This document shows, one piece after another, positions 1 to 64,000 of a stretch of 64,000 nt of DNA (position 1 is the first letter of the stretch; each line of letters starts with the position of its first letter). Both the position numbers and the translations under genes were made by a program. This stretch comes from Flavobacterium aquiphilum (GTDB taxonomy: Bacteria; Bacteroidota; Bacteroidia; Flavobacteriales; Flavobacteriaceae), in the NCBI RefSeq assembly GCF_027111335.1, contig NZ_CP114288.1, forward strand, positions 1,488,001 to 1,552,000, read 5' to 3'. The notes beneath the pieces were generated by a model that saw only the letters and a program-made list of their open reading frames with translations, searched no databases and was not told the origin of the DNA.

Positions 1-319
1 AGTCAAAACAATTGCCCAAGAGTTGGGGATTGAAATTCATGACGGTATTTATTTAGGTTTGCAAGGACCAACATTTGAAACTCTCGCAGAATACAAAATG
101 GTTAAGATTTTGGGTGCTGATTGTGTGGGAATGTCAACAGTTCCAGAGGTAATTGTGGCTCGTCATATGGATTTGGAAACCTTTGGTGTTTCGATTATAA
201 CTGATATGGGAGATGAAGAAAGTATATTGTCAATTTCACACGATGAGGTGTTGGAAGCTGCAAAAAGCGCTGAACCCCATTTGCGTAGCCTAATTAGAGA
301 GTTGATCGTAAGAAATTAG
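1..319 (+). CDS. purine-nucleoside phosphorylase, C-terminal part (gene enters from the left edge)
   Basis: The reading frame is open from base 2 and ends with TAG at 317-319; the start lies outside the window. The visible 105 or so residues carry two hallmarks of the trimeric PNP/MTAP family: a GPTFET segment that contacts the purine and ribose, and GADCVGMSTVPE, which matches the GxDxVGMSTVPE substrate-binding signature. The family splits purine nucleosides with phosphate to give the free base and ribose-1-phosphate in the salvage pathway; it is cytoplasmic. The tail (LRSLIRELI) is the normal short C-terminal helix. The stop overlaps the stop of the convergent histidine kinase gene by three bases. 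Family is secure; the exact substrate range is not visible. Confidence 0.9.
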   Translation, partial: VKTIAQELGIEIHDGIYLGLQGPTFETLAEYKMVKILGADCVGMSTVPEVIVARHMDLETFGVSIITDMGDEESILSISHDEVLEAAKSAEPHLRSLIRELIVRN

Positions 320-2496
320 GTAATGATTAAATTTTGGGCAATAGTGCTATAAAAATCTTCAGCCACAAATGGTTTCGTAATTACATCAGTCATACCATAG
401 GAAAGTAGCATTTCCCTGTTTTCATTTAATGAAATAGCTGTAAGGGCAAGGATTGGGGTTTTGGTGTCAAATTCCCTGATATGCTGTGTTGCGATCGTTC
501 CGTTGATTCCTAATAGATGAACGTCCATTAGGATCATGTCGAAAGTTTCGTTTTTTACCAGTTGGATGGCGTCTTCACCGTTGTCCAAAATGGTGCATTT
601 CATTGCCTTGTTTACCAACATTTTTTGGGTAATCATTTGGTTGATTTTATTGTCTTCAACAACCAATATTTTTTTGTCCTTAAAAATTTCCGAATCATAA
701 TTTTTGGAAACAACTTTATAAGGCATTGGTTTACTGTCAACTTTGAAATTCAATTCAAAGGAAAAAGTTGAGCCTTCTCCAACGGTACTTTTCAATCGTA
801 TGTGTCCTCCTAAAATCTTAACCAGTTTTTTCACAATGGTTAATCCTAAACCCGTACCTCCAAATTTTCGGTTAATTTCTACTGATCCTTGCGAAAAACT
901 TTCGAAGACTGTTTTTAATTTGTCTTTGGGAATGCCAATGCCAGTATCGATAATTTGAAAATAGATGGTAGCGGTATCATTTTGATAATTTCTCAATCGT
1001 GCGATTACACTAACAGTGCCGTTATTGGTAAATTTTAATGCATTATTGATTAAATTCATGAAAATTTGAGACAACTTTGTTGGATCCCCTATTAAGTTTT
1101 CAGGAATGGCAGGATCTATTTTGAGGACAAATTTGTTGTTGTTTATCGTAGCAATTTCTTTGAGAGAGTTTTGGATATCTCCTAATAATTGTTTGAGGTT
1201 TAGGTTTATATATTCAATTTCTACCTTGTTTGACTCGATTTTGTTTATTTCTAAAATGTCATTGATAAAGTTGGTGAGGTAGTTGCCCGAAAATTTTAAT
1301 GAGGACAAATAATGCATCTGTGATTTTTTTGGTTTTTCTTCCAATAATAAATGCGTAATTCCATTGATAGCGTTCAACGGTGTTCGAAGTTCGTGGCTTA
1401 CGGTGGAAAGAAAATCAGCTCTGGCTTTAGACGCTTCTTCTGCTTTGTTTTTGGCAGCAATTAATTCGTTGTTTTTTTCTCTTAACAACGTATTGATTTG
1501 ATTGCGGATGATATTGTTTTTGTAAAGAGATAAACTCAAAAGCGACAAAATTGATATGATTGCAATTGCTAAAATACTGATGAGTTTAGAGAATTTATCG
1601 GCTTTTTCTTTTTCCTTATTTTCTTTTTCGAGCAATAATTCTTCTTGTTTTCGTTGGGATTGCTTGAAGATTTCATAGTCGTTAATGCCTAATTTTTCTT
1701 CATTGGCAAGAACGATACTTTCTTTTACATTCAAATGTTTTTTTAAGTAAGTATAGGCATTGGATTTGTCCAGTAATTTGTCATAAACGGTGCTTAAGGC
1801 TAATAAGATATTAGACTTTTGATTTAGGTTTTTTGCCTTTCTATTTAATTCTAAAGCTCGGTTAAAGTAATTTAAAGCTAGATTGTATCTTTTGTTAGAA
1901 ACTTCAATTATTCCAATTTGATAAAAGGCTTCGGCTTTTGAATTGGTTAAAACATCACTGTTGGGTTCTGAAATAATGGCGTTGAATTGGTTTGAGGCCA
2001 AGTCTTTATTACCTTTTATTTTCGAAAGGATTCCTTTCTGTAATTTAATTAAATCCGCCTCGTCCTTGATTTTTAGCTTTTGCTTAATTTTTTCGGCTTT
2101 GAGGATGCATGTTTCGGCAAGGGAATAGTTTTTTTTCTCTGTGCAGGATAAACTTAAATAGTAATAGGCATTGGCTACTTTATTGTTTGGGGCTTTCGAA
2201 ATGTTTTCGAATAATTTAATGCTTTTGCTTAATAATTCGATTGCATCATTGTGTAGGTTCAGGTCAAAATAGATTTTTCCTAAGTTGTAAGTCTGAATAG
2301 CTTCGGCTTCAAGATTTTTTGTTTTTTTACTATAATCAATTGATTTTTGAATGTATGATAAGGCCTTTTTATAATTATTGTTTTTGATATTCTCGGTTGC
2401 TGATTTGGAATAATAAGTAACGCTGTCTACTTTTTGGTCTATTTGAGAATAGAGTAGTGAATGAAAAAAAACAGTAAATAATAAAAAGTATTTCAT
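316..2496 (-). CDS. TPR-containing hybrid sensor histidine kinase/response regulator
   Basis: A 726-residue protein. Residues 1-18 look like a signal peptide (ending LLYSQ). About 25-290 is helical TPR-type sequence with several A-x2-Y-x2-G-like repeats, predicted periplasmic. A single membrane helix lies at about 305-325, then a coiled-coil linker. The HisKA motif SHELRTP puts the phosphorylated His at 368. The HATPase domain (about 470-590) has N-box, DTGIG and GGTGLGL motifs. A C-terminal receiver domain (about 609-726) has acidic VVEDN, the phospho-acceptor Asp658 in MDVHL, and ITKPF. The architecture suggests an outside signal read by the TPR region and an internal phosphorelay, with no DNA-binding output domain, so a separate partner is likely. 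It follows gapA with a 4-base overlap, so the two are probably co-transcribed. The ligand is unknown. Confidence 0.9.
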   Translation of the reverse strand: MKYFLLFTVFFHSLLYSQIDQKVDSVTYYSKSATENIKNNNYKKALSYIQKSIDYSKKTKNLEAEAIQTYNLGKIYFDLNLHNDAIELLSKSIKLFENISKAPNNKVANAYYYLSLSCTEKKNYSLAETCILKAEKIKQKLKIKDEADLIKLQKGILSKIKGNKDLASNQFNAIISEPNSDVLTNSKAEAFYQIGIIEVSNKRYNLALNYFNRALELNRKAKNLNQKSNILLALSTVYDKLLDKSNAYTYLKKHLNVKESIVLANEEKLGINDYEIFKQSQRKQEELLLEKENKEKEKADKFSKLISILAIAIISILSLLSLSLYKNNIIRNQINTLLREKNNELIAAKNKAEEASKARADFLSTVSHELRTPLNAINGITHLLLEEKPKKSQMHYLSSLKFSGNYLTNFINDILEINKIESNKVEIEYINLNLKQLLGDIQNSLKEIATINNNKFVLKIDPAIPENLIGDPTKLSQIFMNLINNALKFTNNGTVSVIARLRNYQNDTATIYFQIIDTGIGIPKDKLKTVFESFSQGSVEINRKFGGTGLGLTIVKKLVKILGGHIRLKSTVGEGSTFSFELNFKVDSKPMPYKVVSKNYDSEIFKDKKILVVEDNKINQMITQKMLVNKAMKCTILDNGEDAIQLVKNETFDMILMDVHLLGINGTIATQHIREFDTKTPILALTAISLNENREMLLSYGMTDVITKPFVAEDFYSTIAQNLIIT

Positions 2497-3512
2497 GATA
2501 GGGACCTTTTTTTATTATTGTTTAGTAACAAAATCAGATCTATGAGCCTGGAGGAATAACCAATTTCGTTGTCGTACCAACCTACCACTTTTACCATTTT
2601 ATCGATCACAGAAGTAAGTTGTGAATCAAATATACATGAATTTTTATTGCCAATTACATCAACGGACACAATAGGATCTTCTGTGTACTCTAAAATTCCT
2701 TTCAGATTGGTTTGAGAGGCTAATTTAAAGGCGTTGTTGATTTCTTGAATAGTCACTGTTTTTTTTACATTAAAAGTGATATCAGTTAAGGAACCATCCG
2801 GAACAGGTACTCTAATTCCACAGCCTCCCATTTTACTTTCCAGAGAAGTAAAAATTTTAGTCAATGCTTTTGCAGCACCAGTAGTTGTAGGTACAATTGA
2901 TTGACTGGCACCTCTTGCTCTTCGTAAATCTTTATGAGGTTGATCGTGTAAGCTTTGGTCAGTTGTGAAAGAGTGGATGGTGGTGATGTAGGCTTGTTCA
3001 ATTCCGCAAAGCTCTTCAATAACTTTAATCATTGGCGCAGCGTTATTGGTTGTACAACTAGCATTGGATACAATGGTTTCTGTCCCGTCAAGAATAGATT
3101 CATTAACTCCCAAAACAACTGTTTTGATAGTATCTACTTCAGATGGAGCAGACAAAATCACTCTTTTGGCACCAGCCAAAACATGGGCATTTATCCTTGT
3201 ATCAAAAGTTTTGAATTTACCAGTCGATTCTACAACAAAATCAATATCAATGCTTTTCCAGTCGAGGTTTGGAATGCTTCTTTCGTGAAAGAACAAAAAG
3301 TGCTTTCCGTCAACAATAATTCCTTTTTCATCGTGGCTTACCGCAAAAGGCAAAACACCGTGAATAGTGTCGTATTTTACCAAATGAGCCATTGTTTTTT
3401 TATCAGCAATGTCATTTATGGCGACTACTTCTATGGAAGGGTGGTTCAAAAGTAAGCGAAATAAATTTCGTCCGATTCTTCCGAAACCGTTAATGGCAAT
3501 TCTTGTTTTCAA
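2493..3512 (-). CDS. gap: type I glyceraldehyde-3-phosphate dehydrogenase
   Basis: 339 residues, full length for the family. The NAD-binding start INGFGRIGR is at 7-15, and Asp34 in INDI sits where an NAD-preferring enzyme has its acidic residue. The catalytic Cys153 lies in SNASCTTN and the partner His180 in TTIHSF. WYDNEIGYS near the C-terminus is the usual family signature. It converts glyceraldehyde-3-phosphate with phosphate and NAD to 1,3-bisphosphoglycerate in glycolysis, or the reverse in gluconeogenesis. Its stop overlaps the start of the downstream histidine kinase (ATGA-type overlap), an unusual partner for a glycolytic gene. Whether it is the glycolytic or a gluconeogenic isozyme cannot be told here. 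Confidence 0.96.
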   Translation of the reverse strand: MKTRIAINGFGRIGRNLFRLLLNHPSIEVVAINDIADKKTMAHLVKYDTIHGVLPFAVSHDEKGIIVDGKHFLFFHERSIPNLDWKSIDIDFVVESTGKFKTFDTRINAHVLAGAKRVILSAPSEVDTIKTVVLGVNESILDGTETIVSNASCTTNNAAPMIKVIEELCGIEQAYITTIHSFTTDQSLHDQPHKDLRRARGASQSIVPTTTGAAKALTKIFTSLESKMGGCGIRVPVPDGSLTDITFNVKKTVTIQEINNAFKLASQTNLKGILEYTEDPIVSVDVIGNKNSCIFDSQLTSVIDKMVKVVGWYDNEIGYSSRLIDLILLLNNNKKRSLS

Positions 3513-3564
3513 GTTAAATTTGTTTAATGGGCTAATCGGTTAAACGATTAACCGATTAAACAAT

Positions 3565-4464
3565 TTATAAAATATGCTTTTGAGCTTTGTAAGAAGAACG
3601 AACTAATGCGCCACTTTCTACATGACGGAAACCTAATTCTAAACCGAATGTCTCATATTTCTTGAACTGATCCGGAGTTATGAATTCTTTTACAGGGAGG
3701 TGTTTTTTACTTGGTTGTAAATATTGACCAATGGTAACAATATCTACATTGGCAGCACGTAAATCACGCATGGTTTGAAAAACTTCTTCTTCTTGTTCAC
3801 CAAGCCCTAACATAATTCCCGATTTAGTTCGGTTGATGCCTTTCTCTTTCAAATATCTCAAAACTTCAAGGCTTCGGTCATATTTGGCTTGAATACGAAC
3901 TTCACGCGTCAATCTTCGAACAGTTTCCATATTATGCGAAACTACTTCTGGGTTTGCCTCTACAATACGATCGATATTTCTTTCGATTCCTTGAAAATCT
4001 GGAATAAGAGTTTCTAAGGTTGTGTTTGGGTTCATTCTGCGGATGGCTTTTACAGTTTCTCCCCAAATAATTGAACCGCCGTCTTTCAAGTCATCCCTGT
4101 CCACACTGGTGATTACAGCATGTTTGATGTTCATTATTTTTATTGAGCGAGCTACTTTTTCAGGTTCGTCCCAGTCTACCGTTTCTGGTCTTCCGGTTTT
4201 TACGCCACAAAAACCGCAGGAACGTGTACAAGTGTTTCCAAGAATCATGAATGTAGCTGTTCCTTCTCCCCAGCATTCACCCATGTTTGGGCAGCTTCCG
4301 GAAGTACAAATAGTATTGAGGCTGTATTTATCTACTAAACCACGAAGTTCAGTGTATTTTTGTCCAATTGGTAGTTTTACCTTTAGCCATTTTGGTTTAG
4401 CTATGCTCGATTCGGCGTTGCCTCGGGTTCCAACAGGTAATGTATTATCTAAAGCAGTTTCCAT
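3565..4464 (-). CDS. lipA: lipoyl synthase
   Basis: 299 residues, a normal length. Two cysteine sets define the enzyme: C53/C58/C64 (CTSGSCPNMGEC), which hold the auxiliary 4Fe-4S cluster, and C79/C83/C86 (CTRSCGFC), the radical-SAM cluster. RSSYK near the C-terminus supplies the Ser that ligates the auxiliary cluster in this family. The enzyme inserts two sulfur atoms into octanoyl groups on the E2 and H-protein lipoyl domains. The gene stands alone between gap and a divergent M48 gene; its usual partner lipB is not in the window. Its start lies 241 bases from the divergent start at 4706, so the gap holds both promoters. Confidence 0.97.
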   Translation of the reverse strand: METALDNTLPVGTRGNAESSIAKPKWLKVKLPIGQKYTELRGLVDKYSLNTICTSGSCPNMGECWGEGTATFMILGNTCTRSCGFCGVKTGRPETVDWDEPEKVARSIKIMNIKHAVITSVDRDDLKDGGSIIWGETVKAIRRMNPNTTLETLIPDFQGIERNIDRIVEANPEVVSHNMETVRRLTREVRIQAKYDRSLEVLRYLKEKGINRTKSGIMLGLGEQEEEVFQTMRDLRAANVDIVTIGQYLQPSKKHLPVKEFITPDQFKKYETFGLELGFRHVESGALVRSSYKAQKHIL

Positions 4465-4673
4465 ATTTCAATTTTCTGAGTACAAAGATAAGGAATGTAG
4501 TTTTAGAATTTGAACTCACTATTTATGAATTTTGATCAAAGCTGTTTGATTGTCAGTCAAATTTTTGATTTTCGTAGGATTAAAAGGGATTTTGTAAATG
4601 CCTAATTTATGGTTTTGTAGGTTTTGCTTTTAAAAGTTAAAACTAAAATGGATTAAGTTTTTTTAGATTGTTG

Positions 4674-4681
4674 TATATTTG
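4674..4681 (+). promoter_or_regulatory. Bacteroidota-type -7 element of the M48 peptidase gene
   Basis: TATATTTG matches the TAnnTTTG -7 consensus of Bacteroidota sigma-A promoters and lies 24 bases before the ATG at 4706. A clear -33 TTTG at the preferred spacing is not visible. Confidence 0.55.
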
Positions 4682-4705
4682 CCCTTCAAATAATTAAAAA
4701 TAGAG

Positions 4706-5581
4706 ATGAATACAAAATCATTATTATTAGGAATTTTTGTGACTTTTGCTGGGTTTTCAGCTGCTCAGGCACAAATTAATTTGGGAGAAAGAGCACTGGG
4801 AGCTGTTCAAAAAGGAATAACTGGGTTTACTTTTAGCGATGCTGATGCAGCGGCTTTGTCTAAAGCGGCAGTTGATAAAATGGATGCTGAAAATAAAGTT
4901 GCAGGACCAACAGATCCTTATGCAATTCGTTTAGCCAGAGTTTTTGGGAAATATACTAAGGGAGATAATTATACCTTAAATTATAAAGTATATTTGACTA
5001 AAGATGTTAATGCTTTTGCAACTGCGGATGGTAGTGTGCGTGTTTTTTCTGGTTTGATGGATATAATGGATGATAATGAATTAATTGCGGTGATTGGTCA
5101 CGAAATTGGTCACGTGAATAATCATGATTCAAGAGATGCGATGAAAGCTGCCTACCAAAAAGAAGCTTTAATCGATGCCGCAGCTTCACAATCTAATAAA
5201 GTAGCTGCTGTTACCGATAGTCAATTGGCTAAAATTGGAAGCGCCATGATTGACAGCAAATATAGCCGAAAACAAGAATCAGAAGCGGATTTGTTTGCTT
5301 ATGAATTCATGAAAAAAAATGGATACGATGTAAATGCAGAGGAATCTGCTTTTAGAACATTGGCTAAAATGAGTCAAAGTGAGGAAAGTTCATTTATTGA
5401 CAAAATGATGAGTTCTCACCCAGATTCTAATTTGAGAGCTGATACCGCTAAAGCAAGAGCTGAGAAAGATGGTGTCTATAAAACTTATACTAAAAAGCCG
5501 ATCGTGAATGGAGCTCTTCCTGTAAAGAAAACAACAACAAAGACCACTACGACTAAAAAGAAAACTACTACAAAGAAGTAA
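4706..5581 (+). CDS. M48 family zinc metallopeptidase, secreted/periplasmic
   Basis: 291 residues. A signal peptide covers about 1-22 (ends AQAQ). The zinc motif HEIGH is at 132-136, with the third ligand Glu193 in ESEAD, the standard M48 arrangement. It resembles the stand-alone BepA/LoiP group of M48 peptidases that work in envelope protein quality control; this role is inferred. The last 30 or so residues are a Lys/Thr-rich tail (TTTKTTTTKKKTT), low-complexity and probably disordered or wall-contacting. No TPR domain follows, unlike BepA. It is a single-gene unit: a -7 element lies 24 bases upstream and a bidirectional hairpin terminator directly after the stop. The Met at 4706 gives a clean signal peptide, so the start is well supported. 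Confidence 0.9.
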   Translation: MNTKSLLLGIFVTFAGFSAAQAQINLGERALGAVQKGITGFTFSDADAAALSKAAVDKMDAENKVAGPTDPYAIRLARVFGKYTKGDNYTLNYKVYLTKDVNAFATADGSVRVFSGLMDIMDDNELIAVIGHEIGHVNNHDSRDAMKAAYQKEALIDAAASQSNKVAAVTDSQLAKIGSAMIDSKYSRKQESEADLFAYEFMKKNGYDVNAEESAFRTLAKMSQSEESSFIDKMMSSHPDSNLRADTAKARAEKDGVYKTYTKKPIVNGALPVKKTTTKTTTTKKKTTTKK

Positions 5582-5600
5582 TTTGTAGTTAGAGATAATA

Positions 5601-5647
5601 AAAAAGCAGAAAGCCGAACTTTTTAAGTCCGGCTTTTTGCTTTTTTT
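5601..5647. terminator. bidirectional intrinsic terminator between M48 and TonB genes
   Basis: Arms 5606-5619 and 5627-5640 pair almost fully (GCCG core, one mismatch), with a T-run after the right arm and an A-run before the left arm, so it can end transcription of both convergent genes. Confidence 0.85.
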
Positions 5648-5657
5648 ATCTTAATAT

Positions 5658-6488
5658 TTAATTTGGCTGAATAGTAATTGGCAGATTGTAAGCAGTTCGA
5701 ACTGCTTTGCCATCAATCATACCCGGAGACCATTTTGTTTTTAAAGATTTTAAAACTCGAATAGCTTCTCTTCCCAATCCATAACCAGGGTCTTTCAAAA
5801 CTCGGATATCGGTCATGCTTCCATCTTTTTCAACTACAAATGCAACAGTTATACGAACAGCATTTTCGCTGTCTAGTTCAGGTTTTTCAAAATTAGTACC
5901 AACATAGGAATAAAATTTATTGATTCCTCCTGGGAATTCAGGTAGTTTATCCAATACCGCACTCGATACAACAGCATTGTCAGGGATGCCAGGGGTGCTT
6001 ACTTCTGTGCCTGATCCCGCTCCAGATGATGTGCCAACTCCTGAACCCGATGCTTCAGTTGTTCCTGTGCTGGAAAGAGGTTTGAGGTCTGCATTGGGAG
6101 TAACGTCCATAGGAGTCGCATCAGTTGAAGTTACTACTTGCGGGTTGATGAGTTGTTGACTCGTAATGGGTTCGTTCGTAATTGGTTCTTTAATTCGGGG
6201 TATAGCAGCTTCTTCAGGTCCAGCTGGAGGAGGAGTATAGGGATTGACATTCACAATAGTAGCCGGTGCTAATTCCGGGATAATTGTCGGGATGGTATGG
6301 TCCGGATTCAGGTGATTATAAATCACAGGGACACTAATGGCTCCTGCTAAAAGTAATACTCCTGTTAAGAGAGCAAATAAGGATGTTTTGGCGTTTTCCT
6401 GACGTAAATTATACGCTCCGTATTCTTTGTTTCTGTCTTCGAATACAAGATTGGTCCAGCTGGTTTCGTAGATGTTTAATTTAGACAT
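5658..6488 (-). CDS. energy transducer TonB-family protein
   Basis: 276 residues. One membrane helix lies at about 36-57, after a short cytoplasmic N-terminus containing the RNKEYGAYNLR segment that I associate with Bacteroidota TonB proteins. A Pro/Glu/Thr-rich then Gly/Ser-rich periplasmic stretch spans about 75-185, and the TonB C-terminal domain spans about 190-276 (FPGG, VTVAFVVEKDGS-like core, SLKTKWSPG). TonB couples the ExbB-ExbD proton-driven motor to outer-membrane SusC/TonB-dependent transporters. No exbB or exbD is adjacent, so it may serve a motor encoded elsewhere. The Gly/Ser repeat (GSGVGTSSGAGSG) is an odd flexible insert in the usual Pro-rich spacer. Confidence 0.88.
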   Translation of the reverse strand: MSKLNIYETSWTNLVFEDRNKEYGAYNLRQENAKTSLFALLTGVLLLAGAISVPVIYNHLNPDHTIPTIIPELAPATIVNVNPYTPPPAGPEEAAIPRIKEPITNEPITSQQLINPQVVTSTDATPMDVTPNADLKPLSSTGTTEASGSGVGTSSGAGSGTEVSTPGIPDNAVVSSAVLDKLPEFPGGINKFYSYVGTNFEKPELDSENAVRITVAFVVEKDGSMTDIRVLKDPGYGLGREAIRVLKSLKTKWSPGMIDGKAVRTAYNLPITIQPN

Positions 6489-6718
6489 GATTTATGGATT
6501 TAATGGTTAAGTAAAAATTAAATCATAAGCAGTATTATGGTTTGGTTTCTAAAAAAAATAACAAAAACTTTTATGAACGAATGATTGATTCTTAACTTAA
6601 TTGTTAAAAGTTAAGGATATGTATAAATGTAAGAAATGTTTTTAAGCAAAACAATATTATTTTAGGAAATTTTTTTATGTTTTTGTTGTTTGTTAGATTA
6701 TAAAAAAAGCAACCAGAT

Positions 6719-6782
6719 CGATAGCGAACGGGCGAAGCAAATGTTGGCTTTTATTCCCGATTACTTCGTCAGTTCGCTATCG
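6719..6782. repeat. long inverted repeat in the tonB-IS982 intergenic gap
   Basis: Arms CGATAGCGAAC (6719-6729) and GTTCGCTATCG (6772-6782) are perfectly complementary, and an inner pair CGAAG (6733-6737)/CTTCG (6764-6768) extends the cruciform. It lies in the 356-base gap 6489-6844 upstream of tonB and is followed by GCTCGTGTG, which recurs at 11968-11976. Apart from this and the AT-rich tonB promoter region I see nothing in the gap. Confidence 0.6.
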
Positions 6783-6844
6783 CTCGTGTGAAACGTAAAT
6801 CCTTATAAGCCGTCTCTTCCCCAAAAAAAAACGAGGGGCTTGTA

Positions 6845-7858
6845 AACCTGAACTCGATTAATAATTTAGGCTGAAAATATTATAGAAAAAGGTAAAATTT
6901 AGTATATTTAAATCTCTGACAATTAAATATTTAACTAAACTCTACCTTGTGATTTGTTTCGATAAAATTACAGATATTTTTTCTATTGTTGATGAATTTT
7001 GTAAAGATTTTGAGAAAACCACACAGCCTTTTCTGCTAGGAAAACCTTCCAAACGTCCTTCGATTATGTCAAAATCAGAAGTAATTACAATTTATTTACT
7101 TTTTCATTTGAGTGGTTTTCGTTGTTTCAAGCATTATTACATTTTTTATGTCCAAAAGCATATGCAAAATGAATTTCCTAATACAGTTTCTTATAATCGC
7201 TTTTTAGAACTGATGCAAAGTGTTCTTTTGCCAATGACAATTTTTGCCAAAACCTGTTGTTTAGGCAATTGTACAGGTATTTCATTTGTAGACTCAACAC
7301 CAATAAGAGTTTGTAAAAACAAACGAATCAGTAGAAATAAAGTTTTTAAAGATATTGCCACTACAGGAAAATCTACAATGGGTTGGTTTCATGGGTTTAA
7401 GCTCCATATTATCATTAATGACAAAGGAGAATTGTTAAGCTTTGCTGTAACTCAAGCCAACGTAGATGATAGAGAGCCACTGAAAAATGAGGGCTTTTTG
7501 AATGCTATTTTCGGAAAACTATTTGGTGATAAAGGATATATAAGCGAAAAACTCTCCCAATTATTATTTGTTGATGGAGTTCAATTAATTACAAGCATTC
7601 GCAATAATATGAAAAATAGTTTGATGGAAATGAGTGATAAAATCTTACTCCGTAAACGCTCAATAATAGAAACGGTTAACGATGAACTTAAAAATATTTG
7701 CCAAGTTGAACACTCTAGGCATCGCTCATTTATCAACTTTTTGTCAAATCTTATCGCTGGAATAATTGCTTATAATTTTCTGCCTAAAAAACCTTCTTTG
7801 AAATACGAAACGGTTAAAACTAACCAATTAGCAGTATTTTATTAATCGAGTTTAGGTT
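6845..7858 (+). mobile_element. IS982-family insertion sequence, apparently complete
   Basis: About 1,014 bp bounded by imperfect terminal inverted repeats: 6845-6861 (left) and 7842-7858 (right) match at 16 of 17 positions when one is reverse-complemented. A single intact transposase gene fills it, and the right repeat contains the transposase stop codon. No clear target-site duplication is seen on comparing the flanks, so the exact ends could be off by a base or the copy may be old. It marks the left side of the accessory island. Confidence 0.88.
6949..7845 (+). CDS. IS982 family transposase
   Basis: 298 residues, starting at GTG (6949) with no better ATG upstream, which is common in IS elements. 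The DDE catalytic triad reads Asp115 (SFVDSTPI), Asp194 (FGDKGYIS) and Glu241 (IIETVND), with spacing typical for IS982. The HTH-like N-terminal part and the central GWFHGFKLH segment are also family-typical. No internal stop or frameshift is present, so the copy may still be able to move. It lies between the two element ends described separately. Confidence 0.93.
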   Translation: MICFDKITDIFSIVDEFCKDFEKTTQPFLLGKPSKRPSIMSKSEVITIYLLFHLSGFRCFKHYYIFYVQKHMQNEFPNTVSYNRFLELMQSVLLPMTIFAKTCCLGNCTGISFVDSTPIRVCKNKRISRNKVFKDIATTGKSTMGWFHGFKLHIIINDKGELLSFAVTQANVDDREPLKNEGFLNAIFGKLFGDKGYISEKLSQLLFVDGVQLITSIRNNMKNSLMEMSDKILLRKRSIIETVNDELKNICQVEHSRHRSFINFLSNLIAGIIAYNFLPKKPSLKYETVKTNQLAVFY

Positions 7859-7950
7859 AATAGCTTTGGTTACGTGGGTACAAATTAAAAGTAGAGTAAA
7901 ATCTACAAAAAAAAGTATAAATAGCTACATTTTTTTAACAAGTGTTATTT

Positions 7951-7958
7951 TATATTTG
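7951..7958 (+). promoter_or_regulatory. -7 element left in front of the decayed lipoprotein gene
   Basis: TATATTTG fits TAnnTTTG and lies 24 bases before the ATG at 7982. It suggests the pseudogene below kept a usable promoter, which may now read into the peptide locus. Confidence 0.45.
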
Positions 7959-7981
7959 TTTGAAATTTAAAAAAAAATCTT

Positions 7982-8401
7982 ATGAAAAAAAAATCTATTT
8001 TTTGTTAGTGCCACAATGTTTGTACTAGCTTCTTGTTCAAATAATGATGACAATAATCCGTCTAAAGAACCTTCAGTTTTGGTAAAAAAAAGTAACAACA
8101 CAGATTGAACTGTTTCTTATGATGAAGTTAGAGGAATTTTTTTGACTGGAGTTGAAGAAAATATGGTACTGCGGGAAAATTTACTTTTAAAGATGGCAAT
8201 CTAATAAAAGATGAAAGTACTGATAATGGCGGTTCTTCAAGAACAGTCGTTTATGAATATGATACTAAAAATAATCCTTATAAAAATGTTACAGGTATGA
8301 ATCTATTATTAGAAGAGGATGTATCATCTGTTAATAATTTGATTAAGTCAACAGATATATCAGGATCTGACTGTAATATATATAACTACTTATGTTTATA
8401 A
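7982..8401 (+). pseudogene. decayed small lipoprotein gene
   Basis: Joining frames recovers a convincing lipoprotein. With one A removed from the A-run after ATG the start reads MKKNLFFVSATMFVLASCSNN, with a lipobox VLASC. Later pieces read VSYDEV and, in another frame, GKFTFKDGNLIKD, then VVYEYDTKNNPYKNVTGMN. This pattern (polar turn-rich repeats ending in YDxKNNPxKNVTG) recurs in flavobacterial lipoproteins of unknown function. At least three small insertions/deletions, mostly at homopolymers, plus stops break it, and the 3' end appears truncated near 8401. It sits between the IS982 copy and the peptide locus. Sequencing error is a possible alternative but would have to hit several places in 400 bp. 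Confidence 0.75.
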
Positions 8402-8494
8402 ATGTGTTAGGCACAAGATGTTCACAAACATAACGGAAAAGGTGGAAGTCGAAAAACCTGAAAAAGAGTGGACAAAATTATATACATATTTTTT

Positions 8495-8650
8495 ATGAAA
8501 AATGAAGAAGTAATGAACAATTTTTCAAAAGAGGAAATGTTAAAAGGACTTTCTATTGAAGAACTTCAAGAAAGAAAAGAATTCTCTGCACCACCAGACA
8601 CTTGTTGGTGTGACCCAACTCCTCCTTGTTGTTTTGGTTATCCTATGTAA
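8495..8650 (+). CDS. small Cys/Pro-rich peptide, candidate RiPP precursor
   Basis: 51 residues from the ATG at 8495; a second in-frame ATG at 8513 would give 45. Upstream GTG (8468) is less likely. The first half is a charged amphipathic leader (NFSKEEMLKGLSIEELQERK), recalling Bacteroidota RiPP leaders of the L-x-L-S-x-E-E-L type. The second half is a compact core with four Cys, five Pro and one each of Trp and Tyr (CWC, then PPCCFGYP), ending at Met. There is no signal peptide, no GG cleavage motif and no metal-site spacing I recognise. It lies 28 bases before a membrane metallopeptidase with a recognition-domain-like N-terminus, which is what a precursor peptide should adjoin. The product and activity are unknown. 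Alternatives are a small metal-binding or regulatory protein. Confidence 0.6.
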   Translation: MKNEEVMNNFSKEEMLKGLSIEELQERKEFSAPPDTCWCDPTPPCCFGYPM

Positions 8651-8678
8651 TCAATGGTCTTAATTTAAAGAGGCAGAA

Positions 8679-9650
8679 ATGCCTCTTTATAATACTGAAA
8701 TATTAGATATGTATTCTGAAATTCAAATTATCCCGACAGACGAAGAAAATAAATATTTATTTATCAAAGATAACAACCTAATTTATGGGGGATTTATTGT
8801 AAAAGATATTGTTGAATTATTAAAAGACCATATTTCAAATAAAAACATATCTATAATACTTTCGGAAAAATATAATACGACTATCGAAATTGAAACTATT
8901 AATAATCTAATTGATTTACAGCTAAATAAGTTGTTAATAAATCCAAAGAAAAAAAGAAGTTTAAGAAAGATATTAAAAGTAAAATTAAGTTCAGAAATTT
9001 ATTATCCAAATTTCATATTTGAGCTTTTTAAAATTGACTTTTTTTACATTTTATTATGCTTAACATTTGTTGCTAATGTAATATTTTACTTTACCATTTC
9101 TAAAAAGTGCGACCTTACGCTGAAACAACAAATGTTAGCATACATACTACTGTTTGTCATATTAATTTTTCACGAATTTGGACATATTATTAGTGCTAAA
9201 TATCATAACACAAAGGTAAAAGAAATTGGCATCGGAATATACAGAATAGTACCTGTTTTGTACGTAAATTTAGATGAAATTTGGAAATTGGACAAAACCA
9301 AAAGAATTTTAATTAATCTTTCAGGGATATATTTTCAATCGATAATAGGTTTCATTTTATTAATTATATTTTCAGTTTCTGATTTGAAGATTTTTGGTTA
9401 TTTATTTAATATTAATTTTGCAGTTTTAATCTTAAACTTAAATCCTTTTTTTCAATTTGATGGGTATTGGGTATTAACTGATTTAATAAAAGCAAAGAAT
9501 TTAAACCAAGTATCAAATACTTTTCTTAAAAATATTTTTAAAAAAAATAACACTCCAACATTTATAAAAATATATAGTATTTTAAAAGTCATTTTAATTA
9601 TTTATATAGCGTATCATTTGTTTAAACAAATTCTAACGTATGTCTCTTAA
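8679..9650 (+). CDS. M50-type membrane zinc metallopeptidase with PqqD/RRE-like N-terminus
   Basis: 323 residues. About 14-90 looks like a PqqD/RiPP recognition element: beta-rich start, KDIVELLKD helix, then a helix ending LNKLLI. Membrane helices follow at about 120-140, 150-170, 210-232, 240-256 and 300-316. The zinc site HEFGH is at 165-169 within a helix, and the third ligand Asp261 lies in NPFFQFDGYW, the variant seen in 'peptide zinc metalloprotease' proteins such as YydH-type enzymes of peptide clusters. I infer it binds the adjacent small peptide by its leader and cleaves it at or in the membrane. The start ATG at 8679 may be replaced by the ATG at 8709. The gene overlaps the next gene's ATG (9640). 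Base composition is strikingly AT-rich compared with nearby housekeeping genes. Confidence 0.8.
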   Translation: MPLYNTEILDMYSEIQIIPTDEENKYLFIKDNNLIYGGFIVKDIVELLKDHISNKNISIILSEKYNTTIEIETINNLIDLQLNKLLINPKKKRSLRKILKVKLSSEIYYPNFIFELFKIDFFYILLCLTFVANVIFYFTISKKCDLTLKQQMLAYILLFVILIFHEFGHIISAKYHNTKVKEIGIGIYRIVPVLYVNLDEIWKLDKTKRILINLSGIYFQSIIGFILLIIFSVSDLKIFGYLFNINFAVLILNLNPFFQFDGYWVLTDLIKAKNLNQVSNTFLKNIFKKNNTPTFIKIYSILKVILIIYIAYHLFKQILTYVS

Positions 9651-10739
9651 AAACAAAAAAAAAATAAACGTAAAGAAGTATTTAATCTCAAAAAAAAAGA
9701 TTTTAATCTACAAAGTTATTATTTTGCGTTATTTAGTGCTAATATCAATAAATTTCTGTCTCATATAAAAAAAAGTAACTATAAAGAATTGTTTTTTGAA
9801 ACAATTTATTGTCAACATTGCTCTGCTTTGGAGCAAAATAGTAAAGAATATCTTAAAAATTCTAAAATCATAAACAATACAAAATTTAAAATTATAAATG
9901 GAGAAATATCCGAAAATATCATATTTGCTACTTTTCATTTAGGATCATATAGGACAATAATTTCATACCTTTATGAGTGTGGATTCAAAGTCGCATTAAT
10001 AATTGATGATAGTGTATTTACCAGCCAATTAGATGCTTTTAAAGAGACAGTAACAAATATTTTAAAAGGTAAAATTAATTCCGACTTAATAATATTAAAT
10101 GTAAAAGAAAGGACATCTATAATTAAATTAAAACAATTAGTTGAAAACGGATATGTAATGGCTGTTTATTTAGATGGAAATTCAGGAATTAATGTTGAAG
10201 CTCAAAATTTTTCAAAAAATTTTATTCCAATTAATTTTTTAAATCAGCAGATTAATGTAAAATATGGAGTTGGTAAATTAGCATCAATCTTAAATGCAAA
10301 GATTATTCCAATATTATCTTATCGGGTAAACGAGAATGAAGAATATAACAATACAATTGAAATTTTTAAAGAAATTTCAATTTCTGACTTTGAAAATAAA
10401 GAAGATTTTGAAAAAAAATCAATAGAATATTGTTACTCACTATTGGAAGAAAAATTATTAAAATACCCTACCCAATGGGAATGTTGGGGTTATATCCATA
10501 AATGGTTTAACCGTGATATTGAAATTTCATTTAGCGAGCCATCAAAAAATATTACAAAATTTAACTCCGATCGATATAATTTATTTGAAGTGAATGATTC
10601 TAACTTCTTATTTGATTTATTTTCGTATAAATCTTATCCAATCTCAAATGAGCTATTTAAATTAATAGAAAAACAAAATTTTGATAAAATTGAGAATAAT
10701 TTATTATTAGAATTAAATCAGAAAAACATTCTTATATAA
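9640..10739 (+). CDS. LpxL/HtrB-like (lipid A acyltransferase fold) protein, frame broken at a 10-A tract
   Basis: The long frame runs to TAA at 10739 and reads as an LPLAT-family protein: IFATFHLGSYRT (the family HxGNWE region), AVYLDGNSG, then KYGVGKLASILNAKIIPI and PTQWECWGYIHKWF (family PxQYxWxHxRFK). The same frame is coding-like back to about 9663 but has no ATG; the next ATG (9640, overlapping the M50 stop) is in another frame. Joining the two needs one extra A or a -1 slip in the A-run 9655-9664. The annotated fallback start is TTG at 9789. The acid of the HX4D/E motif is replaced by Arg, so activity is doubtful or unusual. In this position it may acylate the small peptide (inference) or a surface lipid. 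Confidence 0.68.
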
Positions 10740-10761
10740 TCATATCAATAATTTATACTTT

Positions 10762-11610
10762 ATGAAAAATTCAATTCGATTATTTTTAATATTACTTTTT
10801 CCAATAATCACTTTTTCGCAAGAAAAAATATTTAGCGGAATAATAATTGATAGCTTGAAAAATCCTATTAAATATGTAAACATTGGAATACTAAATAAGC
10901 CAGTCGGAACAGTTACAAACGATAAAGGAGAATTTACTTTTTCATCAAAAAATGTAATAGAGTTAGATACACTGAAAATTTCTTGTATGGGATTTAAGTC
11001 TAAAGAAATTATTGTTAAAGACTTATCTAATATCACAGAAAAAATTAAAATTTCACTTGATAATTATATCGAAAATCTTGATGAAGTGGTTGTGAATAAA
11101 ACTAATTTAAGAACATATAGTGATGGAAAACAAAGAACAGAAACAAAACATGAGGTAATCTTTGCAAATCCAAATTACGAAAACATAAATTTAGGGACAG
11201 AAATAGGAAGAAAATTTTCACTAGGCACAAAAAAGCCAAGCTTTTTAACAGAATTTAAGTTTTTCATAAAAGACAATAATTTTGAAATGGTTAAATTTAG
11301 AATTAATTGCTATACTATAAAAAATAATAGACCTGATAAAAAAATTAATAAATCAAATATTATACTTCAAGTCAATAAAAAATTAACTGACTGGGTTAAT
11401 GTAGATTTATCAGCATTTAATATTTTAGTTCAAGATGATATTGTTATAACTGTTGAATGGATTGAACATTCAAATGATGGAAACAAATTAAATCTTCCAA
11501 TAATAATTCCTTCATTCGGTTCAACCCATTATTATAAATTTGGAAGTCAAGCAAATTGGCAAAAATATGGGAATATTTCTTCCTCAATGGTTTTAACTTA
11601 CAAACAGTAA
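10762..11610 (+). CDS. secreted carboxypeptidase-regulatory-like domain protein
   Basis: 282 residues. A signal peptide covers about 1-19 (ends ITFSQ). Residues 21-100 form a CarboxypepD_reg-like beta-sandwich (GIIIDSLKNPIKYVNIGI, GTVTNDKGEFTF, CMGFKSKE), followed by a short LDEVVV segment that in SusC-like proteins leads into a plug. No plug or barrel follows here. The remaining 170 residues are beta-rich (EFKFFIKDN, WVNVDLSAF, ITVEWIEH) and of unknown family; a jelly-roll-like fold is a guess. It follows the acyltransferase-like gene by 22 bases on the same strand and shares its AT-rich composition, so it probably belongs to the same locus, perhaps as a surface receptor or immunity factor. 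That role is inference only. Confidence 0.7.
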   Translation: MKNSIRLFLILLFPIITFSQEKIFSGIIIDSLKNPIKYVNIGILNKPVGTVTNDKGEFTFSSKNVIELDTLKISCMGFKSKEIIVKDLSNITEKIKISLDNYIENLDEVVVNKTNLRTYSDGKQRTETKHEVIFANPNYENINLGTEIGRKFSLGTKKPSFLTEFKFFIKDNNFEMVKFRINCYTIKNNRPDKKINKSNIILQVNKKLTDWVNVDLSAFNILVQDDIVITVEWIEHSNDGNKLNLPIIIPSFGSTHYYKFGSQANWQKYGNISSSMVLTYKQ

Positions 11611-11643
11611 TTCGTTGTAAATAAGTATTCTGTGGATAACCGT

Positions 11644-11760
11644 CGTTTGGTAATATGGCGGGATTTGGCTTAATTTGAAGTTGGTTTTGTACTTGGAAAA
11701 TTAGTCATTAACCGAAAGATTAGGCTTTCTTATTCCGCCACATCGCCAAGCGATCAAACG
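11644..11760. repeat. dyad-symmetric intergenic element of unknown kind
   Basis: Left arm 11644-11663 (CGTTTG then ATGGCGGGA) and right arm 11733-11760 read as an imperfect inverted repeat with an 8-base size difference in the middle of the arms. It is GC-richer than its surroundings and has no open frame. It marks the right side of the AT-rich locus; I cannot name the repeat family. Confidence 0.4.
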
Positions 11761-11994
11761 TTATTGAACTAAAAAAGGAGTCATCATTGTAACTAAACTG
11801 GGAAAAATTAAACTTATACCAAAGCCATTAATTCCATACCCATTGGTTCCCATCCAAACAAATCCATTTTCATTCTGATGAATAGTCAATATCCAGATTC
11901 GACTAACATTATCCTTATCTATTTTAAGGATTACCTGATTGCTCAGACTGTTTTCGTTATCTAATTCGCTCGTGTGTAGTGGAAAGCTGAATGT
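11761..11994 (-). pseudogene. remnant of a two-component-regulator propeller (Reg_prop) protein
   Basis: On the minus strand a fragment reads NSLSNQVILKIDKDNVSRIW and then NENGFVWMGTNGYGINGFG. Both match the Reg_prop pattern (SLSNNxVxxIxxDxxGxIWIGTxxxGLN) of periplasmic sensor propellers in hybrid two-component or SusR-type regulators. There is no start, an upstream in-frame stop lies near 11994 and the frame ends at 11761, so only about 75 codons of a protein of many hundreds remain. It supports past loss of a larger sensor gene here. Together with the dyad element and the non-coding remainder it fills the 469-base gap 11611-12079. Confidence 0.5.
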
Positions 11995-12079
11995 TTACAA
12001 AAAGGCTACATGTTTTCACTTCAAAAAATAATAATTGAAGTCGGTTTTCTGGGATAAAAGTATTTTTGCTGAAATAGAA

Positions 12080-12631
12080 TTACCTTTTGTTTTGGATGAT
12101 TTCAGAAAGTAATTTTTTGGCACGAAGTAATTTTATTTTTACGTTGCTCAGAGGCTCGTCTATTTTATTGGCAATTTCCTGATAACTCATTTCCTGGAAA
12201 TAGCGCAACTGGATTACTTCCTGATAATGTGGTTTCAATTCTTTGATGTACTGTAATAATTGAGAAAGGTTTTGCTCGGTAATCAATACATCTTCTGCTG
12301 TAGGGGTTGTATCGGCTACATTGTAAGCTGTTTGATCTTCTTCGTCGGTTATTTCGATAAATAGACTTGCTTTTTTCTTGCGGATTAAATCGATATGCAC
12401 GTTCTTGGCAATAGAAATCAGCCAAGTGTTGAATTGGTACTCCGGATTGTACGAGGCTATTTTGTCAAATGCTTTCGAAAAAGTTTCGATAGTAATGTCT
12501 TCGGCAATGGTTTCGTTTTCGGTTCTTTTCAGCATGAAGCCGTACACTTCATTCCAATAATAATCCAATAGAAAGGTAAAGGCAATTTGGTTTCCTTTTT
12601 TTGCTTTTTCTATTTGTTTATTTATTTCCAA
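12080..12631 (-). CDS. RNA polymerase sigma factor, sigma-70 family (ECF type)
   Basis: 183 residues. Region 2 covers about 15-85 (AIAEDITIETFSKAF-like segment, YQFNTWLISIAKN as the 2.4 recognition helix) and region 4 about 125-178 (LPxxYQEVIQLRYFQEMSYQEIA, a helix-turn-helix). No region 3 or extra domain. ECF factors direct polymerase to a small regulon, usually held back by a membrane anti-sigma factor; none is visible next to it. Its start overlaps the 3' end of the upstream glycosyltransferase gene by 10 bases, so the two are co-transcribed and probably translationally linked. The regulon is unknown. Confidence 0.9.
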   Translation of the reverse strand: MEINKQIEKAKKGNQIAFTFLLDYYWNEVYGFMLKRTENETIAEDITIETFSKAFDKIASYNPEYQFNTWLISIAKNVHIDLIRKKKASLFIEITDEEDQTAYNVADTTPTAEDVLITEQNLSQLLQYIKELKPHYQEVIQLRYFQEMSYQEIANKIDEPLSNVKIKLLRAKKLLSEIIQNKR

Positions 12632-13728
12632 TGCGCAGGTTTTGAAAAGATGTTTGTTATAAAGACATTAATTTGAGTGAATATAAGTATAATTTCTATA
12701 ATAGGGTACCAATAGATCACATCTTTTTCTTTTAATTTTCCTGCAGCAAATCCGGTTACAATCCAAGTTGCCAAATATCGAAAGCCAATAAGGCTTACTA
12801 CCAAAATCCATTGGAATTGAAAAGACAGTAATGCAATTGGTAATAATAGGAATAATAACTGGGAACTAAAGAAAAGTCCTAATTGTATTTTGTCAAATGT
12901 TTTATAATGTGTAGCGGTGGCAACATGTCTTCTTTTTTGTATAAACCAATCAGAATAAGTAGTCTTTGGAGCCGAATAAGTAAAGCTTTCAGGAACATAA
13001 CTAATAGTGGTGTTGCTAGAATCGGCAGCTTGATTGATAAATAAATCATCATCCCCGGAACGAATCTGGATATGGTCGATAAAACCGTTTACTTTGAAAA
13101 ATTCTTCTTTTTTGTAAGCCAAATTACGTCCTACACCCATATAAGGTTTGCCAATTTTTGCCCACGAAAAATATTGGATAGCGGTAAGCAACGTCTCAAA
13201 ACGGATTATTTTATTCAAAAAAGAATTGGCTATTTTTTCATAAGCACCGTAGCCCAAAACAATAGTTCTTTGTTTTGTAAATCGGGAACTCATCGCAGTG
13301 ATCCAGTCTTTTGACGTTGGGTAGCAATCTGCATCTGTAAATAAAAGGTATTCTTTTTTGGCGGCTTTAATTCCTAATGTTAAAGCGTATTTTTTGTTTC
13401 CCCAAAATGCTTCGTTGTTTTTTACTTTTACCAAACGAATATTGGGGTATTGTTTTTCGAATTCTTCAAAAATATCTAAGGTGTTATCTCTTGAAGCATC
13501 GTCAATCAGGACGATTTCAAAATCGGGATAATTTTGCTCGGCTAATAAAGGAATATATTTTACGACGTTTTCTTCTTCGTTTTTGGCGCAAACTATAACT
13601 GAAATAGGAATGTTTTTTGGCTCAATTTCTTGTGATCTGGCAAAAGAAAATTTTGTAAAAACAACTAGATAATAAAAAAGTTGAATAACAACAATTGCAA
13701 TAAAAAAATAGAGAGTAAAGTTCAGCAT
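12622..13728 (-). CDS. family 2 glycosyltransferase, membrane-bound
   Basis: 368 residues. One N-terminal membrane helix (about 3-22) precedes a GT-A domain: ISVIVCAKNEEEN at about 42-54, VLIDDASRDNT, and the metal-binding DAD in LLFTDADCYP, followed by an acceptor-side GDDDLF. C-terminal hydrophobic segments (about 280-355) form two or three membrane helices. This arrangement fits processive or lipid-linked sugar transferases making surface polysaccharide; donor and acceptor are not readable. It overlaps the downstream sigma factor gene by 10 bases, an uncommon pairing. Confidence 0.88.
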   Translation of the reverse strand: MLNFTLYFFIAIVVIQLFYYLVVFTKFSFARSQEIEPKNIPISVIVCAKNEEENVVKYIPLLAEQNYPDFEIVLIDDASRDNTLDIFEEFEKQYPNIRLVKVKNNEAFWGNKKYALTLGIKAAKKEYLLFTDADCYPTSKDWITAMSSRFTKQRTIVLGYGAYEKIANSFLNKIIRFETLLTAIQYFSWAKIGKPYMGVGRNLAYKKEEFFKVNGFIDHIQIRSGDDDLFINQAADSSNTTISYVPESFTYSAPKTTYSDWFIQKRRHVATATHYKTFDKIQLGLFFSSQLLFLLLPIALLSFQFQWILVVSLIGFRYLATWIVTGFAAGKLKEKDVIYWYPIIEIILIFTQINVFITNIFSKPAHWK

Positions 13729-13811
13729 CTTATATTTTTTGGCTTTTTAAAAACGATTGCAAATGTAATTAGCAATTGTGAATTTTCAATGTAAATAAGT
13801 GATTACTTTTT

Positions 13812-13901
13812 TTATTTGGCTGCTTCTTTTGCAGTAGTCTGGGTTAAAGGTTTTTTTGAGGGGACTTTTGATTTTCGGTTTGCTTTAAGTCCAGAATACA
13901 T
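13812..13901 (-). CDS. possible small basic protein of 29 residues
   Basis: An ATG at 13901 opens a 29-codon frame ending with TAA at 13812. The product (MYSGLKANRKSK..., ending AKEAAK) has seven Lys plus Arg and is hydrophilic, with no membrane segment. It starts 13 bases after the stop of the GNAT gene on the same strand, so it could be the last gene of that operon. Chance frames of this size are common; the coherent basic composition is the only support. Confidence 0.3.
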   Translation of the reverse strand: MYSGLKANRKSKVPSKKPLTQTTAKEAAK

Positions 13902-13913
13902 ATTTATGTCGCT

Positions 13914-14360
13914 TTAGAGTGTCTTTTGAAAACAAATGGCGTCTAGTCGGTTTACGTATTTACCATAGTTTGGTATTTTTGTATAGTTTGCTTTCAGGTA
14001 AAAGGAACAGGCTTCTTTGTTTTTTACTCTTGTTTCCAAAACCAGTTTTTCATAATTCAACTCTCTTGCTTTTGTTTCCAAAAAGGATAAAATGGATTGT
14101 CCAATATTTTTCCCCGGATATTTGGTAAACATTCGTTTTACTTCTCCTGTTTTTGGTGAGAGTGGTCTTATTGCCCCGCATCCCACAATTTCAGTGTTTA
14201 ATTCTGCTATAATAAATACATATCTGGGATTGTCGTATTCCCAATCTGTAAATGAGTTTTTACCGTCGCTTCCAAATCGTTCATAAAGATTTTGCGATAG
14301 CTCTTCTGTTATTGCGTAAGCTTCTGGAGCGTTTGGATCTGAAATTTTTATAGTGAGCAT
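13914..14360 (-). CDS. GNAT family N-acetyltransferase
   Basis: 148 residues. The acetyl-CoA region reads GEVKRMFTKYPGKNIGQSILSFLE (motif A, with R/Q-x-x-G-x-G/A-like loop as KNIGQS), followed by KLVLETRVKNKEACSFYLKANY (motif B with the usual FY). A central IVGCGAI beta strand fits the fold. The substrate is unknown; relatives act on small amines or protein N-termini. It lies 10 bases downstream of murB on the same strand and is probably co-transcribed with it. Confidence 0.87.
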   Translation of the reverse strand: MLTIKISDPNAPEAYAITEELSQNLYERFGSDGKNSFTDWEYDNPRYVFIIAELNTEIVGCGAIRPLSPKTGEVKRMFTKYPGKNIGQSILSFLETKARELNYEKLVLETRVKNKEACSFYLKANYTKIPNYGKYVNRLDAICFQKTL

Positions 14361-14370
14361 TGCTTTGGAG

Positions 14371-15384
14371 CTAAATTATATTCACTTCGGCCTCAATATG
14401 AATGCCAAAGGTTTCAAAAACAGTTTCCTGCACTTTTTTGGAAACATCCAAAATTTCCTGTCCTGTTGCGCCTCCGTAGTTTACTAAAACCAAAGCTTGA
14501 TTTTTGTGAATTCCGGCATCGCCAAAACGTTTTCCTTTCAAACCGGCATGTTCTATTAGCCAGCCGGCAGGAACTTTGACTTCGGTTTTTGAAATATCGA
14601 AGAATCTCATTTCGGGGAAATTTTGATGGATTTTCTCGAAATCGGTTTTTAAAAGTATTGGGTTTTTGAAAAAACTACCGCTGTTTCCTAATTCGGCAGG
14701 ATCAGGTAATTTGCTTTTTCTGATGGCAATTACGGCATTGCTCACGTCTTTTAGACTAGGAGTTGTAATGTTGTTTTTGGCCAATTCGGCGAGAATGTCC
14801 CCGTATGAAGTATTTATTTTATGGTTCTGTTTCGTCAGTTTGAAAACTACGGAAGTGATGATGTATTGGTCTTTTACTTCGTGTTTAAAGATGCTTTCTC
14901 TGTATCCAAAGTTGCATTCCTCTCTTGTAAAAGTTCTCATTTCTTGAGTTTCAATATTCATGGCTTCGCAGGAAACAAAAGTGTCTTTGATTTCGGCTCC
15001 ATAAGCGCCAATGTTTTGTACAGGTGTCGTGCCAACATTCCCCGGAATTAAGGACATGTTTTCTAATCCACCGAAATTTTGCTCGATGTTCCAAAGCACA
15101 AATTGATGCCAGTTTTCGCCTGCTTGTCCTTCAACCCAAACAAAATCATCATCTTCTTTCAGTATTTTTTTCCCTTTTAAATCAATGTGGATTACAAGAG
15201 CTTCAATATCTTTTGTCAAAAGCATGTTGCTACCCCCGCCAAGAATGAATTTTTTTTGGCTTTTGTTTTGTTCCAAAACGCTTTTCAATTCGGCTAGACT
15301 GTGAACGGCGATAAATTTTTCGGCTTTGGCTTCGATACCAAAAGTATTGTAATTTTTTAAAGAAAAATGATGCAAAATCTCCAT
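14371..15384 (-). CDS. murB: UDP-N-acetylenolpyruvoylglucosamine reductase
   Basis: 337 residues, the length of the E. coli type (type I) enzyme. FAD-binding segments ILGGGSNML and PGNVGTTPVQNIGAYG are clear, and the catalytic Ser lies in NSGSFFKNP, with the Tyr-containing loop YRESIFK typical of type I. It reduces the enolpyruvyl group to lactyl, completing UDP-MurNAc in peptidoglycan synthesis, following MurA (whose gene begins at 62881). It shares a strand with GNAT downstream and DUF2461 upstream, with small gaps. Confidence 0.96.
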   Translation of the reverse strand: MEILHHFSLKNYNTFGIEAKAEKFIAVHSLAELKSVLEQNKSQKKFILGGGSNMLLTKDIEALVIHIDLKGKKILKEDDDFVWVEGQAGENWHQFVLWNIEQNFGGLENMSLIPGNVGTTPVQNIGAYGAEIKDTFVSCEAMNIETQEMRTFTREECNFGYRESIFKHEVKDQYIITSVVFKLTKQNHKINTSYGDILAELAKNNITTPSLKDVSNAVIAIRKSKLPDPAELGNSGSFFKNPILLKTDFEKIHQNFPEMRFFDISKTEVKVPAGWLIEHAGLKGKRFGDAGIHKNQALVLVNYGGATGQEILDVSKKVQETVFETFGIHIEAEVNII

Positions 15385-15422
15385 AAGGAATTGTGATTAA
15401 TGAGTGGTGTTTGGCTTTGAAA

Positions 15423-16091
15423 TTATTCTGATAACGCTCTGTCGATAAAACTGTTGAACGGTTTTAAAACAATCATTTTTTCGGCTATTATCGATACAAA
15501 ATCTTTTTGGGTTGCCAGTTTGGTGTCAAATTTTTGAATAGCGGTAAAGCTTTTTAGTTTCAAAAATTCAATGGCTGGATCTTCTTTGTCGTAGCCTTTA
15601 GGAGGATTTTTTAGGGTCGAATTTTCGTCCCTGGTTAAATTTTGATAAGTAGATTTGAATTTTTGGTCATTTAGGATTTCCGTTAAATCATCATAGAAAA
15701 AGTGAATTTCTTTTCTGATTTTTTGAAGTTGATCTGGTTGTGGACAGTATAATCCGCCGCCGACAAAACAGTTTCCGTTTTCGATATGAAGATAATAACC
15801 TGGAGCTTCTATATGTTTCGAGCCAGGAGAAATCCAAATCCCCAAATTTGTTTTATAGGGCGATTTGTCTTTAGAAAATCGAACGTCACGATTGATTCTG
15901 AAAACACAATTTTTGATTTCTAACATTTCCAATGATGAATCGAGAGGCTTCATTGCATCAAGCAAAGAGCCAACCAACTGGTGGTAGTCTTTCTTTACGG
16001 CTTCGTAACGTTTTTTGTTTTCGAGAAACCAATCACGATTGTTGTTGGCTTTTAAATCGTCGAGGAACTGTAGTGTATCTTTTGTAAGCAT
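15423..16091 (-). CDS. DUF2461 (TIGR02453) family protein
   Basis: 222 residues, the standard length. Family features are the start LQFLDDLKANNNRDWFLENKKRYE, the central RINRDVRFSKDKSPYKTNLGIW, the PGYYLHIENGN segment and the GYDKEDP turn near the C-terminus. The family is widespread and conserved but its biochemical function is not established. It starts 7 bases after the stop of the rhodanese-thioredoxin gene upstream, so the two share a transcript. Nothing unusual is seen. Confidence 0.9.
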   Translation of the reverse strand: MLTKDTLQFLDDLKANNNRDWFLENKKRYEAVKKDYHQLVGSLLDAMKPLDSSLEMLEIKNCVFRINRDVRFSKDKSPYKTNLGIWISPGSKHIEAPGYYLHIENGNCFVGGGLYCPQPDQLQKIRKEIHFFYDDLTEILNDQKFKSTYQNLTRDENSTLKNPPKGYDKEDPAIEFLKLKSFTAIQKFDTKLATQKDFVSIIAEKMIVLKPFNSFIDRALSE

Positions 16092-16098
16092 AGACCAA

Positions 16099-16797
16099 TT
16101 AGAGTAATTGTTTTTTTATATCTTCTTCGCTAGTAAATCCTGATTTTTGCCATTTTATTGTTTTGTTTTTATACAATAATAAAGTTGGAAGTTCACTGAT
16201 TTTCAATTCCTGCATGATTGTTTTGTTTTCATCGGCATTCAATCGGACGATGACTACTTTATCGCTCATTTCTTTTTGCATTTTTAGAATGTAAGGTTCC
16301 ATTTTTTTGCATGGAGCACACCAAGGAGCGTAAAAGCTAATCAGTACTTCTTTGTCAGTATTCAGTAATTCGGCATATTCCTGACTACATATACCAATTA
16401 TTTTGGTGTCTGGTTTAGCCAAGCCCGCTGCTTCCCATTTCAGCATACCTCCATCGAGATTGTAGATAGTCTTAAAGCCCAATTCGGCTAATTTATCGGC
16501 TGCTTTGGCACTTCTCCCACCGCTTTTGCAATACACAAAAACTGGTTTTGTTTTGTCGTATTTATCGGTTCTTAAAACAAAGCTGTTGCTGAGCCAATTT
16601 ACATTGTCTGAGTTTTCGATATGTCCCGTAGCATATTCCTCGGGAGTTCGAACATCAAGGATTTGGGCATTTGGAGTCGCTTTTATTTTCTCTGAATAGG
16701 AGGAAGCGTCAATAGTTTTAATAGCTGGCGAAGTTTGTCCGGTGCAGGAAAATGCAATAAAGCAAACGATAAATAAATATAAGTTGTTAATTTTCAT
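16099..16797 (-). CDS. lipoprotein with fused rhodanese and thioredoxin domains
   Basis: 232 residues from the ATG at 16797, which gives a clean lipoprotein signal (lipobox IAFSC); a 12-residue upstream extension from 16833 would bury it. A rhodanese domain comes first (DVRTPEEYATGHI; active-site loop CKSGGRSA), then a thioredoxin domain (SFYAPWCAPCKKMEP, the CxPC-type redox centre; cis-Pro in SELPTLLL). Fusion on one periplasm-facing lipoprotein suggests sulfur or disulfide transfer at the inner or outer membrane. It ends close to DUF2461 and recF, but a functional link to recF is not evident. The exact substrate is unknown. Confidence 0.88.
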   Translation of the reverse strand: MKINNLYLFIVCFIAFSCTGQTSPAIKTIDASSYSEKIKATPNAQILDVRTPEEYATGHIENSDNVNWLSNSFVLRTDKYDKTKPVFVYCKSGGRSAKAADKLAELGFKTIYNLDGGMLKWEAAGLAKPDTKIIGICSQEYAELLNTDKEVLISFYAPWCAPCKKMEPYILKMQKEMSDKVVIVRLNADENKTIMQELKISELPTLLLYKNKTIKWQKSGFTSEEDIKKQLL

Positions 16798-16867
16798 TGG
16801 GACGTAAGTATTATAATGTGTAAAATTAATCAATTTTTGTCTTTTCGAATCTTTAAGGAATCTTAAA

Positions 16868-17947
16868 TTACAAATTGAAAATCGTATAGCTCTGGTGAGT
16901 TGATTTTACAATTGTTTCTGTTCTTTCGGGATGTGTATCCGATATAAAAAGCTGTCCAAAGATGTCGTTGTTGACCATTTCGATGATTTTAGAAACTCGG
17001 TTTTCGTCTAATTTGTCGAAAATATCATCAAAAAGCAAAATAGGTTTTACACCACTTTGTTTTTTTAGGAATTCGAACTGCGCAAGTTTTAATGCTATTA
17101 AAAATGATTTTTGTTGTCCTTGGGAACCAAATTTTTTAATTGGGTAATTGTCGATTTCAAAAGAAAGATCATCTTTGTGGATTCCCATGCTGGTATATTG
17201 CAGGATGCGGTCTTTGTTGATGCTTTGTTGTAAAAGCGTCAATAAATCATTTTCGAATAAATGGCTTTCATAAATCAATTGTACGGATTCTTGTGAGCCC
17301 GTAATATTGTGATGGTGAAAGTTAAAAACAGGGATGAACTCAGCCACGAAAGCTTTTCTTTTTTCGAAAATGGATTGCCCGAAATCGGTTAGTTGCTCAT
17401 TATATATGGATAAGGTGTCATTGTCATAAGTCTGGTTCAGGGCAAAATACTTTAGCAAGGCATTGCGCTGGCTCATCACTTTTTGGTACTGGATAAGTTG
17501 ATGCAAATAGTTTGGATCCAATTGCGAGATCACGCTGTCCATGAATTTTCTTCGGGTTTCGCTGCCTTCCACGATTAAATCCCTGTCGGCAGGGGAGATA
17601 ATTACAAGCGGAATGAATCCGATGTGGTCAGAGAATTTATCGTAGGCTTTTCCGTTGCGTTTCAGGACTTTTTTTTGACCTTTTTTGAGACTGCACACGA
17701 TTTGCTCTGTTCTTTCATTTTTTTCGAACTCGGCGTCAATTACGAAAAATTCTTCTCCGTGTTTGATATTTTGTACAGCGAGCGGATTGAAATAACTTTT
17801 TCCATAAGACAAATGATAGATGGCATCCAAGATATTTGTTTTTCCGATGCCGTTTTTGCCAACGAAACAATTGATCTTGCTGTCAAATTCGAAATTGGCT
17901 TCGGAAAAGTTTTTGTAATTGAATAAGGATATTTTCTTTAAATACAT
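16868..17947 (-). CDS. recF: DNA replication/repair protein RecF
   Basis: 359 residues. The Walker A motif GKNGIGKTN is at 30-38, the ABC-type signature lies in [19 protein letters not shown], and Walker B is [11 protein letters not shown], with the D-loop and switch His after it (FISDTHPER). It loads RecA at gapped DNA together with RecO and RecR. It is 70 bases upstream of the rhodanese-thioredoxin gene on the same strand. In the flavobacterial gene orders I recall, recF stands next to the TPR gene found here at 22365, suggesting the stretch in between is a later arrival; that is inference. Confidence 0.95.
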
Positions 17948-18008
17948 CTCGATGTCTTACTGGAATTGTTGGCTTTGAGGTCTTTTTTTTAGTGTTTTCA
18001 AAGCGGGT

Positions 18009-18030
18009 GCAAATTATTGAAAAATATCGA
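18009..18030 (+). repeat. 22-base repeat, copy 1 (3' side of the amidase gene)
   Basis: GCAAATTATTGAAAAATATCGA occurs at 18009-18030 and, with a single C-to-T change, at 18931-18952. The copies flank the amidase gene in direct orientation. Confidence 0.6.
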
Positions 18031-18121
18031 GATAAAAGAGGTCAATCTGCGTTTTCGTTTTTTTGAATCTAGCACAATTCAGATTGCTGAGTTTTTCTTC
18101 AAGAGTTATTGTTTTGCTGTC

Positions 18122-18889
18122 TCAAAAATTTTCATTTTTATAGCTTATTATGGCATTGGCAATTGCTTTTGCAATGTCATTTTGTCCATCTTCAGATTCT
18201 AATGTGCTTACATCAATTTTGTTGGAAATAAAACCGATCTCGATTAAAACTCCGGGCATGGTGGTTGCGTCAAGAACCCAAAGTGGTTCTTGTTTTATGC
18301 CTCTGGATTTTATGGCTATAGAATTTGAGAAGTTATTCTGTATTTTAGTAGCCAAATCAATACTGCTCGTTAAATTACTTTCCTGTACGATTTGCAGTCC
18401 TATTAAAGTTTCAGGTTTATTTGGATCGAAACCTTTATAGGTTGTCTGGTAATTGTCTTCCAAAAAGATTACAGAGTTTTCTGCTTTGGAAACTTCTAAA
18501 TTCATATTTGCTCTTGTCATACCCATTACGTAGGTTTCGCTTCCGTTTCCTGTTGGGTTTCTATTTGCATTGCAATGAATGGAAATGAATAAATTGGCAT
18601 TAGCTCGATTGGCAATTTTTGCTCTTTCTCTAAGTTCAATAAACTCATCTGTTTTTCTGGTATAGATTAAGTTAATATTAGGGGTTTGTTCTAATATTTT
18701 GCCCACTTTTAAGGTGACTGCTAAGGTTAAATCTTTTTCTTTATTGTCAAAATATTTAGCTCCATCATCTTTACCGCCATGTCCCGCATCTAATATGACT
18801 ATGAAATTATTGGATTGTCCATATGTGTTGACAGTCAACATTAGTATTAAAATGGCGAATACAATTTTTATTTTTTTTGAGATACGCAT
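18122..18889 (-). CDS. N-acetylmuramoyl-L-alanine amidase (Amidase_3)
   Basis: 255 residues with a signal peptide of about 24 (ends VNTYGQ). Zinc ligands and catalytic residues are visible: His37 in DAGHGGKDDGA, the Glu in KEKDLTL, the second His in SIHCNANR, and the Glu in LIEIGFIS. It cuts the amide between MurNAc and the stem peptide, an AmiA/B/C-type activity in the periplasm for cell separation. It has no targeting AMIN or SPOR domain, so it may depend on a partner for activation. It stands alone, flanked by two copies of a 22-base repeat. Confidence 0.93.
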   Translation of the reverse strand: MRISKKIKIVFAILILMLTVNTYGQSNNFIVILDAGHGGKDDGAKYFDNKEKDLTLAVTLKVGKILEQTPNINLIYTRKTDEFIELRERAKIANRANANLFISIHCNANRNPTGNGSETYVMGMTRANMNLEVSKAENSVIFLEDNYQTTYKGFDPNKPETLIGLQIVQESNLTSSIDLATKIQNNFSNSIAIKSRGIKQEPLWVLDATTMPGVLIEIGFISNKIDVSTLESEDGQNDIAKAIANAIISYKNENF

Positions 18890-18930
18890 CTAATGGTTAA
18901 TTTATAGGTTGCAAATTTGTGTTGTTGGAC

Positions 18931-18952
18931 GCAAATTATTGAAAAATATTGA
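18931..18952 (+). repeat. 22-base repeat, copy 2 (5' side of the amidase gene)
   Basis: Same unit as 18009-18030 with one C-to-T difference, lying 42 bases upstream of the amidase start. A promoter or target duplicate carried along with the gene is possible. Confidence 0.6.
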
Positions 18953-19408
18953 TATATAGTGAGTAATTTAATGATTAAAGCACACGTTTATGTCCTACAG
19001 CAATATTATAAAAAATTATTGACTTCCCTTCTTTAACTAGGAGGGCAATATTGAGGTATTTGAAGTACCTTTATTTTTTGAGTTTCGAAAGCATTTATAA
19101 CTGATTTATGATCTGAATAAAAAAAAAGTGTTCCGCAAATCATGAAGATGTAGACGTTTCTGTCTCACACAAAGGTTTTTCAATTATTTTATGCGGCTGA
19201 TTTCTAATAGGATATTATTTTTACATTGATTTAAATTTGCCCAATTCTCGCTAAATTCTCTTAATCCTTGTAAATAATCGCACTAATAATCAGTTCAATA
19301 CTTGTTCGGAATATGCGATTCTTGTTTGCTTAAAGTTTAAAAATTAAATGGAGTACTAATTATTGTTTAAAAACTATGAAATTTAGTGGGTTAGTAGTGT
19401 TTGAAATG
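18953..19408. other. gene-free gap of 456 bases
   Basis: No coding frame of worth on either strand and no RNA gene recognised. It is AT-rich with a scatter of stop codons; the part nearest 18953 presumably belongs to the amidase promoter and the part nearest 19408 is downstream of the PhyH gene. Confidence 0.5.
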
Positions 19409-20317
19409 TTATATCCATTCTGTGCTTTCTGTATATTCTTCGGGGAAATAAGTTAAATATTGAACAAATCTTGGTGTTTTTCCGTAATTCGGGGTAGCAC
19501 AATGAGGTAGGGCTTGATGCCAAATAATAAAGTCGCCTGACTTACCAATTACAGGCTTTGGAGTCAGTGTCTTTAAAGCTAATTCCCTTGGATTTTGATT
19601 CAAAGGAATTGAATCCATCCAATTGGCAATTTGATGATGAAAATTAGGAACGCAATGAAAAGCACCGTCGTTTTCATCACAATCTGAAAGATATAATAGG
19701 CCTTGCAAACGAAAAGGAATAGGTTGTTTTAAACTTACATCCCAATGTAAATTACTTCCTAGAAAATTATATCTTTTAGTAATTGGGGGATTAAAACTTA
19801 CCTTGTCAATAGTTTTATAAATTTTATTAGTTCCATATAATTGTTCGTAAGCTTTTTGAATCTTTACCGAAGCTCTGTTTTTTTCTAATGTAGGATGATT
19901 GAAAAAGTTAACCATTAGCCCTCTTTGTTTTTCATGCATTGTGTACCAGGTATTACTATCATTCATGTCTTTTTCCAAAAACTCTAAAATTGCTTTTTGG
20001 GTAGCTAAACAATCTTCAAGCGAAATGGCATTTTTTATAACAATATAGCCATTAGTATTCCAAAAAGCCAAGTCTTTTTCAGAAAGAGTATTTTCAACAT
20101 CAATCGTATTTGTAACATTTATGCTTTTAGCTTTTATCCACTCTTTAAAAACTATCAATGTTGGTTTCTCTTGATAAAGGTATTGCAAGGTCTCTTCCAT
20201 ACTAATACCTAATTTGTATAAATATCCAGTTTCACTTATCCAATTGGACTCTTCCTCGGTTTTGATTTTACCTTTTAAAATTCGATTCCAAAAATTTTCT
20301 AACAAATCTGATTTCAT
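19409..20317 (-). CDS. phytanoyl-CoA dioxygenase (PhyH) family oxygenase
   Basis: 302 residues. The iron-binding facial triad is visible: His191 and Asp193 in NLHWDVS and His272 in LPHCATP, followed by Arg283 in TPRFVQY that would hold 2-oxoglutarate. The first 80 residues are helical and less typical. Family members hydroxylate a wide range of small molecules and natural products using Fe(II), O2 and 2-oxoglutarate, so the substrate cannot be named. It is an isolated gene with large gaps on both sides, in a part of the window that looks like added material between recF and the TPR gene. Confidence 0.85.
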   Translation of the reverse strand: MKSDLLENFWNRILKGKIKTEEESNWISETGYLYKLGISMEETLQYLYQEKPTLIVFKEWIKAKSINVTNTIDVENTLSEKDLAFWNTNGYIVIKNAISLEDCLATQKAILEFLEKDMNDSNTWYTMHEKQRGLMVNFFNHPTLEKNRASVKIQKAYEQLYGTNKIYKTIDKVSFNPPITKRYNFLGSNLHWDVSLKQPIPFRLQGLLYLSDCDENDGAFHCVPNFHHQIANWMDSIPLNQNPRELALKTLTPKPVIGKSGDFIIWHQALPHCATPNYGKTPRFVQYLTYFPEEYTESTEWI

Positions 20318-20692
20318 TTAAAATTATGTTTTCTAATCAAAAGAAATAATTATTCGATTAATTGTATGTTATAAATGTATTTTTTTAAACTAAAGTGCGA
20401 GAAAGATGGTTGATTTTTTCTCCTTTTTGACAATAATGTTTAGAAGTTTATTTTTCGTAATAATTGTAGTGTCTATCCCTTTTTCTTTTTATTGTTACAT
20501 AGGGTTGCAGAGAAAATATATTTGTTTGATTTTTAATGATTATTAAATATATTGAAAAACTAATAAGTAATTAAGTTTACACCTTATATAAAATGTTTGT
20601 CAATGGGATTTAGGTTAGCAGTGTTTTGCTAAATACAAGTCTAAAACTGATTTCGATTAAATAGGTTATTCGTGCTGCAATCAATTAAAAAA
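20318..20692. other. gene-free gap of 375 bases
   Basis: Very AT-rich; it should hold the PhyH promoter (start at 20317) and the end of the kinase transcript (stop at 20693). No strong hairpin and no frame of note. Confidence 0.5.
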
Positions 20693-21907
20693 TTAGCTTT
20701 TGTTTTCTTTTGGCAGAACAAAACAAAAGCAGACACCGCTTTTGTTATTTTCACGATGCTTCAAATGTATAGTGCCTCCAAAGCGATCGCTTATTGCTTT
20801 TATTGTTGCTAAACCAATGCCAGAGTTTTTAGCAGATTTAGGATTTACAGTTTCGAATAATTCGAATACTTTTCCCCAATATTTATCAGGTATTCCAGGG
20901 CCATCATCTTCATAGGTGAAAGAAAAGCTGCTTTCGTCTTGCGTTAATGAGATCCAAATATTACATATTGGCTTATCGGTATGTTTTACTGTGTTTGATA
21001 AAAGATTTTGTATGATTTGTATAAAGCTTATTTTTGAATGTCTTACAATTATGTCGCAATTAGTATAATGTATCTGAATTGGGGTATCCAGAGTACCGTT
21101 CTTTAGTATGTGTTGAATTAGATTTTGGACATTAAAATCTTCAAATTCTATTTTGTCATTACTAACCTTAGTATATTCTAAGATACCATTAATTAAAAAG
21201 TCCATATATTCATTACGTGAATAAATTAAATCAAGCCATTCTTCTACCTCAGTGTCTTTGATAAGTGCTTTATGATCTTCTTTTATGAAACATAATAAAG
21301 AGTTGATACCACGAATTGGAACTTTTAAATCATGGGTAAGACGGTGCGCAAATTGGTTTAACTGTACATTTTTTTTTGTAATTTCTTCGTTAATTTCTTC
21401 CAGAAGTCTATTCTTTTTTCGAAGTTCAAATTGCGAAATAACTTGATTTGCTAATGCCTTTAGAGATTCTTTCTGATTTTCTGTAAGACCTTCTCTTGGT
21501 TTTGTATCTATAACACAAAGTGTGCCTAAGGGATACCCGTCTTTAGTGTTTAAAGGAGCACCGGCATAAAATATTACATGTGGATCATTTACAGTTAATG
21601 GATTATCATAAAATCGTTCGTCAATAGTTGCGTCTGGTATAATAAGCAACTCATCAGGATTGTTTATGGCATGGGCACAGAAAGCCAAATCTCTTGACGT
21701 TTCTCTTGTATCCAGACCATGATGCGATTTAAACCATTGCCTTTCATCGTCAATTAAACTTACTAATGCAATTGGTGTACCGCAAATTTGAGATGCTATT
21801 TTTGTTAAAGCATCATATTCATCTTCAGGTAATGTGTCAAGTATTTCATAATCCTTTAAGGCTTTTGAACGAATGACTTCATTTTGGGGAATTTCAGGTT
21901 TATGCAT
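20693..21907 (-). CDS. GAF-domain sensor histidine kinase
   Basis: 404 residues and no membrane segment, so cytoplasmic. A GAF domain fills about 25-165 (ALVSLIDDERQWFKSHHGLD, FCAHAI, YAGAPL, GTLCVIDTKPR), the type often found with light- or redox-linked kinases. A short coiled coil leads to the HisKA-like helix with His192 in THDLKVP, then the HATPase domain (LLSNTVKH, DDGPGIP, SGIGLATIK). No receiver domain and no neighbouring response regulator are present, so its partner is elsewhere. The signal is unknown; the GAF sequence lacks an obvious bilin-binding Cys motif, although a Cys is present in FCAHAI. Confidence 0.9.
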   Translation of the reverse strand: MHKPEIPQNEVIRSKALKDYEILDTLPEDEYDALTKIASQICGTPIALVSLIDDERQWFKSHHGLDTRETSRDLAFCAHAINNPDELLIIPDATIDERFYDNPLTVNDPHVIFYAGAPLNTKDGYPLGTLCVIDTKPREGLTENQKESLKALANQVISQFELRKKNRLLEEINEEITKKNVQLNQFAHRLTHDLKVPIRGINSLLCFIKEDHKALIKDTEVEEWLDLIYSRNEYMDFLINGILEYTKVSNDKIEFEDFNVQNLIQHILKNGTLDTPIQIHYTNCDIIVRHSKISFIQIIQNLLSNTVKHTDKPICNIWISLTQDESSFSFTYEDDGPGIPDKYWGKVFELFETVNPKSAKNSGIGLATIKAISDRFGGTIHLKHRENNKSGVCFCFVLPKENKS

Positions 21908-22333
21908 ATAAAATTCTTATTTATTTGAAAAAATAAAAAAATCAGCTGTGTAAGTAAATTCGATCTTTACTAAAAGTAGCTAATTTTTTTTACAGTATGT
22001 GTAATTTTTTAAATAATTTTAAAAATAAGATTTTCGTAATGCTTACTAGGAACCTGATTTATTTTTTTACTATTACAGTACAGCATGGCTTATAATTTAT
22101 CTTGTGAATTACTAATAAAGGATAATTTTTATTTTTATAGTGATATTTCATATATTGCTGTACAATTTTTTGCATTTTGTTTTTGAAAGTAAATTCTATA
22201 GTATTCATGGTTGATTTACTTTGATTATTTGAGTATTGAAGGGCATTTTTGCATTGGAAATAAGGGATTAAAAATATTTTTCTAAAATTTAATATAAAAT
22301 CCATTTTTTTTACGCGCATTAGAATAAAAATTT
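21908..22333. other. gene-free gap upstream of the TPR gene
   Basis: AT-rich. It contains a 96-codon minus-strand frame (22059-22349) that I regard as chance. The right end runs into the promoter of the TPR gene. Confidence 0.5.
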
Positions 22334-22341
22334 TATTTTTG
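22334..22341 (+). promoter_or_regulatory. -7 element of the TPR gene
   Basis: TATTTTTG fits TAnnTTTG and sits 23 bases before the ATG at 22365. It would drive the forward run that includes ribH. Confidence 0.55.
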
Positions 22342-22364
22342 CCGTTCACTAAATTAAATTTTAA

Positions 22365-23141
22365 ATGGCTACTTACAGTAAAAGAGGATATAAGACACCA
22401 AAAGAAAAGGAAGTAAAAGACGATGCAGTTGAAAATGTAATGATTGACGAAAAAGACAGCGCTACGGCTGAGGTTTTTTCAAAATTAGATGAGACAGCTT
22501 CTAAAACAGAAGACTGGGTTGCTAAGAATCAGAAAATTATAATTGGGGTTGTTGGTGCTATTACGTTGGTAACTGTTGGGTATTTTGCTTATCAAAAATT
22601 TATTGCAAATCCTAAAGAGGAAGATGCAGCAAGTGAAATGTTTGTGGCACAATCTAATTTTGAGAAAGCAGTTAACGGTGTTGCAAGTGATTCATTATAC
22701 AAATTGTCATTGAATGGTTCCGAAGGTAAATTTGGTTTTGTAAAAATTGCCGATGAATATTCTGGAACTGCTGCTGGAAATTTGGCTAACTATTATGCGG
22801 GAATTGCTTACTTGAATACAGGTAAATATGATGAAGCAATCAGTTATTTAGGTAAATTCAGTTCAAATGATGTCATGTTAGGAGCTTTGGCAAAAGGAGC
22901 TATTGGTGATGCTTATTCTCAAAAAAATCAACCAAAAGAGGCTTTGGAAAACTATATTAAGGCTTTCGAAGCTAGTAAAAATGATTTTACAACGCCACGT
23001 TTCTTGATGAAAGCAGGTAAAGTTGCTTTGAGTTTAGGAAATAAAGCAGATGCTTTGAAATACTTTACTCAAATTAAAGAAGAGTATGAAAATTCGCCAG
23101 AAGCTGCTACAGTAGATGGTTTGATAGGTTTGGCGCAATAA
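22365..23141 (+). CDS. membrane-anchored tetratricopeptide repeat protein (YfgM-like)
   Basis: 258 residues. A charged cytoplasmic N-terminus of about 55 residues is followed by one membrane helix at about 60-78 (IIIGVVGAITLVTVGYFAY), then TPR-like repeats through 258 (YYAGIAYLNTGKYDEAI, GDAYSQKNQPKEALENY, KVALSLGNKADALKYF). The shape equals that of YfgM, an accessory subunit near the SecYEG translocon that hands proteins to periplasmic chaperones; the match in role is inferred. It precedes ribH by 108 bases on the same strand. I recall the order TPR-ribH-mutL as common in Flavobacteriaceae. Confidence 0.85.
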   Translation: MATYSKRGYKTPKEKEVKDDAVENVMIDEKDSATAEVFSKLDETASKTEDWVAKNQKIIIGVVGAITLVTVGYFAYQKFIANPKEEDAASEMFVAQSNFEKAVNGVASDSLYKLSLNGSEGKFGFVKIADEYSGTAAGNLANYYAGIAYLNTGKYDEAISYLGKFSSNDVMLGALAKGAIGDAYSQKNQPKEALENYIKAFEASKNDFTTPRFLMKAGKVALSLGNKADALKYFTQIKEEYENSPEAATVDGLIGLAQ

Positions 23142-23214
23142 AAAGATTTAAAATTGTTGGTTTGAGATTGTTGATTTTTGATTTCAAAAATTATAACTTT
23201 ATATCTGAAATCTA

Positions 23215-23232
23215 TCCCGATAGCTATCGGGA
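23215..23232. repeat. 18-base perfect palindrome between the TPR gene and ribH
   Basis: TCCCGATAGCTATCGGGA equals its own reverse complement. Palindromes built on CCCGATAGCTATCGGG are scattered in flavobacterial genomes as far as I recall. It lies 18 bases before the ribH start and could shape the mRNA leader. Confidence 0.6.
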
Positions 23233-23249
23233 CTAAAATCTAAAATTAA

Positions 23250-23822
23250 ATGGCTACCGAAAATAAAAATTTATCGGATTACGATAAAAACTCAGTCCCA
23301 AACGCGAAAGACTTTCGCTTTGGGATTGTTGTTTCAGAATGGAATGATAACATCACAGAAGGGCTTTATAATGGCGCACTGGCTGCATTGTTGGAAAATG
23401 AAGTTTTTGCCCATAACATTATTCGTTGGAATGTTCCAGGAAGTTTTGAACTGATTTATGGTTCAAAAAAAATGTTGCAAACTCAAAATGTAGATGCTGT
23501 AATCGCTATTGGTTGCGTGATTCAGGGGCAAACAAAACATTTTGATTTTGTATGTGAAGGAGTGACTCAAGGGATTAAAGATTTGAATGTTCAAACTGAT
23601 ATTCCGGTAATTTTCTGTGTATTGACAGATAATACTATGCAGCAATCGATTGATAGAAGTGGTGGTATTCACGGGAACAAAGGTACTGAAGCGGCTATTG
23701 CGGCTATAAAAATGGCTTATATTCGTCAGCAAGCTTCGTTGACACACAGAATAGATGATCAACATTTGTTGTCTCAAGGTGCTTTGCGAATAGAAAATAA
23801 TCCTCTGCAAATAGAAGAATAA
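23250..23822 (+). CDS. ribH: 6,7-dimethyl-8-ribityllumazine synthase
   Basis: 190 residues with an extra 20-residue charged N-terminus and a tail of about 25 beyond the core. Substrate-binding motifs are clear: SEWNDNI (S/W pair at about 29-30 that contacts the ring), [21 protein letters not shown] (with the catalytic His region), and [12 protein letters not shown] (phosphate loop). It condenses 5-amino-6-ribitylaminouracil with dihydroxybutanone phosphate in riboflavin synthesis. ribD lies at 44016 in the opposite strand, so the pathway genes are dispersed. A hairpin terminator follows 24 bases after the stop. Confidence 0.96.
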
Positions 23823-23845
23823 GAAAAATTTTAAAATTTCAAGAG

Positions 23846-23879
23846 CCTATCCTGTTCATTGAATGGGATAGGTTTTTTT
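23846..23879 (+). terminator. intrinsic terminator after ribH
   Basis: Arms 23846-23857 and 23861-23872 pair along 12 positions around the loop ATT, followed by a run of T. Strong and well placed. Confidence 0.88.
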
Positions 23880-24066
23880 ATGATTTTATCTTTTAAAAGT
23901 TCAACTCTGTATAGTATTGACGAAAAGTTGTTTATAAAAGTTAGCAGTTTTTTTGTTTTTTTTATGATTGTCAAAAGGGTGAAACCGAATGGAAATTTCT
24001 TAAATTTGTCGTCCTTTGGTTTTAATTTAAACCGAAACCTATAAAACCTAAATCTAAAATTTTTCA

Positions 24067-25986
24067 ATGTCGAGTATAATTCAATTGCTTCCAGATCATG
24101 TTGCCAATCAGATTGCCGCTGGAGAAGTGGTGCAAAGGCCTGCTTCGGTAGTGAAAGAGCTGTTGGAAAATGCTGTGGATGCAAAAGCAACCGACATTAA
24201 ATTAATCATAAAAGATGCGGGAAAATCATTGGTTCAAGTGATTGATAATGGATCAGGAATGAATGTTACTGATGCGCGCTTGTGTTTTGAGCGTCATGCT
24301 ACTTCGAAGATTAGACAAGCGGAAGATTTATTTTCACTTCATACCAAGGGGTTTCGTGGGGAAGCATTAGCCTCTATTGCGGCGATTGCTCATATGGAAT
24401 TGAAAACCAAATTGGAGCAAGAGGAATTAGGAACTCACATCGTTATTGAAGGGAGTAAATTTATGTCCCAAGATGTAGCGGTTTTGCCCAAGGGGACTTC
24501 ATTTGCCGTTAAAAACTTATTTTTTAATATACCGGCCCGACGTAATTTCCTGAAATCAGATACAGTGGAATACCGTCATATTATTGACGAATTTCAACGT
24601 GTGGCCTTGGCACATCCTAAAATTCATTTTTCATTTTACCATAATGGTAGTGATATGTATAATTTGCCTCCGTCAACTCTAAGACAGCGAATTGTTAATT
24701 TTTTTGGTGGAAAAACCAATGAAAAATTGGTTCCTGTTACCGAGGATACGGAGATGATGCAAATTCAAGGTTTTGTAAGTAAGCCTGAATTTGCCAAAAA
24801 GAATAGAGGAGAGCAGTTTTTCTTTGTCAATGACCGTTTCATAAAGAGTCCGTATTTGCATCACGCGGTTATGGCTGCCTATGAGGGGATTTTGAAAGAG
24901 GGTTCTCAACCTAGTTATTATTTGTATTTAACGGTTCCGCCAAATACGATTGATATCAATATTCACCCTACAAAAACTGAAATCAAGTTTGATAATGAGA
25001 GTGCAATGTACGCTATTCTGAGAGCTTCGATTAAGCACAGTTTGGGACAATTTAATGTGGCTCCTGTTTTGGATTTTGAGCGTGATGCTAATTTGGATAC
25101 GCCTTACCATTATAAAAATTTGGAAGCAGAAATGCCAACAATTCAGGTTGACCGCACATTTAACCCTTTTGCCGAAGATAAACCTGTTAAAAGTTTGTCC
25201 TCATCTTCTTTTTCTTCATCTTCTTCGTATAAAAAAACAGAACCAACGGCCAGTTGGGAGAGTTTGTATGTTGGAGTGAAACAGGATACCGAAGTGATTA
25301 CGGGTGATACTGAATTTGTTTCGGGTAACAACAATGGCTTTACATTTGAGAACAATGAATTTTCTTTTGAAAATGAAGAAGTAACTTCGTCTTTGTTTGA
25401 TGATGAAGAAGTAGAGCAAACGGTTCATAAAACGTATCAAATCCATAAAAAATATATAGTGTCGCCTATTAAATCGGGGATGGTTATTGTCGATCAAAAC
25501 AGGGCGCATCAACGTGTTTTGTATGAGCAATTTTTGGTAAATATGACAGTGCATCACGCAGCAAGTCAACAATTGCTGTTCCCTATTAATCTGTTTTATT
25601 CAGCGACCGAAATGGAACTTATTGCAGAGTTAGAGCAATCGTTAATCAACACTGGATTTGTTTTTGAGGAATCGAATAAAGATTATGTTGTGATTTCGGG
25701 TATTCCGGTGAATATTACAGAGAGTGAAGTTGTAGTCGTTTTGGATCAGTTGTTGAGTGATTTGCATAACGGAATCCCAGAAAATAGTTTCAGTCAGAAT
25801 GATACGATTGCCAAATCGATGGCTAAAAGTTTGGCTGTAAAAACTGGGGCGTATTTAACCGAAAAAGAACAGGAAAATTTAGTAAATGGTCTTTTTGCCT
25901 GTAAAGACCCAAATGTTTCACCATTTCAAAAACCAACTTTCATCACAATGAGTGTGGAAGATTTAGATAAAAAGTTTGCATTATGA
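24067..25986 (+). CDS. mutL: DNA mismatch repair protein MutL
   Basis: 639 residues. The N-terminal GHKL ATPase is standard: ELLENAVDA, IDNGSGM, TKGFRGEALASI and the later FVNDRF. The linker at about 375-395 is a Ser-rich low-complexity stretch (SSSSFSSSSSYKK) encoded by a TCT/TCA/TTC microsatellite. In the C-terminal domain the position of the endonuclease motif DQHA(x)2E(x)4E reads DQNRAHQRVLYE, so the His and first Glu are lost; the nicking activity seen in many bacterial MutL proteins may be absent or different. The gene overlaps the first rhomboid by 4 bases. Confidence 0.96.
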   Translation: MSSIIQLLPDHVANQIAAGEVVQRPASVVKELLENAVDAKATDIKLIIKDAGKSLVQVIDNGSGMNVTDARLCFERHATSKIRQAEDLFSLHTKGFRGEALASIAAIAHMELKTKLEQEELGTHIVIEGSKFMSQDVAVLPKGTSFAVKNLFFNIPARRNFLKSDTVEYRHIIDEFQRVALAHPKIHFSFYHNGSDMYNLPPSTLRQRIVNFFGGKTNEKLVPVTEDTEMMQIQGFVSKPEFAKKNRGEQFFFVNDRFIKSPYLHHAVMAAYEGILKEGSQPSYYLYLTVPPNTIDINIHPTKTEIKFDNESAMYAILRASIKHSLGQFNVAPVLDFERDANLDTPYHYKNLEAEMPTIQVDRTFNPFAEDKPVKSLSSSSFSSSSSYKKTEPTASWESLYVGVKQDTEVITGDTEFVSGNNNGFTFENNEFSFENEEVTSSLFDDEEVEQTVHKTYQIHKKYIVSPIKSGMVIVDQNRAHQRVLYEQFLVNMTVHHAASQQLLFPINLFYSATEMELIAELEQSLINTGFVFEESNKDYVVISGIPVNITESEVVVVLDQLLSDLHNGIPENSFSQNDTIAKSMAKSLAVKTGAYLTEKEQENLVNGLFACKDPNVSPFQKPTFITMSVEDLDKKFAL

Positions 25987-26741
25987 TGAGTATCACACCT
26001 ACTGTAAAGCAGTTATTAATTATAAATATATTGTTTTATATTGGCTCCATGTTCGTTGGTGAGCCTGCCTACAAAATACTTTCAATGTATTTTTTTGAGA
26101 ATCCCGATTTTCATTTTTGGCAAATTTTTACGCACATGTTCATGCATGCACCATTGCCAAATATCATGCATATTGCTTTCAATATGTTTGCTTTGTATTC
26201 ATTTGGTTCTGCACTGGAACATTTTTGGGGAGGTAAAAAGTTTTTGTTTTTTTATATTTCTTGTGGTGTGGGAGCTGCTTTATTACACACTGCGGTGAAT
26301 TATTATTTTTTTGAAAATGGGATAAATATTTTAATGCAAAATGGTTATCAAAAAGCAGAAATATTAAAGCTATTAGGTGAAGGAAAAATTGATACTCGCT
26401 GGCAAGAATTATTGACTGTTTCCGATTTTCAAGGGTTTATTGGAGCCTATTTAGGAAATGTTGTAGGAGCATCAGGAGCTATTTATGGGTTATTGGTGGC
26501 TTTTGCATTTATGTTTCCTAATGCTGAATTGGCTTTGATGTTTATTCCGATTCCAATTAAAGCAAAATATTTTGTTCCTGGATTACTGTTGGTTGATTTG
26601 TATTTGGGAGTTTCCGGAGGTTCTATATTTGGTGGTTCAAGCGGAATTGCCCATTTTGCGCACCTTGGAGGAGCGCTGGTAGGTTATTTAATGATGTGGT
26701 ACTGGAAGAAAAATCAATTCAATGATCGCCGTTGGAATTAA
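25983..26741 (+). CDS. rhomboid intramembrane serine protease
   Basis: 252 residues, six-helix topology. The catalytic Ser164 lies in GASGAIYGL (GxSG) and His227 in AHFAHLGG. An amphipathic insert of about 45 residues (110-155) lies between helices 3 and 4. Rhomboids cleave membrane proteins within or next to the helix; no substrate is known here. The start ATG at 25983 overlaps the mutL stop; a second ATG at 25986 is equally possible. It pairs with the next rhomboid. Confidence 0.92.
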   Translation: MMSITPTVKQLLIINILFYIGSMFVGEPAYKILSMYFFENPDFHFWQIFTHMFMHAPLPNIMHIAFNMFALYSFGSALEHFWGGKKFLFFYISCGVGAALLHTAVNYYFFENGINILMQNGYQKAEILKLLGEGKIDTRWQELLTVSDFQGFIGAYLGNVVGASGAIYGLLVAFAFMFPNAELALMFIPIPIKAKYFVPGLLLVDLYLGVSGGSIFGGSSGIAHFAHLGGALVGYLMMWYWKKNQFNDRRWN

Positions 26742-26803
26742 ATTTTCTAAATTTCGAAAGAGAAAATTATACTATTGACAAAACATAACTGTTATATCTA
26801 AAT

Positions 26804-27664
26804 ATGAGCATCTTAGAAGATCTGAAAATGCAATATAAATTGGGAGGAATCGCCTTAAAAATGATCTATTGGAATATAGGTTGTTTTTTGGTTTCGTTGG
26901 CGTTTTTCTATCAATTTAAGACTGGAGTTTTTGAATTTCCTAATTGGATTGCCTTATCATCTGAGCCAATGGTTTTTGGATTGAAACCATGGACATTTTT
27001 GACGTATGCTTTTTTTCATGATGGCTTTTTTCACTTGCTGTTTAATATGATGGTGTTGAATTTTGCCAGCTACTTATTCTTGACTTTTTTCTCTTCCAAA
27101 CAGTATTTGGGGCTGTATCTTTTAAGTGCCATTTTTGCAGGATTGATATTCGCCTTGGGCTTTAATTTATTGCATTATAGCGGTGCAATAGTAGGGGCTT
27201 CAGCGGCAATAATGGCTATTTTGGTGGCGGCAACAACTTACAGCCCATTGATGGGGGTTCGGTTGTTTTTGTTTGGGAATGTAAAATTATGGCACATAAC
27301 AGCGGTAATTCTTATTTTGGATTTAATGCAATTCCGATTAGAAAATTCGGGCGGACACATATCTCATTTAGCAGGAGCTTTTTTTGGGTTTATCTATGTT
27401 AAATTGCTTCAAAACGGAACTGATTTAAGCAAGATAGTAAGTATCGTTTTGGATTTCTTTTTTAATATCTTCAGAAAGCCTGGAACCCCTTTCAAAAAAG
27501 TACATAAAAATTATAAAAAACCAGTAGAAAAACCGATTTCAAGAATTGTTGTGAAAGATAAAAAACAACAGCAAATCGATGAGATTTTGGACAAAATCAG
27601 TCAGTCTGGTTACGAAAGTTTGACCCAAGAGGAAAAAGAATTCTTGTTTCAAGCCGGAAAATAG
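26804..27664 (+). CDS. second rhomboid family protein
   Basis: 286 residues. Core motifs are HLLFNMMVL and the Ser loop GASAAIMAIL (Ser133), where the usual second Gly of GxSG is Ala; His188 lies in GGHISHLAG. The Ser/His pair is retained but the loop change could alter activity. A cytoplasmic tail of about 70 residues (Lys/Pro-rich, ending in LTQEEKEFLFQAGK, a short helical motif seen in several Bacteroidota rhomboids) follows. It lies 62 bases after the first rhomboid on the same strand. The two may form a complex or act in turn; this is inference. Confidence 0.88.
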   Translation: MSILEDLKMQYKLGGIALKMIYWNIGCFLVSLAFFYQFKTGVFEFPNWIALSSEPMVFGLKPWTFLTYAFFHDGFFHLLFNMMVLNFASYLFLTFFSSKQYLGLYLLSAIFAGLIFALGFNLLHYSGAIVGASAAIMAILVAATTYSPLMGVRLFLFGNVKLWHITAVILILDLMQFRLENSGGHISHLAGAFFGFIYVKLLQNGTDLSKIVSIVLDFFFNIFRKPGTPFKKVHKNYKKPVEKPISRIVVKDKKQQQIDEILDKISQSGYESLTQEEKEFLFQAGK

Positions 27665-27735
27665 TTTATTTTTATCTGATTATTGAAGTGTAAAACATAA
27701 ACTTTTGATTAAAAGTTTGAATACATCAAATAAAT

Positions 27736-28782
27736 ATGAGGAACCTTTCATGGTTTAATAAAGTAATGTATTTTTTGAATTTGGTGCTTATCGCGCTGAC
27801 ATTCATTGCCTATTTACTTCCTTTTTTGGCACCAAAAATATTTCCGCTATTGTCGGTTTTCACTTTATTTATGCCTTTGTTTTTTTTGGCAAATGGGTTG
27901 TTCTTTTTGTATTGGGCAATTCAGTTTAAAAAAAGAATGATTTTATCAGGGCTTGTCCTATTGATTGGGATCACTTTTTTTAATAAATTTTATAAATTTT
28001 CAGCCAAAGAATTTCAGGAAAGCGACAAGGATTTTACAGTTATGAGTTATAACGTAAGATTGTTTAACGTCTTTAAATGGTTAGATCGAGACGATATTCC
28101 CGATACAATTTTAGAGTTTATAAATACTCAAAATCCGGACATATTATGTATACAAGAGTTCTCGAATTCTGCCGATATTGATCTAAAAGTGTATCCCTAT
28201 AAATTTGTTTTGATGGAGGGGAATCAAATTAAAACAGGTCAGGCCATCTTTTCAAAGTTTCCTATTATTGAACACGGAAATATTGTGTTTCCGAACTCTA
28301 ATAACAACGTGGTTTACGCTGATATTAAGAAAGGAAAAGATATCATTCGAGTGTATAATATGCATTTGCAATCCATAAAAATTTCTCCGGATGTCAACGA
28401 AATTTCGGAAAATATCGATGCTATTGACCAACAAAAATCCAAGTTTCTTTTTATTCGTATTAGTAAAGCTTTTACGCAGCAACAGGAACAAGCTGCTATA
28501 TTTAAGGAGCATGAAAAGGATTGTAAATACCCAATTATTATTTGTGGAGACATGAATAACAGTGCTTTTTCTTATGTGTATCGAAACATAAAAGGAAAAC
28601 TGAAAGACAGTTTTGAGGAAGCAGGAGTAGGTTTTGGAGCTACCTATAAGTTTAAGTATTATCCTGCCCGGATTGATTATATTTTTGCAGATGAAACGAT
28701 GGAAGTGAAACAGTTCCAAAGTTTTTCAGAATTTCAAAATTCAGATCATTTTCCAATTATGGCAAAATTGTCCATGAAATAA
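27736..28782 (+). CDS. endonuclease/exonuclease/phosphatase (EEP) family membrane protein
   Basis: 348 residues. Three membrane helices in about 1-85 precede an EEP domain: MSYNVRLFN (Asn metal site), CIQEF (Glu), GDMNN (Asp/Asn pair), NSDHFPIM (Asp-His catalytic end). Such membrane-bound EEP proteins are common in Flavobacteria; relatives are nucleases, phosphodiesterases and phosphatases, and the substrate cannot be told. It follows the rhomboids and ends the forward run before a hairpin terminator. Confidence 0.9.
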   Translation: MRNLSWFNKVMYFLNLVLIALTFIAYLLPFLAPKIFPLLSVFTLFMPLFFLANGLFFLYWAIQFKKRMILSGLVLLIGITFFNKFYKFSAKEFQESDKDFTVMSYNVRLFNVFKWLDRDDIPDTILEFINTQNPDILCIQEFSNSADIDLKVYPYKFVLMEGNQIKTGQAIFSKFPIIEHGNIVFPNSNNNVVYADIKKGKDIIRVYNMHLQSIKISPDVNEISENIDAIDQQKSKFLFIRISKAFTQQQEQAAIFKEHEKDCKYPIIICGDMNNSAFSYVYRNIKGKLKDSFEEAGVGFGATYKFKYYPARIDYIFADETMEVKQFQSFSEFQNSDHFPIMAKLSMK

Positions 28783-28803
28783 GTTTACTTTTAAGAAAAA
28801 AAT

Positions 28804-28837
28804 AAAACCCATTACTAATTCTAGTGATGGGTTTTTA
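28804..28837. terminator. intrinsic terminator between the EEP gene and wbqC
   Basis: AAACCCATTAC pairs with GTGATGGGTTT across a loop of about 8 bases with T-run downstream and A-run upstream; it serves both convergent genes. Confidence 0.85.
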
Positions 28838-28856
28838 GGTTTATATCGTTTTAAAT

Positions 28857-29480
28857 TTATTTGATGAGAACTTGATTTTTTAAATAATCCACAGCAAATT
28901 TTCCTTCATTAAACAATAAGTCAAGAACGCTTAAATTGTTCAAAAAACCGAATTTATCATCAAAGACCTGAGGATAGTTCTCAAAAACCGAAAGGTCTTT
29001 TTTCCCGTTTACCAAATATCTAAAATCAGAAATTTGAGGATCTTCAATATTGTGGAAATATTCTGCTGTAGTGTCAAACTGCAATTTCATGCGTAGACAT
29101 TTGCAAGTTAATTCAAAAGCCTCAAAATTTAGATCCATCAAAAAAGTATGTTTCTTTTGGAAAAAAGGAAGCAAATCATCTTCAAAATACTCAAAGAAAG
29201 GAGAACTACGGTAAGCGGCTTCTAGTGATTTGAAATGTTGCTTTTGCCAATCAAATTCTGATTCAATTTTAATATCTTTTGTTTTTTGATGTGCTAAATT
29301 GGAATGTTTTACAGGAATATTCAATAACTGAACTCCATTTGGGCTATAAATATAAGTCCGATTACGATTGGTTTGTTTCTGAAAATTATCCTCCATTTCA
29401 AACGTAATACTGTCTGATTGCGCCATGGCCACAAAATGGCTTATGGAAGGGAAATAGGAGGGATGTATTAGAATTTTCAT
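28857..29480 (-). CDS. WbqC family protein
   Basis: 207 residues. It begins with HPSYFPSISHFVAMAQSD (family H-x4-P start) and has NRTYIYSPNGVQLLNIPV and KHSNLAHQ, matching the WbqC family once linked to O-antigen or glycolipid assembly, possibly as aminotransferase-like or glycine-transfer enzymes. It is the last gene of the reverse operon starting with parA; lepB ends 67 bases upstream. Order lepB-wbqC is familiar in Bacteroidota. The reaction is not established. Confidence 0.85.
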   Translation of the reverse strand: MKILIHPSYFPSISHFVAMAQSDSITFEMEDNFQKQTNRNRTYIYSPNGVQLLNIPVKHSNLAHQKTKDIKIESEFDWQKQHFKSLEAAYRSSPFFEYFEDDLLPFFQKKHTFLMDLNFEAFELTCKCLRMKLQFDTTAEYFHNIEDPQISDFRYLVNGKKDLSVFENYPQVFDDKFGFLNNLSVLDLLFNEGKFAVDYLKNQVLIK

Positions 29481-29546
29481 TATTTTGAAGATTAGAGCTT
29501 ATAAGGTTTAATTTTTTAAACTAAACCTTATAAACAATATAAACTT

Positions 29547-31106
29547 TTAAGCATTTTTAGCTTTTCTTTTTTTCCAAAAATATTCACCAACAAAAAAGGC
29601 AGCAAGGGCAATTAGGAAGTATTTAAAGTATGATTGTGGTTGTCCTTCGCCGTCAACTGTTGTGAATACTCTCTCCCAACGAATTTTCCAGCCACTCTTA
29701 GGGCCATTAATACCGTCGATACTCATCCAAATAAAAATTGGTTTTCCAACAATGTGGTTTTCCGGAACATAACCCCAATAGCGGCTATCTTCAGAGTTGT
29801 GGCGGTTATCTCCCATCATCCAGTAATAGTCTTGACCAAAAGTGTAGGTCGTGGCTACTTTACCGTTAATTCTTATTTCATTACCATTTACTTTTAAATC
29901 ATTATTCTCATAATCGGTTATGATGGTTTTGTAGAAAGGTAAAGTTTGAAGATTTAAAGCAACTGTTTTGCCTTTTTGCGGGATGTAAATTGGCCCAAAA
30001 TTATCTCTGTTCCATTTGTTGATATGAGGGAAAATACCATCTTCAACGCCTTTGGAAATAATTCTGTCAACTGCTTTAACTCCAGGAACATTTTTGAACC
30101 TCTCTGCGTTGGCAGCCGTTAGAGCACTTATGAACAAAGTATCTTTTGTTTGTTGGTTTAAGAAACCGGCACCATCAGTAATGTCCATATCTTTGAAAAG
30201 ATATTCAAAATCAATAGGTGTTTTACCATCCAAAACTACGTTGTATGAGTACTGTGGTTTTGCACGTTCAGGTAAAATCAATTCTTTTCCATTAATATAA
30301 ACCAGTCCATCTTTTATTGATAAACTATCGCCGGGAATACCCACGCAGCGTTTTACATAGTTTGATTTTTTGTCTATCGGTTTGTCAACTCTTTGTCCAG
30401 AGCGATCTCTGAATTTATAAACGGTGTCTGCGGGCCAGTTAAATACAACTATATCGCATCGTTTGATATTTTGGATGCCAGGAAGTCTGAAATAAGGCAA
30501 CTGAGGCCAAGTAAGGTACGATTTCTTTTTAGTTAATGGAATGGTATCGTGTACCATTGGCATAGCTACAGTGGTCATTGGGACTCTTGCTCCATAGTTC
30601 ATTTTGCTTACAAATAAAAAGTCTCCAACCAGTAAGGATTTTTCTAATGAAGAAGTAGGAATGGTATAAGGCTGAATGAAATAAGTGTGAACAATAGTAG
30701 CGACAATTATCGCAAAAAGTAATGAACTAACAGTGTCAGCTGCTTTATGGTCTGGACTTAAACTTCTATCAGATTCGTGATTTAAAGTCTGTGTGTAATT
30801 AAGATAATAGATGTAAAAGCCTAAAGTTGCAATTACAAGGATTGTATCTAATTTGGTTTTTTTTCCAAAACTGCGGATGGTTTCAACCCAAATAACCGGA
30901 AACATAATCAAGTTAATGATTGGAATAAATAGTAAAAGTGTCCACCAAGTTGGCCTTCCGATTATTTTCATCAAAACAATCGCATTATAAACTGGAATTG
31001 CAGCTTCCCAACGTTTTCTTCCTGCGCTTTCATATAATTTCCATGTTCCTAAGAAATGAATAACCTGAACGGCCAAGAAAAATACGAACCAGTGAAATTG
31101 TGTCAT
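29547..31106 (-). CDS. lepB: signal peptidase I
   Basis: 519 residues, longer than E. coli LepB because of an N-terminal membrane part of about 110 residues (three helices before the catalytic block) and a large periplasmic insertion. The catalytic Ser153 lies in [11 protein letters not shown], after a further helix (127-143), and the general base Lys251 in [29 protein letters not shown] is the family box E. A last membrane helix is at about 497-512, an unusual C-terminal anchor typical of Bacteroidota LepB. It removes signal peptides of exported proteins at the outer face of the inner membrane. Confidence 0.94.
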
Positions 31107-31164
31107 AATTTTAAAATTTAAACTATTAGATTTTAGATTAAGTCTCTATTTGGGTTTGGAAATT

Positions 31165-31872
31165 TTATTTTGAACTTAAATTCAAAACATCTTTCATTGA
31201 AAAAATACCTTTTTTCCCGGCAAGCCATTCTGCTGCGATTACGGCACCTAAGGCAAAACCTTCACGGTTGTGGGCCGTATGTTTTATTTCGATAGAATCT
31301 ACAGCAGAATTGTAGGTTACGGTGTGAGTTCCCGGAACAGTTCCTACTCTCACTGCTTTAATGTGGATTTCGTTTTCTTTTGGAGTGTCCAGTGTCCAAC
31401 CAGTATAATTACTATTTTCGATAATACCTTTGGCCAATGAAATAGCGGTTCCGCTTGGGGCATCTAGTTTTTGGTCATGGTGTATTTCTTCCATATCTAC
31501 TTTGTAGTGATCAAATGGAGCCATGATTTTGGCCAAATATTCGTTGAATTCAAAAAATAAATTCACTCCAAGACTAAAGTTAGAGCTGGAAATGAACCCT
31601 CCATTTTTTTCTTTACAAAGTGCAATCATTTCATCATAATGCTCTAGCCATCCAGTTGTTCCGGAAACCACTGGAACATTAGCATGAAAACAGTTTGAAA
31701 TATTATCAACTGCAGCTGTTGGTACGCTAAAATCGATAGCAACATCGGCAGATGAAAGTCCGTCATAAGTATTGAATTCGTCTTTTTTCAAAACAATTTC
31801 GTGTCCTCTTTCTACAGCAATTCTTTCAATTACCTGTCCCATTTTTCCGTATCCTAAAAGTGCAATTTTCAT
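31165..31872 (-). CDS. dapB: 4-hydroxy-tetrahydrodipicolinate reductase
   Basis: 235 residues, shorter than the E. coli enzyme (273) but usual for Bacteroidota. The Rossmann start LLGYGKMGQ, SGTTGW at the substrate side, and the catalytic EEIHHDQKLDAPSGTA motif are present. It reduces HTPA with NAD(P)H in the diaminopimelate/lysine pathway that feeds peptidoglycan. Operon with DUF5683 upstream (50-base gap) and lepB downstream. Confidence 0.95.
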   Translation of the reverse strand: MKIALLGYGKMGQVIERIAVERGHEIVLKKDEFNTYDGLSSADVAIDFSVPTAAVDNISNCFHANVPVVSGTTGWLEHYDEMIALCKEKNGGFISSSNFSLGVNLFFEFNEYLAKIMAPFDHYKVDMEEIHHDQKLDAPSGTAISLAKGIIENSNYTGWTLDTPKENEIHIKAVRVGTVPGTHTVTYNSAVDSIEIKHTAHNREGFALGAVIAAEWLAGKKGIFSMKDVLNLSSK

Positions 31873-31921
31873 CTGTATTTTATTTTTTATTTTTTTTAAA
31901 AGAAACGAATAATATCCGAGT

Positions 31922-32482
31922 CTAAAAGCGATAATTAATGGTTAGTCCCAAATTTGATTTTAATGTTACAGTGTCTGGGCTTATTTCTGGTTTCACTGAT
32001 AAACTTTGATTAACATTAAATTGTATTAAAGCCGCATCGACATTGGCATCTATTATGTTTAGTACATAGAATCCAATCACAAAAAGTCCCGATAACGAAT
32101 AATTTCTTTGGTAAAATTCCTGAGCAGAAATTAATTGTTTATCAGAAAGATAGGCGTAAGTAGGGTCCGGATTTCCCGCTAAACGGCTTTTGTAGGCGTC
32201 TCGATATTCGTTGTATTTTTTTTTGTTGTCAGTGTAGAAATATAAACTGGTTCCAATAGCACCATATACTAGTGGAATCTTCCAGTATTTTTTATTGTAT
32301 GCCTGGCCTAAGCCCGGTAATATAGCCGAATAAAATGCGGCTTTTGCAGGAGTCAAAGGGTCTATGTCAATCGATTTTAAAGTATCTTTTGGCTTTAAAA
32401 CAGCTTCGGTTTTTGCTTGTGCAAAAACCGAAGCGTTTCCTATAAGAAAAAGCAATAGCCCTATGGATATGATTTTATTCAC
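31922..32482 (-). CDS. DUF5683 family protein, exported
   Basis: 186 residues. A signal peptide covers about 1-22 (ends SVFAQ). The body has PxxAAFYSAILPGLGQAYNKKYWKIP, the signature of this Bacteroidota family, plus two hydrophobic stretches (PLVYGAIGTSLYFY and LFVIGFYVLNIIDA) that look like membrane helices. Function is unknown. It touches parB (stop and start share base 32482), so it is translated from the same message. The conserved place between parB and dapB hints at a role in the cell envelope linked to division; inference. Confidence 0.85.
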   Translation of the reverse strand: MNKIISIGLLLFLIGNASVFAQAKTEAVLKPKDTLKSIDIDPLTPAKAAFYSAILPGLGQAYNKKYWKIPLVYGAIGTSLYFYTDNKKKYNEYRDAYKSRLAGNPDPTYAYLSDKQLISAQEFYQRNYSLSGLFVIGFYVLNIIDANVDAALIQFNVNQSLSVKPEISPDTVTLKSNLGLTINYRF

Positions 32483-33381
32483 TACCCTTCTATTAATTTT
32501 ACAATTCTATTAAAGTCTTCTTCAGAATGGAAAGGGATGGTGATTTTTCCTTTTCCATTTCCGGCAACTTTTACATCAATTTTTGTTCCAAAATATTTGT
32601 TGAAAGTTTTTACATCTTCATCATTTATTTCAAAAGAAGCCGATTTTGTTGGGATTACTGGTTTTGGTTTTAGACTATCATGATAATTTTTTACCAAAGT
32701 CTCCGTTTCTCTTACCGAAAGGTTTTGGCTTACGATTTTTTGGTAGATATCAGTTTGAACATCGTGATCTTCAATATTGATGATGGCACGTCCATGTCCC
32801 ATACTGATAAAGCCGTCACGGATCCCGGTTTGAATGATTGGGTCTAATTTTAAAAGACGCAGGTAATTAGAGATAGTTGAGCGTTTTTTACCAACTCTTT
32901 CACTCATTTGCTCCTGAGTCAATTGAATTTCATCAATCAAACGTTGGTATGAAAGCGCAATTTCTATTGGATCTAAGTCATGACGCTGGATGTTTTCAAC
33001 CAACGCCATTACCAAAGACTCGTTATCGTTTGCAATACGGATGTATGCAGGAACTGTTGTAAGTCCGATCAAAGTGGAGGCACGTAAACGACGCTCCCCA
33101 GAAATTAATTGGTATTTGTTGAAGTCTAATTTACGAACAGTAATAGGTTGAATTACGCCTAATTCCTTGATGGAAGTGGCTAATTCACGTAATGATTCCT
33201 CGTTGAAATTGCTTCGGGGCTGAAACGGATTTATTTCGATAGCATCAATTTCAAGCTCTATAATATTTCCTACAACTTTATCTGCATTTTTATCTTCAAC
33301 TGATTGAATATCGTTTTCAGGATCTTTTAATAATGCAGATAAACCTCTTCCTAAGGCTTGTTTTTTTATTGCTTTTGACAT
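32482..33381 (-). CDS. parB: chromosome partitioning protein ParB
   Basis: 299 residues. The N-terminal RGLSALLKD box that engages ParA, the CTP-binding QPRSNF / SGERRLRA (C-motif area) and ENIQRHDLDPIE segments, and the helix-turn-helix MSERVGKKRSTISNYLRLLKL are all present. It spreads as a clamp from parS sites and links to SMC. parS (TGTTTCACGTGAAACA) was not seen in the window. It follows parA with a 4-base gap, and shares a base with DUF5683 downstream. Confidence 0.95.
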   Translation of the reverse strand: MSKAIKKQALGRGLSALLKDPENDIQSVEDKNADKVVGNIIELEIDAIEINPFQPRSNFNEESLRELATSIKELGVIQPITVRKLDFNKYQLISGERRLRASTLIGLTTVPAYIRIANDNESLVMALVENIQRHDLDPIEIALSYQRLIDEIQLTQEQMSERVGKKRSTISNYLRLLKLDPIIQTGIRDGFISMGHGRAIINIEDHDVQTDIYQKIVSQNLSVRETETLVKNYHDSLKPKPVIPTKSASFEINDEDVKTFNKYFGTKIDVKVAGNGKGKITIPFHSEEDFNRIVKLIEG

Positions 33382-33385
33382 ACAA

Positions 33386-34153
33386 CTATTTACTGTTTTT
33401 CTTTATAATTTCTTGAGCTAAGTGGATGTAATTTACCGCTCCTTTGCTGGTAGCATCATAGTTTATGATGCTTTCTCCAAAACTCGGTGCCTCGCTCAAT
33501 TTTACATTCCTTTGTATCACGGTTTCAAAAACCATATCGTTAAAATGTTTTTGAACCTCTTCTACTACTTGGTTTGACAAACGCAATCTGGAATCAAACA
33601 TGGTTAGTAATAAGCCTTCAATGTCCAAATCAGGATTGTGGATTTTTTGGATACTTTTTATCGTATTCAATAATTTACCCAAACCTTCTAACGCAAAATA
33701 CTCACATTGAATTGGAATAACTACCGAATCCGCAGCCGTTAAGGCATTCAAGGTCAGAAGTCCAAGAGATGGTGCGCAATCAATCAAGATGTAATCGTAT
33801 TGCTCTTTTACGCTTTCCAACGCAGTTTTAAGCATGTATTCTCTGTTTTCTTTATCGACAAGTTCAATTTCAATCGCAACAAGGTCAATATGCGCAGGAA
33901 TTACATTTACATTTGGAGAGGAAGATTTTATCGTAGCCTCCGTTGGAGTATGACTATGTTCGAGAATTTGATAGGTTCCAATTTCGACTGTTTCGACATC
34001 AATTCCTAATCCTGAAGTGGCATTTGCCTGAGGATCAGCATCTATCAATAATACTTTTTTTTCTAAAACTCCTAACGCAGCAGCTAGGTTAATCGAAGTA
34101 GTTGTCTTTCCAACTCCACCTTTCTGATTCGCAATCGCTATGATTTTGCCCAT
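33386..34153 (-). CDS. parA: chromosome partitioning ATPase ParA
   Basis: 255 residues. The deviant Walker A KGGVGKTT spans 11-18, with the signature Lys (Lys11), IDADPQAN as Walker A' and ILIDCAPSLG as Walker B. It forms the nucleoid gradient that moves ParB-parS complexes. It is the first gene of a reverse operon parA-parB-DUF5683-dapB-lepB-wbqC. dnaA lies about 6.5 kb away; in Bacteroidota this does not by itself place the origin. Confidence 0.96.
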   Translation of the reverse strand: MGKIIAIANQKGGVGKTTTSINLAAALGVLEKKVLLIDADPQANATSGLGIDVETVEIGTYQILEHSHTPTEATIKSSSPNVNVIPAHIDLVAIEIELVDKENREYMLKTALESVKEQYDYILIDCAPSLGLLTLNALTAADSVVIPIQCEYFALEGLGKLLNTIKSIQKIHNPDLDIEGLLLTMFDSRLRLSNQVVEEVQKHFNDMVFETVIQRNVKLSEAPSFGESIINYDATSKGAVNYIHLAQEIIKKNSK

Positions 34154-34302
34154 TTATTTTCTAAATTTTGAACGGTAAAAATACAATTATTTATGGGTTT
34201 TGAAAATCTATTTTGTTAACAAAAACAAATAGTTTTCACGTGCCTTAATTTATCTTAACAATAGTGTAGTTTCTTTGCTTTTTTGTTATTTATTATATCC
34301 AA

Positions 34303-34335
34303 AAAAAGAGAACTGTATGAATAGTTCTCTTTTTA
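34303..34335 (-). terminator. intrinsic terminator after the SDR gene
   Basis: A 12-bp perfect stem (34303-34314 with 34323-34334) around an 8-base loop, with an A-run on the plus strand giving a T-run for the minus-strand transcript. Confidence 0.85.
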
Positions 34336-34388
34336 TCGTCTAAGTTGTGTTATTTTTTATTGAGATTAACCAAAAGAACTGCAAGTTG

Positions 34389-35270
34389 CTAACTCCTTTT
34401 TTTTGCTTTAATCATCATTTCTAATTGATCCCAAAGTTCTTCAGGAATAGCTTCCAATAAATTGAATTGTCCAGCGCCTTTCAGCCATTCACCACCATCA
34501 ATGACAATCACTTCGCCGTTTACGTAAGCTGAAAAATCAGATACTAAATAAGCGGCTAAATTCGCCAATTCCTGATGGTCTCCAACTCTTTTTAGAGGCA
34601 CTTTTTTCGACATATCAAATTTCTCAGCCAAATCTCCTGGTAATAATCGGTCCCAAGCACCTTTTGTTGGGAATGGTCCAGGGGCAATCGCATTGGTTCG
34701 AATTCCGTATTTTGCCCATTCCACAGCAAGACTTCTGGTCATAGCGAGAACTCCGGCTTTGGCAGTAGCGCTTGGAACAACGTAGGCGGAACCTGTCCAG
34801 GCATAAGTTGTGACAATATTCAAAACGGTTGCCGAAGTTTGTTTGGTATCTATCCAATGTTTTCCGAAAGCAAGCGTACAGTTTTTGGTTCCTTTCAAAA
34901 CAATGTCGATTATAGTGTCAAAAGCATTGGCCGATAAGCGTTCGGTTGGAGAGATGAAATTTCCAGCCGCATTATTTAATAGCACATCCACTTTTCCGAA
35001 AGTTTTCAAGACTGCCTGAAGCATGTTTTCGACTTCTTCATAATGGCGAACGTCACATTGCAAGGGTAGGCAAGTACCGCCTGTTTCGGTTTCCAGTTCT
35101 TGTGCAGTGTTTTTTAGTTTTTCCAAATCCCTTGAAGTAATGGCAACTTTCGCACCTAATTCCAAGAAATATTTAGTCATCGCTTTACCTAAACCGCTTC
35201 CGCCTCCAGTAACTACAATTACTTTGCCTTTTAAAGCATCGTCTCTTAACATTTTATCAGTATAACTCAT
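34389..35270 (-). CDS. SDR family oxidoreductase of the 2,4-dienoyl-CoA reductase type
   Basis: 293 residues. The NADP(H)-binding TGGGSGLG and NNAAGNF are standard SDR. The catalytic region lacks the usual YxxxK and reads TTYAWTGSAYVVPSATAKAG, the pattern of mitochondrial 2,4-dienoyl-CoA reductase (Tyr in the TTYAxTGS loop, SAxAKAG Lys). The later SLAVEWAKYGIRTNAIAPGP and ELANLAAYLVSDF also match that group. So it probably reduces dienoyl-CoA in unsaturated fatty acid breakdown, not a sugar dehydrogenase as a plain SDR label would suggest. It is a single-gene unit with its own terminator. Confidence 0.88.
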   Translation of the reverse strand: MSYTDKMLRDDALKGKVIVVTGGGSGLGKAMTKYFLELGAKVAITSRDLEKLKNTAQELETETGGTCLPLQCDVRHYEEVENMLQAVLKTFGKVDVLLNNAAGNFISPTERLSANAFDTIIDIVLKGTKNCTLAFGKHWIDTKQTSATVLNIVTTYAWTGSAYVVPSATAKAGVLAMTRSLAVEWAKYGIRTNAIAPGPFPTKGAWDRLLPGDLAEKFDMSKKVPLKRVGDHQELANLAAYLVSDFSAYVNGEVIVIDGGEWLKGAGQFNLLEAIPEELWDQLEMMIKAKKRS

Positions 35271-35378
35271 AACTTATTTGTTTGGATGTAAATGTAATAA
35301 AAGAAAATAATATGCATGCATATGAAGTTGCTAAGATTCTAAGATTTTAGAGGACTTAGTGACTTAAAAGCTTAGAAT

Positions 35379-36506
35379 CTATACTCGACTCAACCTTCTC
35401 GCTGCTTCCTCTAAAGTGGCATTGTCTTTGGCAAAACAAAAACGGATTAATTTTAAATCTTTTCCATCGGCATAAAAATTAGAGATCGGAATCGCTGCAA
35501 CACCATATTCAGTAATTAATCGTTTACAAAAATCCACATCGTTTTCATTCGAAATATCGGCATACGAAACCACTTGGAAATAAGTTCCTTCGCAAGGCAT
35601 TAATTGGAATCGGCTGTTTTTTAATAATGATCTGAAATAATCTCTTTTCTCCTGATAAAAAGGACTGATTTCATTGATGTCGACCAAACCTAAATATTCA
35701 GAAACCGCAACTTGACAAATGCTATTGACACTAAAAACCAAAAATTGGTGCACTTTTTTGATTTCTTTCATCAAGTATTCTGGTGCAATCAGGTAACCAA
35801 TTTTCCATCCTGTAACATGAAATGATTTTCCGAATGAGGAAACCGTGATGCAGCGATCGAGCAGTTTTGTTCGGGTGTGAGTCGAAATATGTTTTTGTTC
35901 AAAAGTGATGTATTCGTAAACTTCGTCAGAAAGCAAAAGTACATCCGGGTGTTTTTCCAAAAGACTTTCCAGATTTTCCAAATCAGATTCATTTAAGATT
36001 TTACCTGTTGGATTATGGGGATTATTGATGATAATCATTTTGGTTTTCTCCGAAAATGCATTGGCAATCGTATTCCAGTTGGGCGTGTAATCATCGTTAA
36101 GAGACACTCGTATTGGTTTTGCTTCGCTCAAAAGGATTGGTGCTTCGTAACAATCATAACTGGGATCTAGAATGATTACCTCGTCGTCTGGCTTTAGCAA
36201 TGCCAATAATGTGGTAAATATTGCTTGAGTTGCTCCAGCTGTGACGAGTAATTCAGTTTCCGGAATGATGTTGCGGTTATATGACGATTTTATTAATGTT
36301 TGAATTTTATTGAGTAAAGGCGGATAGCCTGCCATTGGGGTGTATTGGTGGACATCTTCAAAAGCCAGTCTGGAAACGATTTGCGTCAGTCTTTCGTCAA
36401 CAGGAAAGTTTGGAAAACCCTGAGAAAGATTGATAGCTTTGTATTCTGTCGCCATTTTGGTCATTGTTGTGAAGATGCTGGTCGTTACGTTTGGTAATTT
36501 ATTCAT
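35379..36506 (-). CDS. class I/II pyridoxal-phosphate aminotransferase (methionine/kynurenine type)
   Basis: 375 residues. PLP-binding SFGKSFHVTGWKIGYL holds the Schiff-base Lys; earlier NNPHNPTGKI and LSDEVYEYITFE (Asp that pairs with the pyridine N) are typical. LSQGFPNFP at the start and SFHVTGWK point to the YbdL/kynurenine-oxoglutarate aminotransferase branch, often labelled methionine aminotransferase. It trades an amino group between an amino acid and an oxo acid in the cytoplasm; the preferred substrate is not certain. Lone gene with a 108-base gap to the SDR gene downstream. Confidence 0.9.
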   Translation of the reverse strand: MNKLPNVTTSIFTTMTKMATEYKAINLSQGFPNFPVDERLTQIVSRLAFEDVHQYTPMAGYPPLLNKIQTLIKSSYNRNIIPETELLVTAGATQAIFTTLLALLKPDDEVIILDPSYDCYEAPILLSEAKPIRVSLNDDYTPNWNTIANAFSEKTKMIIINNPHNPTGKILNESDLENLESLLEKHPDVLLLSDEVYEYITFEQKHISTHTRTKLLDRCITVSSFGKSFHVTGWKIGYLIAPEYLMKEIKKVHQFLVFSVNSICQVAVSEYLGLVDINEISPFYQEKRDYFRSLLKNSRFQLMPCEGTYFQVVSYADISNENDVDFCKRLITEYGVAAIPISNFYADGKDLKLIRFCFAKDNATLEEAARRLSRV

Positions 36507-36632
36507 GTTAATCGATGAATTTTTTCAGGAGCATAAAAGTAGTTTTTTAAAACTATATTATGCTAATGTCAATTTTTCTAAATGACAATGAAAGTTTTTT
36601 GCAAAATAATTTCTTGAGAATATCAAATAGAA

Positions 36633-37502
36633 TTAATTATGTTTTTTAGCAGGTCTTTGATTTATCTTTTCCAAATCCGTTTTTAATTTTTCAACATAAG
36701 GTCCAAAGCGACTGTCTTTGTCAACTTGAGTAAAGTTTATCCACTCATTGAATTTTTGTAAGTTATTCTGATTGTAGAATGCGCATAAAATATTGAATGC
36801 ATTTTCAGACTTATAAGTTTTGTCTGTTATATCTTTTTCTATTTTGTAATAGGTTTTTATTGCATCAGGGAGTTGATTGTTATATACTTGCGAATAAAGT
36901 AATTCTTTGTAGGCGTAGGCATCGTCAGGTTTTTGTTTAATCGCTTCTTTCAAAATAGTAATAGCATTTCCATATTGTTTTAAGCAATTGTATGAAAAAG
37001 CAATCTCAGTTTTAAGTCCTTTGTAATTTGGGTCGATCTTTTTTACTTTTTCTAGATAAGTCAATCCTTTTGCACATTCGTTCCAGATGTTATATGTATT
37101 GCCCCATATGAATAATCTGTCGGTTGAGTTTTCGTCTTCTTCGTATGCTTTGAGCCAATCAGGGGTTTTCGAAATGTGAAATTCGGCGAAATAAGATTCA
37201 GGAATAATTGCCACTAATGATTTGTTTGGCTGTAATCTGAATTTCATAGTCCTGCCATCTTCTTTTTGAGTGATAAGAAATTTTCCATCATTACTTATTT
37301 TGAATGAACCACCAAAATCGAAAGTTAAACCTGCTTCAGTGTCCATGTATACAAAGCCATAGTTGTAGGAGCCATTTGAGTCAGATGGAAAGACAATCCA
37401 TTTATTTTCACAATCGATAGGTTTTGAATCGAAATTTAATTTGTCTTGCGCTACACAACAAATGCTTGCAAAAAAGCTTATAACTAAAATGAAGGTTTTC
37501 AT
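36633..37502 (-). CDS. exported TPR protein of unknown function
   Basis: 289 residues from the ATG at 37502, which gives a clean signal peptide (MKTFILVISFFASICCVAQ); the earlier ATG at 37532 adds 10 polar residues and is less likely. The first 120 residues are beta-rich and unknown (FGGSFKISNDGKFL). TPR-like helices follow (SYNCLKQYGNAITILKEAIKQKP; AYKELLYSQVYNNQLPDAI) to about 250. Not in any group I know. It sits 315 bases from the pectate lyase gene, which reads the same way, separated by a hairpin repeat. Confidence 0.75.
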   Translation of the reverse strand: MKTFILVISFFASICCVAQDKLNFDSKPIDCENKWIVFPSDSNGSYNYGFVYMDTEAGLTFDFGGSFKISNDGKFLITQKEDGRTMKFRLQPNKSLVAIIPESYFAEFHISKTPDWLKAYEEDENSTDRLFIWGNTYNIWNECAKGLTYLEKVKKIDPNYKGLKTEIAFSYNCLKQYGNAITILKEAIKQKPDDAYAYKELLYSQVYNNQLPDAIKTYYKIEKDITDKTYKSENAFNILCAFYNQNNLQKFNEWINFTQVDKDSRFGPYVEKLKTDLEKINQRPAKKHN

Positions 37503-37669
37503 AATTATTGTTGACTTAGAAAAGGAGGCCATGTGTATCGCATTTTAATTTCTTTGATTTCAAAATTAAAAAAAAATGTATCAATGAATTTATTTTTGGG
37601 AAATCTTTAAAAGTTCTTACGAAAAAGAAAGCTTTTCAAGTATCACAAATCTTCATATGAACTTGCGTG

Positions 37670-37782
37670 AGGGGTAGTAGCAGTCCGCCGCGACGGAGCG
37701 GATGACCCGACAGCATCCCGATAAAAAGGGGTATCAACGTAAAGAAGATACCTCTTTTTAATTGGGATGGTGGCACGCCCAA
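37670..37782. repeat. interspersed hairpin repeat between pectate lyase and TPR genes
   Basis: A GC-richer block starts GCGTGAGGGG and ends GGCACGCCC. Inner arms 37714-37735 and 37747-37769 pair well (CATCCCGAT...GGGGTATC with GATACC...GGGATG). Repeats starting TTGCGTGAGGG and ending in GGCACGCCC are, as far as I recall, scattered in Flavobacterium intergenic DNA. It may also end the pectate lyase transcript. It fills most of the gap 37503-37817. Confidence 0.6.
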
Positions 37783-37817
37783 ATTTCAAAAGCTATTTGG
37801 ATAAATTTTTGAATAAA

Positions 37818-39161
37818 TTAATGTTTTATGAATTTCCAAGTATTCGAAAAATCGGCTATTTTGATATTGCACAAGTATAACCCTTTGGGTAAATTGGAAA
37901 CATTGATAGTAAGCTTTTCGTTAGGGTTCGTTTTTTTTGATATTGAATAAGCTTTTTCACCAGTAGATGTATATATGTTTATTGTTGCATCTCCTGAAAC
38001 TGTATTTGGTAATTCAATGTTTAAAATTGTATCGACAACTGTTGGATACATTTTGATGTTTTTGTTCGAAGTTTGGTCATTGAGACCTAAATTGGTACAA
38101 GAAGTCGACATCACTCCGGTATCTGTAACGTTTAAAGTAGCCCCAGCACCACAAGTCGAATTTGGGATATAAGTAGCTACATCGGTGGCTGTCAATGGGG
38201 TGTAGGTATAGGTTGGTTTTGAAATTCCGGTATTTGAATTGGTCTGATTGATACAGCCATCAAATGCTATTCCAACGGTTCCTCCGTCAGTAGGATAACC
38301 TTTATAAACGGTGCCAATTGTTGCAAAGTTGGAGTTTTCGACATAACAAGTAGTGTTTTTGTTTCCACCACCTAAACCGATCGCCAAAGATCCACTTACA
38401 GAGGTTTTGTAGTAACAGTTAAGAATGTGTAATTCTGCATTTCGGGCTCGGGGCATCCTTTCTTTGCAGCCTTCCGCCCAGTAACAGTTTTGGAAAGTGA
38501 TGCTATAATTGCCATCGGCAGGAAAATCTGTTGCGCCTGAACCTACTAAATCTGTAAATCGGTGGTCATCTGTTCCTCCGGATCCTCCCGCTGTTGGTGC
38601 TTTTAGATAGGTGAATTTACACCATGAAACCGTTACGTTATCGGCTGTTCCTTTGTTGTCAAAATTTCCATCCATTCCGTCCTGAAATTCGCAGTGATCG
38701 ACCCAGATATTTGTTCCTTCGTTGGTAAGATTGTCTCTTCCGTCAACGTCATAGGCACCAGGACCTTCGAAAATAAGATTTCTTATAATAACATTGTTTG
38801 AACCGGATTTTATGTAAAGGGTTCCGGAATTAGTAGCGGATGTTGGTGAATCTCCGGGAGTTATTTGTAGATTTCTAAGTTTTGCTCCCGGTAGTCCTAT
38901 AATGGTTCTGTTATTCAGTTGCACACTTGTATAGACGCAGTCAATTGTTCCTGAAACCAAAATCACAGCATTGGACGATGCAGTAGATGTAAGAGCTGCT
39001 TTTAATTTGGTATAGGTGTCAACTGTAACGGTATTGGATGCGGTTGGTGTTCCTGCGCCTGTTGCGCTTGCGCCAAATCCTTGTGGACTAGACATGTAAT
39101 AATTTTGAGCCGAAACATTATAAAGGCTCAGTAAGGCAGTTAAAAGCAATAGTTTTTTCAT
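37818..39161 (-). CDS. secreted pectate lyase with T9SS sorting domain
   Basis: 447 residues. A signal peptide of 18 (ends YNVSAQ) precedes a parallel beta-helix of family PL1-type: NVIIRNLIFEGPG, NIWVDHCEFQDGMDGNFDNK (Ca-binding Asp run), DHRFTDLVG. The last 75 residues (about 370-447) form a type IX secretion sorting domain: KNIKMYPTVVDTILNIELP, NVSNLPKGLYLCNIK, ending WKFIKH. It cleaves pectate by beta-elimination outside the cell. It is the only polysaccharide enzyme gene in the window; no SusC/SusD pair is adjacent. A LacI-type palindrome lies 63-88 bases before the start, so it is likely repressor-controlled. Confidence 0.93.
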   Translation of the reverse strand: MKKLLLLTALLSLYNVSAQNYYMSSPQGFGASATGAGTPTASNTVTVDTYTKLKAALTSTASSNAVILVSGTIDCVYTSVQLNNRTIIGLPGAKLRNLQITPGDSPTSATNSGTLYIKSGSNNVIIRNLIFEGPGAYDVDGRDNLTNEGTNIWVDHCEFQDGMDGNFDNKGTADNVTVSWCKFTYLKAPTAGGSGGTDDHRFTDLVGSGATDFPADGNYSITFQNCYWAEGCKERMPRARNAELHILNCYYKTSVSGSLAIGLGGGNKNTTCYVENSNFATIGTVYKGYPTDGGTVGIAFDGCINQTNSNTGISKPTYTYTPLTATDVATYIPNSTCGAGATLNVTDTGVMSTSCTNLGLNDQTSNKNIKMYPTVVDTILNIELPNTVSGDATINIYTSTGEKAYSISKKTNPNEKLTINVSNLPKGLYLCNIKIADFSNTWKFIKH

Positions 39162-39223
39162 TTAATAAGTGGTTTTTGGTTGTAGATTCGTGGTTGAAAT
39201 CAGCGCAATATACAATAAAATCA

Positions 39224-39249
39224 TTTTAATGCAATCGATTACATTAAAA
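39224..39249. promoter_or_regulatory. LacI-family operator upstream of the pectate lyase gene
   Basis: TGCAATCGATTACA (39230-39243) fits the LacI-family consensus TGNAANCGNTTNCA at every fixed position, centred on CG. The symmetry extends outward so that all 26 bases form a palindrome with a single mismatched pair. The pectate lyase ATG (39161, minus strand) is 63 bases downstream. The repressor gene is not in the window. Confidence 0.65.
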
Positions 39250-39374
39250 ATAAGCACTTAATAATCTGTTGAATATAGAATGAGTAACGTTAGGGGGTGA
39301 TAAAGCTTTAAAAAGTAAATCGAATTATTTTTTTTGGGGCAGAATGGGTTGCTTTTGAAAGCAGTGATTATATT

Positions 39375-40097
39375 TTACATCTTATGAATGATAAAAATGG
39401 TAGGGCGTTTGTGTAAATCAACAGTTTCTTTTTTCCAAGCCGATATTTTCTTTGTTTTGATGTATTCCGTTGGTAAAGTTATATCGGTAGCAATACATAA
39501 ATGGGTTTCGGGATGTAATGTCTGGATTAAATCTTCAAGCAATTTGTTGTTGCGGTAAGGTGTTTCGATAAAAATTTGAGATTGATTTTTTTCGAAAGAG
39601 ATACGCTCCAAACTTTTTAAACAGGCTTTTTTCTCGTCCTTTTCGATAGGTAAATAACCATTGAAAGTAAAGCTTTGGCCATTCATTCCTGATGCCATCA
39701 TAGCTAATAATATGGAAGATGGGCCAACAAGAGGAATGACTTGAATTCCTTTTTCGTGTGCCAATTTTACGATTGCGGCACCGGGATCAGCCACACCTGG
39801 ACAACCTGCTTCGCTCATTAATCCCATGTTTTTACCTTCAAGAAGTGGTTTGATGAAATCCTTATGGTCTTGGGTTTCGGTGTGTTTGTTGAGAACAAAA
39901 AGTTTTAACTCAGATTGTTTTTTCTCGGGATTGGTAAGTTTTATCGATTTTCGGGCGGTTTTGTCATTCTCAACTACATAGTAATCGATTAAATCCACGC
40001 ATCTTTTTATGGTTTGCGGTAATACGTCCATTGGGTCACATTCGCCCATGGTGGTTGGGATTAGGTATAATTTTCCAAGAAGCGGCGCTGATTTCAT
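39375..40097 (-). CDS. RsmI-like SAM-dependent methyltransferase
   Basis: 240 residues. It belongs to the tetrapyrrole methylase fold used by RsmI (16S rRNA C1402 2'-O-methylation): MSEAGCPGVADPGAAI and PLVGPSSILLAMMASGMNGQSFTFNGYLP are the SAM- and dimer-side motifs, and IFIETPYRNNKLLEDL is typical. It differs from true RsmI at the N-terminus (LYLIPTTMGEC in place of LYVVATPIGN) and lacks the C-terminal extension, so it is the RsmI-like paralogue common in Bacteroidota; the target is not certain. Single gene, 47 bases from the phosphatase. Confidence 0.88.
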   Translation of the reverse strand: MKSAPLLGKLYLIPTTMGECDPMDVLPQTIKRCVDLIDYYVVENDKTARKSIKLTNPEKKQSELKLFVLNKHTETQDHKDFIKPLLEGKNMGLMSEAGCPGVADPGAAIVKLAHEKGIQVIPLVGPSSILLAMMASGMNGQSFTFNGYLPIEKDEKKACLKSLERISFEKNQSQIFIETPYRNNKLLEDLIQTLHPETHLCIATDITLPTEYIKTKKISAWKKETVDLHKRPTIFIIHKM

Positions 40098-40144
40098 TTA
40101 AGCTGTTTTCGATTTTTACAAAGGTATAAAAACGGAGTTGGTTT

Positions 40145-40612
40145 TTAACGATGTTTGGCGATCAGTCTTTGTGCGATTACTTCGCAGGCATCGTCAAGCA
40201 TTTGATAAACCATATCGAATCCATTTGCTGTTCCGTAATATGGGTCAGGGACATCAACATTTTCATTTGGGAAAATGGCGTCCAGAACTAGCTGTACTTT
40301 TTCTTTTTGGGTATCGTTTTGGGCAAGGTGGATAACATCTCTTAAATTGCTGCTGTCCATTACAAAAATGTAGTCGAAGGAATCAAAATCGCTTCTGCTG
40401 AATTGTCTGCCTTTTTGGTTGGTAATGTCTAAGCCGTTTTTTTTGGCGGTGGCTATTGAACGTCTGTCCGGACTGTGACCAACGTGCCAAGAACCTGTTC
40501 CTGCTGAATCTACAAAGAATTTATCATTAGGAAGTTTGGAGGCCAATATACCTTCTGCCAACGGTGATCGACAGATATTGCCTAGACAAACCATTAAAAT
40601 TTTGACGGACAT
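40145..40612 (-). CDS. low-molecular-weight protein-tyrosine phosphatase
   Basis: 155 residues. The P-loop CLGNICRSP (Cys9, Arg15) and the acid DPYYG are both intact. It dephosphorylates tyrosine on proteins, often in control of surface polysaccharide assembly by tyrosine autokinases; no such kinase lies nearby. It starts 6 bases after dnaA, an arrangement that suggests co-transcription with dnaA. Confidence 0.94.
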   Translation of the reverse strand: MSVKILMVCLGNICRSPLAEGILASKLPNDKFFVDSAGTGSWHVGHSPDRRSIATAKKNGLDITNQKGRQFSRSDFDSFDYIFVMDSSNLRDVIHLAQNDTQKEKVQLVLDAIFPNENVDVPDPYYGTANGFDMVYQMLDDACEVIAQRLIAKHR

Positions 40613-40618
40613 TTGTTT

Positions 40619-42046
40619 TTAGAGCGTTAATTTTGAGTTGATATCTTCAACGTATTTTTTGAATTGTTTGTCGGTTGCGACCAAATTATCGACTGTTTTG
40701 CAGGCATGTAATACCGTTGCGTGATCTCGATCTCCGATTTGTGAACCTATATTGGCCAATGAGGCTTTGGTGAATTTTTTAGCAAAAAACATGGCTAGCT
40801 GTCTTGCTTGTACAACGTGTCTTTTTCTTGTTTTGGATTGTAGGGTTTCTATATCCAATTGGAAATAATCGGAAACAATTTTTTGAATGTAATCGATTGA
40901 TATTTCTCTCTTTACGTTTTTTACAAATTTTTCTACAACACTTTTGGCTAACTCGATTGTCACTTCTTTTTTGTTGAAAGAAGATTGTGCAATCAATGAA
41001 ATAATTGCGCCTTCAAGTTCACGAACATTTGATTTAATGTTACGAGCAACATATTCTATAATATCTTCCGGCATTTCAACGCCATCACGATATAGAATGT
41101 TTTTCAAGATGGAAATTCTTGTTTCGTAATCCGGTTGGTGTAACTCAGCTGATAATCCCCATTTGAAACGAGACAATAAGCGTTGTTCAATATCCTGCAT
41201 GTCAACAGGAGCCTTGTCTGAAGTAAGGATAACCTGTTTCCCGTTTTGGTGCAGATAATTGAAAATATGGAAAAATACATCTTGTGTTCCTGATTTTCCC
41301 GAAAGGAATTGAACATCGTCAATGATTAAAACGTCGATTAATTGATAGAAATGAATGAAATCATTTCTGTTGTTTTTCTTAACCGAGTCGATATATTGTT
41401 GGGTGAAAATTTCGGCCGAAATATATAAAACTGTTTTCTCCGGATATTTGTCTTTGATTTCAACACCAATAGCATGGGCTAAGTGAGTTTTTCCCAATCC
41501 AACACCACCAAAAATCAACAATGGGTTGAATGAGGTTCCGCCCGGTTTATTGGCAACTGCCATACCTGCCGAACGGGCTAGTCTATTGGAATCTCCTTCA
41601 AGGAAATTGTCAAAGCTATAATTAGGATTCAATTGGGATTCGATTTTTAAATTTCGAATTCCTGGTATAACAAATGGATTTTTTAATTCCGGATTTAAGT
41701 TTTTGAATGGAGCGTCCACTTCTTGTGCTTTCATTGGAGCTCTGTTGGCACTTGGCAATTGTTCCGTAAACGGTTGTTTATTGCCATAAGTGTTTTCCAT
41801 TTTGATTTTATAAAGTAACTTTGCATTTTTTCCAAGTTCTTTGGTTAGGGCTACTTTTAATAATTTTACATAGTGCTCTTCTAGCCATTCGTAGAAAAAT
41901 TTACTTGGTACTTGGATATATAATGCATTATCGGTAAGCTCAACTGATTTAATTGGTTCGAACCAAGTTTTATAGGCTTGATCTTGAATGTTGTCCTTTA
42001 TGAAGGACAGACAGTTTTCCCATACAGATTGTGCAGTCTTGTTCAT
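40619..42046 (-). CDS. dnaA: chromosomal replication initiator DnaA
   Basis: 475 residues. Domain I (1-85) includes KTWFEPIKSVEL; the AAA+ core has Walker A GGVGLGKTH (180-188), Walker B VLIIDDVQF, and sensor motifs; the C-terminal helix-turn-helix holds the signature RDHATVLHACKTV (440-452). It melts the origin after binding DnaA boxes. The 184-base gap up to the divergent thioesterase has no clear cluster of 9-base boxes, so I do not call an origin. Downstream on the same strand is the low-molecular-weight phosphatase. Confidence 0.97.
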   Translation of the reverse strand: MNKTAQSVWENCLSFIKDNIQDQAYKTWFEPIKSVELTDNALYIQVPSKFFYEWLEEHYVKLLKVALTKELGKNAKLLYKIKMENTYGNKQPFTEQLPSANRAPMKAQEVDAPFKNLNPELKNPFVIPGIRNLKIESQLNPNYSFDNFLEGDSNRLARSAGMAVANKPGGTSFNPLLIFGGVGLGKTHLAHAIGVEIKDKYPEKTVLYISAEIFTQQYIDSVKKNNRNDFIHFYQLIDVLIIDDVQFLSGKSGTQDVFFHIFNYLHQNGKQVILTSDKAPVDMQDIEQRLLSRFKWGLSAELHQPDYETRISILKNILYRDGVEMPEDIIEYVARNIKSNVRELEGAIISLIAQSSFNKKEVTIELAKSVVEKFVKNVKREISIDYIQKIVSDYFQLDIETLQSKTRKRHVVQARQLAMFFAKKFTKASLANIGSQIGDRDHATVLHACKTVDNLVATDKQFKKYVEDINSKLTL

Positions 42047-42230
42047 ATATCTAGTTAAATTATTTTTATCAGGGTATTTATTGTCTTACAAAAAAGATGT
42101 GAAAAAATATCTTTTTTCGGGATAACAAATATGTGAACAATTATCTGTAAAAAAAAATATTTAGGTCTTAATTTTTCAAAAAAAAAGTTGTAAGGAGGGT
42201 TTTAAAATTTTAAAAAATACGTCAAAATTA

Positions 42231-42635
42231 ATGAAAGATCATCAAATTCAAGTTCGCGTTCGTTATTCGGAAACAGACCAAATGGGAGTCGTTTATCATG
42301 GGAATTACATCCCTTATTTTGAGATAGGAAGAGTGGAATGGCTTAGAAACAAAGGGATTTCATATAAAAAGATGGAAGAAAGCGGCATCGGGCTTCCTAT
42401 TGTAAATATGAATATCAATTATAAAAAATCGGCGGTTTATGATGAGTTGTTGACTGTGCATACCGTTTTCAAAAGTCAGACGTCCGTGAAGATAGAATTT
42501 GATTGCGCTATATACAATGAAGCGAAAGAGTTATTAACAACTGCTCAATTTATGTTAGTTTTTGTTTCGTTAAAAACGGGTAGGCCAACTGTTCCTCCGG
42601 ATTACATTTTGGAACTACTAAAAACTTTTGAATAA
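42231..42635 (+). CDS. acyl-CoA thioesterase, YbgC/4HBT type
   Basis: 134 residues, a single hotdog fold. The catalytic Asp lies in YSETDQMGVVYHGNYIPYFEIGRVEW, the YbgC signature. It hydrolyses acyl-CoA thioesters; in Gram-negative cells YbgC is tied to the Tol-Pal system, but no tol gene is in the window. Divergent from dnaA with a 184-base intergenic region. Confidence 0.92.
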   Translation: MKDHQIQVRVRYSETDQMGVVYHGNYIPYFEIGRVEWLRNKGISYKKMEESGIGLPIVNMNINYKKSAVYDELLTVHTVFKSQTSVKIEFDCAIYNEAKELLTTAQFMLVFVSLKTGRPTVPPDYILELLKTFE

Positions 42636-42665
42636 TAATCAGAATGAGTTCTTTTAAATGAGAAT

Positions 42666-43289
42666 TTATAGTTTTTTTATGTTTATTTCAAATAATGATT
42701 TAAAAGTGTCGAATACCATTTCGGCATTTTTTTTTCTGCTTTTTATTACAATTTTTCCAATCGGTAAATTGTTTTCTTCATTTATTTCCATTTCCTGAGA
42801 AACGATGTCTAATTTTTTCTCTTTGATTACACGCATTACTTTGTTCATGTTTTTATAGTCAAATGAAATCAGAAAGGGAACATCGATTGTTTTTTCTATA
42901 ATTTCACAGGATTCCAAAGTGATTTGTGCCGAAGTTTTATAAGCAGAAATTAATCCCCCAACGCCTAATTTTATTCCGCCATAAATTCGGACTACAACGA
43001 CAAGGATGTTGGTAAGACCAAAAGACTGAATTTGTCCGTAAATTGGAATCCCGGCCGTGCCACTAGGTTCACCATCATCATTGGCTCTATATTGAATTTT
43101 TTCGGCTCCTATTTGATAGGCATAACAATAATGTACAGCGTGAGGATGTTGTTTTTTTAAGATTTCTATCAAAGGTTTTACTTCTTCCTCCGACTCAATT
43201 GGGTAGGCATAGCCAAAAAACTTGCTGTTTTTTTCCTTGAAAAGCGATTCTTCCGATGGAAATGCAATGGTATTATAGGTGTCTTTCAT
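42666..43289 (-). CDS. YigZ/IMPACT family protein
   Basis: 207 residues from the ATG at 43289 (MKDTYNTI), preferred over the 4-residue extension from 43301 since it begins at the usual family site. The N-terminal UPF0029 domain contains FFGYAYPI, HAVHYCYAYQIG, NDDGEPSGTAGIPI and RIYGGIKLGVGGL, all signature. The C-terminal ferredoxin-like domain (DUF1949) spans 140-205. The family is linked to translation stress; the reaction is not known. Faces the thioesterase tail to tail. Confidence 0.9.
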   Translation of the reverse strand: MKDTYNTIAFPSEESLFKEKNSKFFGYAYPIESEEEVKPLIEILKKQHPHAVHYCYAYQIGAEKIQYRANDDGEPSGTAGIPIYGQIQSFGLTNILVVVVRIYGGIKLGVGGLISAYKTSAQITLESCEIIEKTIDVPFLISFDYKNMNKVMRVIKEKKLDIVSQEMEINEENNLPIGKIVIKSRKKNAEMVFDTFKSLFEINIKKL

Positions 43290-43382
43290 TTTTAATGTCA
43301 AAGGTCAATGTCAATTACAATATTAAATCTTGAAATTTAAAGATTTTGTGTTTTGATTTATTTTTTATTCAAGTTTGTCATT

Positions 43383-43402
43383 GCCCTTTGCCCTTTGCCT
43401 TT
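43383..43402. repeat. TGCCCTT-type simple repeat between the HAD and YigZ genes
   Basis: Repeats of GCCCTTT/GCCTTTT units, the reverse-complement type of the sequence found inside prmC at 46050-46085. This copy is in non-coding DNA. Confidence 0.6.
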
Positions 43403-43417
43403 TGATTTTTGTGATTG

Positions 43418-44023
43418 TTATTGAAGAATCTTTTTGTCAATTAAATCGATAACATCTTCTTTTCCAACTTGTAGATTCCAAACCTGAATACCAAGTTCCT
43501 TTGCGGCATCGGTATTTTCTTTTTTGTCGTCTATAAATAAAGTATGTTTTGCTTGCAGTCCATTTTGATCCAATACAAAACTATAAATTTCAGGACTCGG
43601 CTTTCTCATTCCGATTTCAAACGAAAAATATACTTTTTCAAAACATTGGTAAAAGGCACTATAAAATGAGGACCCTGTTGTTTCTTCAAAAGTGTTGATA
43701 TGTATTGCATCGGTATTGCTCAAAAGGAACAAGCGATATTTTTGCGAAAGCATTTGCAGAAATTCCAAACGATACAGAGGAAAATCCAATAGTATCGCAT
43801 TCCAGGCTTTGGCAATTTTTTCGATAGGGGCATTGTTGGTGTGTTCTTGAATTCCGGTCAAAAAGTCTGCTTCCGAAATTGCCCCCACTTCATATTGTAG
43901 GTTCAATTGGTTCAAATCTTCATTCCATTCAGGTATGCCCAGATCTTTTAAACCATCCATCGTGGCCTGTTTATCTAAATTGATAAACACGTCTCCAAAA
44001 TCAAAAATTATAGCATCAATCAT
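43418..44023 (-). CDS. HAD superfamily hydrolase
   Basis: 201 residues. The nucleophile motif FDFGDVFINLD (Asp8 and Asp11 in the DxxDV position), LLSNTDAIH as motif II (Ser/Thr), KPSPEIYSFVL as Lys motif, and FIDDKKENTDAA as the acidic motif IV are present. A small helical cap is inserted after motif I, as in YihX-type phosphatases acting on sugar phosphates. The substrate is unknown. Its start overlaps ribD's stop by 8 bases; a phosphatase next to ribD could be the missing 5-amino-6-ribitylamino-uracil phosphatase of riboflavin synthesis, but that is inference. Confidence 0.88.
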   Translation of the reverse strand: MIDAIIFDFGDVFINLDKQATMDGLKDLGIPEWNEDLNQLNLQYEVGAISEADFLTGIQEHTNNAPIEKIAKAWNAILLDFPLYRLEFLQMLSQKYRLFLLSNTDAIHINTFEETTGSSFYSAFYQCFEKVYFSFEIGMRKPSPEIYSFVLDQNGLQAKHTLFIDDKKENTDAAKELGIQVWNLQVGKEDVIDLIDKKILQ

Positions 44024-45059
44024 AGTTTTTTGTTATTGTGAGTTTGTCCTCTTCAATTTTATATTTTTCAGAACTCGTTTTGGGGATCAAAGGGGCGTTG
44101 ATACCTTCTTTTAAAAATGTATTTCCTTTAAAAATTCTAGCTTCGTCCCAAAGATTGGCATCGATAAAGGTCTGCAAAGTTTGAAGACCACCTTCAATAA
44201 TAACCGATTGGATATTGTGTTTGTAAAGTGAATTCACAATTTGTTCGGCTATGTTTTGTTTAAAATCAATTACCTCAAAGGTAGTGTTTTCTTGGGAAAC
44301 AGAAGTTTCGGAACCGGTAAAGACTATTGTTTTAATTTTATTGTCAAAAACGGCATTGTCTTTCGGAATACGATTGTTTTGATCCAGCACTAATCGAACA
44401 GGGTTGTTTCCGTGCCAATCTCTCGCATTGAGCTGAGGATTGTCGTCGATAACGGTTTGTGTTCCCACTAAAATAGCCTGTTCTTCGGTTCGCCATTTAT
44501 GTACCAATTGTCTGGAATAGGTGTTGGTAATCCAAACCGGTTTTTTTTCCAGTTTTTCAAGAGGGGCAATAAATGCATCCTGACTTTCTGCCCATTTTAA
44601 TAATATATAAGGTCTTTTCTTTTGATGAAAAGTAAAAAAACGTTTGTTGAGTTCGTTGCATTCGTCTTCCAAAACCCCTACTGTGACATGGATTCCGGCT
44701 TCGATTAATTTTTTAATGCCATTTCCAGCTACCATTATATTAGGATCCACAGTGCCGATAACAACATTTGGAATTTCGTTCTCAATGATTAAATCGCAAC
44801 AAGGAGGTGTTTTTCCAAAATGACTGCAAGGTTCCAGACTAACATAAATAGTGGATTTTTTTAACAACGATTTGTCTTTAACCGAATTTACAGCATTGAC
44901 TTCGGCATGGGGACCGCCTGCTTTTTTGTGCCAGCCTTCGCCTATGATTTTGTCTTCATAAACAATGACACTTCCCACCATCGGGTTAGGATAAGTTGCT
45001 CCGAGTCCATTTTTGGCCAAGGAAATGCAACGGTTGATATATTTTTCATGTATCTTCAC
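44016..45059 (-). CDS. ribD: bifunctional riboflavin deaminase/reductase
   Basis: 347 residues, full length. The deaminase half has HAEVNAV and EPCSHFGKTPPC (zinc site), with NPMVGSVIVYEDKIIGEG at the front. The reductase half (about 150-347) has WITNTYSRQLVHKWR, VGTQTVIDDNPQLNAR and IIEGGLQTLQTFI. It catalyses the second and third steps of riboflavin synthesis from GTP. The next step after ribD needs a phosphatase; the HAD gene overlapping its stop by 8 bases is a plausible candidate. ribH is on the other strand at 23250. No FMN riboswitch was seen upstream. Confidence 0.95.
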   Translation of the reverse strand: MKIHEKYINRCISLAKNGLGATYPNPMVGSVIVYEDKIIGEGWHKKAGGPHAEVNAVNSVKDKSLLKKSTIYVSLEPCSHFGKTPPCCDLIIENEIPNVVIGTVDPNIMVAGNGIKKLIEAGIHVTVGVLEDECNELNKRFFTFHQKKRPYILLKWAESQDAFIAPLEKLEKKPVWITNTYSRQLVHKWRTEEQAILVGTQTVIDDNPQLNARDWHGNNPVRLVLDQNNRIPKDNAVFDNKIKTIVFTGSETSVSQENTTFEVIDFKQNIAEQIVNSLYKHNIQSVIIEGGLQTLQTFIDANLWDEARIFKGNTFLKEGINAPLIPKTSSEKYKIEEDKLTITKNYD

Positions 45060-45166
45060 TTTGCAAAAGTAGTGATTTTTGAGTTTAGGATTTAGTTTTA
45101 GAACTTAGGATGTTTCCCAAATACAATGGCTATTTTTGTTTACGAATTAATAATTTTAGAGCTTTT

Positions 45167-45652
45167 ATGGACAAGTGGCTTATTAGAAAAATACAAAAAG
45201 AAGACAATCAAGCGGTTGCCCAATTGATAAGGAATGTTTTCGACGAGTTGAATATTCCAAAAATTGGAACGGCCTATGAAGATCCCTATCTCGATTTGAT
45301 GTTTGAAGAATACAATAAGCCAAGATCAGTCTATTTTGTTGTAGAAAATGAAGGTCGAATTGTTGGTTGTGCAGGAGTCGCACCCTTGGCAAATGAAGCG
45401 GCTATTTATTGTGAATTACAAAAAATGTATTTTCTTCCTGAAGCTCGCGGAAAGGGAATCGGTAGCCAAATAATGGAAAAGTGTCTGCAAAGTGCCCGCG
45501 AATTTGGTTTCGAAAAATGCTATTTGGAAACAATGCCTTTTATGCACGATGCTCAAAAGTTGTATAAAAAAGTTGGTTTCGAATATATTTGTTCGCCAAT
45601 GGGAAGTACAGGCCATACAAGTTGTCCGGTTTGGATGCTTAAAGAATTATAA
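45167..45652 (+). CDS. GNAT family N-acetyltransferase
   Basis: 161 residues from the ATG at 45167; the extended frame to 45110 has a poor start. Motif A reads YFLPEARGKGIGSQIMEKCL (R-G-K-G-I-G acetyl-CoA loop), motif B CYLETMPFMHDAQKLYKKVGF. The substrate is unknown; a TGHTSCPVWMLKEL tail with its Cys is shared by a Bacteroidota subgroup. Divergent from ribD and in line with prmC, with an 80-base gap. Confidence 0.87.
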   Translation: MDKWLIRKIQKEDNQAVAQLIRNVFDELNIPKIGTAYEDPYLDLMFEEYNKPRSVYFVVENEGRIVGCAGVAPLANEAAIYCELQKMYFLPEARGKGIGSQIMEKCLQSAREFGFEKCYLETMPFMHDAQKLYKKVGFEYICSPMGSTGHTSCPVWMLKEL

Positions 45653-45731
45653 TTTCAGATTAACGATTTATGATTTTAAAATTAAAACAGAAATTTGCGC
45701 ATTTGCGGTTAATACATTTTTATATTAGAAA

Positions 45732-46586
45732 ATGAAAATAAAAGAATACAGAACCCAATTTATTCAAACACTTGCTCCAATTTATGATGGAGTCGAAGCG
45801 GAGAGCTTTTTCTATTTGATATTGGAAGAAAAACAGCAACTGAAAAGAATTGATTTGGCTCTAAAGCCGGATTTGGAACTTTCAGAGGAAGAACTTGCTG
45901 TTTGGGATTCAATTTTGGAACAATTGAAATTAGAGGTTCCGGTTCAATATTTATTGGGAAAAACGAGTTTTTATGGATTGGATTTTGAAGTCAATTCAGC
46001 TGTTTTGATTCCGAGGCCGGAGACTGAGGAATTGGTGGATTGGATTTTGAAAAGGCAAAAGGCAAAAGGCAAAGGGCAAAAAGTAAAAATTCTCGATATT
46101 GGAACAGGTAGTGGATGTATTGCTGTTTCATTAGCTAAGAATCTGCCAAATGCAAAGGTTTTTGCGATTGATGTTTCTGAAAAAGCTTTGGCTACAGCCC
46201 AAAAAAATGCCGAACTAAATTCCGTCGAAGTTACTTTTATTGAGAAAAATATTCTTGAAACCATGGATTTGGGACAAGAGTTTGATATTATTGTTTCGAA
46301 TCCGCCTTATGTGCGAAATCTCGAAAAAGAGGAAATCAAGAAAAATGTTTTGGACAATGAACCGCATTTGGCACTTTTTGTTGAAGATGATGACGCTTTA
46401 CTTTTTTATAGAAAAATAGCCGAATTGGCTCAAAAAAACTTATCCAATTCAGGACAATTGTATTTTGAAATCAATCAATATTTAGGTCAGGAAATGATTG
46501 ATTTACTAGAAAAAATGAATTTTGAAAATATTGAACTCCGCAAAGATATTTACGGTAATGACAGGATGACTTTGGCTCACAGATGA
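45732..46586 (+). CDS. prmC: peptide chain release factor N5-glutamine methyltransferase
   Basis: 284 residues. SAM-binding DIGTGSGCIAVSL at 122-134, catalytic NPPYV at 190-194, and the N-terminal helical domain with QYLLGKTSFYGLDFEV are clear. It methylates the Gln in the GGQ loop of release factors. Residues 107-119 (KRQKAKGKGQKVK) are an odd low-complexity insert encoded by a run of GGCAAAA/GGGCAAAA units, lying in the linker before the SAM strand; the same repeat type occurs in non-coding DNA at 43383-43402. The last codons also run into an interspersed repeat at 46576. Confidence 0.95.
   Translation: MKIKEYRTQFIQTLAPIYDGVEAESFFYLILEEKQQLKRIDLALKPDLELSEEELAVWDSILEQLKLEVPVQYLLGKTSFYGLDFEVNSAVLIPRPETEELVDWILKRQKAKGKGQKVKILDIGTGSGCIAVSLAKNLPNAKVFAIDVSEKALATAQKNAELNSVEVTFIEKNILETMDLGQEFDIIVSNPPYVRNLEKEEIKKNVLDNEPHLALFVEDDDALLFYRKIAELAQKNLSNSGQLYFEINQYLGQEMIDLLEKMNFENIELRKDIYGNDRMTLAHR
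46050..46085 (+). repeat. AAGGCAAA-type simple repeat inside the prmC reading frame
   Basis: Four GGCAAAA/GGCAAAG/GGGCAAA units in tandem, in frame, encoding the KRQKAKGKGQKVK linker of PrmC. Confidence 0.7.
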
Positions 46587-46681
46587 TGCGAATTTTCCAG
46601 ATTTATGTAGATATACTGTAAAAATGATTATGATCGGTATAATTCGTTTTAAATTATTATCTATTTGCGTAATTTGTGGCT
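46576..46681. repeat. degenerate CACAGATGA-type inverted repeat overlapping the prmC stop
   Basis: Left end GCTCACAGATGATGCGAA begins in the last prmC codons (stop TGA included) and the right end, reverse-complemented, reads AGCCACAAATTACGCAAA. It resembles the better preserved repeat at 50546-50643. Confidence 0.5.
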
Positions 46682-46800
46682 GATTTTTTTAAACTGATAC
46701 TACTTTGTTTTTGAAGATGTTATAAAATAATTTAATTTTTTTTCAACTTCTTCCCAACCTTTTTCGCTTTTTAATCCTCTTTAGTAGAAAGACAACAATT

Positions 46801-47337
46801 GTGATAAACGAAAAACTAATTTCCGACTGCAAAAAAATGCACCGCGATGCCCAGCGTCAGGTGTATGAGCTCATGGCTCCAAAATTGTATCGCACTTGTA
46901 AGCGTTACCTAAAGAAAGAGGAAGAAATAGAAGAAGCCTTGGCCGATGCTTTTTATACTATTTTCACAAAATTGGAACAGCTCAAAGAACTTGGCGCTTT
47001 TGAAGCTTGGTCCCGAAAAATTACAGTCAATCATTGTTTGGCAACCATCAAGAAAAATACCAATTTCAATTTGTATCTCGATGACGTCAAAACACTTTCT
47101 CAGCCTTTTACTGATGAAGTAACCGAACTTGAAGAGGAAGATTTATTGGGTTTGTTGGATCGTATTCCTGATGGCTGTAAAACAGTTTTTAATCTTTTTG
47201 TTATCGAAGGTTTTAGTCACAAAGAAATTGCTGTTATGCTTAACATTTCCGAAGGTACATCGAAATCACAATTGAATGTTTCGAAAACTAAGCTAAAGGA
47301 ATTAGTGAACAATTTGTATTATCAAAAAGCAAAATAG
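46801..47337 (+). CDS. RNA polymerase sigma factor, ECF type
   Basis: 178 residues, starting at GTG (46801). Region 2 at about 12-80 (MHRDAQRQVYELMAPKLYRTCKRYLK; FEAWSRKITVNHCL) and region 4 at about 118-170 (LDRIPDGCKTVFNLFVIEGFSHKEIA) are present. It has no extension, as in FecI-like Bacteroidota ECF factors. It is followed within 2 bases by a single-span protein that likely restrains it and then by a VWA protein, forming one operon. The regulon is unknown. Confidence 0.9.
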   Translation: MINEKLISDCKKMHRDAQRQVYELMAPKLYRTCKRYLKKEEEIEEALADAFYTIFTKLEQLKELGAFEAWSRKITVNHCLATIKKNTNFNLYLDDVKTLSQPFTDEVTELEEEDLLGLLDRIPDGCKTVFNLFVIEGFSHKEIAVMLNISEGTSKSQLNVSKTKLKELVNNLYYQKAK

Positions 47338-47339
47338 TC

Positions 47340-48299
47340 ATGGACAATCAAGATAAAATATTCGAAAAAATCAAAAAGGCTTCCCAAAAAGCCGAAGAGA
47401 AGGATTTTCCGGGAATGGAAAAAGTTTGGGAGCGCGTGGCAGAAAAACTCGATAAAAAAGAAGACAAAAGAACCATTTTATTATGGAAAAAAATTGCAGT
47501 TGCAGCTTCTCTTTTATTGGTAATTTCTTTGGGTTATCAATTTCTAAAAACAGATAAAAATTCAACTTTAGAAAACACAGATAAAGTTGTGACCACAGAA
47601 ACTCCAAAAGAATCTGTCGAAAACAACTATACAAAAAAAGAACAAACGATAGTTTCTTCTGATTCACAATTGATTGCAAAAGAAAAAGCTGAAAAGATTT
47701 TGGAAAATCAAATAAAAAATAAAGAAAGCGTTGCAATTCAGGAACCTGTGACAAATATACAGACTGAATCCTACAATATGCCTGCAAGTGTAGAGGCAGT
47801 TGCTGCGGCAGAACCTTCAAAAGATGAAAATATTGAAGATGAAAGCGATAAAATGCTTTCCAAAAAAGAAGTTTTACGAATAGGCTATTCGAGTCGTCCT
47901 CAAAGAGAATCTGCAAGCCTTGCTTTTGCGGATAAACAAACCTTGCAAATGAAACAAAGCGCGCCTTTGGTTATTTTGAACGGGAAGGCAATTGCTCATA
48001 ACGATGAGGCAAAAAGAGACAAAATGATGCAAGCCGAAATGGAAAATTTAAAGCCCGAAAATGTAGAATCGTTGGTAATTCTAGATGAACCTCTTTATAT
48101 TATTGATGGCATATATTATTCAGAAAATGATTTATTTGGAGAAAATCCAACAAGTCCTTATGCGCCATTAAATCAGCAGGATATAAAAACAATCACAATT
48201 CTACAAGATATTGAAGCTGTTGAAAAATACGGCGAAAAAGGAAAAAAAGGAGTTGTAATAATTACCACAAAAACAGGAAAGCCAACCCCGAAAAAATAA
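47340..48299 (+). CDS. single-span protein, probable anti-sigma factor with TonB-plug-like C-terminus
   Basis: 319 residues. A cytoplasmic charged N-terminus (1-45) with a helical KVWERVAEKLDKKED segment precedes one membrane helix at about 47-66 (IAVAASLLLVISLGYQFL). The central part is Lys/Glu-rich and disordered-looking. The last 90 residues read as a plug-like module: EPLYIIDGIYYSENDL, DIKTITILQDIEAVEKYGEKG and KGVVIITTK, close to the SusC plug and to the plug of the next gene. Position right after the sigma gene and the topology suggest an anti-sigma factor, but no known anti-sigma domain is certain. The plug-like end may sense a partner through similar contact. Confidence 0.7.
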   Translation: MDNQDKIFEKIKKASQKAEEKDFPGMEKVWERVAEKLDKKEDKRTILLWKKIAVAASLLLVISLGYQFLKTDKNSTLENTDKVVTTETPKESVENNYTKKEQTIVSSDSQLIAKEKAEKILENQIKNKESVAIQEPVTNIQTESYNMPASVEAVAAAEPSKDENIEDESDKMLSKKEVLRIGYSSRPQRESASLAFADKQTLQMKQSAPLVILNGKAIAHNDEAKRDKMMQAEMENLKPENVESLVILDEPLYIIDGIYYSENDLFGENPTSPYAPLNQQDIKTITILQDIEAVEKYGEKGKKGVVIITTKTGKPTPKK

Positions 48300-48314
48300 T
48301 CTGAATTCAACAAA

Positions 48315-48345
48315 ACTTTGTCAAAGTTTCAAACTTTGACAAAGT
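48315..48345. promoter_or_regulatory. 15-bp perfect hairpin between anti-sigma and VWA genes
   Basis: Arms 48315-48329 and 48331-48345 are perfectly complementary around a single C. No T-run follows. It lies 34 bases before the VWA start and could be an attenuator or mRNA processing site in the operon. Confidence 0.55.
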
Positions 48346-48378
48346 CAAATCCAAAAATTAATCTTAAAACTTACTATC

Positions 48379-50535
48379 ATGAAAAGTCTAAAACTTATTT
48401 CATCAGCCATTGCTATGCTTATGTGTTTTGTATCCATGGCACAAGAACGAACTATTACAGGAACTGTTACGGATCAATCCAATGTGCCGCTTCCGGGAGT
48501 GCAAATAAATATTAAAGGCACTAAAAATTATGCACAAACGAATTATGACGGAAACTATTCTATTCAAGCAAAAACAGGAGATGCACTTATTTTTAGTTTT
48601 ATCGGAATGGATTCTCAAACCATTAAGGTCAAATCATCAAGTGTTATCAATGTCGCATTGAAGGAAAGCAGTAATCAATTGCAAGAAGTCGTTGTTGTAG
48701 GCTATGGCGAAAGTACTTCAGATTACAGTACAAGAAGTTACGATCGTGCAGAGAGAAAAAAAGCTAAAACGGCGGCAACTGCTTCGGTAGCATTGCAAGG
48801 AAAAGTGGCGGGAGTTCAGGTTCAAAATAACGCCGTTTATAATCCAAGTCAAAATGTTGTAATCCGTGGAGCTGCCTCTGTTTCTCCAAAAAATGAACCG
48901 ATGTATATTATTGACGGAGTTCCAGCTAAAGCCAATCAAATGTCAAAAATCAACCCAAATGATATTAAAGATTTGAAAGTGCTGAAAGATGCTGCTGCAA
49001 CTTCTATTTATGGAAATAAAGCTTCAAATGGTGTGGTCGTTATTTCGACTAAAAATGAACTTTACAAAAATCTTACTGAACAAGAATTGGATAAAAAATT
49101 AAATATCATGCCAATTCCTTCTGAACCGACTCAGGAAGACTATGATTCATTTGTAGAAAATGCTTTCGAAAGTCCAAGAACAGCACCACTTTCTACATTT
49201 TCAATTGATGTTGACAACGCATCTTATACTAATATCAGACGTTTTTTAAATAATGGCCAACAAGTTCCAAAAGACGCAGTACGTGTAGAAGAAATGGTTA
49301 ATTTTTTCAAATATACTTACCCACAGCCAAAAAATGAACACCCTTTTTCTATAAATACCGAATTGAACGATTCGCCTTGGAATTCTAAAAATCAAATTTT
49401 AAAAATTGGTTTGCAAGGAAAAAATATTCCAACTGAAGATTTACCAGCATCAAATCTTGTTTTCCTGATTGATGTTTCGGGTTCTATGAGTGATGCCAAC
49501 AAACTTCCTTTATTGAAACAATCATTGAAAATATTGGTGAACGAACTTCGTCAAAAAGACAAAGTAGCTATTGTTGTTTATGCCGGGGCGGCAGGAATGG
49601 TTTTGCCTCCTACAAACGGAGATGAAAAGCAAACGATAATAAATGCCTTAGATCAATTACAATCTGGAGGAAGTACAGCTGGCGGCGCGGGAATTGAATT
49701 GGCTTATAAAATTGCGTCAGAAAATTTTATCAAAGGAGGGAATAATCGTGTAATTCTGGCAACAGACGGCGATTTTAACGTAGGAAGTTCTTCTAATTCT
49801 GATATGGAGAAATTGATTGAAGAAAAAAGAAAAACAGGTGTTTTCCTGACTTGTTTGGGGTATGGAATGGGCAATTATAAAGACAGTAAATTGGAAACGC
49901 TGTCGGATAAAGGGAACGGAAATTACGCTTATATCGACAACATTCAGGAAGCCAACCGTTTTTTGGGCAAAGAATTCAAAGGTTCTATGTTTGCTATCGC
50001 CAAAGATGTAAAAATCCAAATTGAATTCAATCCAAAACAAGTACAGGCCTATCGATTGATTGGTTACGAAAACAGAAAATTGCGTCCGGAAGATTTTAAA
50101 AATGATGCAATCGACGCAGGCGAATTAGGAAGCGGACATACCGTTACGGCTTTGTATGAAATTATTCCTACTGGCGTAAAAAGCGATTATTTAGCCGAAC
50201 AACCAGATGATTTAAAATACACTAAAACGGAAACAAATTCGAATAATTACAGTGATGAATTGGCAACCATAAAATTCCGTTACAAAAAACCAGATGGGGA
50301 CAAAAGTATTGAAATGGTTCAGGTAATAGAAAACAAAGCGGTTGCTTTGGAGAAAGCGAGTGACGATATGAAATTTAGTTCTGCCGTAGCTTGGTTCGGA
50401 TTGAAATTGAGGGATTCAAAACTAGTTTCTAATAAATCTTCGGAAGACATTAAAAAACTAGCCAAAGAAGGTTTGTCTAATGATGCGGATGGTTACAAAG
50501 CAGAGTTTATTCGACTAGTAGAAGCTGTGAAATAG
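48379..50535 (+). CDS. VWA-domain protein with carboxypeptidase-regulatory and TonB-plug-like N-terminus
   Basis: 718 residues with a signal peptide of about 21 (ends CFVSMAQ). About 23-100 is a CarboxypepD_reg-like domain (GTVTDQSNVPLPGVQINIKG; YDGNYSIQAK), about 110-225 is a plug-like domain (LQEVVVVGYG; MYIIDGVPAKANQM; GVVVISTK), then a YfbK-type N-domain (FSIDVDNASYTNIRRFL). The VWA domain (about 358-540) has the metal-ion site DVSGS at 365-369, and a DUF3520-like C-domain completes it. The N-terminal modules are those of SusC/RagA outer-membrane receptors but no beta-barrel follows, so it is a chimaera, presumably periplasmic or outer-membrane-linked. It ends the sigma/anti-sigma operon. 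Confidence 0.88.
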   Translation: MKSLKLISSAIAMLMCFVSMAQERTITGTVTDQSNVPLPGVQINIKGTKNYAQTNYDGNYSIQAKTGDALIFSFIGMDSQTIKVKSSSVINVALKESSNQLQEVVVVGYGESTSDYSTRSYDRAERKKAKTAATASVALQGKVAGVQVQNNAVYNPSQNVVIRGAASVSPKNEPMYIIDGVPAKANQMSKINPNDIKDLKVLKDAAATSIYGNKASNGVVVISTKNELYKNLTEQELDKKLNIMPIPSEPTQEDYDSFVENAFESPRTAPLSTFSIDVDNASYTNIRRFLNNGQQVPKDAVRVEEMVNFFKYTYPQPKNEHPFSINTELNDSPWNSKNQILKIGLQGKNIPTEDLPASNLVFLIDVSGSMSDANKLPLLKQSLKILVNELRQKDKVAIVVYAGAAGMVLPPTNGDEKQTIINALDQLQSGGSTAGGAGIELAYKIASENFIKGGNNRVILATDGDFNVGSSSNSDMEKLIEEKRKTGVFLTCLGYGMGNYKDSKLETLSDKGNGNYAYIDNIQEANRFLGKEFKGSMFAIAKDVKIQIEFNPKQVQAYRLIGYENRKLRPEDFKNDAIDAGELGSGHTVTALYEIIPTGVKSDYLAEQPDDLKYTKTETNSNNYSDELATIKFRYKKPDGDKSIEMVQVIENKAVALEKASDDMKFSSAVAWFGLKLRDSKLVSNKSSEDIKKLAKEGLSNDADGYKAEFIRLVEAVK

Positions 50536-50545
50536 CAGAAGATTG

Positions 50546-50643
50546 GGCCACAGATGACGCGGATTAAACGGATTCTTATCGATTTTATGTAAGTTTTTAA
50601 AATAAATCTGCGTAAATTTGTTTAATCCGTGTCATCCGTGGCC
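50546..50643. repeat. CACAGATGACGCGGATT inverted repeat between VWA and permease genes
   Basis: GGCCACAGATGACGCGGATT at the left end pairs with AATCCGTGTCATCCGTGGCC at the right end with a few mismatches, over a loop of some 50 bases. It lies between two convergent genes, where it can end both transcripts; a degenerate copy is at 46576-46681. Confidence 0.75.
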
Positions 50644-50651
50644 AATTTAAA

Positions 50652-51896
50652 TTACTCATAACGCAATGCCTCAATTGGATCCAGATTTGCTGATTTAATT
50701 GCGGGATACAAGCCAGAAACCAAAGCCACAATAAAACTGGTAACAAAAGCCGCCACAATAGCACCCCACGGAACTACAAAAGAGAAATGCATGGCCGTTG
50801 CAATTCCAAAACCGATTAAGATTCCGAAAATAATCCCGACTAAACCACCAATTTGCCCAATAAGAAGTGTTTCTATAAAAAACTGAAACGCAATGGTTGA
50901 TTTTTTGGCTCCCAAAGCTTTTCGAACACCGATTTCGCGGGTGCGCTCGGTTACTGAAAAAATCATGATGTTCATCAAAGCGATTGACGATCCAAGAATG
51001 GTAATGATACCGATGAGCCACGCCGCCAAACCTAGATATTGGGTGATGCTAAGGATCCTGTTAATTAAATCGTCGCTTCGTACAATTCCAAAATTATTGT
51101 CTTTAACTGGGCTTAATTTGCGAACTCTACGCATCGTGCTGTTGGCATTATCAATGGCTTCGTCCAATAATTCTTTTTTGCCCACGATAACACTTAAGCT
51201 GTAGTTGATATTTGGTGCGGTAAATAACGAACGTGCAACTTGAATAGGAATCAAAATCCTTAAATCCTGGCTGTTTCCGAAGGTAGAGCCTTTCTCTTTC
51301 AGGATGCCAATTACTCTAAATTTGGCGCCTCTTATGGAAAGGATTTTGCCAATAGGATTAACATCTTTGAGGATTCCTTTTGAAAAATCAGAACCAATTA
51401 CACAAGTATAGGTATTGTTCGAAACATCAAAATTCGTGAAATTTCGTCCCATGTTGGTTTCAAGACCCGAATTGACCAAAAAGTGTTCATCAACCCCAAG
51501 AACCTTTATTTCGGGATCCGTTTTTAAGGCTTCATATCGTACTTCGGCAGTCGAAGTTGCGGTAAATGATATTGAAGTTTCGGTAAACGGATAATTGTAT
51601 TTGTTTTTGAAAGCTACAGCTTCGGGATAGGAAATAATAGGATTGATAATTTCCCGTTCCCTTCCGCCTCGTCTTCGCGAAGTGTTTTCGTATTGATTAA
51701 TGTTGAATGTATTGGCTCCCATCGAAGCAAAATCGGATGACAAAGTGTGTTCCAATGCCGATACGAGGGTAAGGATTGCAACCAGTGCCGTTATACCGAT
51801 AGCAATAATTATTACGGTCAAAGTAGTTCGCAATATCTGTGTCCGAATAGAACCAAAAGCAATTCGGATATTTTCTTTGAATAGTTTTAGCATCAT
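50652..51896 (-). CDS. MacB-like ABC transporter permease
   Basis: 414 residues. One membrane helix at about 20-42 precedes a periplasmic MacB_PCD domain (about 50-270), then three membrane helices (about 285-305, 330-365, 375-398) of the FtsX domain: MNIMIFSVTERTREIGVRKALGAKK is the coupling segment. The Arg/Gly-rich stretch SRRRGGREREI at about 73-83 is unusual. MacB-type permeases move substrates from the periplasm outward by mechanotransmission with a separate ATPase; none is adjacent, so a partner is elsewhere. The substrate is not known. Confidence 0.88.
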   Translation of the reverse strand: MMLKLFKENIRIAFGSIRTQILRTTLTVIIIAIGITALVAILTLVSALEHTLSSDFASMGANTFNINQYENTSRRRGGREREIINPIISYPEAVAFKNKYNYPFTETSISFTATSTAEVRYEALKTDPEIKVLGVDEHFLVNSGLETNMGRNFTNFDVSNNTYTCVIGSDFSKGILKDVNPIGKILSIRGAKFRVIGILKEKGSTFGNSQDLRILIPIQVARSLFTAPNINYSLSVIVGKKELLDEAIDNANSTMRRVRKLSPVKDNNFGIVRSDDLINRILSITQYLGLAAWLIGIITILGSSIALMNIMIFSVTERTREIGVRKALGAKKSTIAFQFFIETLLIGQIGGLVGIIFGILIGFGIATAMHFSFVVPWGAIVAAFVTSFIVALVSGLYPAIKSANLDPIEALRYE

Positions 51897-52087
51897 GCGT
51901 TGTTTGACACTAAAATACGTTTTTTGTTACAATTACTATTTGAAAAAAAAATTAAACATCAGAGTAAATTTAAAACCATTAAGATATTTAGAAAATTAAG
52001 TGTTGGGCTTAATAACCTTTATATCTTAATGGTTCAAAAAAAACAAATTATATGTTTTTGGAGCTTTATCCAGCTATCCGCTATATC

Positions 52088-52127
52088 TTTTATGCCGTCT
52101 CGTCTTTTGAGACGAGACGGCATAAAA
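52088..52127. repeat. 18-bp perfect hairpin in the permease-hisS gap
   Basis: Left arm 52088-52105 and right arm 52110-52127 are exact reverse complements (TATGCCGTCTCGTCT core) around the loop TTTG. It lies in the 551-base non-coding gap 51897-52447, which also holds two more inverted repeats and no credible gene. Confidence 0.8.
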
Positions 52128-52229
52128 GGATGTCGCTGCTATCTGGGCTAGGGCATGTGTGCATTGATGAAGTATTCAATATAATAATACTGTTCAGAAA
52201 CTTAAGTAAAAACACGATTAGTACTTTGC

Positions 52230-52277
52230 GCCTTTGCGTCTTTGCGAGAAAAAATAAATCTCGCAAGAGGCAAAGGC
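52230..52277. repeat. GCCTTTGCG-type inverted repeat
   Basis: GCCTTTGCG...TTTGCGAGA (52230-52249) pairs with TCTCGCAAGAGGCAAAGGC (52259-52277) with few mismatches and a 9-base loop. Sequences with CCTTTGCGTCTTTGCG recur in flavobacterial spacer DNA as I recall. Confidence 0.65.
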
Positions 52278-52306
52278 ACAAAAAGACAAAAATGATGGAA
52301 GGTAAA

Positions 52307-52346
52307 GTGAATTAATTTCACAAATGATAGTGTGAAATTAATTCAC
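52307..52346. repeat. 15-bp perfect hairpin upstream of hisS
   Basis: GTGAATTAATTTCAC (52307-52321) and GTGAAATTAATTCAC (52332-52346) are exact reverse complements with a 10-base loop, ending about 100 bases before the hisS ATG. Confidence 0.75.
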
Positions 52347-52447
52347 AAATTTTTCAAACGTAATTATTTTAAAAGTAAGATATTTGCAGTCGATTTAGAA
52401 TTTAGTCAAAATCTAAAATCTAAAATCAGAATTCTAAAATCAATAAA

Positions 52448-53818
52448 ATGGCATCAAAACCAAGTATTCCAAAAGGAACCAGAGATTTTTCACCTGCTGA
52501 GGTGGCAAAAAGACAATATATTATCCAAATCATAAAAAGCAATTTCGAAAAGTTTGGATTTCAACCTATAGAAACTCCTTCTTTTGAAAACTCCGAAACC
52601 TTAATGGGAAAATATGGAGAAGAAGGCGACCGTTTAATTTTCAAAATATTGAATTCTGGGGATTATTTGTCAAAGGCAAATGAAAGCCATTTGGAAGCTA
52701 AAGACAGTACGCGATTAACCTCAAGTATTTCTGAAAAAGCTTTGCGTTACGATTTGACCGTTCCGTTTGCGCGTTACGTAGTGCAACACCAAAACGATAT
52801 CGAATTTCCATTCAAAAGATACCAAATTCAGCCAGTTTGGCGCGCCGATCGTCCTCAAAAAGGGCGTTTCAGAGAATTTTTTCAATGTGATGCCGATGTA
52901 GTTGGTTCTAAATCATTGTGGCAGGAAGTGGAATTAGTACAGTTGTATGATTCTGTTTTTACAGCTTTGGGTCTTGAAGGCGTTACCATAAAAATCAACA
53001 ACCGAAAAATACTTTCAGGAATTGCCGAAGTAATCGGAGCATCAGATAAGCTGATTGATTTTACTGTTGCTTTGGATAAATTGGACAAAATAGGAGAGGA
53101 CGGCGTAAAGAAAGAAATGATTGAAAAAGGAATTTCCGAAGAAGCAATTGCCAAAGTTCAGCCTTTGTTCAATTTTACAGGAACAATCTCGGAGAAAATC
53201 GAAAAATTATCAGCTTTGCTTTCTTCATCAGCCGAAGGTTTGAAAGGGGTAGAAGAACTGCGTTTCATTTGTGATACTGTCAATAGTTTGGAATTATCAA
53301 AAGCTAGTTTGGATTTGGATGTAACATTGGCCAGAGGACTAAATTATTATACAGGAGCTATTTTTGAAGTAGCCGCTCCAAAAACCGTTGCAATGGGTTC
53401 CATAGGAGGTGGTGGACGCTATGACGATTTGACCGGTATTTTTGGATTGAAAAACATGAGTGGTGTTGGAATTTCTTTTGGTCTTGACCGAATCTATTTG
53501 GTTCTGGAAGAATTAGGATTATTCCCGGAAGCGGTGACTTCAACTTCAAAAGCGTTGTTTATCAACTACGGAGAAAAAGAAGCTTTTTATTCGATGAAAG
53601 CTATTAAAGAATTGCGAGCTTCGGGTATAAAAGTAGAATTATATCCTGATAATGTAAAAGTGGGTAAACAATTTCAACACGCCGACAAACGATTCATTCC
53701 TTATGCGGTAATCGTGGGTGGCGAAGAAATGAACGACAATCAATATAGTTTGAAAGACTTAGTTTCCGGAGAACAGAAGAAAGTCAATTTAGACGAATTG
53801 AAAGAGATCTTAAAATAA
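52448..53818 (+). CDS. hisS: histidyl-tRNA synthetase
   Basis: 456 residues. Class II motifs are visible: motif 2 [21 protein letters not shown], the histidine A motif [19 protein letters not shown], motif 3 [11 protein letters not shown], and a C-terminal anticodon-binding domain (about 360-456). Slightly longer than E. coli HisRS (424). It charges tRNA-His. It is a single gene with its own terminator. Confidence 0.96.
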
Positions 53819-53820
53819 CA

Positions 53821-53848
53821 AAAAGGCTGCGAAATGCAGCCTTTTTTT
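53821..53848. terminator. bidirectional terminator after hisS
   Basis: AAAAGGCTGC (53821-53830) pairs with GCAGCCTTTT (53836-53845) over a 5-base loop with a T-run. It overlaps the last bases of the convergent hydrolase gene. Confidence 0.9.
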
Positions 53849-54539
53849 ATGGGATAAATTTAGCTTGACTTAACATCCAGTTATAGATTTTATCTTCCCT
53901 GAAAAAATGTTCGACACTGCCGTGATTTCCGCCTTTAACAATGGTGAAAGTCAGATTCGCATCGGGATTACAGGTTTCAATGGCTTTTACCATTTTTTTT
54001 GATTCCGAAAGAGGAACAATATAATCTCTGTTTCCGTGAATCACCCATAGCGGAATTGTAGCCAGATTGCAGGCATCTTTGGTATTTCCGCCTCCACAAA
54101 TGGCAACGGCTGCCGTAATTTTATCAGGATATTTGCCGGCAAAATCAAAAGTTCCGTAACCACCAAGACTCATTCCACAAACGTAAACTCTCGACAAATC
54201 AGTGTTGTAATTGTTTTGTACATATTCCAAAAGTTTCAAAAGTTTGTCCGGATCCCAAGCGCCATGTGCTACTTGAGGCGCAATTACAATGGCGGGTATT
54301 TCTTTTCCGGTTTCTATTGCGCGCAGCACGCCATAACGTTTTACGCGATTTAAGTTAGTTCCGGACAGGCTTTTTCCATGTAAAAATAAAATGATTGGTG
54401 CTTTTTTATCCAGCACATCCTGACTGGGTAGATTAATCCAGAAAGGATAGTCGGTTTGGTCAGTGATGGCTTTTAGTTGTGCTTGTGCAGTAGGAATGCC
54501 ACAAAGCATTAGCAGGTAAAATAAAATATAAAAACGCAT
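53847..54539 (-). CDS. secreted alpha/beta hydrolase (dienelactone hydrolase/PHB-depolymerase-like)
   Basis: 230 residues with a signal peptide of about 20 (ends TAQAQ). The nucleophile elbow GMSLGGYGT, the oxyanion LFLHGKSLSG, an Asp in WVIHGNRDYIVP and the His in GGNHGSVEHF form a catalytic triad. Such small secreted esterases remove acyl groups from sugars or peptides, but the substrate is not known. Its 3' end meets the hisS terminator. Single gene; no RNA gene or frame is seen up to the tRNA. Confidence 0.88.
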   Translation of the reverse strand: MRFYILFYLLMLCGIPTAQAQLKAITDQTDYPFWINLPSQDVLDKKAPIILFLHGKSLSGTNLNRVKRYGVLRAIETGKEIPAIVIAPQVAHGAWDPDKLLKLLEYVQNNYNTDLSRVYVCGMSLGGYGTFDFAGKYPDKITAAVAICGGGNTKDACNLATIPLWVIHGNRDYIVPLSESKKMVKAIETCNPDANLTFTIVKGGNHGSVEHFFREDKIYNWMLSQAKFIP

Positions 54540-54800
54540 GAATTTGGGGGTATTGTTTAGAAATGGGATCGCAAATTAAGTTTTTATAATTAAGTGTGCT
54601 AATTTTTTTTTAAACATAATAACGTTAGTTTAATAGGATTGAATTTCTGAAGAAATAGTTTACCTCGTTTGTTTTGATTATGAAAGTCCAATCTTTTTGT
54701 TTAATCCTCTGGTTTTGTAACTGATCTCTAAAAAGTCACTCCTCTTCCTCACTCTTTTTGAAAAAAGTCTAGAATGAAAACAGCTTTTTATGCAATAAAA

Positions 54801-54828
54801 AACCCTTAAACATTTCTGTTTAAGGGTT
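54801..54828 (-). terminator. terminator of the tRNA-Met transcript
   Basis: AACCCTTAAAC (54801-54811) and GTTTAAGGGTT (54818-54828) form an 11-bp stem with a 6-base loop; the plus-strand A-run before it gives the T-run of the minus-strand transcript. Confidence 0.88.
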
Positions 54829-54838
54829 TTGTTTTTTG

Positions 54839-54912
54839 TAGCGAAGACGGGAGTTGAACCCGTGACCTCAGGGTTATGAATCCTGCGCTCTAACCAACTG
54901 AGCTACCTCGCC
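54839..54912 (-). tRNA. tRNA-Met (CAT anticodon)
   Basis: 74 bases on the minus strand. The acceptor stem starts GGCGAGG and pairs with CTTCGCT plus a discriminator A (G1 faces U72). The D-arm GCTCAGTTGGTTAGAGC, anticodon loop TTCATAA (CAT) and T-arm CGGGTTCAACTCCCG are all seen; the base pair nearest the anticodon loop is A-C. The first-pair G-U and lack of a C1-A72 mismatch favour elongator Met over initiator, but lysidine-type Ile2 cannot be ruled out. Confidence 0.95.
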
Positions 54913-54947
54913 ATACTTGAGATATATGCTATCCCTGAATGCGGGTG

Positions 54948-54977
54948 CAAAGATAAAACAATATTTAGAGTTTGCAA
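54948..54977 (-). promoter_or_regulatory. Bacteroidota-type promoter of tRNA-Met
   Basis: On the minus strand TATCTTTG (54948-54955) fits the -7 TAnnTTTG consensus and TTG of CTTG (54975-54977) lies 19 bases before it, the preferred spacing. It ends 36 bases before the tRNA 5' end. Confidence 0.75.
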
Positions 54978-55065
54978 GTAAAAAACAACAAAAAAAAATT
55001 ATTTTTCAAAACGTTTTTTTATTGAAGTAATAATCTATATATTTCCAAAAAAATTGATAAAATTC

Positions 55066-55458
55066 ATGGATTTAAAAGTGCGTTACGAAATAGAATTCCC
55101 CATAAATTCATCTCCACAATTGTTGTATCAATATATATCGACTCCTTCGGGATTGTCTGAGTGGTTTGCTGACAACGTAAATTCTCGCGGTGAGTTTTTT
55201 ACCTTTATTTGGAATGACTCTCAGGAGAAAGCAAGATTGGCTTCTAAAAAATCGGGTGAGAAAGTGAAATTCAGATGGGTTGACGAGAATAATAAGGATA
55301 CAGAGTATTTTTTTGAATTAAATATCTTAGAAGACGAACTGACTAAGGACGTTTCTTTGATGGTGGTTGATTTTGCCCGTAAAGACGAAATAGAAGAAGC
55401 AACTCAATTGTGGGAAAATCAAATTTCGGATCTGAAACATGTTATAGGTTCGGTATAG
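55066..55458 (+). CDS. START-like domain protein
   Basis: 130 residues from the ATG at 55066 (MDLKVRYEIEFPINSS); upstream extensions are poor. It has the AHSA1/START_2-like fold used by a Bacteroidota family: STPSGLSEWFADNV, FTFIWNDSQEKARL, and the helix ATQLWENQISDLKHVIGS at the C-terminus. A hydrophobic pocket is likely, but the ligand is unknown. It precedes the class IV aminotransferase on the same strand, with one MITE-like repeat between them. Confidence 0.88.
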   Translation: MDLKVRYEIEFPINSSPQLLYQYISTPSGLSEWFADNVNSRGEFFTFIWNDSQEKARLASKKSGEKVKFRWVDENNKDTEYFFELNILEDELTKDVSLMVVDFARKDEIEEATQLWENQISDLKHVIGSV

Positions 55459-55514
55459 TAGAATTGTATATTATAACTTATATTTGTCACGCTTTTTAGT
55501 GTGACATTTTTTTT

Positions 55515-55674
55515 AGAGCCTGTTTAAGTTTTGTATTTTAGAATTGTTGTGATTCTTTTTGAGCGAAAAAGGCAAATTTTGCAAAGATAGTTTTGTACTA
55601 TCTTCAAAAATTTAATGAATTTGTAGCCTAAAAGAATCACAACAAAATAATTATATAAAATTTGAACAGGTTCT
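55515..55674. repeat. MITE-like inverted-repeat element, copy A (upstream of the aminotransferase)
   Basis: 160 bp. The ends AGAGCCTGTTTAAGTTTT and AAAATTTGAACAGGTTCT pair with three mismatches that are all G-U compatible. An inner hairpin joins GTTGTGATTCTTTT to AAAAGAATCACAAC, and TTTTGAGCGAAA is shared with copy B at 56518-56679. No coding capacity. It ends 5 bases before the aminotransferase ATG. Confidence 0.78.
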
Positions 55675-55679
55675 TTAGT

Positions 55680-56519
55680 ATGATAAATTTTAATGGTGCA
55701 ATAGTATCTGAGGATACAAACATATTAGTTCAAAATAGAGGTTTTTTATATGGTGATGCGGTTTTTGAAACTGTGAAAATTGTAAATGGAAAAATTCTTT
55801 TTTTAGAAGATCATTATTTTAGGTTGATGTCTTCGATGCGCGTGATCCGAATGGAGATTCCGATGGATTTTACAATGGAATATCTGGAAGATCAAATTCT
55901 TTCGTTGGTTAAAAATAATAAAATAGAATCGTCTTCCAGAGCTAGGATTACGGTTTGTCGAAATGACGGAGGATATTATTTGCCTCAAAATAATTCGGTT
56001 TCTTTTTTGATACAAGCTACCCCGCTTGAAAACACGGCTTATTCTCTGAATGAAGGAGAATATGAAGTCGATTTGTTCAAGGATTTTTATGTCACAAAGC
56101 AATTGTTGTCTTCGATAAAGACGACAAATCGTTTGATAAATGTAACAGGAAGTATTTATGCCAACGAAAATGGATTGGATAATTGTATTTTATTAAATGA
56201 GACCAAAAATGTTGTTGAGGTTTTACAAGGCAATATTTTTATGTTAAAAGGAAATCGATTAATTACGCCTCCTGTTTCTGAAGGTTGTTTGAATGGGGTT
56301 ATGAGAAAACAAATTTTAGGATTGGCTAAAAAAATAAATGGTATTGAAGTCGCAGAAGAAACCATTTCGCCTTTTGATCTTCAAAAAGCGGACGAATTAT
56401 TTGTGACGAATGTTATTAAAGGTGTGCAACCAATTACAAAATATAGAAAAAAAGAATTCTCGATTGAAGTTTCAAAAACGTTAGTTGCAAAACTGAATGA
56501 AACTTTAAATTTGGTTTAG
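55680..56519 (+). CDS. class IV aminotransferase
   Basis: 279 residues from the ATG at 55680 (MINFNGAIV); the 6 residues before this belong to the upstream repeat. PLP-fold motifs: GDAVFETVKI (Y/FGDGxFE start), SSIKTTNRLINV (Schiff-base Lys region), EVLQGNIFMLKG, and ISPFDLQKADELFVTNVIKG. It resembles branched-chain aminotransferase and aminodeoxychorismate lyase relatives; the substrate is uncertain. It is bracketed by MITE-like repeats, and the downstream one supplies the AG of its TAG stop. Confidence 0.88.
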   Translation: MINFNGAIVSEDTNILVQNRGFLYGDAVFETVKIVNGKILFLEDHYFRLMSSMRVIRMEIPMDFTMEYLEDQILSLVKNNKIESSSRARITVCRNDGGYYLPQNNSVSFLIQATPLENTAYSLNEGEYEVDLFKDFYVTKQLLSSIKTTNRLINVTGSIYANENGLDNCILLNETKNVVEVLQGNIFMLKGNRLITPPVSEGCLNGVMRKQILGLAKKINGIEVAEETISPFDLQKADELFVTNVIKGVQPITKYRKKEFSIEVSKTLVAKLNETLNLV

Positions 56520-56679
56520 AGTCAGTTTAAATTTTATTGCTGAGATTGCTTCTGTAATTATTTTTGAGCGAAACGAGGCCGATTTTTTCGTTATAGTGGC
56601 ACTACAACTAAAAAATCCAACGAAGTTGCAGTTAAAAAGAATTATAAGAAAGTCAATGAATAAATTTTAAACAGACTCT
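56518..56679. repeat. MITE-like inverted-repeat element, copy B (between aminotransferase and yqgE)
   Basis: 162 bp. The ends AGAGTCAGTTTAAATTTTA and TAAATTTTAAACAGACTCT pair with two mismatches. It has the TTTTGAGCGAAA core of copy A and an inner dyad. Its first bases form the AG of the aminotransferase stop, and its last base is the final base of the yqgE stop TGA. Confidence 0.78.
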
Positions 56680-57239
56680 CAGTTAAGATATGGATTTTCG
56701 GGGGCATTGGACCAAATTAGGTATTCGCCTCCCAATTCTATGATTTGTTCTTTCCAGAAATGGGCAGTTGGTCTTCCTATTATTTTGTTTTCATAATTAT
56801 TTCTGGTGATGATCCAGGAGTTAGCTTCCATTTCTCTTTCGAGTTGGTGTTCTTCCCATCCTGTGTATCCTAAAAAGAAACGAATGTTTTCTTTTTTTAT
56901 CTTCCCCTTGTTGATGAGATCCTTTGTGGATTCAAAATCACCACCCCAATAAATCCCACTCGATATTTCTATGCTATTAGGGATTAAGTCTGGAATGTTG
57001 TGAATGAAATACAGGTTGTCCTGTTCAACGGGGCCACCATTAAAAATTTTGAAATTTGCATTTATCTCTGGAATCAAGTCATTGATAGTGTATTTCAATG
57101 GTTTGTTCATGATAAAGCCTACCGACCCGTCTTCGTTATGATCTGCCAAAAGAATTACTGATCTATTAAATGACAAATCTCCAATTATAGAGGGTTCGGC
57201 AATAAGTAAATATCCTTTTTTTAATTTTTCTGAAATCAT
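56679..57239 (-). CDS. YqgE/AlgH family protein
   Basis: 186 residues. YLLIAEPSIIGDLSFNRSVILLADHNEDGSVGFIMNKP is the family start, with GGPVEQDNLYFIHN and RFFLGYTGWEEHQLEREM later. The biochemical role is unknown (AlgH was first named as an alginate regulator, later tied to ribosome or membrane proteins). The gene order with HU and fmt upstream is on one strand with gaps of 130-180 bases. Confidence 0.9.
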   Translation of the reverse strand: MISEKLKKGYLLIAEPSIIGDLSFNRSVILLADHNEDGSVGFIMNKPLKYTINDLIPEINANFKIFNGGPVEQDNLYFIHNIPDLIPNSIEISSGIYWGGDFESTKDLINKGKIKKENIRFFLGYTGWEEHQLEREMEANSWIITRNNYENKIIGRPTAHFWKEQIIELGGEYLIWSNAPENPYLN

Positions 57240-57323
57240 AAGGCTATATTTTTAATTAAATTTAAGAAAATTTAAATACAAACACAAAGGTTTTGAAGGT
57301 TTAATCGTTTAAAGGCAAAAAAA

Positions 57324-57343
57324 AACCTTCCAATAGGAAGGTT
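57324..57343 (-). terminator. terminator of the HU gene
   Basis: AACCTTCC and GGAAGGTT form an 8-bp stem around AATA; the plus-strand A-run before gives a T-run for the HU message. Confidence 0.85.
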
Positions 57344-57371
57344 CAATTATATTTTTAAGATAAACTATTTA

Positions 57372-57644
57372 TTAGTTTACTGCTCCTTCTAATTCTGCAC
57401 CAGCTTTGAATTTTACAACATTTTTTGCAGCAATTTGAATAGTTTTTCCAGTTTGAGGATTTCTTCCGTCTCTAGCAGCTCTTGAAGATACTGACCATGA
57501 ACCGAATCCTACTAAAGATACTTTTCCACCTTTTTTCAAAGTTCCGCCTACATTTCCTAAAAATGATTCCAATGCCAATTTTGCAGCTGCTTTTGTAATT
57601 CCTGCATCAGCAGCGATAGCGTCGATTAATTCTGATTTGTTCAT
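57372..57644 (-). CDS. hup: HU family DNA-binding protein
   Basis: 90 residues, full length. GFGSWSVSSRAARDGRNPQTGKTIQIAA contains the flexible arm with the DNA-intercalating Pro (RNPQTG). It coats and bends DNA as a dimer in the nucleoid. It stands alone with its own terminator. Confidence 0.96.
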   Translation of the reverse strand: MNKSELIDAIAADAGITKAAAKLALESFLGNVGGTLKKGGKVSLVGFGSWSVSSRAARDGRNPQTGKTIQIAAKNVVKFKAGAELEGAVN

Positions 57645-57821
57645 AATAATTTGATGTTAATTGTTGGTTAAAATAATTGTTTAAACAAAATTAACAGGAA
57701 ATACGGTCTTTGCAAGTGTTTTGTACTTTTTTAGCGTATTTTGTTAATAACTTAGCTTCTTTGTTCATAAAGTAGGCTAAAATTCTGAAAAAACATTGCT
57801 TAACTCCTGTTTTTATTGGTG

Positions 57822-58769
57822 TTAGTAGACTTTCGCTTCCTCCGAAAAAGTAATACCATTTAATAATTCTGAAGCGGTCATTTTCTTTTTGCCCGGAAAT
57901 TGAAGAGATACTATTTGAATATAGCCGTCATTTACCGCAATTTTCATTTCTTTTTTGGTACAAATCAGGCTTCCAGTTGGATGAGAATGTTTTTCAAGAA
58001 CAGTTTTGGTCTCATAAATTTTCACATTCCATTCTTCGCCTTTGTCACTAAAGAAACACCAGGCAGCAGGATAGGGGCTTAATCCACGGATTAAATTATT
58101 AATTTCCGAAATTGATTTTGACCAATCAATTTTGCAGTTCTCTTTGTTTAGTTTGTATGCGGTTTTGATATCCGAAGGATCATTTTGTATTGTAGTTGTT
58201 ACATTTCCGCTTTCGATCATTTTTAGAGTTTCTATAACAGTGTCGCATCCTATATATATTAACCTGTCGTGCAATTGTCCGGCATTTTCTGTAGGTTCTA
58301 TTGCTGTTTCTGCACTTAGGATCATTGCTCCTGTGTCTATTTTGTCATCTATAAAAAAAGTGGTTACACCTGTTTTTGTTTCTCCATTGATAATTGCCCA
58401 GTTTATTGGAGCTGCCCCTCTATAATTAGGTAAAAGCGAAGCGTGAAGATTAAATGTTCCCAATGAAGGCATGTCCCAAACTACTTTTGGCAACATTCTA
58501 AACGCGACAACAATTTGAAGATTTGCGTTCAATGATTTTAATTCTTCAAGGAAACTTTGGTCTTTTAAATTAGTAGGCTGTAATAAGTTTAAGTTGTTTT
58601 CAAGTGCATATTCCTTTACTGCCGAATATTTTAGTTTTTGTCCTCTTCCGGCCGGCTTGTCAGCAGCGGTGATTACTCCAACTACTTCGTAATTGTTTTT
58701 GATTATGGAATCAAGAATACCAACGGCAAATTCCGGAGTTCCCATAAATATAATTCGTAATTTTTCCAT
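57822..58769 (-). CDS. fmt: methionyl-tRNA formyltransferase
   Basis: 315 residues. The catalytic set is clear: FNLHASLLPNYRGAAPINWAI (Asn and His) and the Asp in TTFFIDDKIDTGAM. The C-terminal OB-like domain follows from about 205 on. It formylates the initiator methionyl-tRNA. TAATG overlap with recQ upstream links their translation. Confidence 0.96.
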   Translation of the reverse strand: MEKLRIIFMGTPEFAVGILDSIIKNNYEVVGVITAADKPAGRGQKLKYSAVKEYALENNLNLLQPTNLKDQSFLEELKSLNANLQIVVAFRMLPKVVWDMPSLGTFNLHASLLPNYRGAAPINWAIINGETKTGVTTFFIDDKIDTGAMILSAETAIEPTENAGQLHDRLIYIGCDTVIETLKMIESGNVTTTIQNDPSDIKTAYKLNKENCKIDWSKSISEINNLIRGLSPYPAAWCFFSDKGEEWNVKIYETKTVLEKHSHPTGSLICTKKEMKIAVNDGYIQIVSLQFPGKKKMTASELLNGITFSEEAKVY

Positions 58770-60664
58770 TAGGTTTTTAAAGTGTATTTATTGTTTTTTT
58801 GAATTATCAAAAGTTCATCTTTCAATAATTGTTGCAGTACAAAGATAACATCGTCTGCGGTACTTTTTGTCTTGTCTTGTATTTCTCTCGAATTTAAATC
58901 TTCAGTTTGCAACAAAGTCACGATTTTTTTTGAAAGAGTCTGGTAATCCTTTTTCGGTTTGTTCAGCGTTATGCAGTAGGAACAGATGCCACAATTGGTA
59001 GTTGCTTTTTCTCCAAAATAGTCCAAAATCATTTTGCTTTTGCAAATATTCTTCTCCTTTACATAATTCAATACCGATTGGAGTTGTTCTTTTTTGAGGT
59101 CGTTTTGTCTAGCCAAATATTTGGCAACTTTATTGATGGTTCTTTCGTCTTCCCTGATTTCGTTGAAGGTTAGAGTCGCATCATTATTTTTAGAATGGTA
59201 ATCTATAATTTCTTTGTCTTTCAATTTGTGTAATACTGCCAAAACCTCAGATTCCGAGTGATGCGATTTTTTAGCAATCAATGGTAGGTTGAAGGCAGTT
59301 TGCATGTCATAAACACCAGGATAAGTTCTTAGGATGGTCAGAATGATTTCTTCGTCATTGGGGTTCAAACTTGTATAGCGAATAACCTCTTTAGAAGAAA
59401 TCAAAAACTGCAATGTGATTTTTTCCGAAAATTCCTGTGACAATGTCAAAACTCCCTGTCCGTCCAAAAACCGAATCGCATTAAAAGTTTTTAGGTCCGG
59501 AAATCCATATTTCAAACAAAAATGATGCAGGTTAAAAGTAAATTCCTCGTTAATTCCCTCTCCGTAGGCTATTTGAAAATAATTGCAGAGCTTGATGTAC
59601 ATGGTATTCAGGAAAGCTTTGTCCGGAAGAATATTTATGAATTGGTTTTCGGTTTGGATGATATCCGAGGGGCTTGTCAACAAAACAGCATATGCTTTTT
59701 CACCGTTTCTTCCTGCTCGTCCGGCCTCTTGATAGTAGTTTTCCATGTTTTCAGGCAACTGAATATGGATAACGGTTTTGACATTCGGTTTGTCAATTCC
59801 CATCCCAAAAGCATTTGTGGCAACAATAACCTGTACTTTTTCATCCATCCAGAGTTGCATGTTTTGCTCTTTTTCTCTTGAAGTAAGACCTCCGTGATAA
59901 AATGTGGCTTTGAATCCTAAACTTTGTAGTTGGGTCGAAATGTCCAGACACGCTTTTCTATTTCTAACATATATGATGGAAGGTTGTGGATTTTTTTTGA
60001 GGATTTGCTGTATCCTGAAAAGTTTGTCTTCCACCTCAAAAACCATATAGGCAATATTCTTTCGAGCAAAAGATTTCTCAAACTGCTTTGGGCTGTGTAG
60101 TCCCAATTCTTTAATAATATCTTCTTTTACCCTAGGTGTGGCTGTGGCGGTCAAAGCCAAAAATGGAACTTTTGGGAAAAAGGTTTTTAATGTCGAAATC
60201 TTCAAATAAGCAGGACGAAAATCATGTCCCCATTGCGAAACACAATGCGCTTCGTCTATGGTTATCAGATTTATGGGAAGGTTTTTTATGCGTTCCAAAA
60301 TCCAATCCGATTGCAATCGTTCAGGAGAAACATACAGAAATTTATAATTCCCAAATTGACAATTGTCCAGCAAATCAATCATTTCTTCAGATCGGATGCC
60401 TCCCGTCAAAGCAATGGCTTTAATTCCTCGGTTTTGCAAATTGGCAACTTGGTCTTTCATCAAGGCAACCAGCGGAGAAATAACCAGACAAATCCCTTCG
60501 TTCATCATGGCCGGAACCTGAAAACATACCGATTTACCGCCACCGGTGGGCATCAGGGCAAATGTGTCCTCACCACTCAAAACCGAATCAATTATTTCTT
60601 TTTGGAGTGATCTGAAGGAATAATGCTGCCAATATTTTTGAAGAATCGCTAATGCTTCCGGCAT
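58769..60664 (-). CDS. recQ: ATP-dependent DNA helicase RecQ
   Basis: 631 residues. Walker A PTGGGKS (39-45), DEAHCVSQWGHDFRP, motif VI QEAGRAGRNG, and the zinc-binding Cys set CKSKMILDYFGE...CGICSYC are present. A winged-helix domain (about 410-520) follows, but the usual HRDC domain at the C-terminus is short or missing, replaced by a helical STADDVIFVLQQLLKDELL end; this is a common short RecQ form in Bacteroidota. The helicase unwinds recombination intermediates. Overlaps fmt. Confidence 0.94.
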   Translation of the reverse strand: MPEALAILQKYWQHYSFRSLQKEIIDSVLSGEDTFALMPTGGGKSVCFQVPAMMNEGICLVISPLVALMKDQVANLQNRGIKAIALTGGIRSEEMIDLLDNCQFGNYKFLYVSPERLQSDWILERIKNLPINLITIDEAHCVSQWGHDFRPAYLKISTLKTFFPKVPFLALTATATPRVKEDIIKELGLHSPKQFEKSFARKNIAYMVFEVEDKLFRIQQILKKNPQPSIIYVRNRKACLDISTQLQSLGFKATFYHGGLTSREKEQNMQLWMDEKVQVIVATNAFGMGIDKPNVKTVIHIQLPENMENYYQEAGRAGRNGEKAYAVLLTSPSDIIQTENQFINILPDKAFLNTMYIKLCNYFQIAYGEGINEEFTFNLHHFCLKYGFPDLKTFNAIRFLDGQGVLTLSQEFSEKITLQFLISSKEVIRYTSLNPNDEEIILTILRTYPGVYDMQTAFNLPLIAKKSHHSESEVLAVLHKLKDKEIIDYHSKNNDATLTFNEIREDERTINKVAKYLARQNDLKKEQLQSVLNYVKEKNICKSKMILDYFGEKATTNCGICSYCITLNKPKKDYQTLSKKIVTLLQTEDLNSREIQDKTKSTADDVIFVLQQLLKDELLIIQKNNKYTLKT

Positions 60665-60700
60665 TATTTCAAGTTTAGATTTTTAATAATTTGCGATCTT

Positions 60701-60861
60701 ATACCATTTGTGCATATAAAATAGTCTAAAGATGCGAAGTTATTTTTCTTCAAGACAACGATAAAAATCATTGCATAGCCTTAGCTACGGAATTATTTTT
60801 TGAGGAAGTATTGGAAAAAAAGAACGAGTAGATTAGACTATTTTATATGGATAAATGGTAT
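60701..60861. repeat. MITE-like element with 29-bp terminal inverted repeats
   Basis: 161 bp. Left arm 60701-60729 (ATACCATTTGTGCATATAAA start) and right arm 60833-60861 match as inverted repeats at 27 of 29 positions. Inner sequence has further dyads and no gene. It lies between recQ and the next ATPase gene; sequences with TTATTTTTCTTCAAGACAACG look familiar as a flavobacterial spacer repeat. Confidence 0.85.
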
Positions 60862-60876
60862 TATTTTTGGGAATTG

Positions 60877-61410
60877 CTAAATTTTGTCCAATATAAAAAG
60901 AATTCTGTTATCTACAGTATCTTTTGGTACCTCAATTAGATTATAGCCATAATCGGTGTAGGTTTTTTTGAGGTGTTTATAAATGGTTTTTGACTGTTCA
61001 AAATTTTCATAACGCTCGCTGTCGCTTTCATAAATCTCTTCCCAAGGCGGAAGCATGAAAATTTTTGAATACACATTCTCACGACAGGCACTGTCAAAAT
61101 GTTCAGGAAAATCATCCCCAATAAAGTCAAGATAAGCAACAACATCCGGAATACCTCTGTCAATAAAGACCAATTGGTGAGGCTCTTTTTCGGCACTTTT
61201 AAATTGGTTGATCCTACCATCTAGCAACATTTGGCTAAACAATAAAGGATCCTCCAGAAACAATTGTTCAATTCCTCTTTTTTGGGCTTCAAGCGTAACT
61301 TCTCGGGAAATTTCGGGATAACAACAATAGCCTTTCGTTTCCAATTCTTTAATAATAGAGCTTTTTCCTGTACCGGGACCGCCAATGATAACGATAATTT
61401 CTTTCTGCAC
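60877..61410 (-). CDS. AAA family ATPase / P-loop nucleotide kinase-like protein
   Basis: 177 residues. The P-loop GGPGTGKSS (about 9-17) and a FIDRGIPD segment (Asp at Walker B position) mark it as the AAA_28/NadR-kinase-like family, small kinases of unknown substrate, perhaps nucleosides or nicotinamide riboside. It starts after a 300-base gap and ends at the MITE-like repeat. No partner is adjacent. Confidence 0.8.
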   Translation of the reverse strand: MQKEIIVIIGGPGTGKSSIIKELETKGYCCYPEISREVTLEAQKRGIEQLFLEDPLLFSQMLLDGRINQFKSAEKEPHQLVFIDRGIPDVVAYLDFIGDDFPEHFDSACRENVYSKIFMLPPWEEIYESDSERYENFEQSKTIYKHLKKTYTDYGYNLIEVPKDTVDNRILFILDKI

Positions 61411-61721
61411 GTTCTTTAATTAAAGGGCAAAAGTACTCAATCTTATTGGGAATTAAAAAAGTTTATAGTTTATCGGTTGGTATCAAAAGTAAGGAGCGAA
61501 TGATTGGTTTTTTTCAGTAAACATGGGTTCCTGCTTTTCGTTGCAATCTTGTGAACTGAACACCAGTTCACAAGGATTTTCACTTCAATCAGGGCTAAAG
61601 AGGGAGCATAGTGCGTTTTTGGAAACAAAAATCGATAGAAAGTTTATAATTAAATGTCAAAAATCTTAATTCTTGATCCTTAATTCTTAAACCTAAAATT
61701 AAAATTCTAAAATCTAAAACG

Positions 61722-61729
61722 TATATTTG
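61722..61729 (+). promoter_or_regulatory. -7 element of the DUF493 gene
   Basis: TATATTTG fits TAnnTTTG, 20 bases before the ATG at 61750. The 339-base gap 61411-61749 before it otherwise shows only AT-rich spacer with repeated TAAAATCTAAAAT-like tracts. Confidence 0.5.
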
Positions 61730-61749
61730 CCTTTATTTTTAATTTAAGA

Positions 61750-62046
61750 ATGGACGACAATAAAGAAAAAAAGACCGCAGAGTTTTACGAAAGACTAAAG
61801 GCCGAATTGGATCTTAGTAATTCTTGGCCTGCAGAATATTTGTTTAAATTTATAGTTCCCACAACCGAGGAAAATATCCAAAAAGTGGAAGATGCATTTA
61901 ATTGTATGGGAGCCGTAATCAAAACAACAAAATCAAGAACAGGGAAGTTTACCAGCGTTTCTGTAGATGTAACGGTCAAAGATTCACAAGAAATAATAGA
62001 TAAGTACCAAGAATTATCCACTATAGAAGGTATAGTTTCCTTATAA
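61750..62046 (+). CDS. DUF493 (YbeD-like) family protein
   Basis: 98 residues. The ferredoxin-like ACT-type fold is evident: WPAEYLFKFIVPTTEENIQKV and SRTGKFTSVSVDVTVKDSQEII. The family is small, conserved and of unknown role; E. coli YbeD is suggested to link to lipoate regulation. It lies 2 bases before DUF4290, so they are one operon. Confidence 0.9.
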   Translation: MDDNKEKKTAEFYERLKAELDLSNSWPAEYLFKFIVPTTEENIQKVEDAFNCMGAVIKTTKSRTGKFTSVSVDVTVKDSQEIIDKYQELSTIEGIVSL

Positions 62047-62048
62047 TT

Positions 62049-62756
62049 ATGATCGAAAAATATAAAAAAGAAAATGCGAATGATGTAGTTTTCAATTTGG
62101 AATACAATTCCGAAAGAAAACCCTTAATCATTCCTGAGTATGGTCGTCATTTGCAAAAATTGATCGAGCAGGCTACCCTTATTGAAGATGATGCAGAACG
62201 CAACAAAGCGGCAAAATACATCATTCAGGTGATGGGAAGCTTGAACCCGCACCTGCGTGACGTGCCTGATTTTCAGCATAAACTTTGGGACCAACTTTTC
62301 ATTATGTCCGATTTTAAGTTAGTGGCCGATTCGCCTTATCCTATTCCGTCAAGAGAAGTGTTGCAACTGAAACCGGATGTTTTGAAATACCCTCAAAACT
62401 ATCCAAAATACAGATATTACGGTAACAACATCAAGTACATGATTGACGTTGCCAATAAATGGGAAGAAGGAGAAATGAAAAGTGCATTGGTGAAAGTAAT
62501 TGCCAATCACATGAAAAAATCCTATTTGAGTTGGAATAAGGACACGGTAAAAGACGATGTGATTTTTGAGCATCTTTATGAATTGTCAGATGGGAAACTT
62601 AATTTACTGCAAAGTTCAGAGGAGTTGTTAAATACTACCGATTTGCTAAGAACCAATAAAAGAATTTCCAATAAAACAGGACCTTCAGGGCAACCAAAAA
62701 TTCAAAGCAACAAGAATAAAACGGGAAAATTAAAACCGTTTCAAAAGAACAAATAA
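62049..62756 (+). CDS. DUF4290 family protein
   Basis: 235 residues. It starts MIEKYKKENANDVVFNLEYNSER..., with LIIPEYGRHLQKLIEQ and AKYIIQVMGSLNPHLRD, a Bacteroidota-only helical family of unknown function. The C-terminus is Lys/Asn-rich and low complexity. It runs on the same transcript as DUF493 and precedes murA; this order is conserved in relatives as I recall. Confidence 0.88.
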   Translation: MIEKYKKENANDVVFNLEYNSERKPLIIPEYGRHLQKLIEQATLIEDDAERNKAAKYIIQVMGSLNPHLRDVPDFQHKLWDQLFIMSDFKLVADSPYPIPSREVLQLKPDVLKYPQNYPKYRYYGNNIKYMIDVANKWEEGEMKSALVKVIANHMKKSYLSWNKDTVKDDVIFEHLYELSDGKLNLLQSSEELLNTTDLLRTNKRISNKTGPSGQPKIQSNKNKTGKLKPFQKNK

Positions 62757-62880
62757 ATAGATACTAAGATACTGAGATTCTAAGTTTCTGAGATATTGAT
62801 TAAAAAACATATAAATCTTAGAAACTTAGAATTTTGTTGTCTTAGAAACTTTAAAAATAAAACATAGATAAAAAAAACAC

Positions 62881-64000
62881 ATGGAAGTTTTCAAAATAGA
62901 AGGAGGCGTTCGTCTAAAAGGAGAGGTAATACCTCAAGGGGCAAAAAACGAAGCATTGCAAATTTTGTGTGCTGTACTTTTAACGCCGGAAAAAGTAACA
63001 ATCAACAATATCCCGGATATTATCGATATCAATAAATTGATAAAACTTTTGGGGAATTTGGGAGTTAAAATTGAAAAATTAGGAGCGGGTTCTTATACTT
63101 TTCAATCAGATGAGGTAAATGTTGGGTATCTAGAAACTGAAGCTTTCAAGAAAGAGGGAGGCTCGCTTCGTGGTTCTATCATGATTGTTGGGCCACTTTT
63201 GGCACGTTATGGAAAAGGATATATCCCAAAACCAGGTGGAGACAAAATTGGTCGTAGAAGATTGGATACCCATTTTGAAGGATTCATTAATTTAGGAGCT
63301 AAATTTAGATACAACAGAGAAGACCATTTTTATGGAGTAGAAGCTCCAGATGGACTTGTCGGTGCTAATATGTTATTGGACGAAGCTTCTGTTACAGGAA
63401 CTGCAAATATTGTGATGTCGGCAGTTTTAGCCAAAGGAATAACAACAATTTACAATGCTGCCTGTGAGCCTTATTTGCAACAACTTTGCAAAATGCTAAA
63501 TTCTATGGGGGCTAAAATCACCGGAGTAGGATCAAATTTATTGACTATTGAAGGTGTTGAAAAATTGGGCGGTTGTACCCACAGAATTTTACCGGATATG
63601 ATTGAAATTGGCTCTTGGATTGGTCTTGCGGCTATGACAAGAAGCGAAATCACAATCAAAGATGTAAGTTGGGAGAATCTAGGTTTGATTCCAAATGTAT
63701 TCAGAAAACTCGGAATTACTTTGGAAAAACGTGGAGATGATATTTATATCCCGGAACACAAAGATGGTTACGAAGTAAAAACAGATATTGATGGTTCAAT
63801 CCTTACTATTGCCGATGCACCTTGGCCAGGATTCACCCCTGATTTATTAAGTATCGTATTAGTCGTTGCCACACAAGCCAAAGGTGATGTCTTGATTCAC
63901 CAAAAAATGTTCGAAAGCCGTTTGTTCTTCGTTGATAAACTTATCGATATGGGAGCAAAAATTATGTTGTGTGATCCGCACAGGGCTGTAGTTATTGGTC
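62881..64000 (+). CDS. murA: UDP-N-acetylglucosamine 1-carboxyvinyltransferase, 5' part (runs off the right edge)
   Basis: 373 residues from the ATG at 62881 are visible of about 435; the stop is outside. GAKNEALQILCA (with Lys22 of the substrate site as KNE), GSIMIVGPLLARYGKG, PGGDKIGRRRLDTHFEG and GFTPDLLSIVLVV are clear. The active-site loop, usually GGCxIGxRPxD, has Asp121 where most enzymes have Cys, the change found in fosfomycin-resistant MurA of Chlamydia and Mycobacterium. It adds enolpyruvate to UDP-GlcNAc in the first committed step of peptidoglycan synthesis. The gene lies 124 bases after DUF4290. Confidence 0.95.
   Translation, partial: MEVFKIEGGVRLKGEVIPQGAKNEALQILCAVLLTPEKVTINNIPDIIDINKLIKLLGNLGVKIEKLGAGSYTFQSDEVNVGYLETEAFKKEGGSLRGSIMIVGPLLARYGKGYIPKPGGDKIGRRRLDTHFEGFINLGAKFRYNREDHFYGVEAPDGLVGANMLLDEASVTGTANIVMSAVLAKGITTIYNAACEPYLQQLCKMLNSMGAKITGVGSNLLTIEGVEKLGGCTHRILPDMIEIGSWIGLAAMTRSEITIKDVSWENLGLIPNVFRKLGITLEKRGDDIYIPEHKDGYEVKTDIDGSILTIADAPWPGFTPDLLSIVLVVATQAKGDVLIHQKMFESRLFFVDKLIDMGAKIMLCDPHRAVVIG

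What the first reader, a model, noticed from the sequence alone, without database searches (positions are those of the whole stretch)
8495..11610. Candidate new peptide-modification locus: Cys/Pro-rich precursor, RRE-fused M50 peptidase, acyltransferase-fold protein
Four same-strand genes with tight spacing and a shared, very AT-rich composition differ from the flanking housekeeping genes. A 51-residue peptide with a helical leader and a core holding four Cys (CWC, PPCC) is followed by a membrane zinc peptidase whose N-terminus looks like a PqqD-type recognition domain, then by an LpxL-like fold and a secreted beta-sandwich protein. The M50 + recognition domain + small peptide grouping is known from RiPP systems such as YydF/YydH; a lipid-A-type acyltransferase in such a place is not one I know. 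No radical SAM, LanM or ABC exporter is present, so the modification would be cleavage plus perhaps acylation of Cys or the N-terminus. The function is inferred.
Basis: partly seen in the sequence, partly recalled or inferred. Interest (0 to 1): 0.85.

Follow-up and report, generated by a model that had tools for sequence, protein, structure and literature searches.

The report
Lipid-tagged cysteine peptide locus in Bacteroidota
A small Flavobacterium gene set appears to make a short cysteine-rich peptide, attach a fatty acid to it with an unusual enzyme that carries its own peptide-recognition domain, and cut it loose; related sets occur across Bacteroidota, some beside signal-sensing genes, so this may be an undescribed kind of lipid-tagged peptide.

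Summary

Best reading: a RiPP acylated by an RRE-fused LPLAT, probably on Cys or the new N-terminus, and released by an RRE-fused M50. The modification itself is not shown. In this genome the LPLAT start codon and body lie in different frames across an A10 tract, so the gene may be inactive, slippage-dependent or mis-assembled.

The parts
8495..8650 (+). Precursor peptide gene, 51 aa: leader with LSIEELQERKEF, then SAPPDTCWCDPTPPCCFGYPM (8585-8647) as probable core
   Evidence: 138 relatives; leader and core statistics. Leader/core boundary is inferred.
8679..9650 (+). RRE-fused M50 intramembrane metalloprotease (likely true start 8709)
   Evidence: PF02163 48.8 bits, cut-off 27.2; alignment of relatives; model pLDDT 89.9
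8688..8939 (+). N-terminal RRE/PqqD-like domain of the M50 (model residues 4-87)
9171..9185 (+). HEFGH zinc motif of the M50
   Evidence: H165, E166, G168, H169 invariant in 24 of 24
9640..9664 (+). ATG (9640-9642) that matches relatives' LPLAT N-terminus, overlapping the M50 stop, and an A10 tract (9655-9664) after which the LPLAT body is in another frame
9651..10739 (+). LPLAT-fold (LpxM/PatA-like) acyltransferase, open frame without ATG; His96 at 9936-9938, Asp175 at 10173-10175
10548..10736 (+). C-terminal RRE-like domain of the LPLAT protein (model residues 300-362)
10762..11610 (+). Secreted CarboxypepD_reg-like beta-sandwich protein; family recurs in 7 of 80 loci
   Evidence: PF13715 56.9 bits, cut-off 32.2; cluster (window, L004, L005, L009, L016, L045, L064)

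Best explanation
The locus makes a lipid-modified ribosomal peptide (RiPP). Step 1: the 51-aa precursor is made; its leader (GLSIEELQERxEF) is bound by RRE domains fused to both enzymes. Step 2: the LPLAT-fold enzyme moves an acyl group from acyl-ACP or acyl-CoA to the core, most likely to a Cys thiol or to the amino terminus freed by cleavage, with His96 as base and Asp175 as its partner as in PatA. Step 3: the membrane M50 protease cuts near the leader/core border and lets the product go. Step 4: the secreted CarboxypepD_reg protein handles, anchors or receives it outside. Shown here: conserved peptide family, co-occurrence, fold of both enzymes, RRE-like domains in the models, retained catalytic residues. 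Inferred: acylation, acceptor residue, acyl donor, order, cleavage site, export and all of step 4. In this genome the pathway may be off or slippage-dependent, because the LPLAT start and body are in different frames.
Confidence: 0.66

Rival explanations
1. The product is a RiPP, but the acyl group goes to a Lys or ornithine side chain next to Cys (selidamide-like chemistry done by a different fold).
For: Arg-Cys in 12 of 17 peptides of arginase loci and Lys-Cys in 14 of 53 peptides overall; known selidamides acylate ornithine made by a peptide arginase (PMC9505594, PMC13060382, passages).
Against: The window core has no Lys or Arg; 53 of 120 relatives have none after the leader motif. Published peptide arginases are pfam12640 (PMC12703449, passages), these are PF00491.
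Confidence: 0.13
2. The LPLAT-fold protein has lost acyl transfer and serves as an RRE-bearing partner protein; the peptide is only cut, perhaps with disulfides or bound metal through its Cys pairs.
For: HX4D acid replaced by Arg/Lys; multi-Cys cores, at least 3 Cys in 89 of 120; some LPLAT loci have no M50 (53 of 80).
Against: His96 and Asp175 are almost invariant, the pattern PatA uses; acyl-synthesis genes lie in some loci; several relatives have no Cys at all.
Confidence: 0.12
3. A decayed or chance grouping: AT-rich islet next to an IS element with a broken LPLAT gene and no working product.
For: IS982 element directly upstream, frame change in the LPLAT gene, degraded ORF remnants at about 7980-8400, very low G+C.
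Against: Peptide and M50 frames are intact and conserved, and intact homologous sets exist elsewhere. This speaks only to this genome, not to the family.
Confidence: 0.09

Closest known systems
YydF/YydH (EpeX/EpeP) epipeptides
   Same: Small peptide plus membrane M50; NCBIfam YydH/LiaK model matches at 50.2 bits; EpeP is thought to cut and export (PMC10885120, passages)
   Different: Below that model's cut-off of 225; no radical SAM epimerase in the locus; LPLAT present; different leader
Daptide pathway M50 (NF041824)
   Same: Best NCBIfam model for the M50, 63.1 bits
   Different: Cut-off is 300; I saw no daptide-type partner genes among the flanking genes scanned
Selidamides, lipolanthines, goadvionins, nostolysamides
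   Same: Ribosomal peptides carrying a fatty acyl group; phaeornamide also uses an arginase (PMC9505594, PMC13060382, passages)
   Different: The acyltransferases described there are GNATs acting on amines; here an LPLAT fold with its own RRE-like domain, and the window core has no Lys or Arg
DAG-RiPPs (PMC12636315, passages)
   Same: Lipidated RiPPs, also in Bacteroidota, Cys involved
   Different: They use an N-terminal lipoprotein signal and the general lipoprotein pathway plus an MNIO; this precursor has a charged leader with no such signal
LpxL/LpxM and PatA acyltransferases
   Different: C-terminal RRE-like domain, small-peptide partner; three other PF03279 matches exist elsewhere in this genome and this gene is not among them
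ComQXPA pheromone system (recalled, no call)
   Same: In some relatives: peptide, lipid-transfer enzyme, histidine kinase, response regulator in one row
   Different: Acyl rather than prenyl transferase; no kinase or regulator pair in the window locus

Membership tests
RiPP (general) | Small precursor with conserved leader and variable core beside its enzymes | tested here: met
RiPP (general) | RRE on a modifying or processing enzyme | tested here: met
RiPP (general) | RRE on the LPLAT protein | tested here: inconclusive
RiPP (general) | Observed post-translational change of the peptide | not testable with these tools
   needs mass spectrometry
YydF/YydH epipeptides | M50 passes the YydH/LiaK model | tested here: not met
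   50.2 bits, cut-off 225
YydF/YydH epipeptides | Radical SAM epimerase in the locus | tested here: not met
   none among the four genes; 3565-4464 is lipoyl synthase
Daptides | M50 passes daptide_HExxH model | tested here: not met
   63.1 bits, cut-off 300
Selidamides | GNAT acyltransferase in the locus | tested here: not met
   enzyme is LPLAT-fold; the only GNAT-like gene noted, 13914-14360, is on the other strand among unrelated genes
Selidamides | Lys or Orn acceptor in the core | tested here: not met
   no Lys or Arg in the window core
DAG-RiPP lipoproteins | Signal peptide with lipobox on the precursor | tested here: not met
   read from the sequence; no signal-peptide program was run
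LpxL/LpxM lipid A acyltransferase | LPLAT fold | tested here: met
LpxL/LpxM lipid A acyltransferase | Passes the family models | tested here: not met
   TIGR02207 15.9 bits, cut-off 297.8; PF03279 not reported for the window protein; 17 of 29 relatives match it at E <= 1, best 3.6e-6
PatA-type catalytic pair | His plus acidic residue about 75 positions on | tested here: met
   H96 and D175, spacing 79, against H126 and E200, spacing 74; by sequence position and fold, not by superposed coordinates
Peptide-pheromone operon | Histidine kinase and regulator next to the peptide | tested here: not met
   not in the window's flanking genes scanned; present in 15 of 80 related loci

The most novel reading that the evidence does not exclude
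The RRE-fused LPLAT and its small peptide are the core of a Bacteroidota-wide family of acylated peptide signals, an acyl counterpart of ComQXPA. The minimal unit is peptide plus LPLAT; M50, arginase, rSAM and acyl-synthesis genes are add-ons. The peptide is acylated on Cys (Ser in some), a modification not described for RiPPs in the papers I could see, and is read by a dedicated LytS-type kinase and LytTR regulator.
Probability: 0.25. Interest if true: 0.92.

Novelty: new variant of a known kind. Interest (0 to 1): 0.8.

Why it matters
The lipidated RiPPs in the papers I saw are made by GNATs acting on amines, by prenyltransferases, or by the lipoprotein pathway. An LPLAT-fold enzyme with its own leader-recognition domain would be a separate enzymatic route to ribosomal lipopeptides, with a small, portable gene set (two or three genes). 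It occurs across Bacteroidota, including Segatella copri from the gut (L038), and in 15 of 80 related loci lies with a kinase of a two-component system, which would make peptide signalling in this phylum directly testable.

Tried and rejected
Scan of genome contigs with the single M50 sequence found nothing; an LPLAT alignment did. Viral contigs: no relative. No PDB sequence relative of the LPLAT. NCBIfam has no model for the 11 precursors scanned. Profile-profile test of a shared RRE among M50, LPLAT and arginase was weak. I considered that the LPLAT is simply a lipid A enzyme: not supported.

Literature. Searches: (PubMed Central open subset only; most subscription papers, and bioRxiv apart from preprints deposited in PMC, are missing). 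None of the listings showed an LPLAT-fold enzyme acting on a RiPP; searches returned nothing. Passages only were read from PMC12703449 (also its outline and abstract), PMC4792965, PMC12636315, PMC10885120, PMC9505594, PMC10352776, PMC10734526 and PMC13060382. No claim of absence from print goes beyond these.

Limits of the counts. The 80 loci are not independent: many are Spirosoma, Larkinella and Runella, so the Fisher values (9e-19 for M50 vs leader peptide; 3e-20 for the small Cys ORF) overstate the evidence. Of 131 loci held besides the window, 52 were left out: 7 duplicates and 45 with short flanks. The precursor search was seeded with 11 leader-bearing peptides and my pattern itself demands parts of the leader, so leader uniformity is partly by selection; only 120 of 138 hits were listed. 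Neighbour families are BLAST clusters; only the proteins named were checked by HMM.

Full report
What is there. Four genes on the + strand: a 51-residue peptide (8495-8650), an M50 protease (8679-9650, likely start 8709), an LPLAT-fold protein (9651-10739 open frame) and a secreted CarboxypepD_reg protein (10762-11610). The stretch is much more AT-rich than its surroundings. Upstream lies an IS982 transposase with 20-bp terminal inverted repeats, then short degraded frames. The host is probably a Flavobacterium: two same-genus genomes have contigs of exactly the lengths of named F. amniphilum and F. muglaense records (inference).

The peptide is real. A profile of 11 peptides finds 138 proteins at E <= 0.001 (120 listed). 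In those 120, within the motif I..L..R.EF, Glu at motif position 2, Leu, Arg, Glu and Phe are the same in all (the pattern itself required Leu and limited the others). After the motif 118 of 120 have Cys, 89 have three or more, and only 2 have Cys in the leader part. The window's core CWCDPTPPCCFGYPM recurs nearly unchanged in P0127 and P0156, and CWCDPTPPCCF with other leaders and tails in P0147, P0152, P0217 and P0229.

The genes travel together. I fetched loci with the LPLAT alignment only (69 loci; more). In 80 loci (79 distinct) the leader motif occurs in 53 short ORFs, all on the LPLAT strand. It is found in 26 of 27 loci with an M50 (the miss is L035) and in 1 of 53 without (L019, whose held sequence ends just after the peptides). 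In the 51 of 52 remaining loci that could be scored, a small ORF with a late Cys ends next to the LPLAT start in 44, against 60 of 305 control genes in the same loci. Many of these loci are close relatives, so the numbers show a pattern, not independent trials. In the genus, the LPLAT is rare: 8 of 299 genomes; in a sample of the phylum 26 of 395 match at E <= 0.001, but only 6 with E below 1e-15.

Relatives show what the pathway can include. Arginase-family proteins (PF00491) are in L016, L038, L045, L051, L064 and by my own profile in L025, L031, L121 (a fragment also in L065, which lacks an M50). Cores in those loci contain Arg in 8 of 8 loci against 3 of 19 others, and Arg-Cys in 12 of 17 peptides against 3 of 36 (the 3 are all from the cut-off L019). 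Published peptide arginases belong to pfam12640 (PMC12703449, passages), so this would be another arginase family used on peptides. L124 has an rSAM/SPASM protein (nearest model TIGR04463, below its cut-off; SPASM domain above its cut-off) and a thiopep_ocin protein. Ketosynthases are confirmed in L051, L059 and L121, ACP and FabZ in L051; a ketosynthase cluster covers 6 of 80 loci. The window's fourth gene has relatives in 7 of 80 loci, all of the M50 type; other loci carry a TonB-type outer-membrane protein (checked in L002) or an S41 peptidase (checked in L007 and L061) instead.

A signalling side. A histidine kinase cluster lies on the LPLAT strand in 15 of 80 loci, in 13 of them within 220 bp of the LPLAT end, and in 14 with a LytTR regulator on the same strand (PF06580 and LytTR verified in L055, PF06580 in L044). 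In 31 further loci, mostly Runella, Larkinella and Spirosoma, a LytTR protein is divergent just upstream and a LuxR-type regulator often a little further (checked in L010). Only 2 of the 15 kinase loci (L044, L050) are of the M50 type, and the window has no such pair, so signalling is a lead for the family, not for this locus.

How it most likely works. The leader docks on the RREs, the LPLAT acylates the core, the M50 cuts and releases. Lys or Orn cannot be the general acceptor, because 53 of 120 relatives, and the window, have neither Lys nor Arg after the motif. Cys is the commonest shared residue, but 11 of 53 cores in M50-type loci lack it and mostly have Ser. So S- or O-acylation, or acylation of the new N-terminus, is the best guess. 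Acylation itself is inferred from fold, retained catalytic pair and neighbouring acyl genes.

This genome. The ATG expected from relatives (9640, overlapping the M50 stop as in L002, L003, L004 and others) is not in frame with the LPLAT body; the frames meet at A10. Relative P0051 (87% identical) has a continuous N-terminus MSLKKKKK. Error, slippage and inactivation cannot be told apart here.

Noticed in passing
window 6845-7858: IS982-family transposase (6949-7845) with 20-bp terminal inverted repeats, 95% complementary, directly upstream of the islet.
   Followed up: partly
window about 7980-8400: Short frames in several phases, one like a lipoprotein signal (LASCSNNDD), look like a degraded small lipoprotein gene between the IS and the peptide.
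   Followed up: no
L041, L044, L050, L052, L055, L056, L058 and others: Peptide and LPLAT directly followed by LytS-type kinase and LytTR regulator; 15 of 80 loci.
   Followed up: partly
L010-L015, L018, L020-L024 and other Runella, Larkinella, Spirosoma loci: No M50 and another leader type, but a small peptide with late Cys (often CC) ends right before the LPLAT, with a divergent LytTR protein upstream.
   Followed up: partly
L016, L038, L045, L051, L064: PF00491 arginase-family proteins with about 100 extra N-terminal residues (possible RRE) beside peptides with Arg-Cys; a different Pfam family from published peptide arginases.
   Followed up: partly
L124 and L125: rSAM/SPASM protein, leader-motif peptide, LPLAT and M50 in one stretch, with a thiopep_ocin protein nearby in L124.
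   Followed up: partly
L050:4017-4889: TraB/PrgY/GumN-family protein upstream of four leader-type peptides, M50 and LPLAT; a family recalled from enterococcal pheromone systems.
   Followed up: no
L008 and L070: Loci titled Mycoplasmataceae and Gammaproteobacteria; L008's peptide is nearly that of the Bacteroidia locus L017, so its label is probably a binning error.
   Followed up: no
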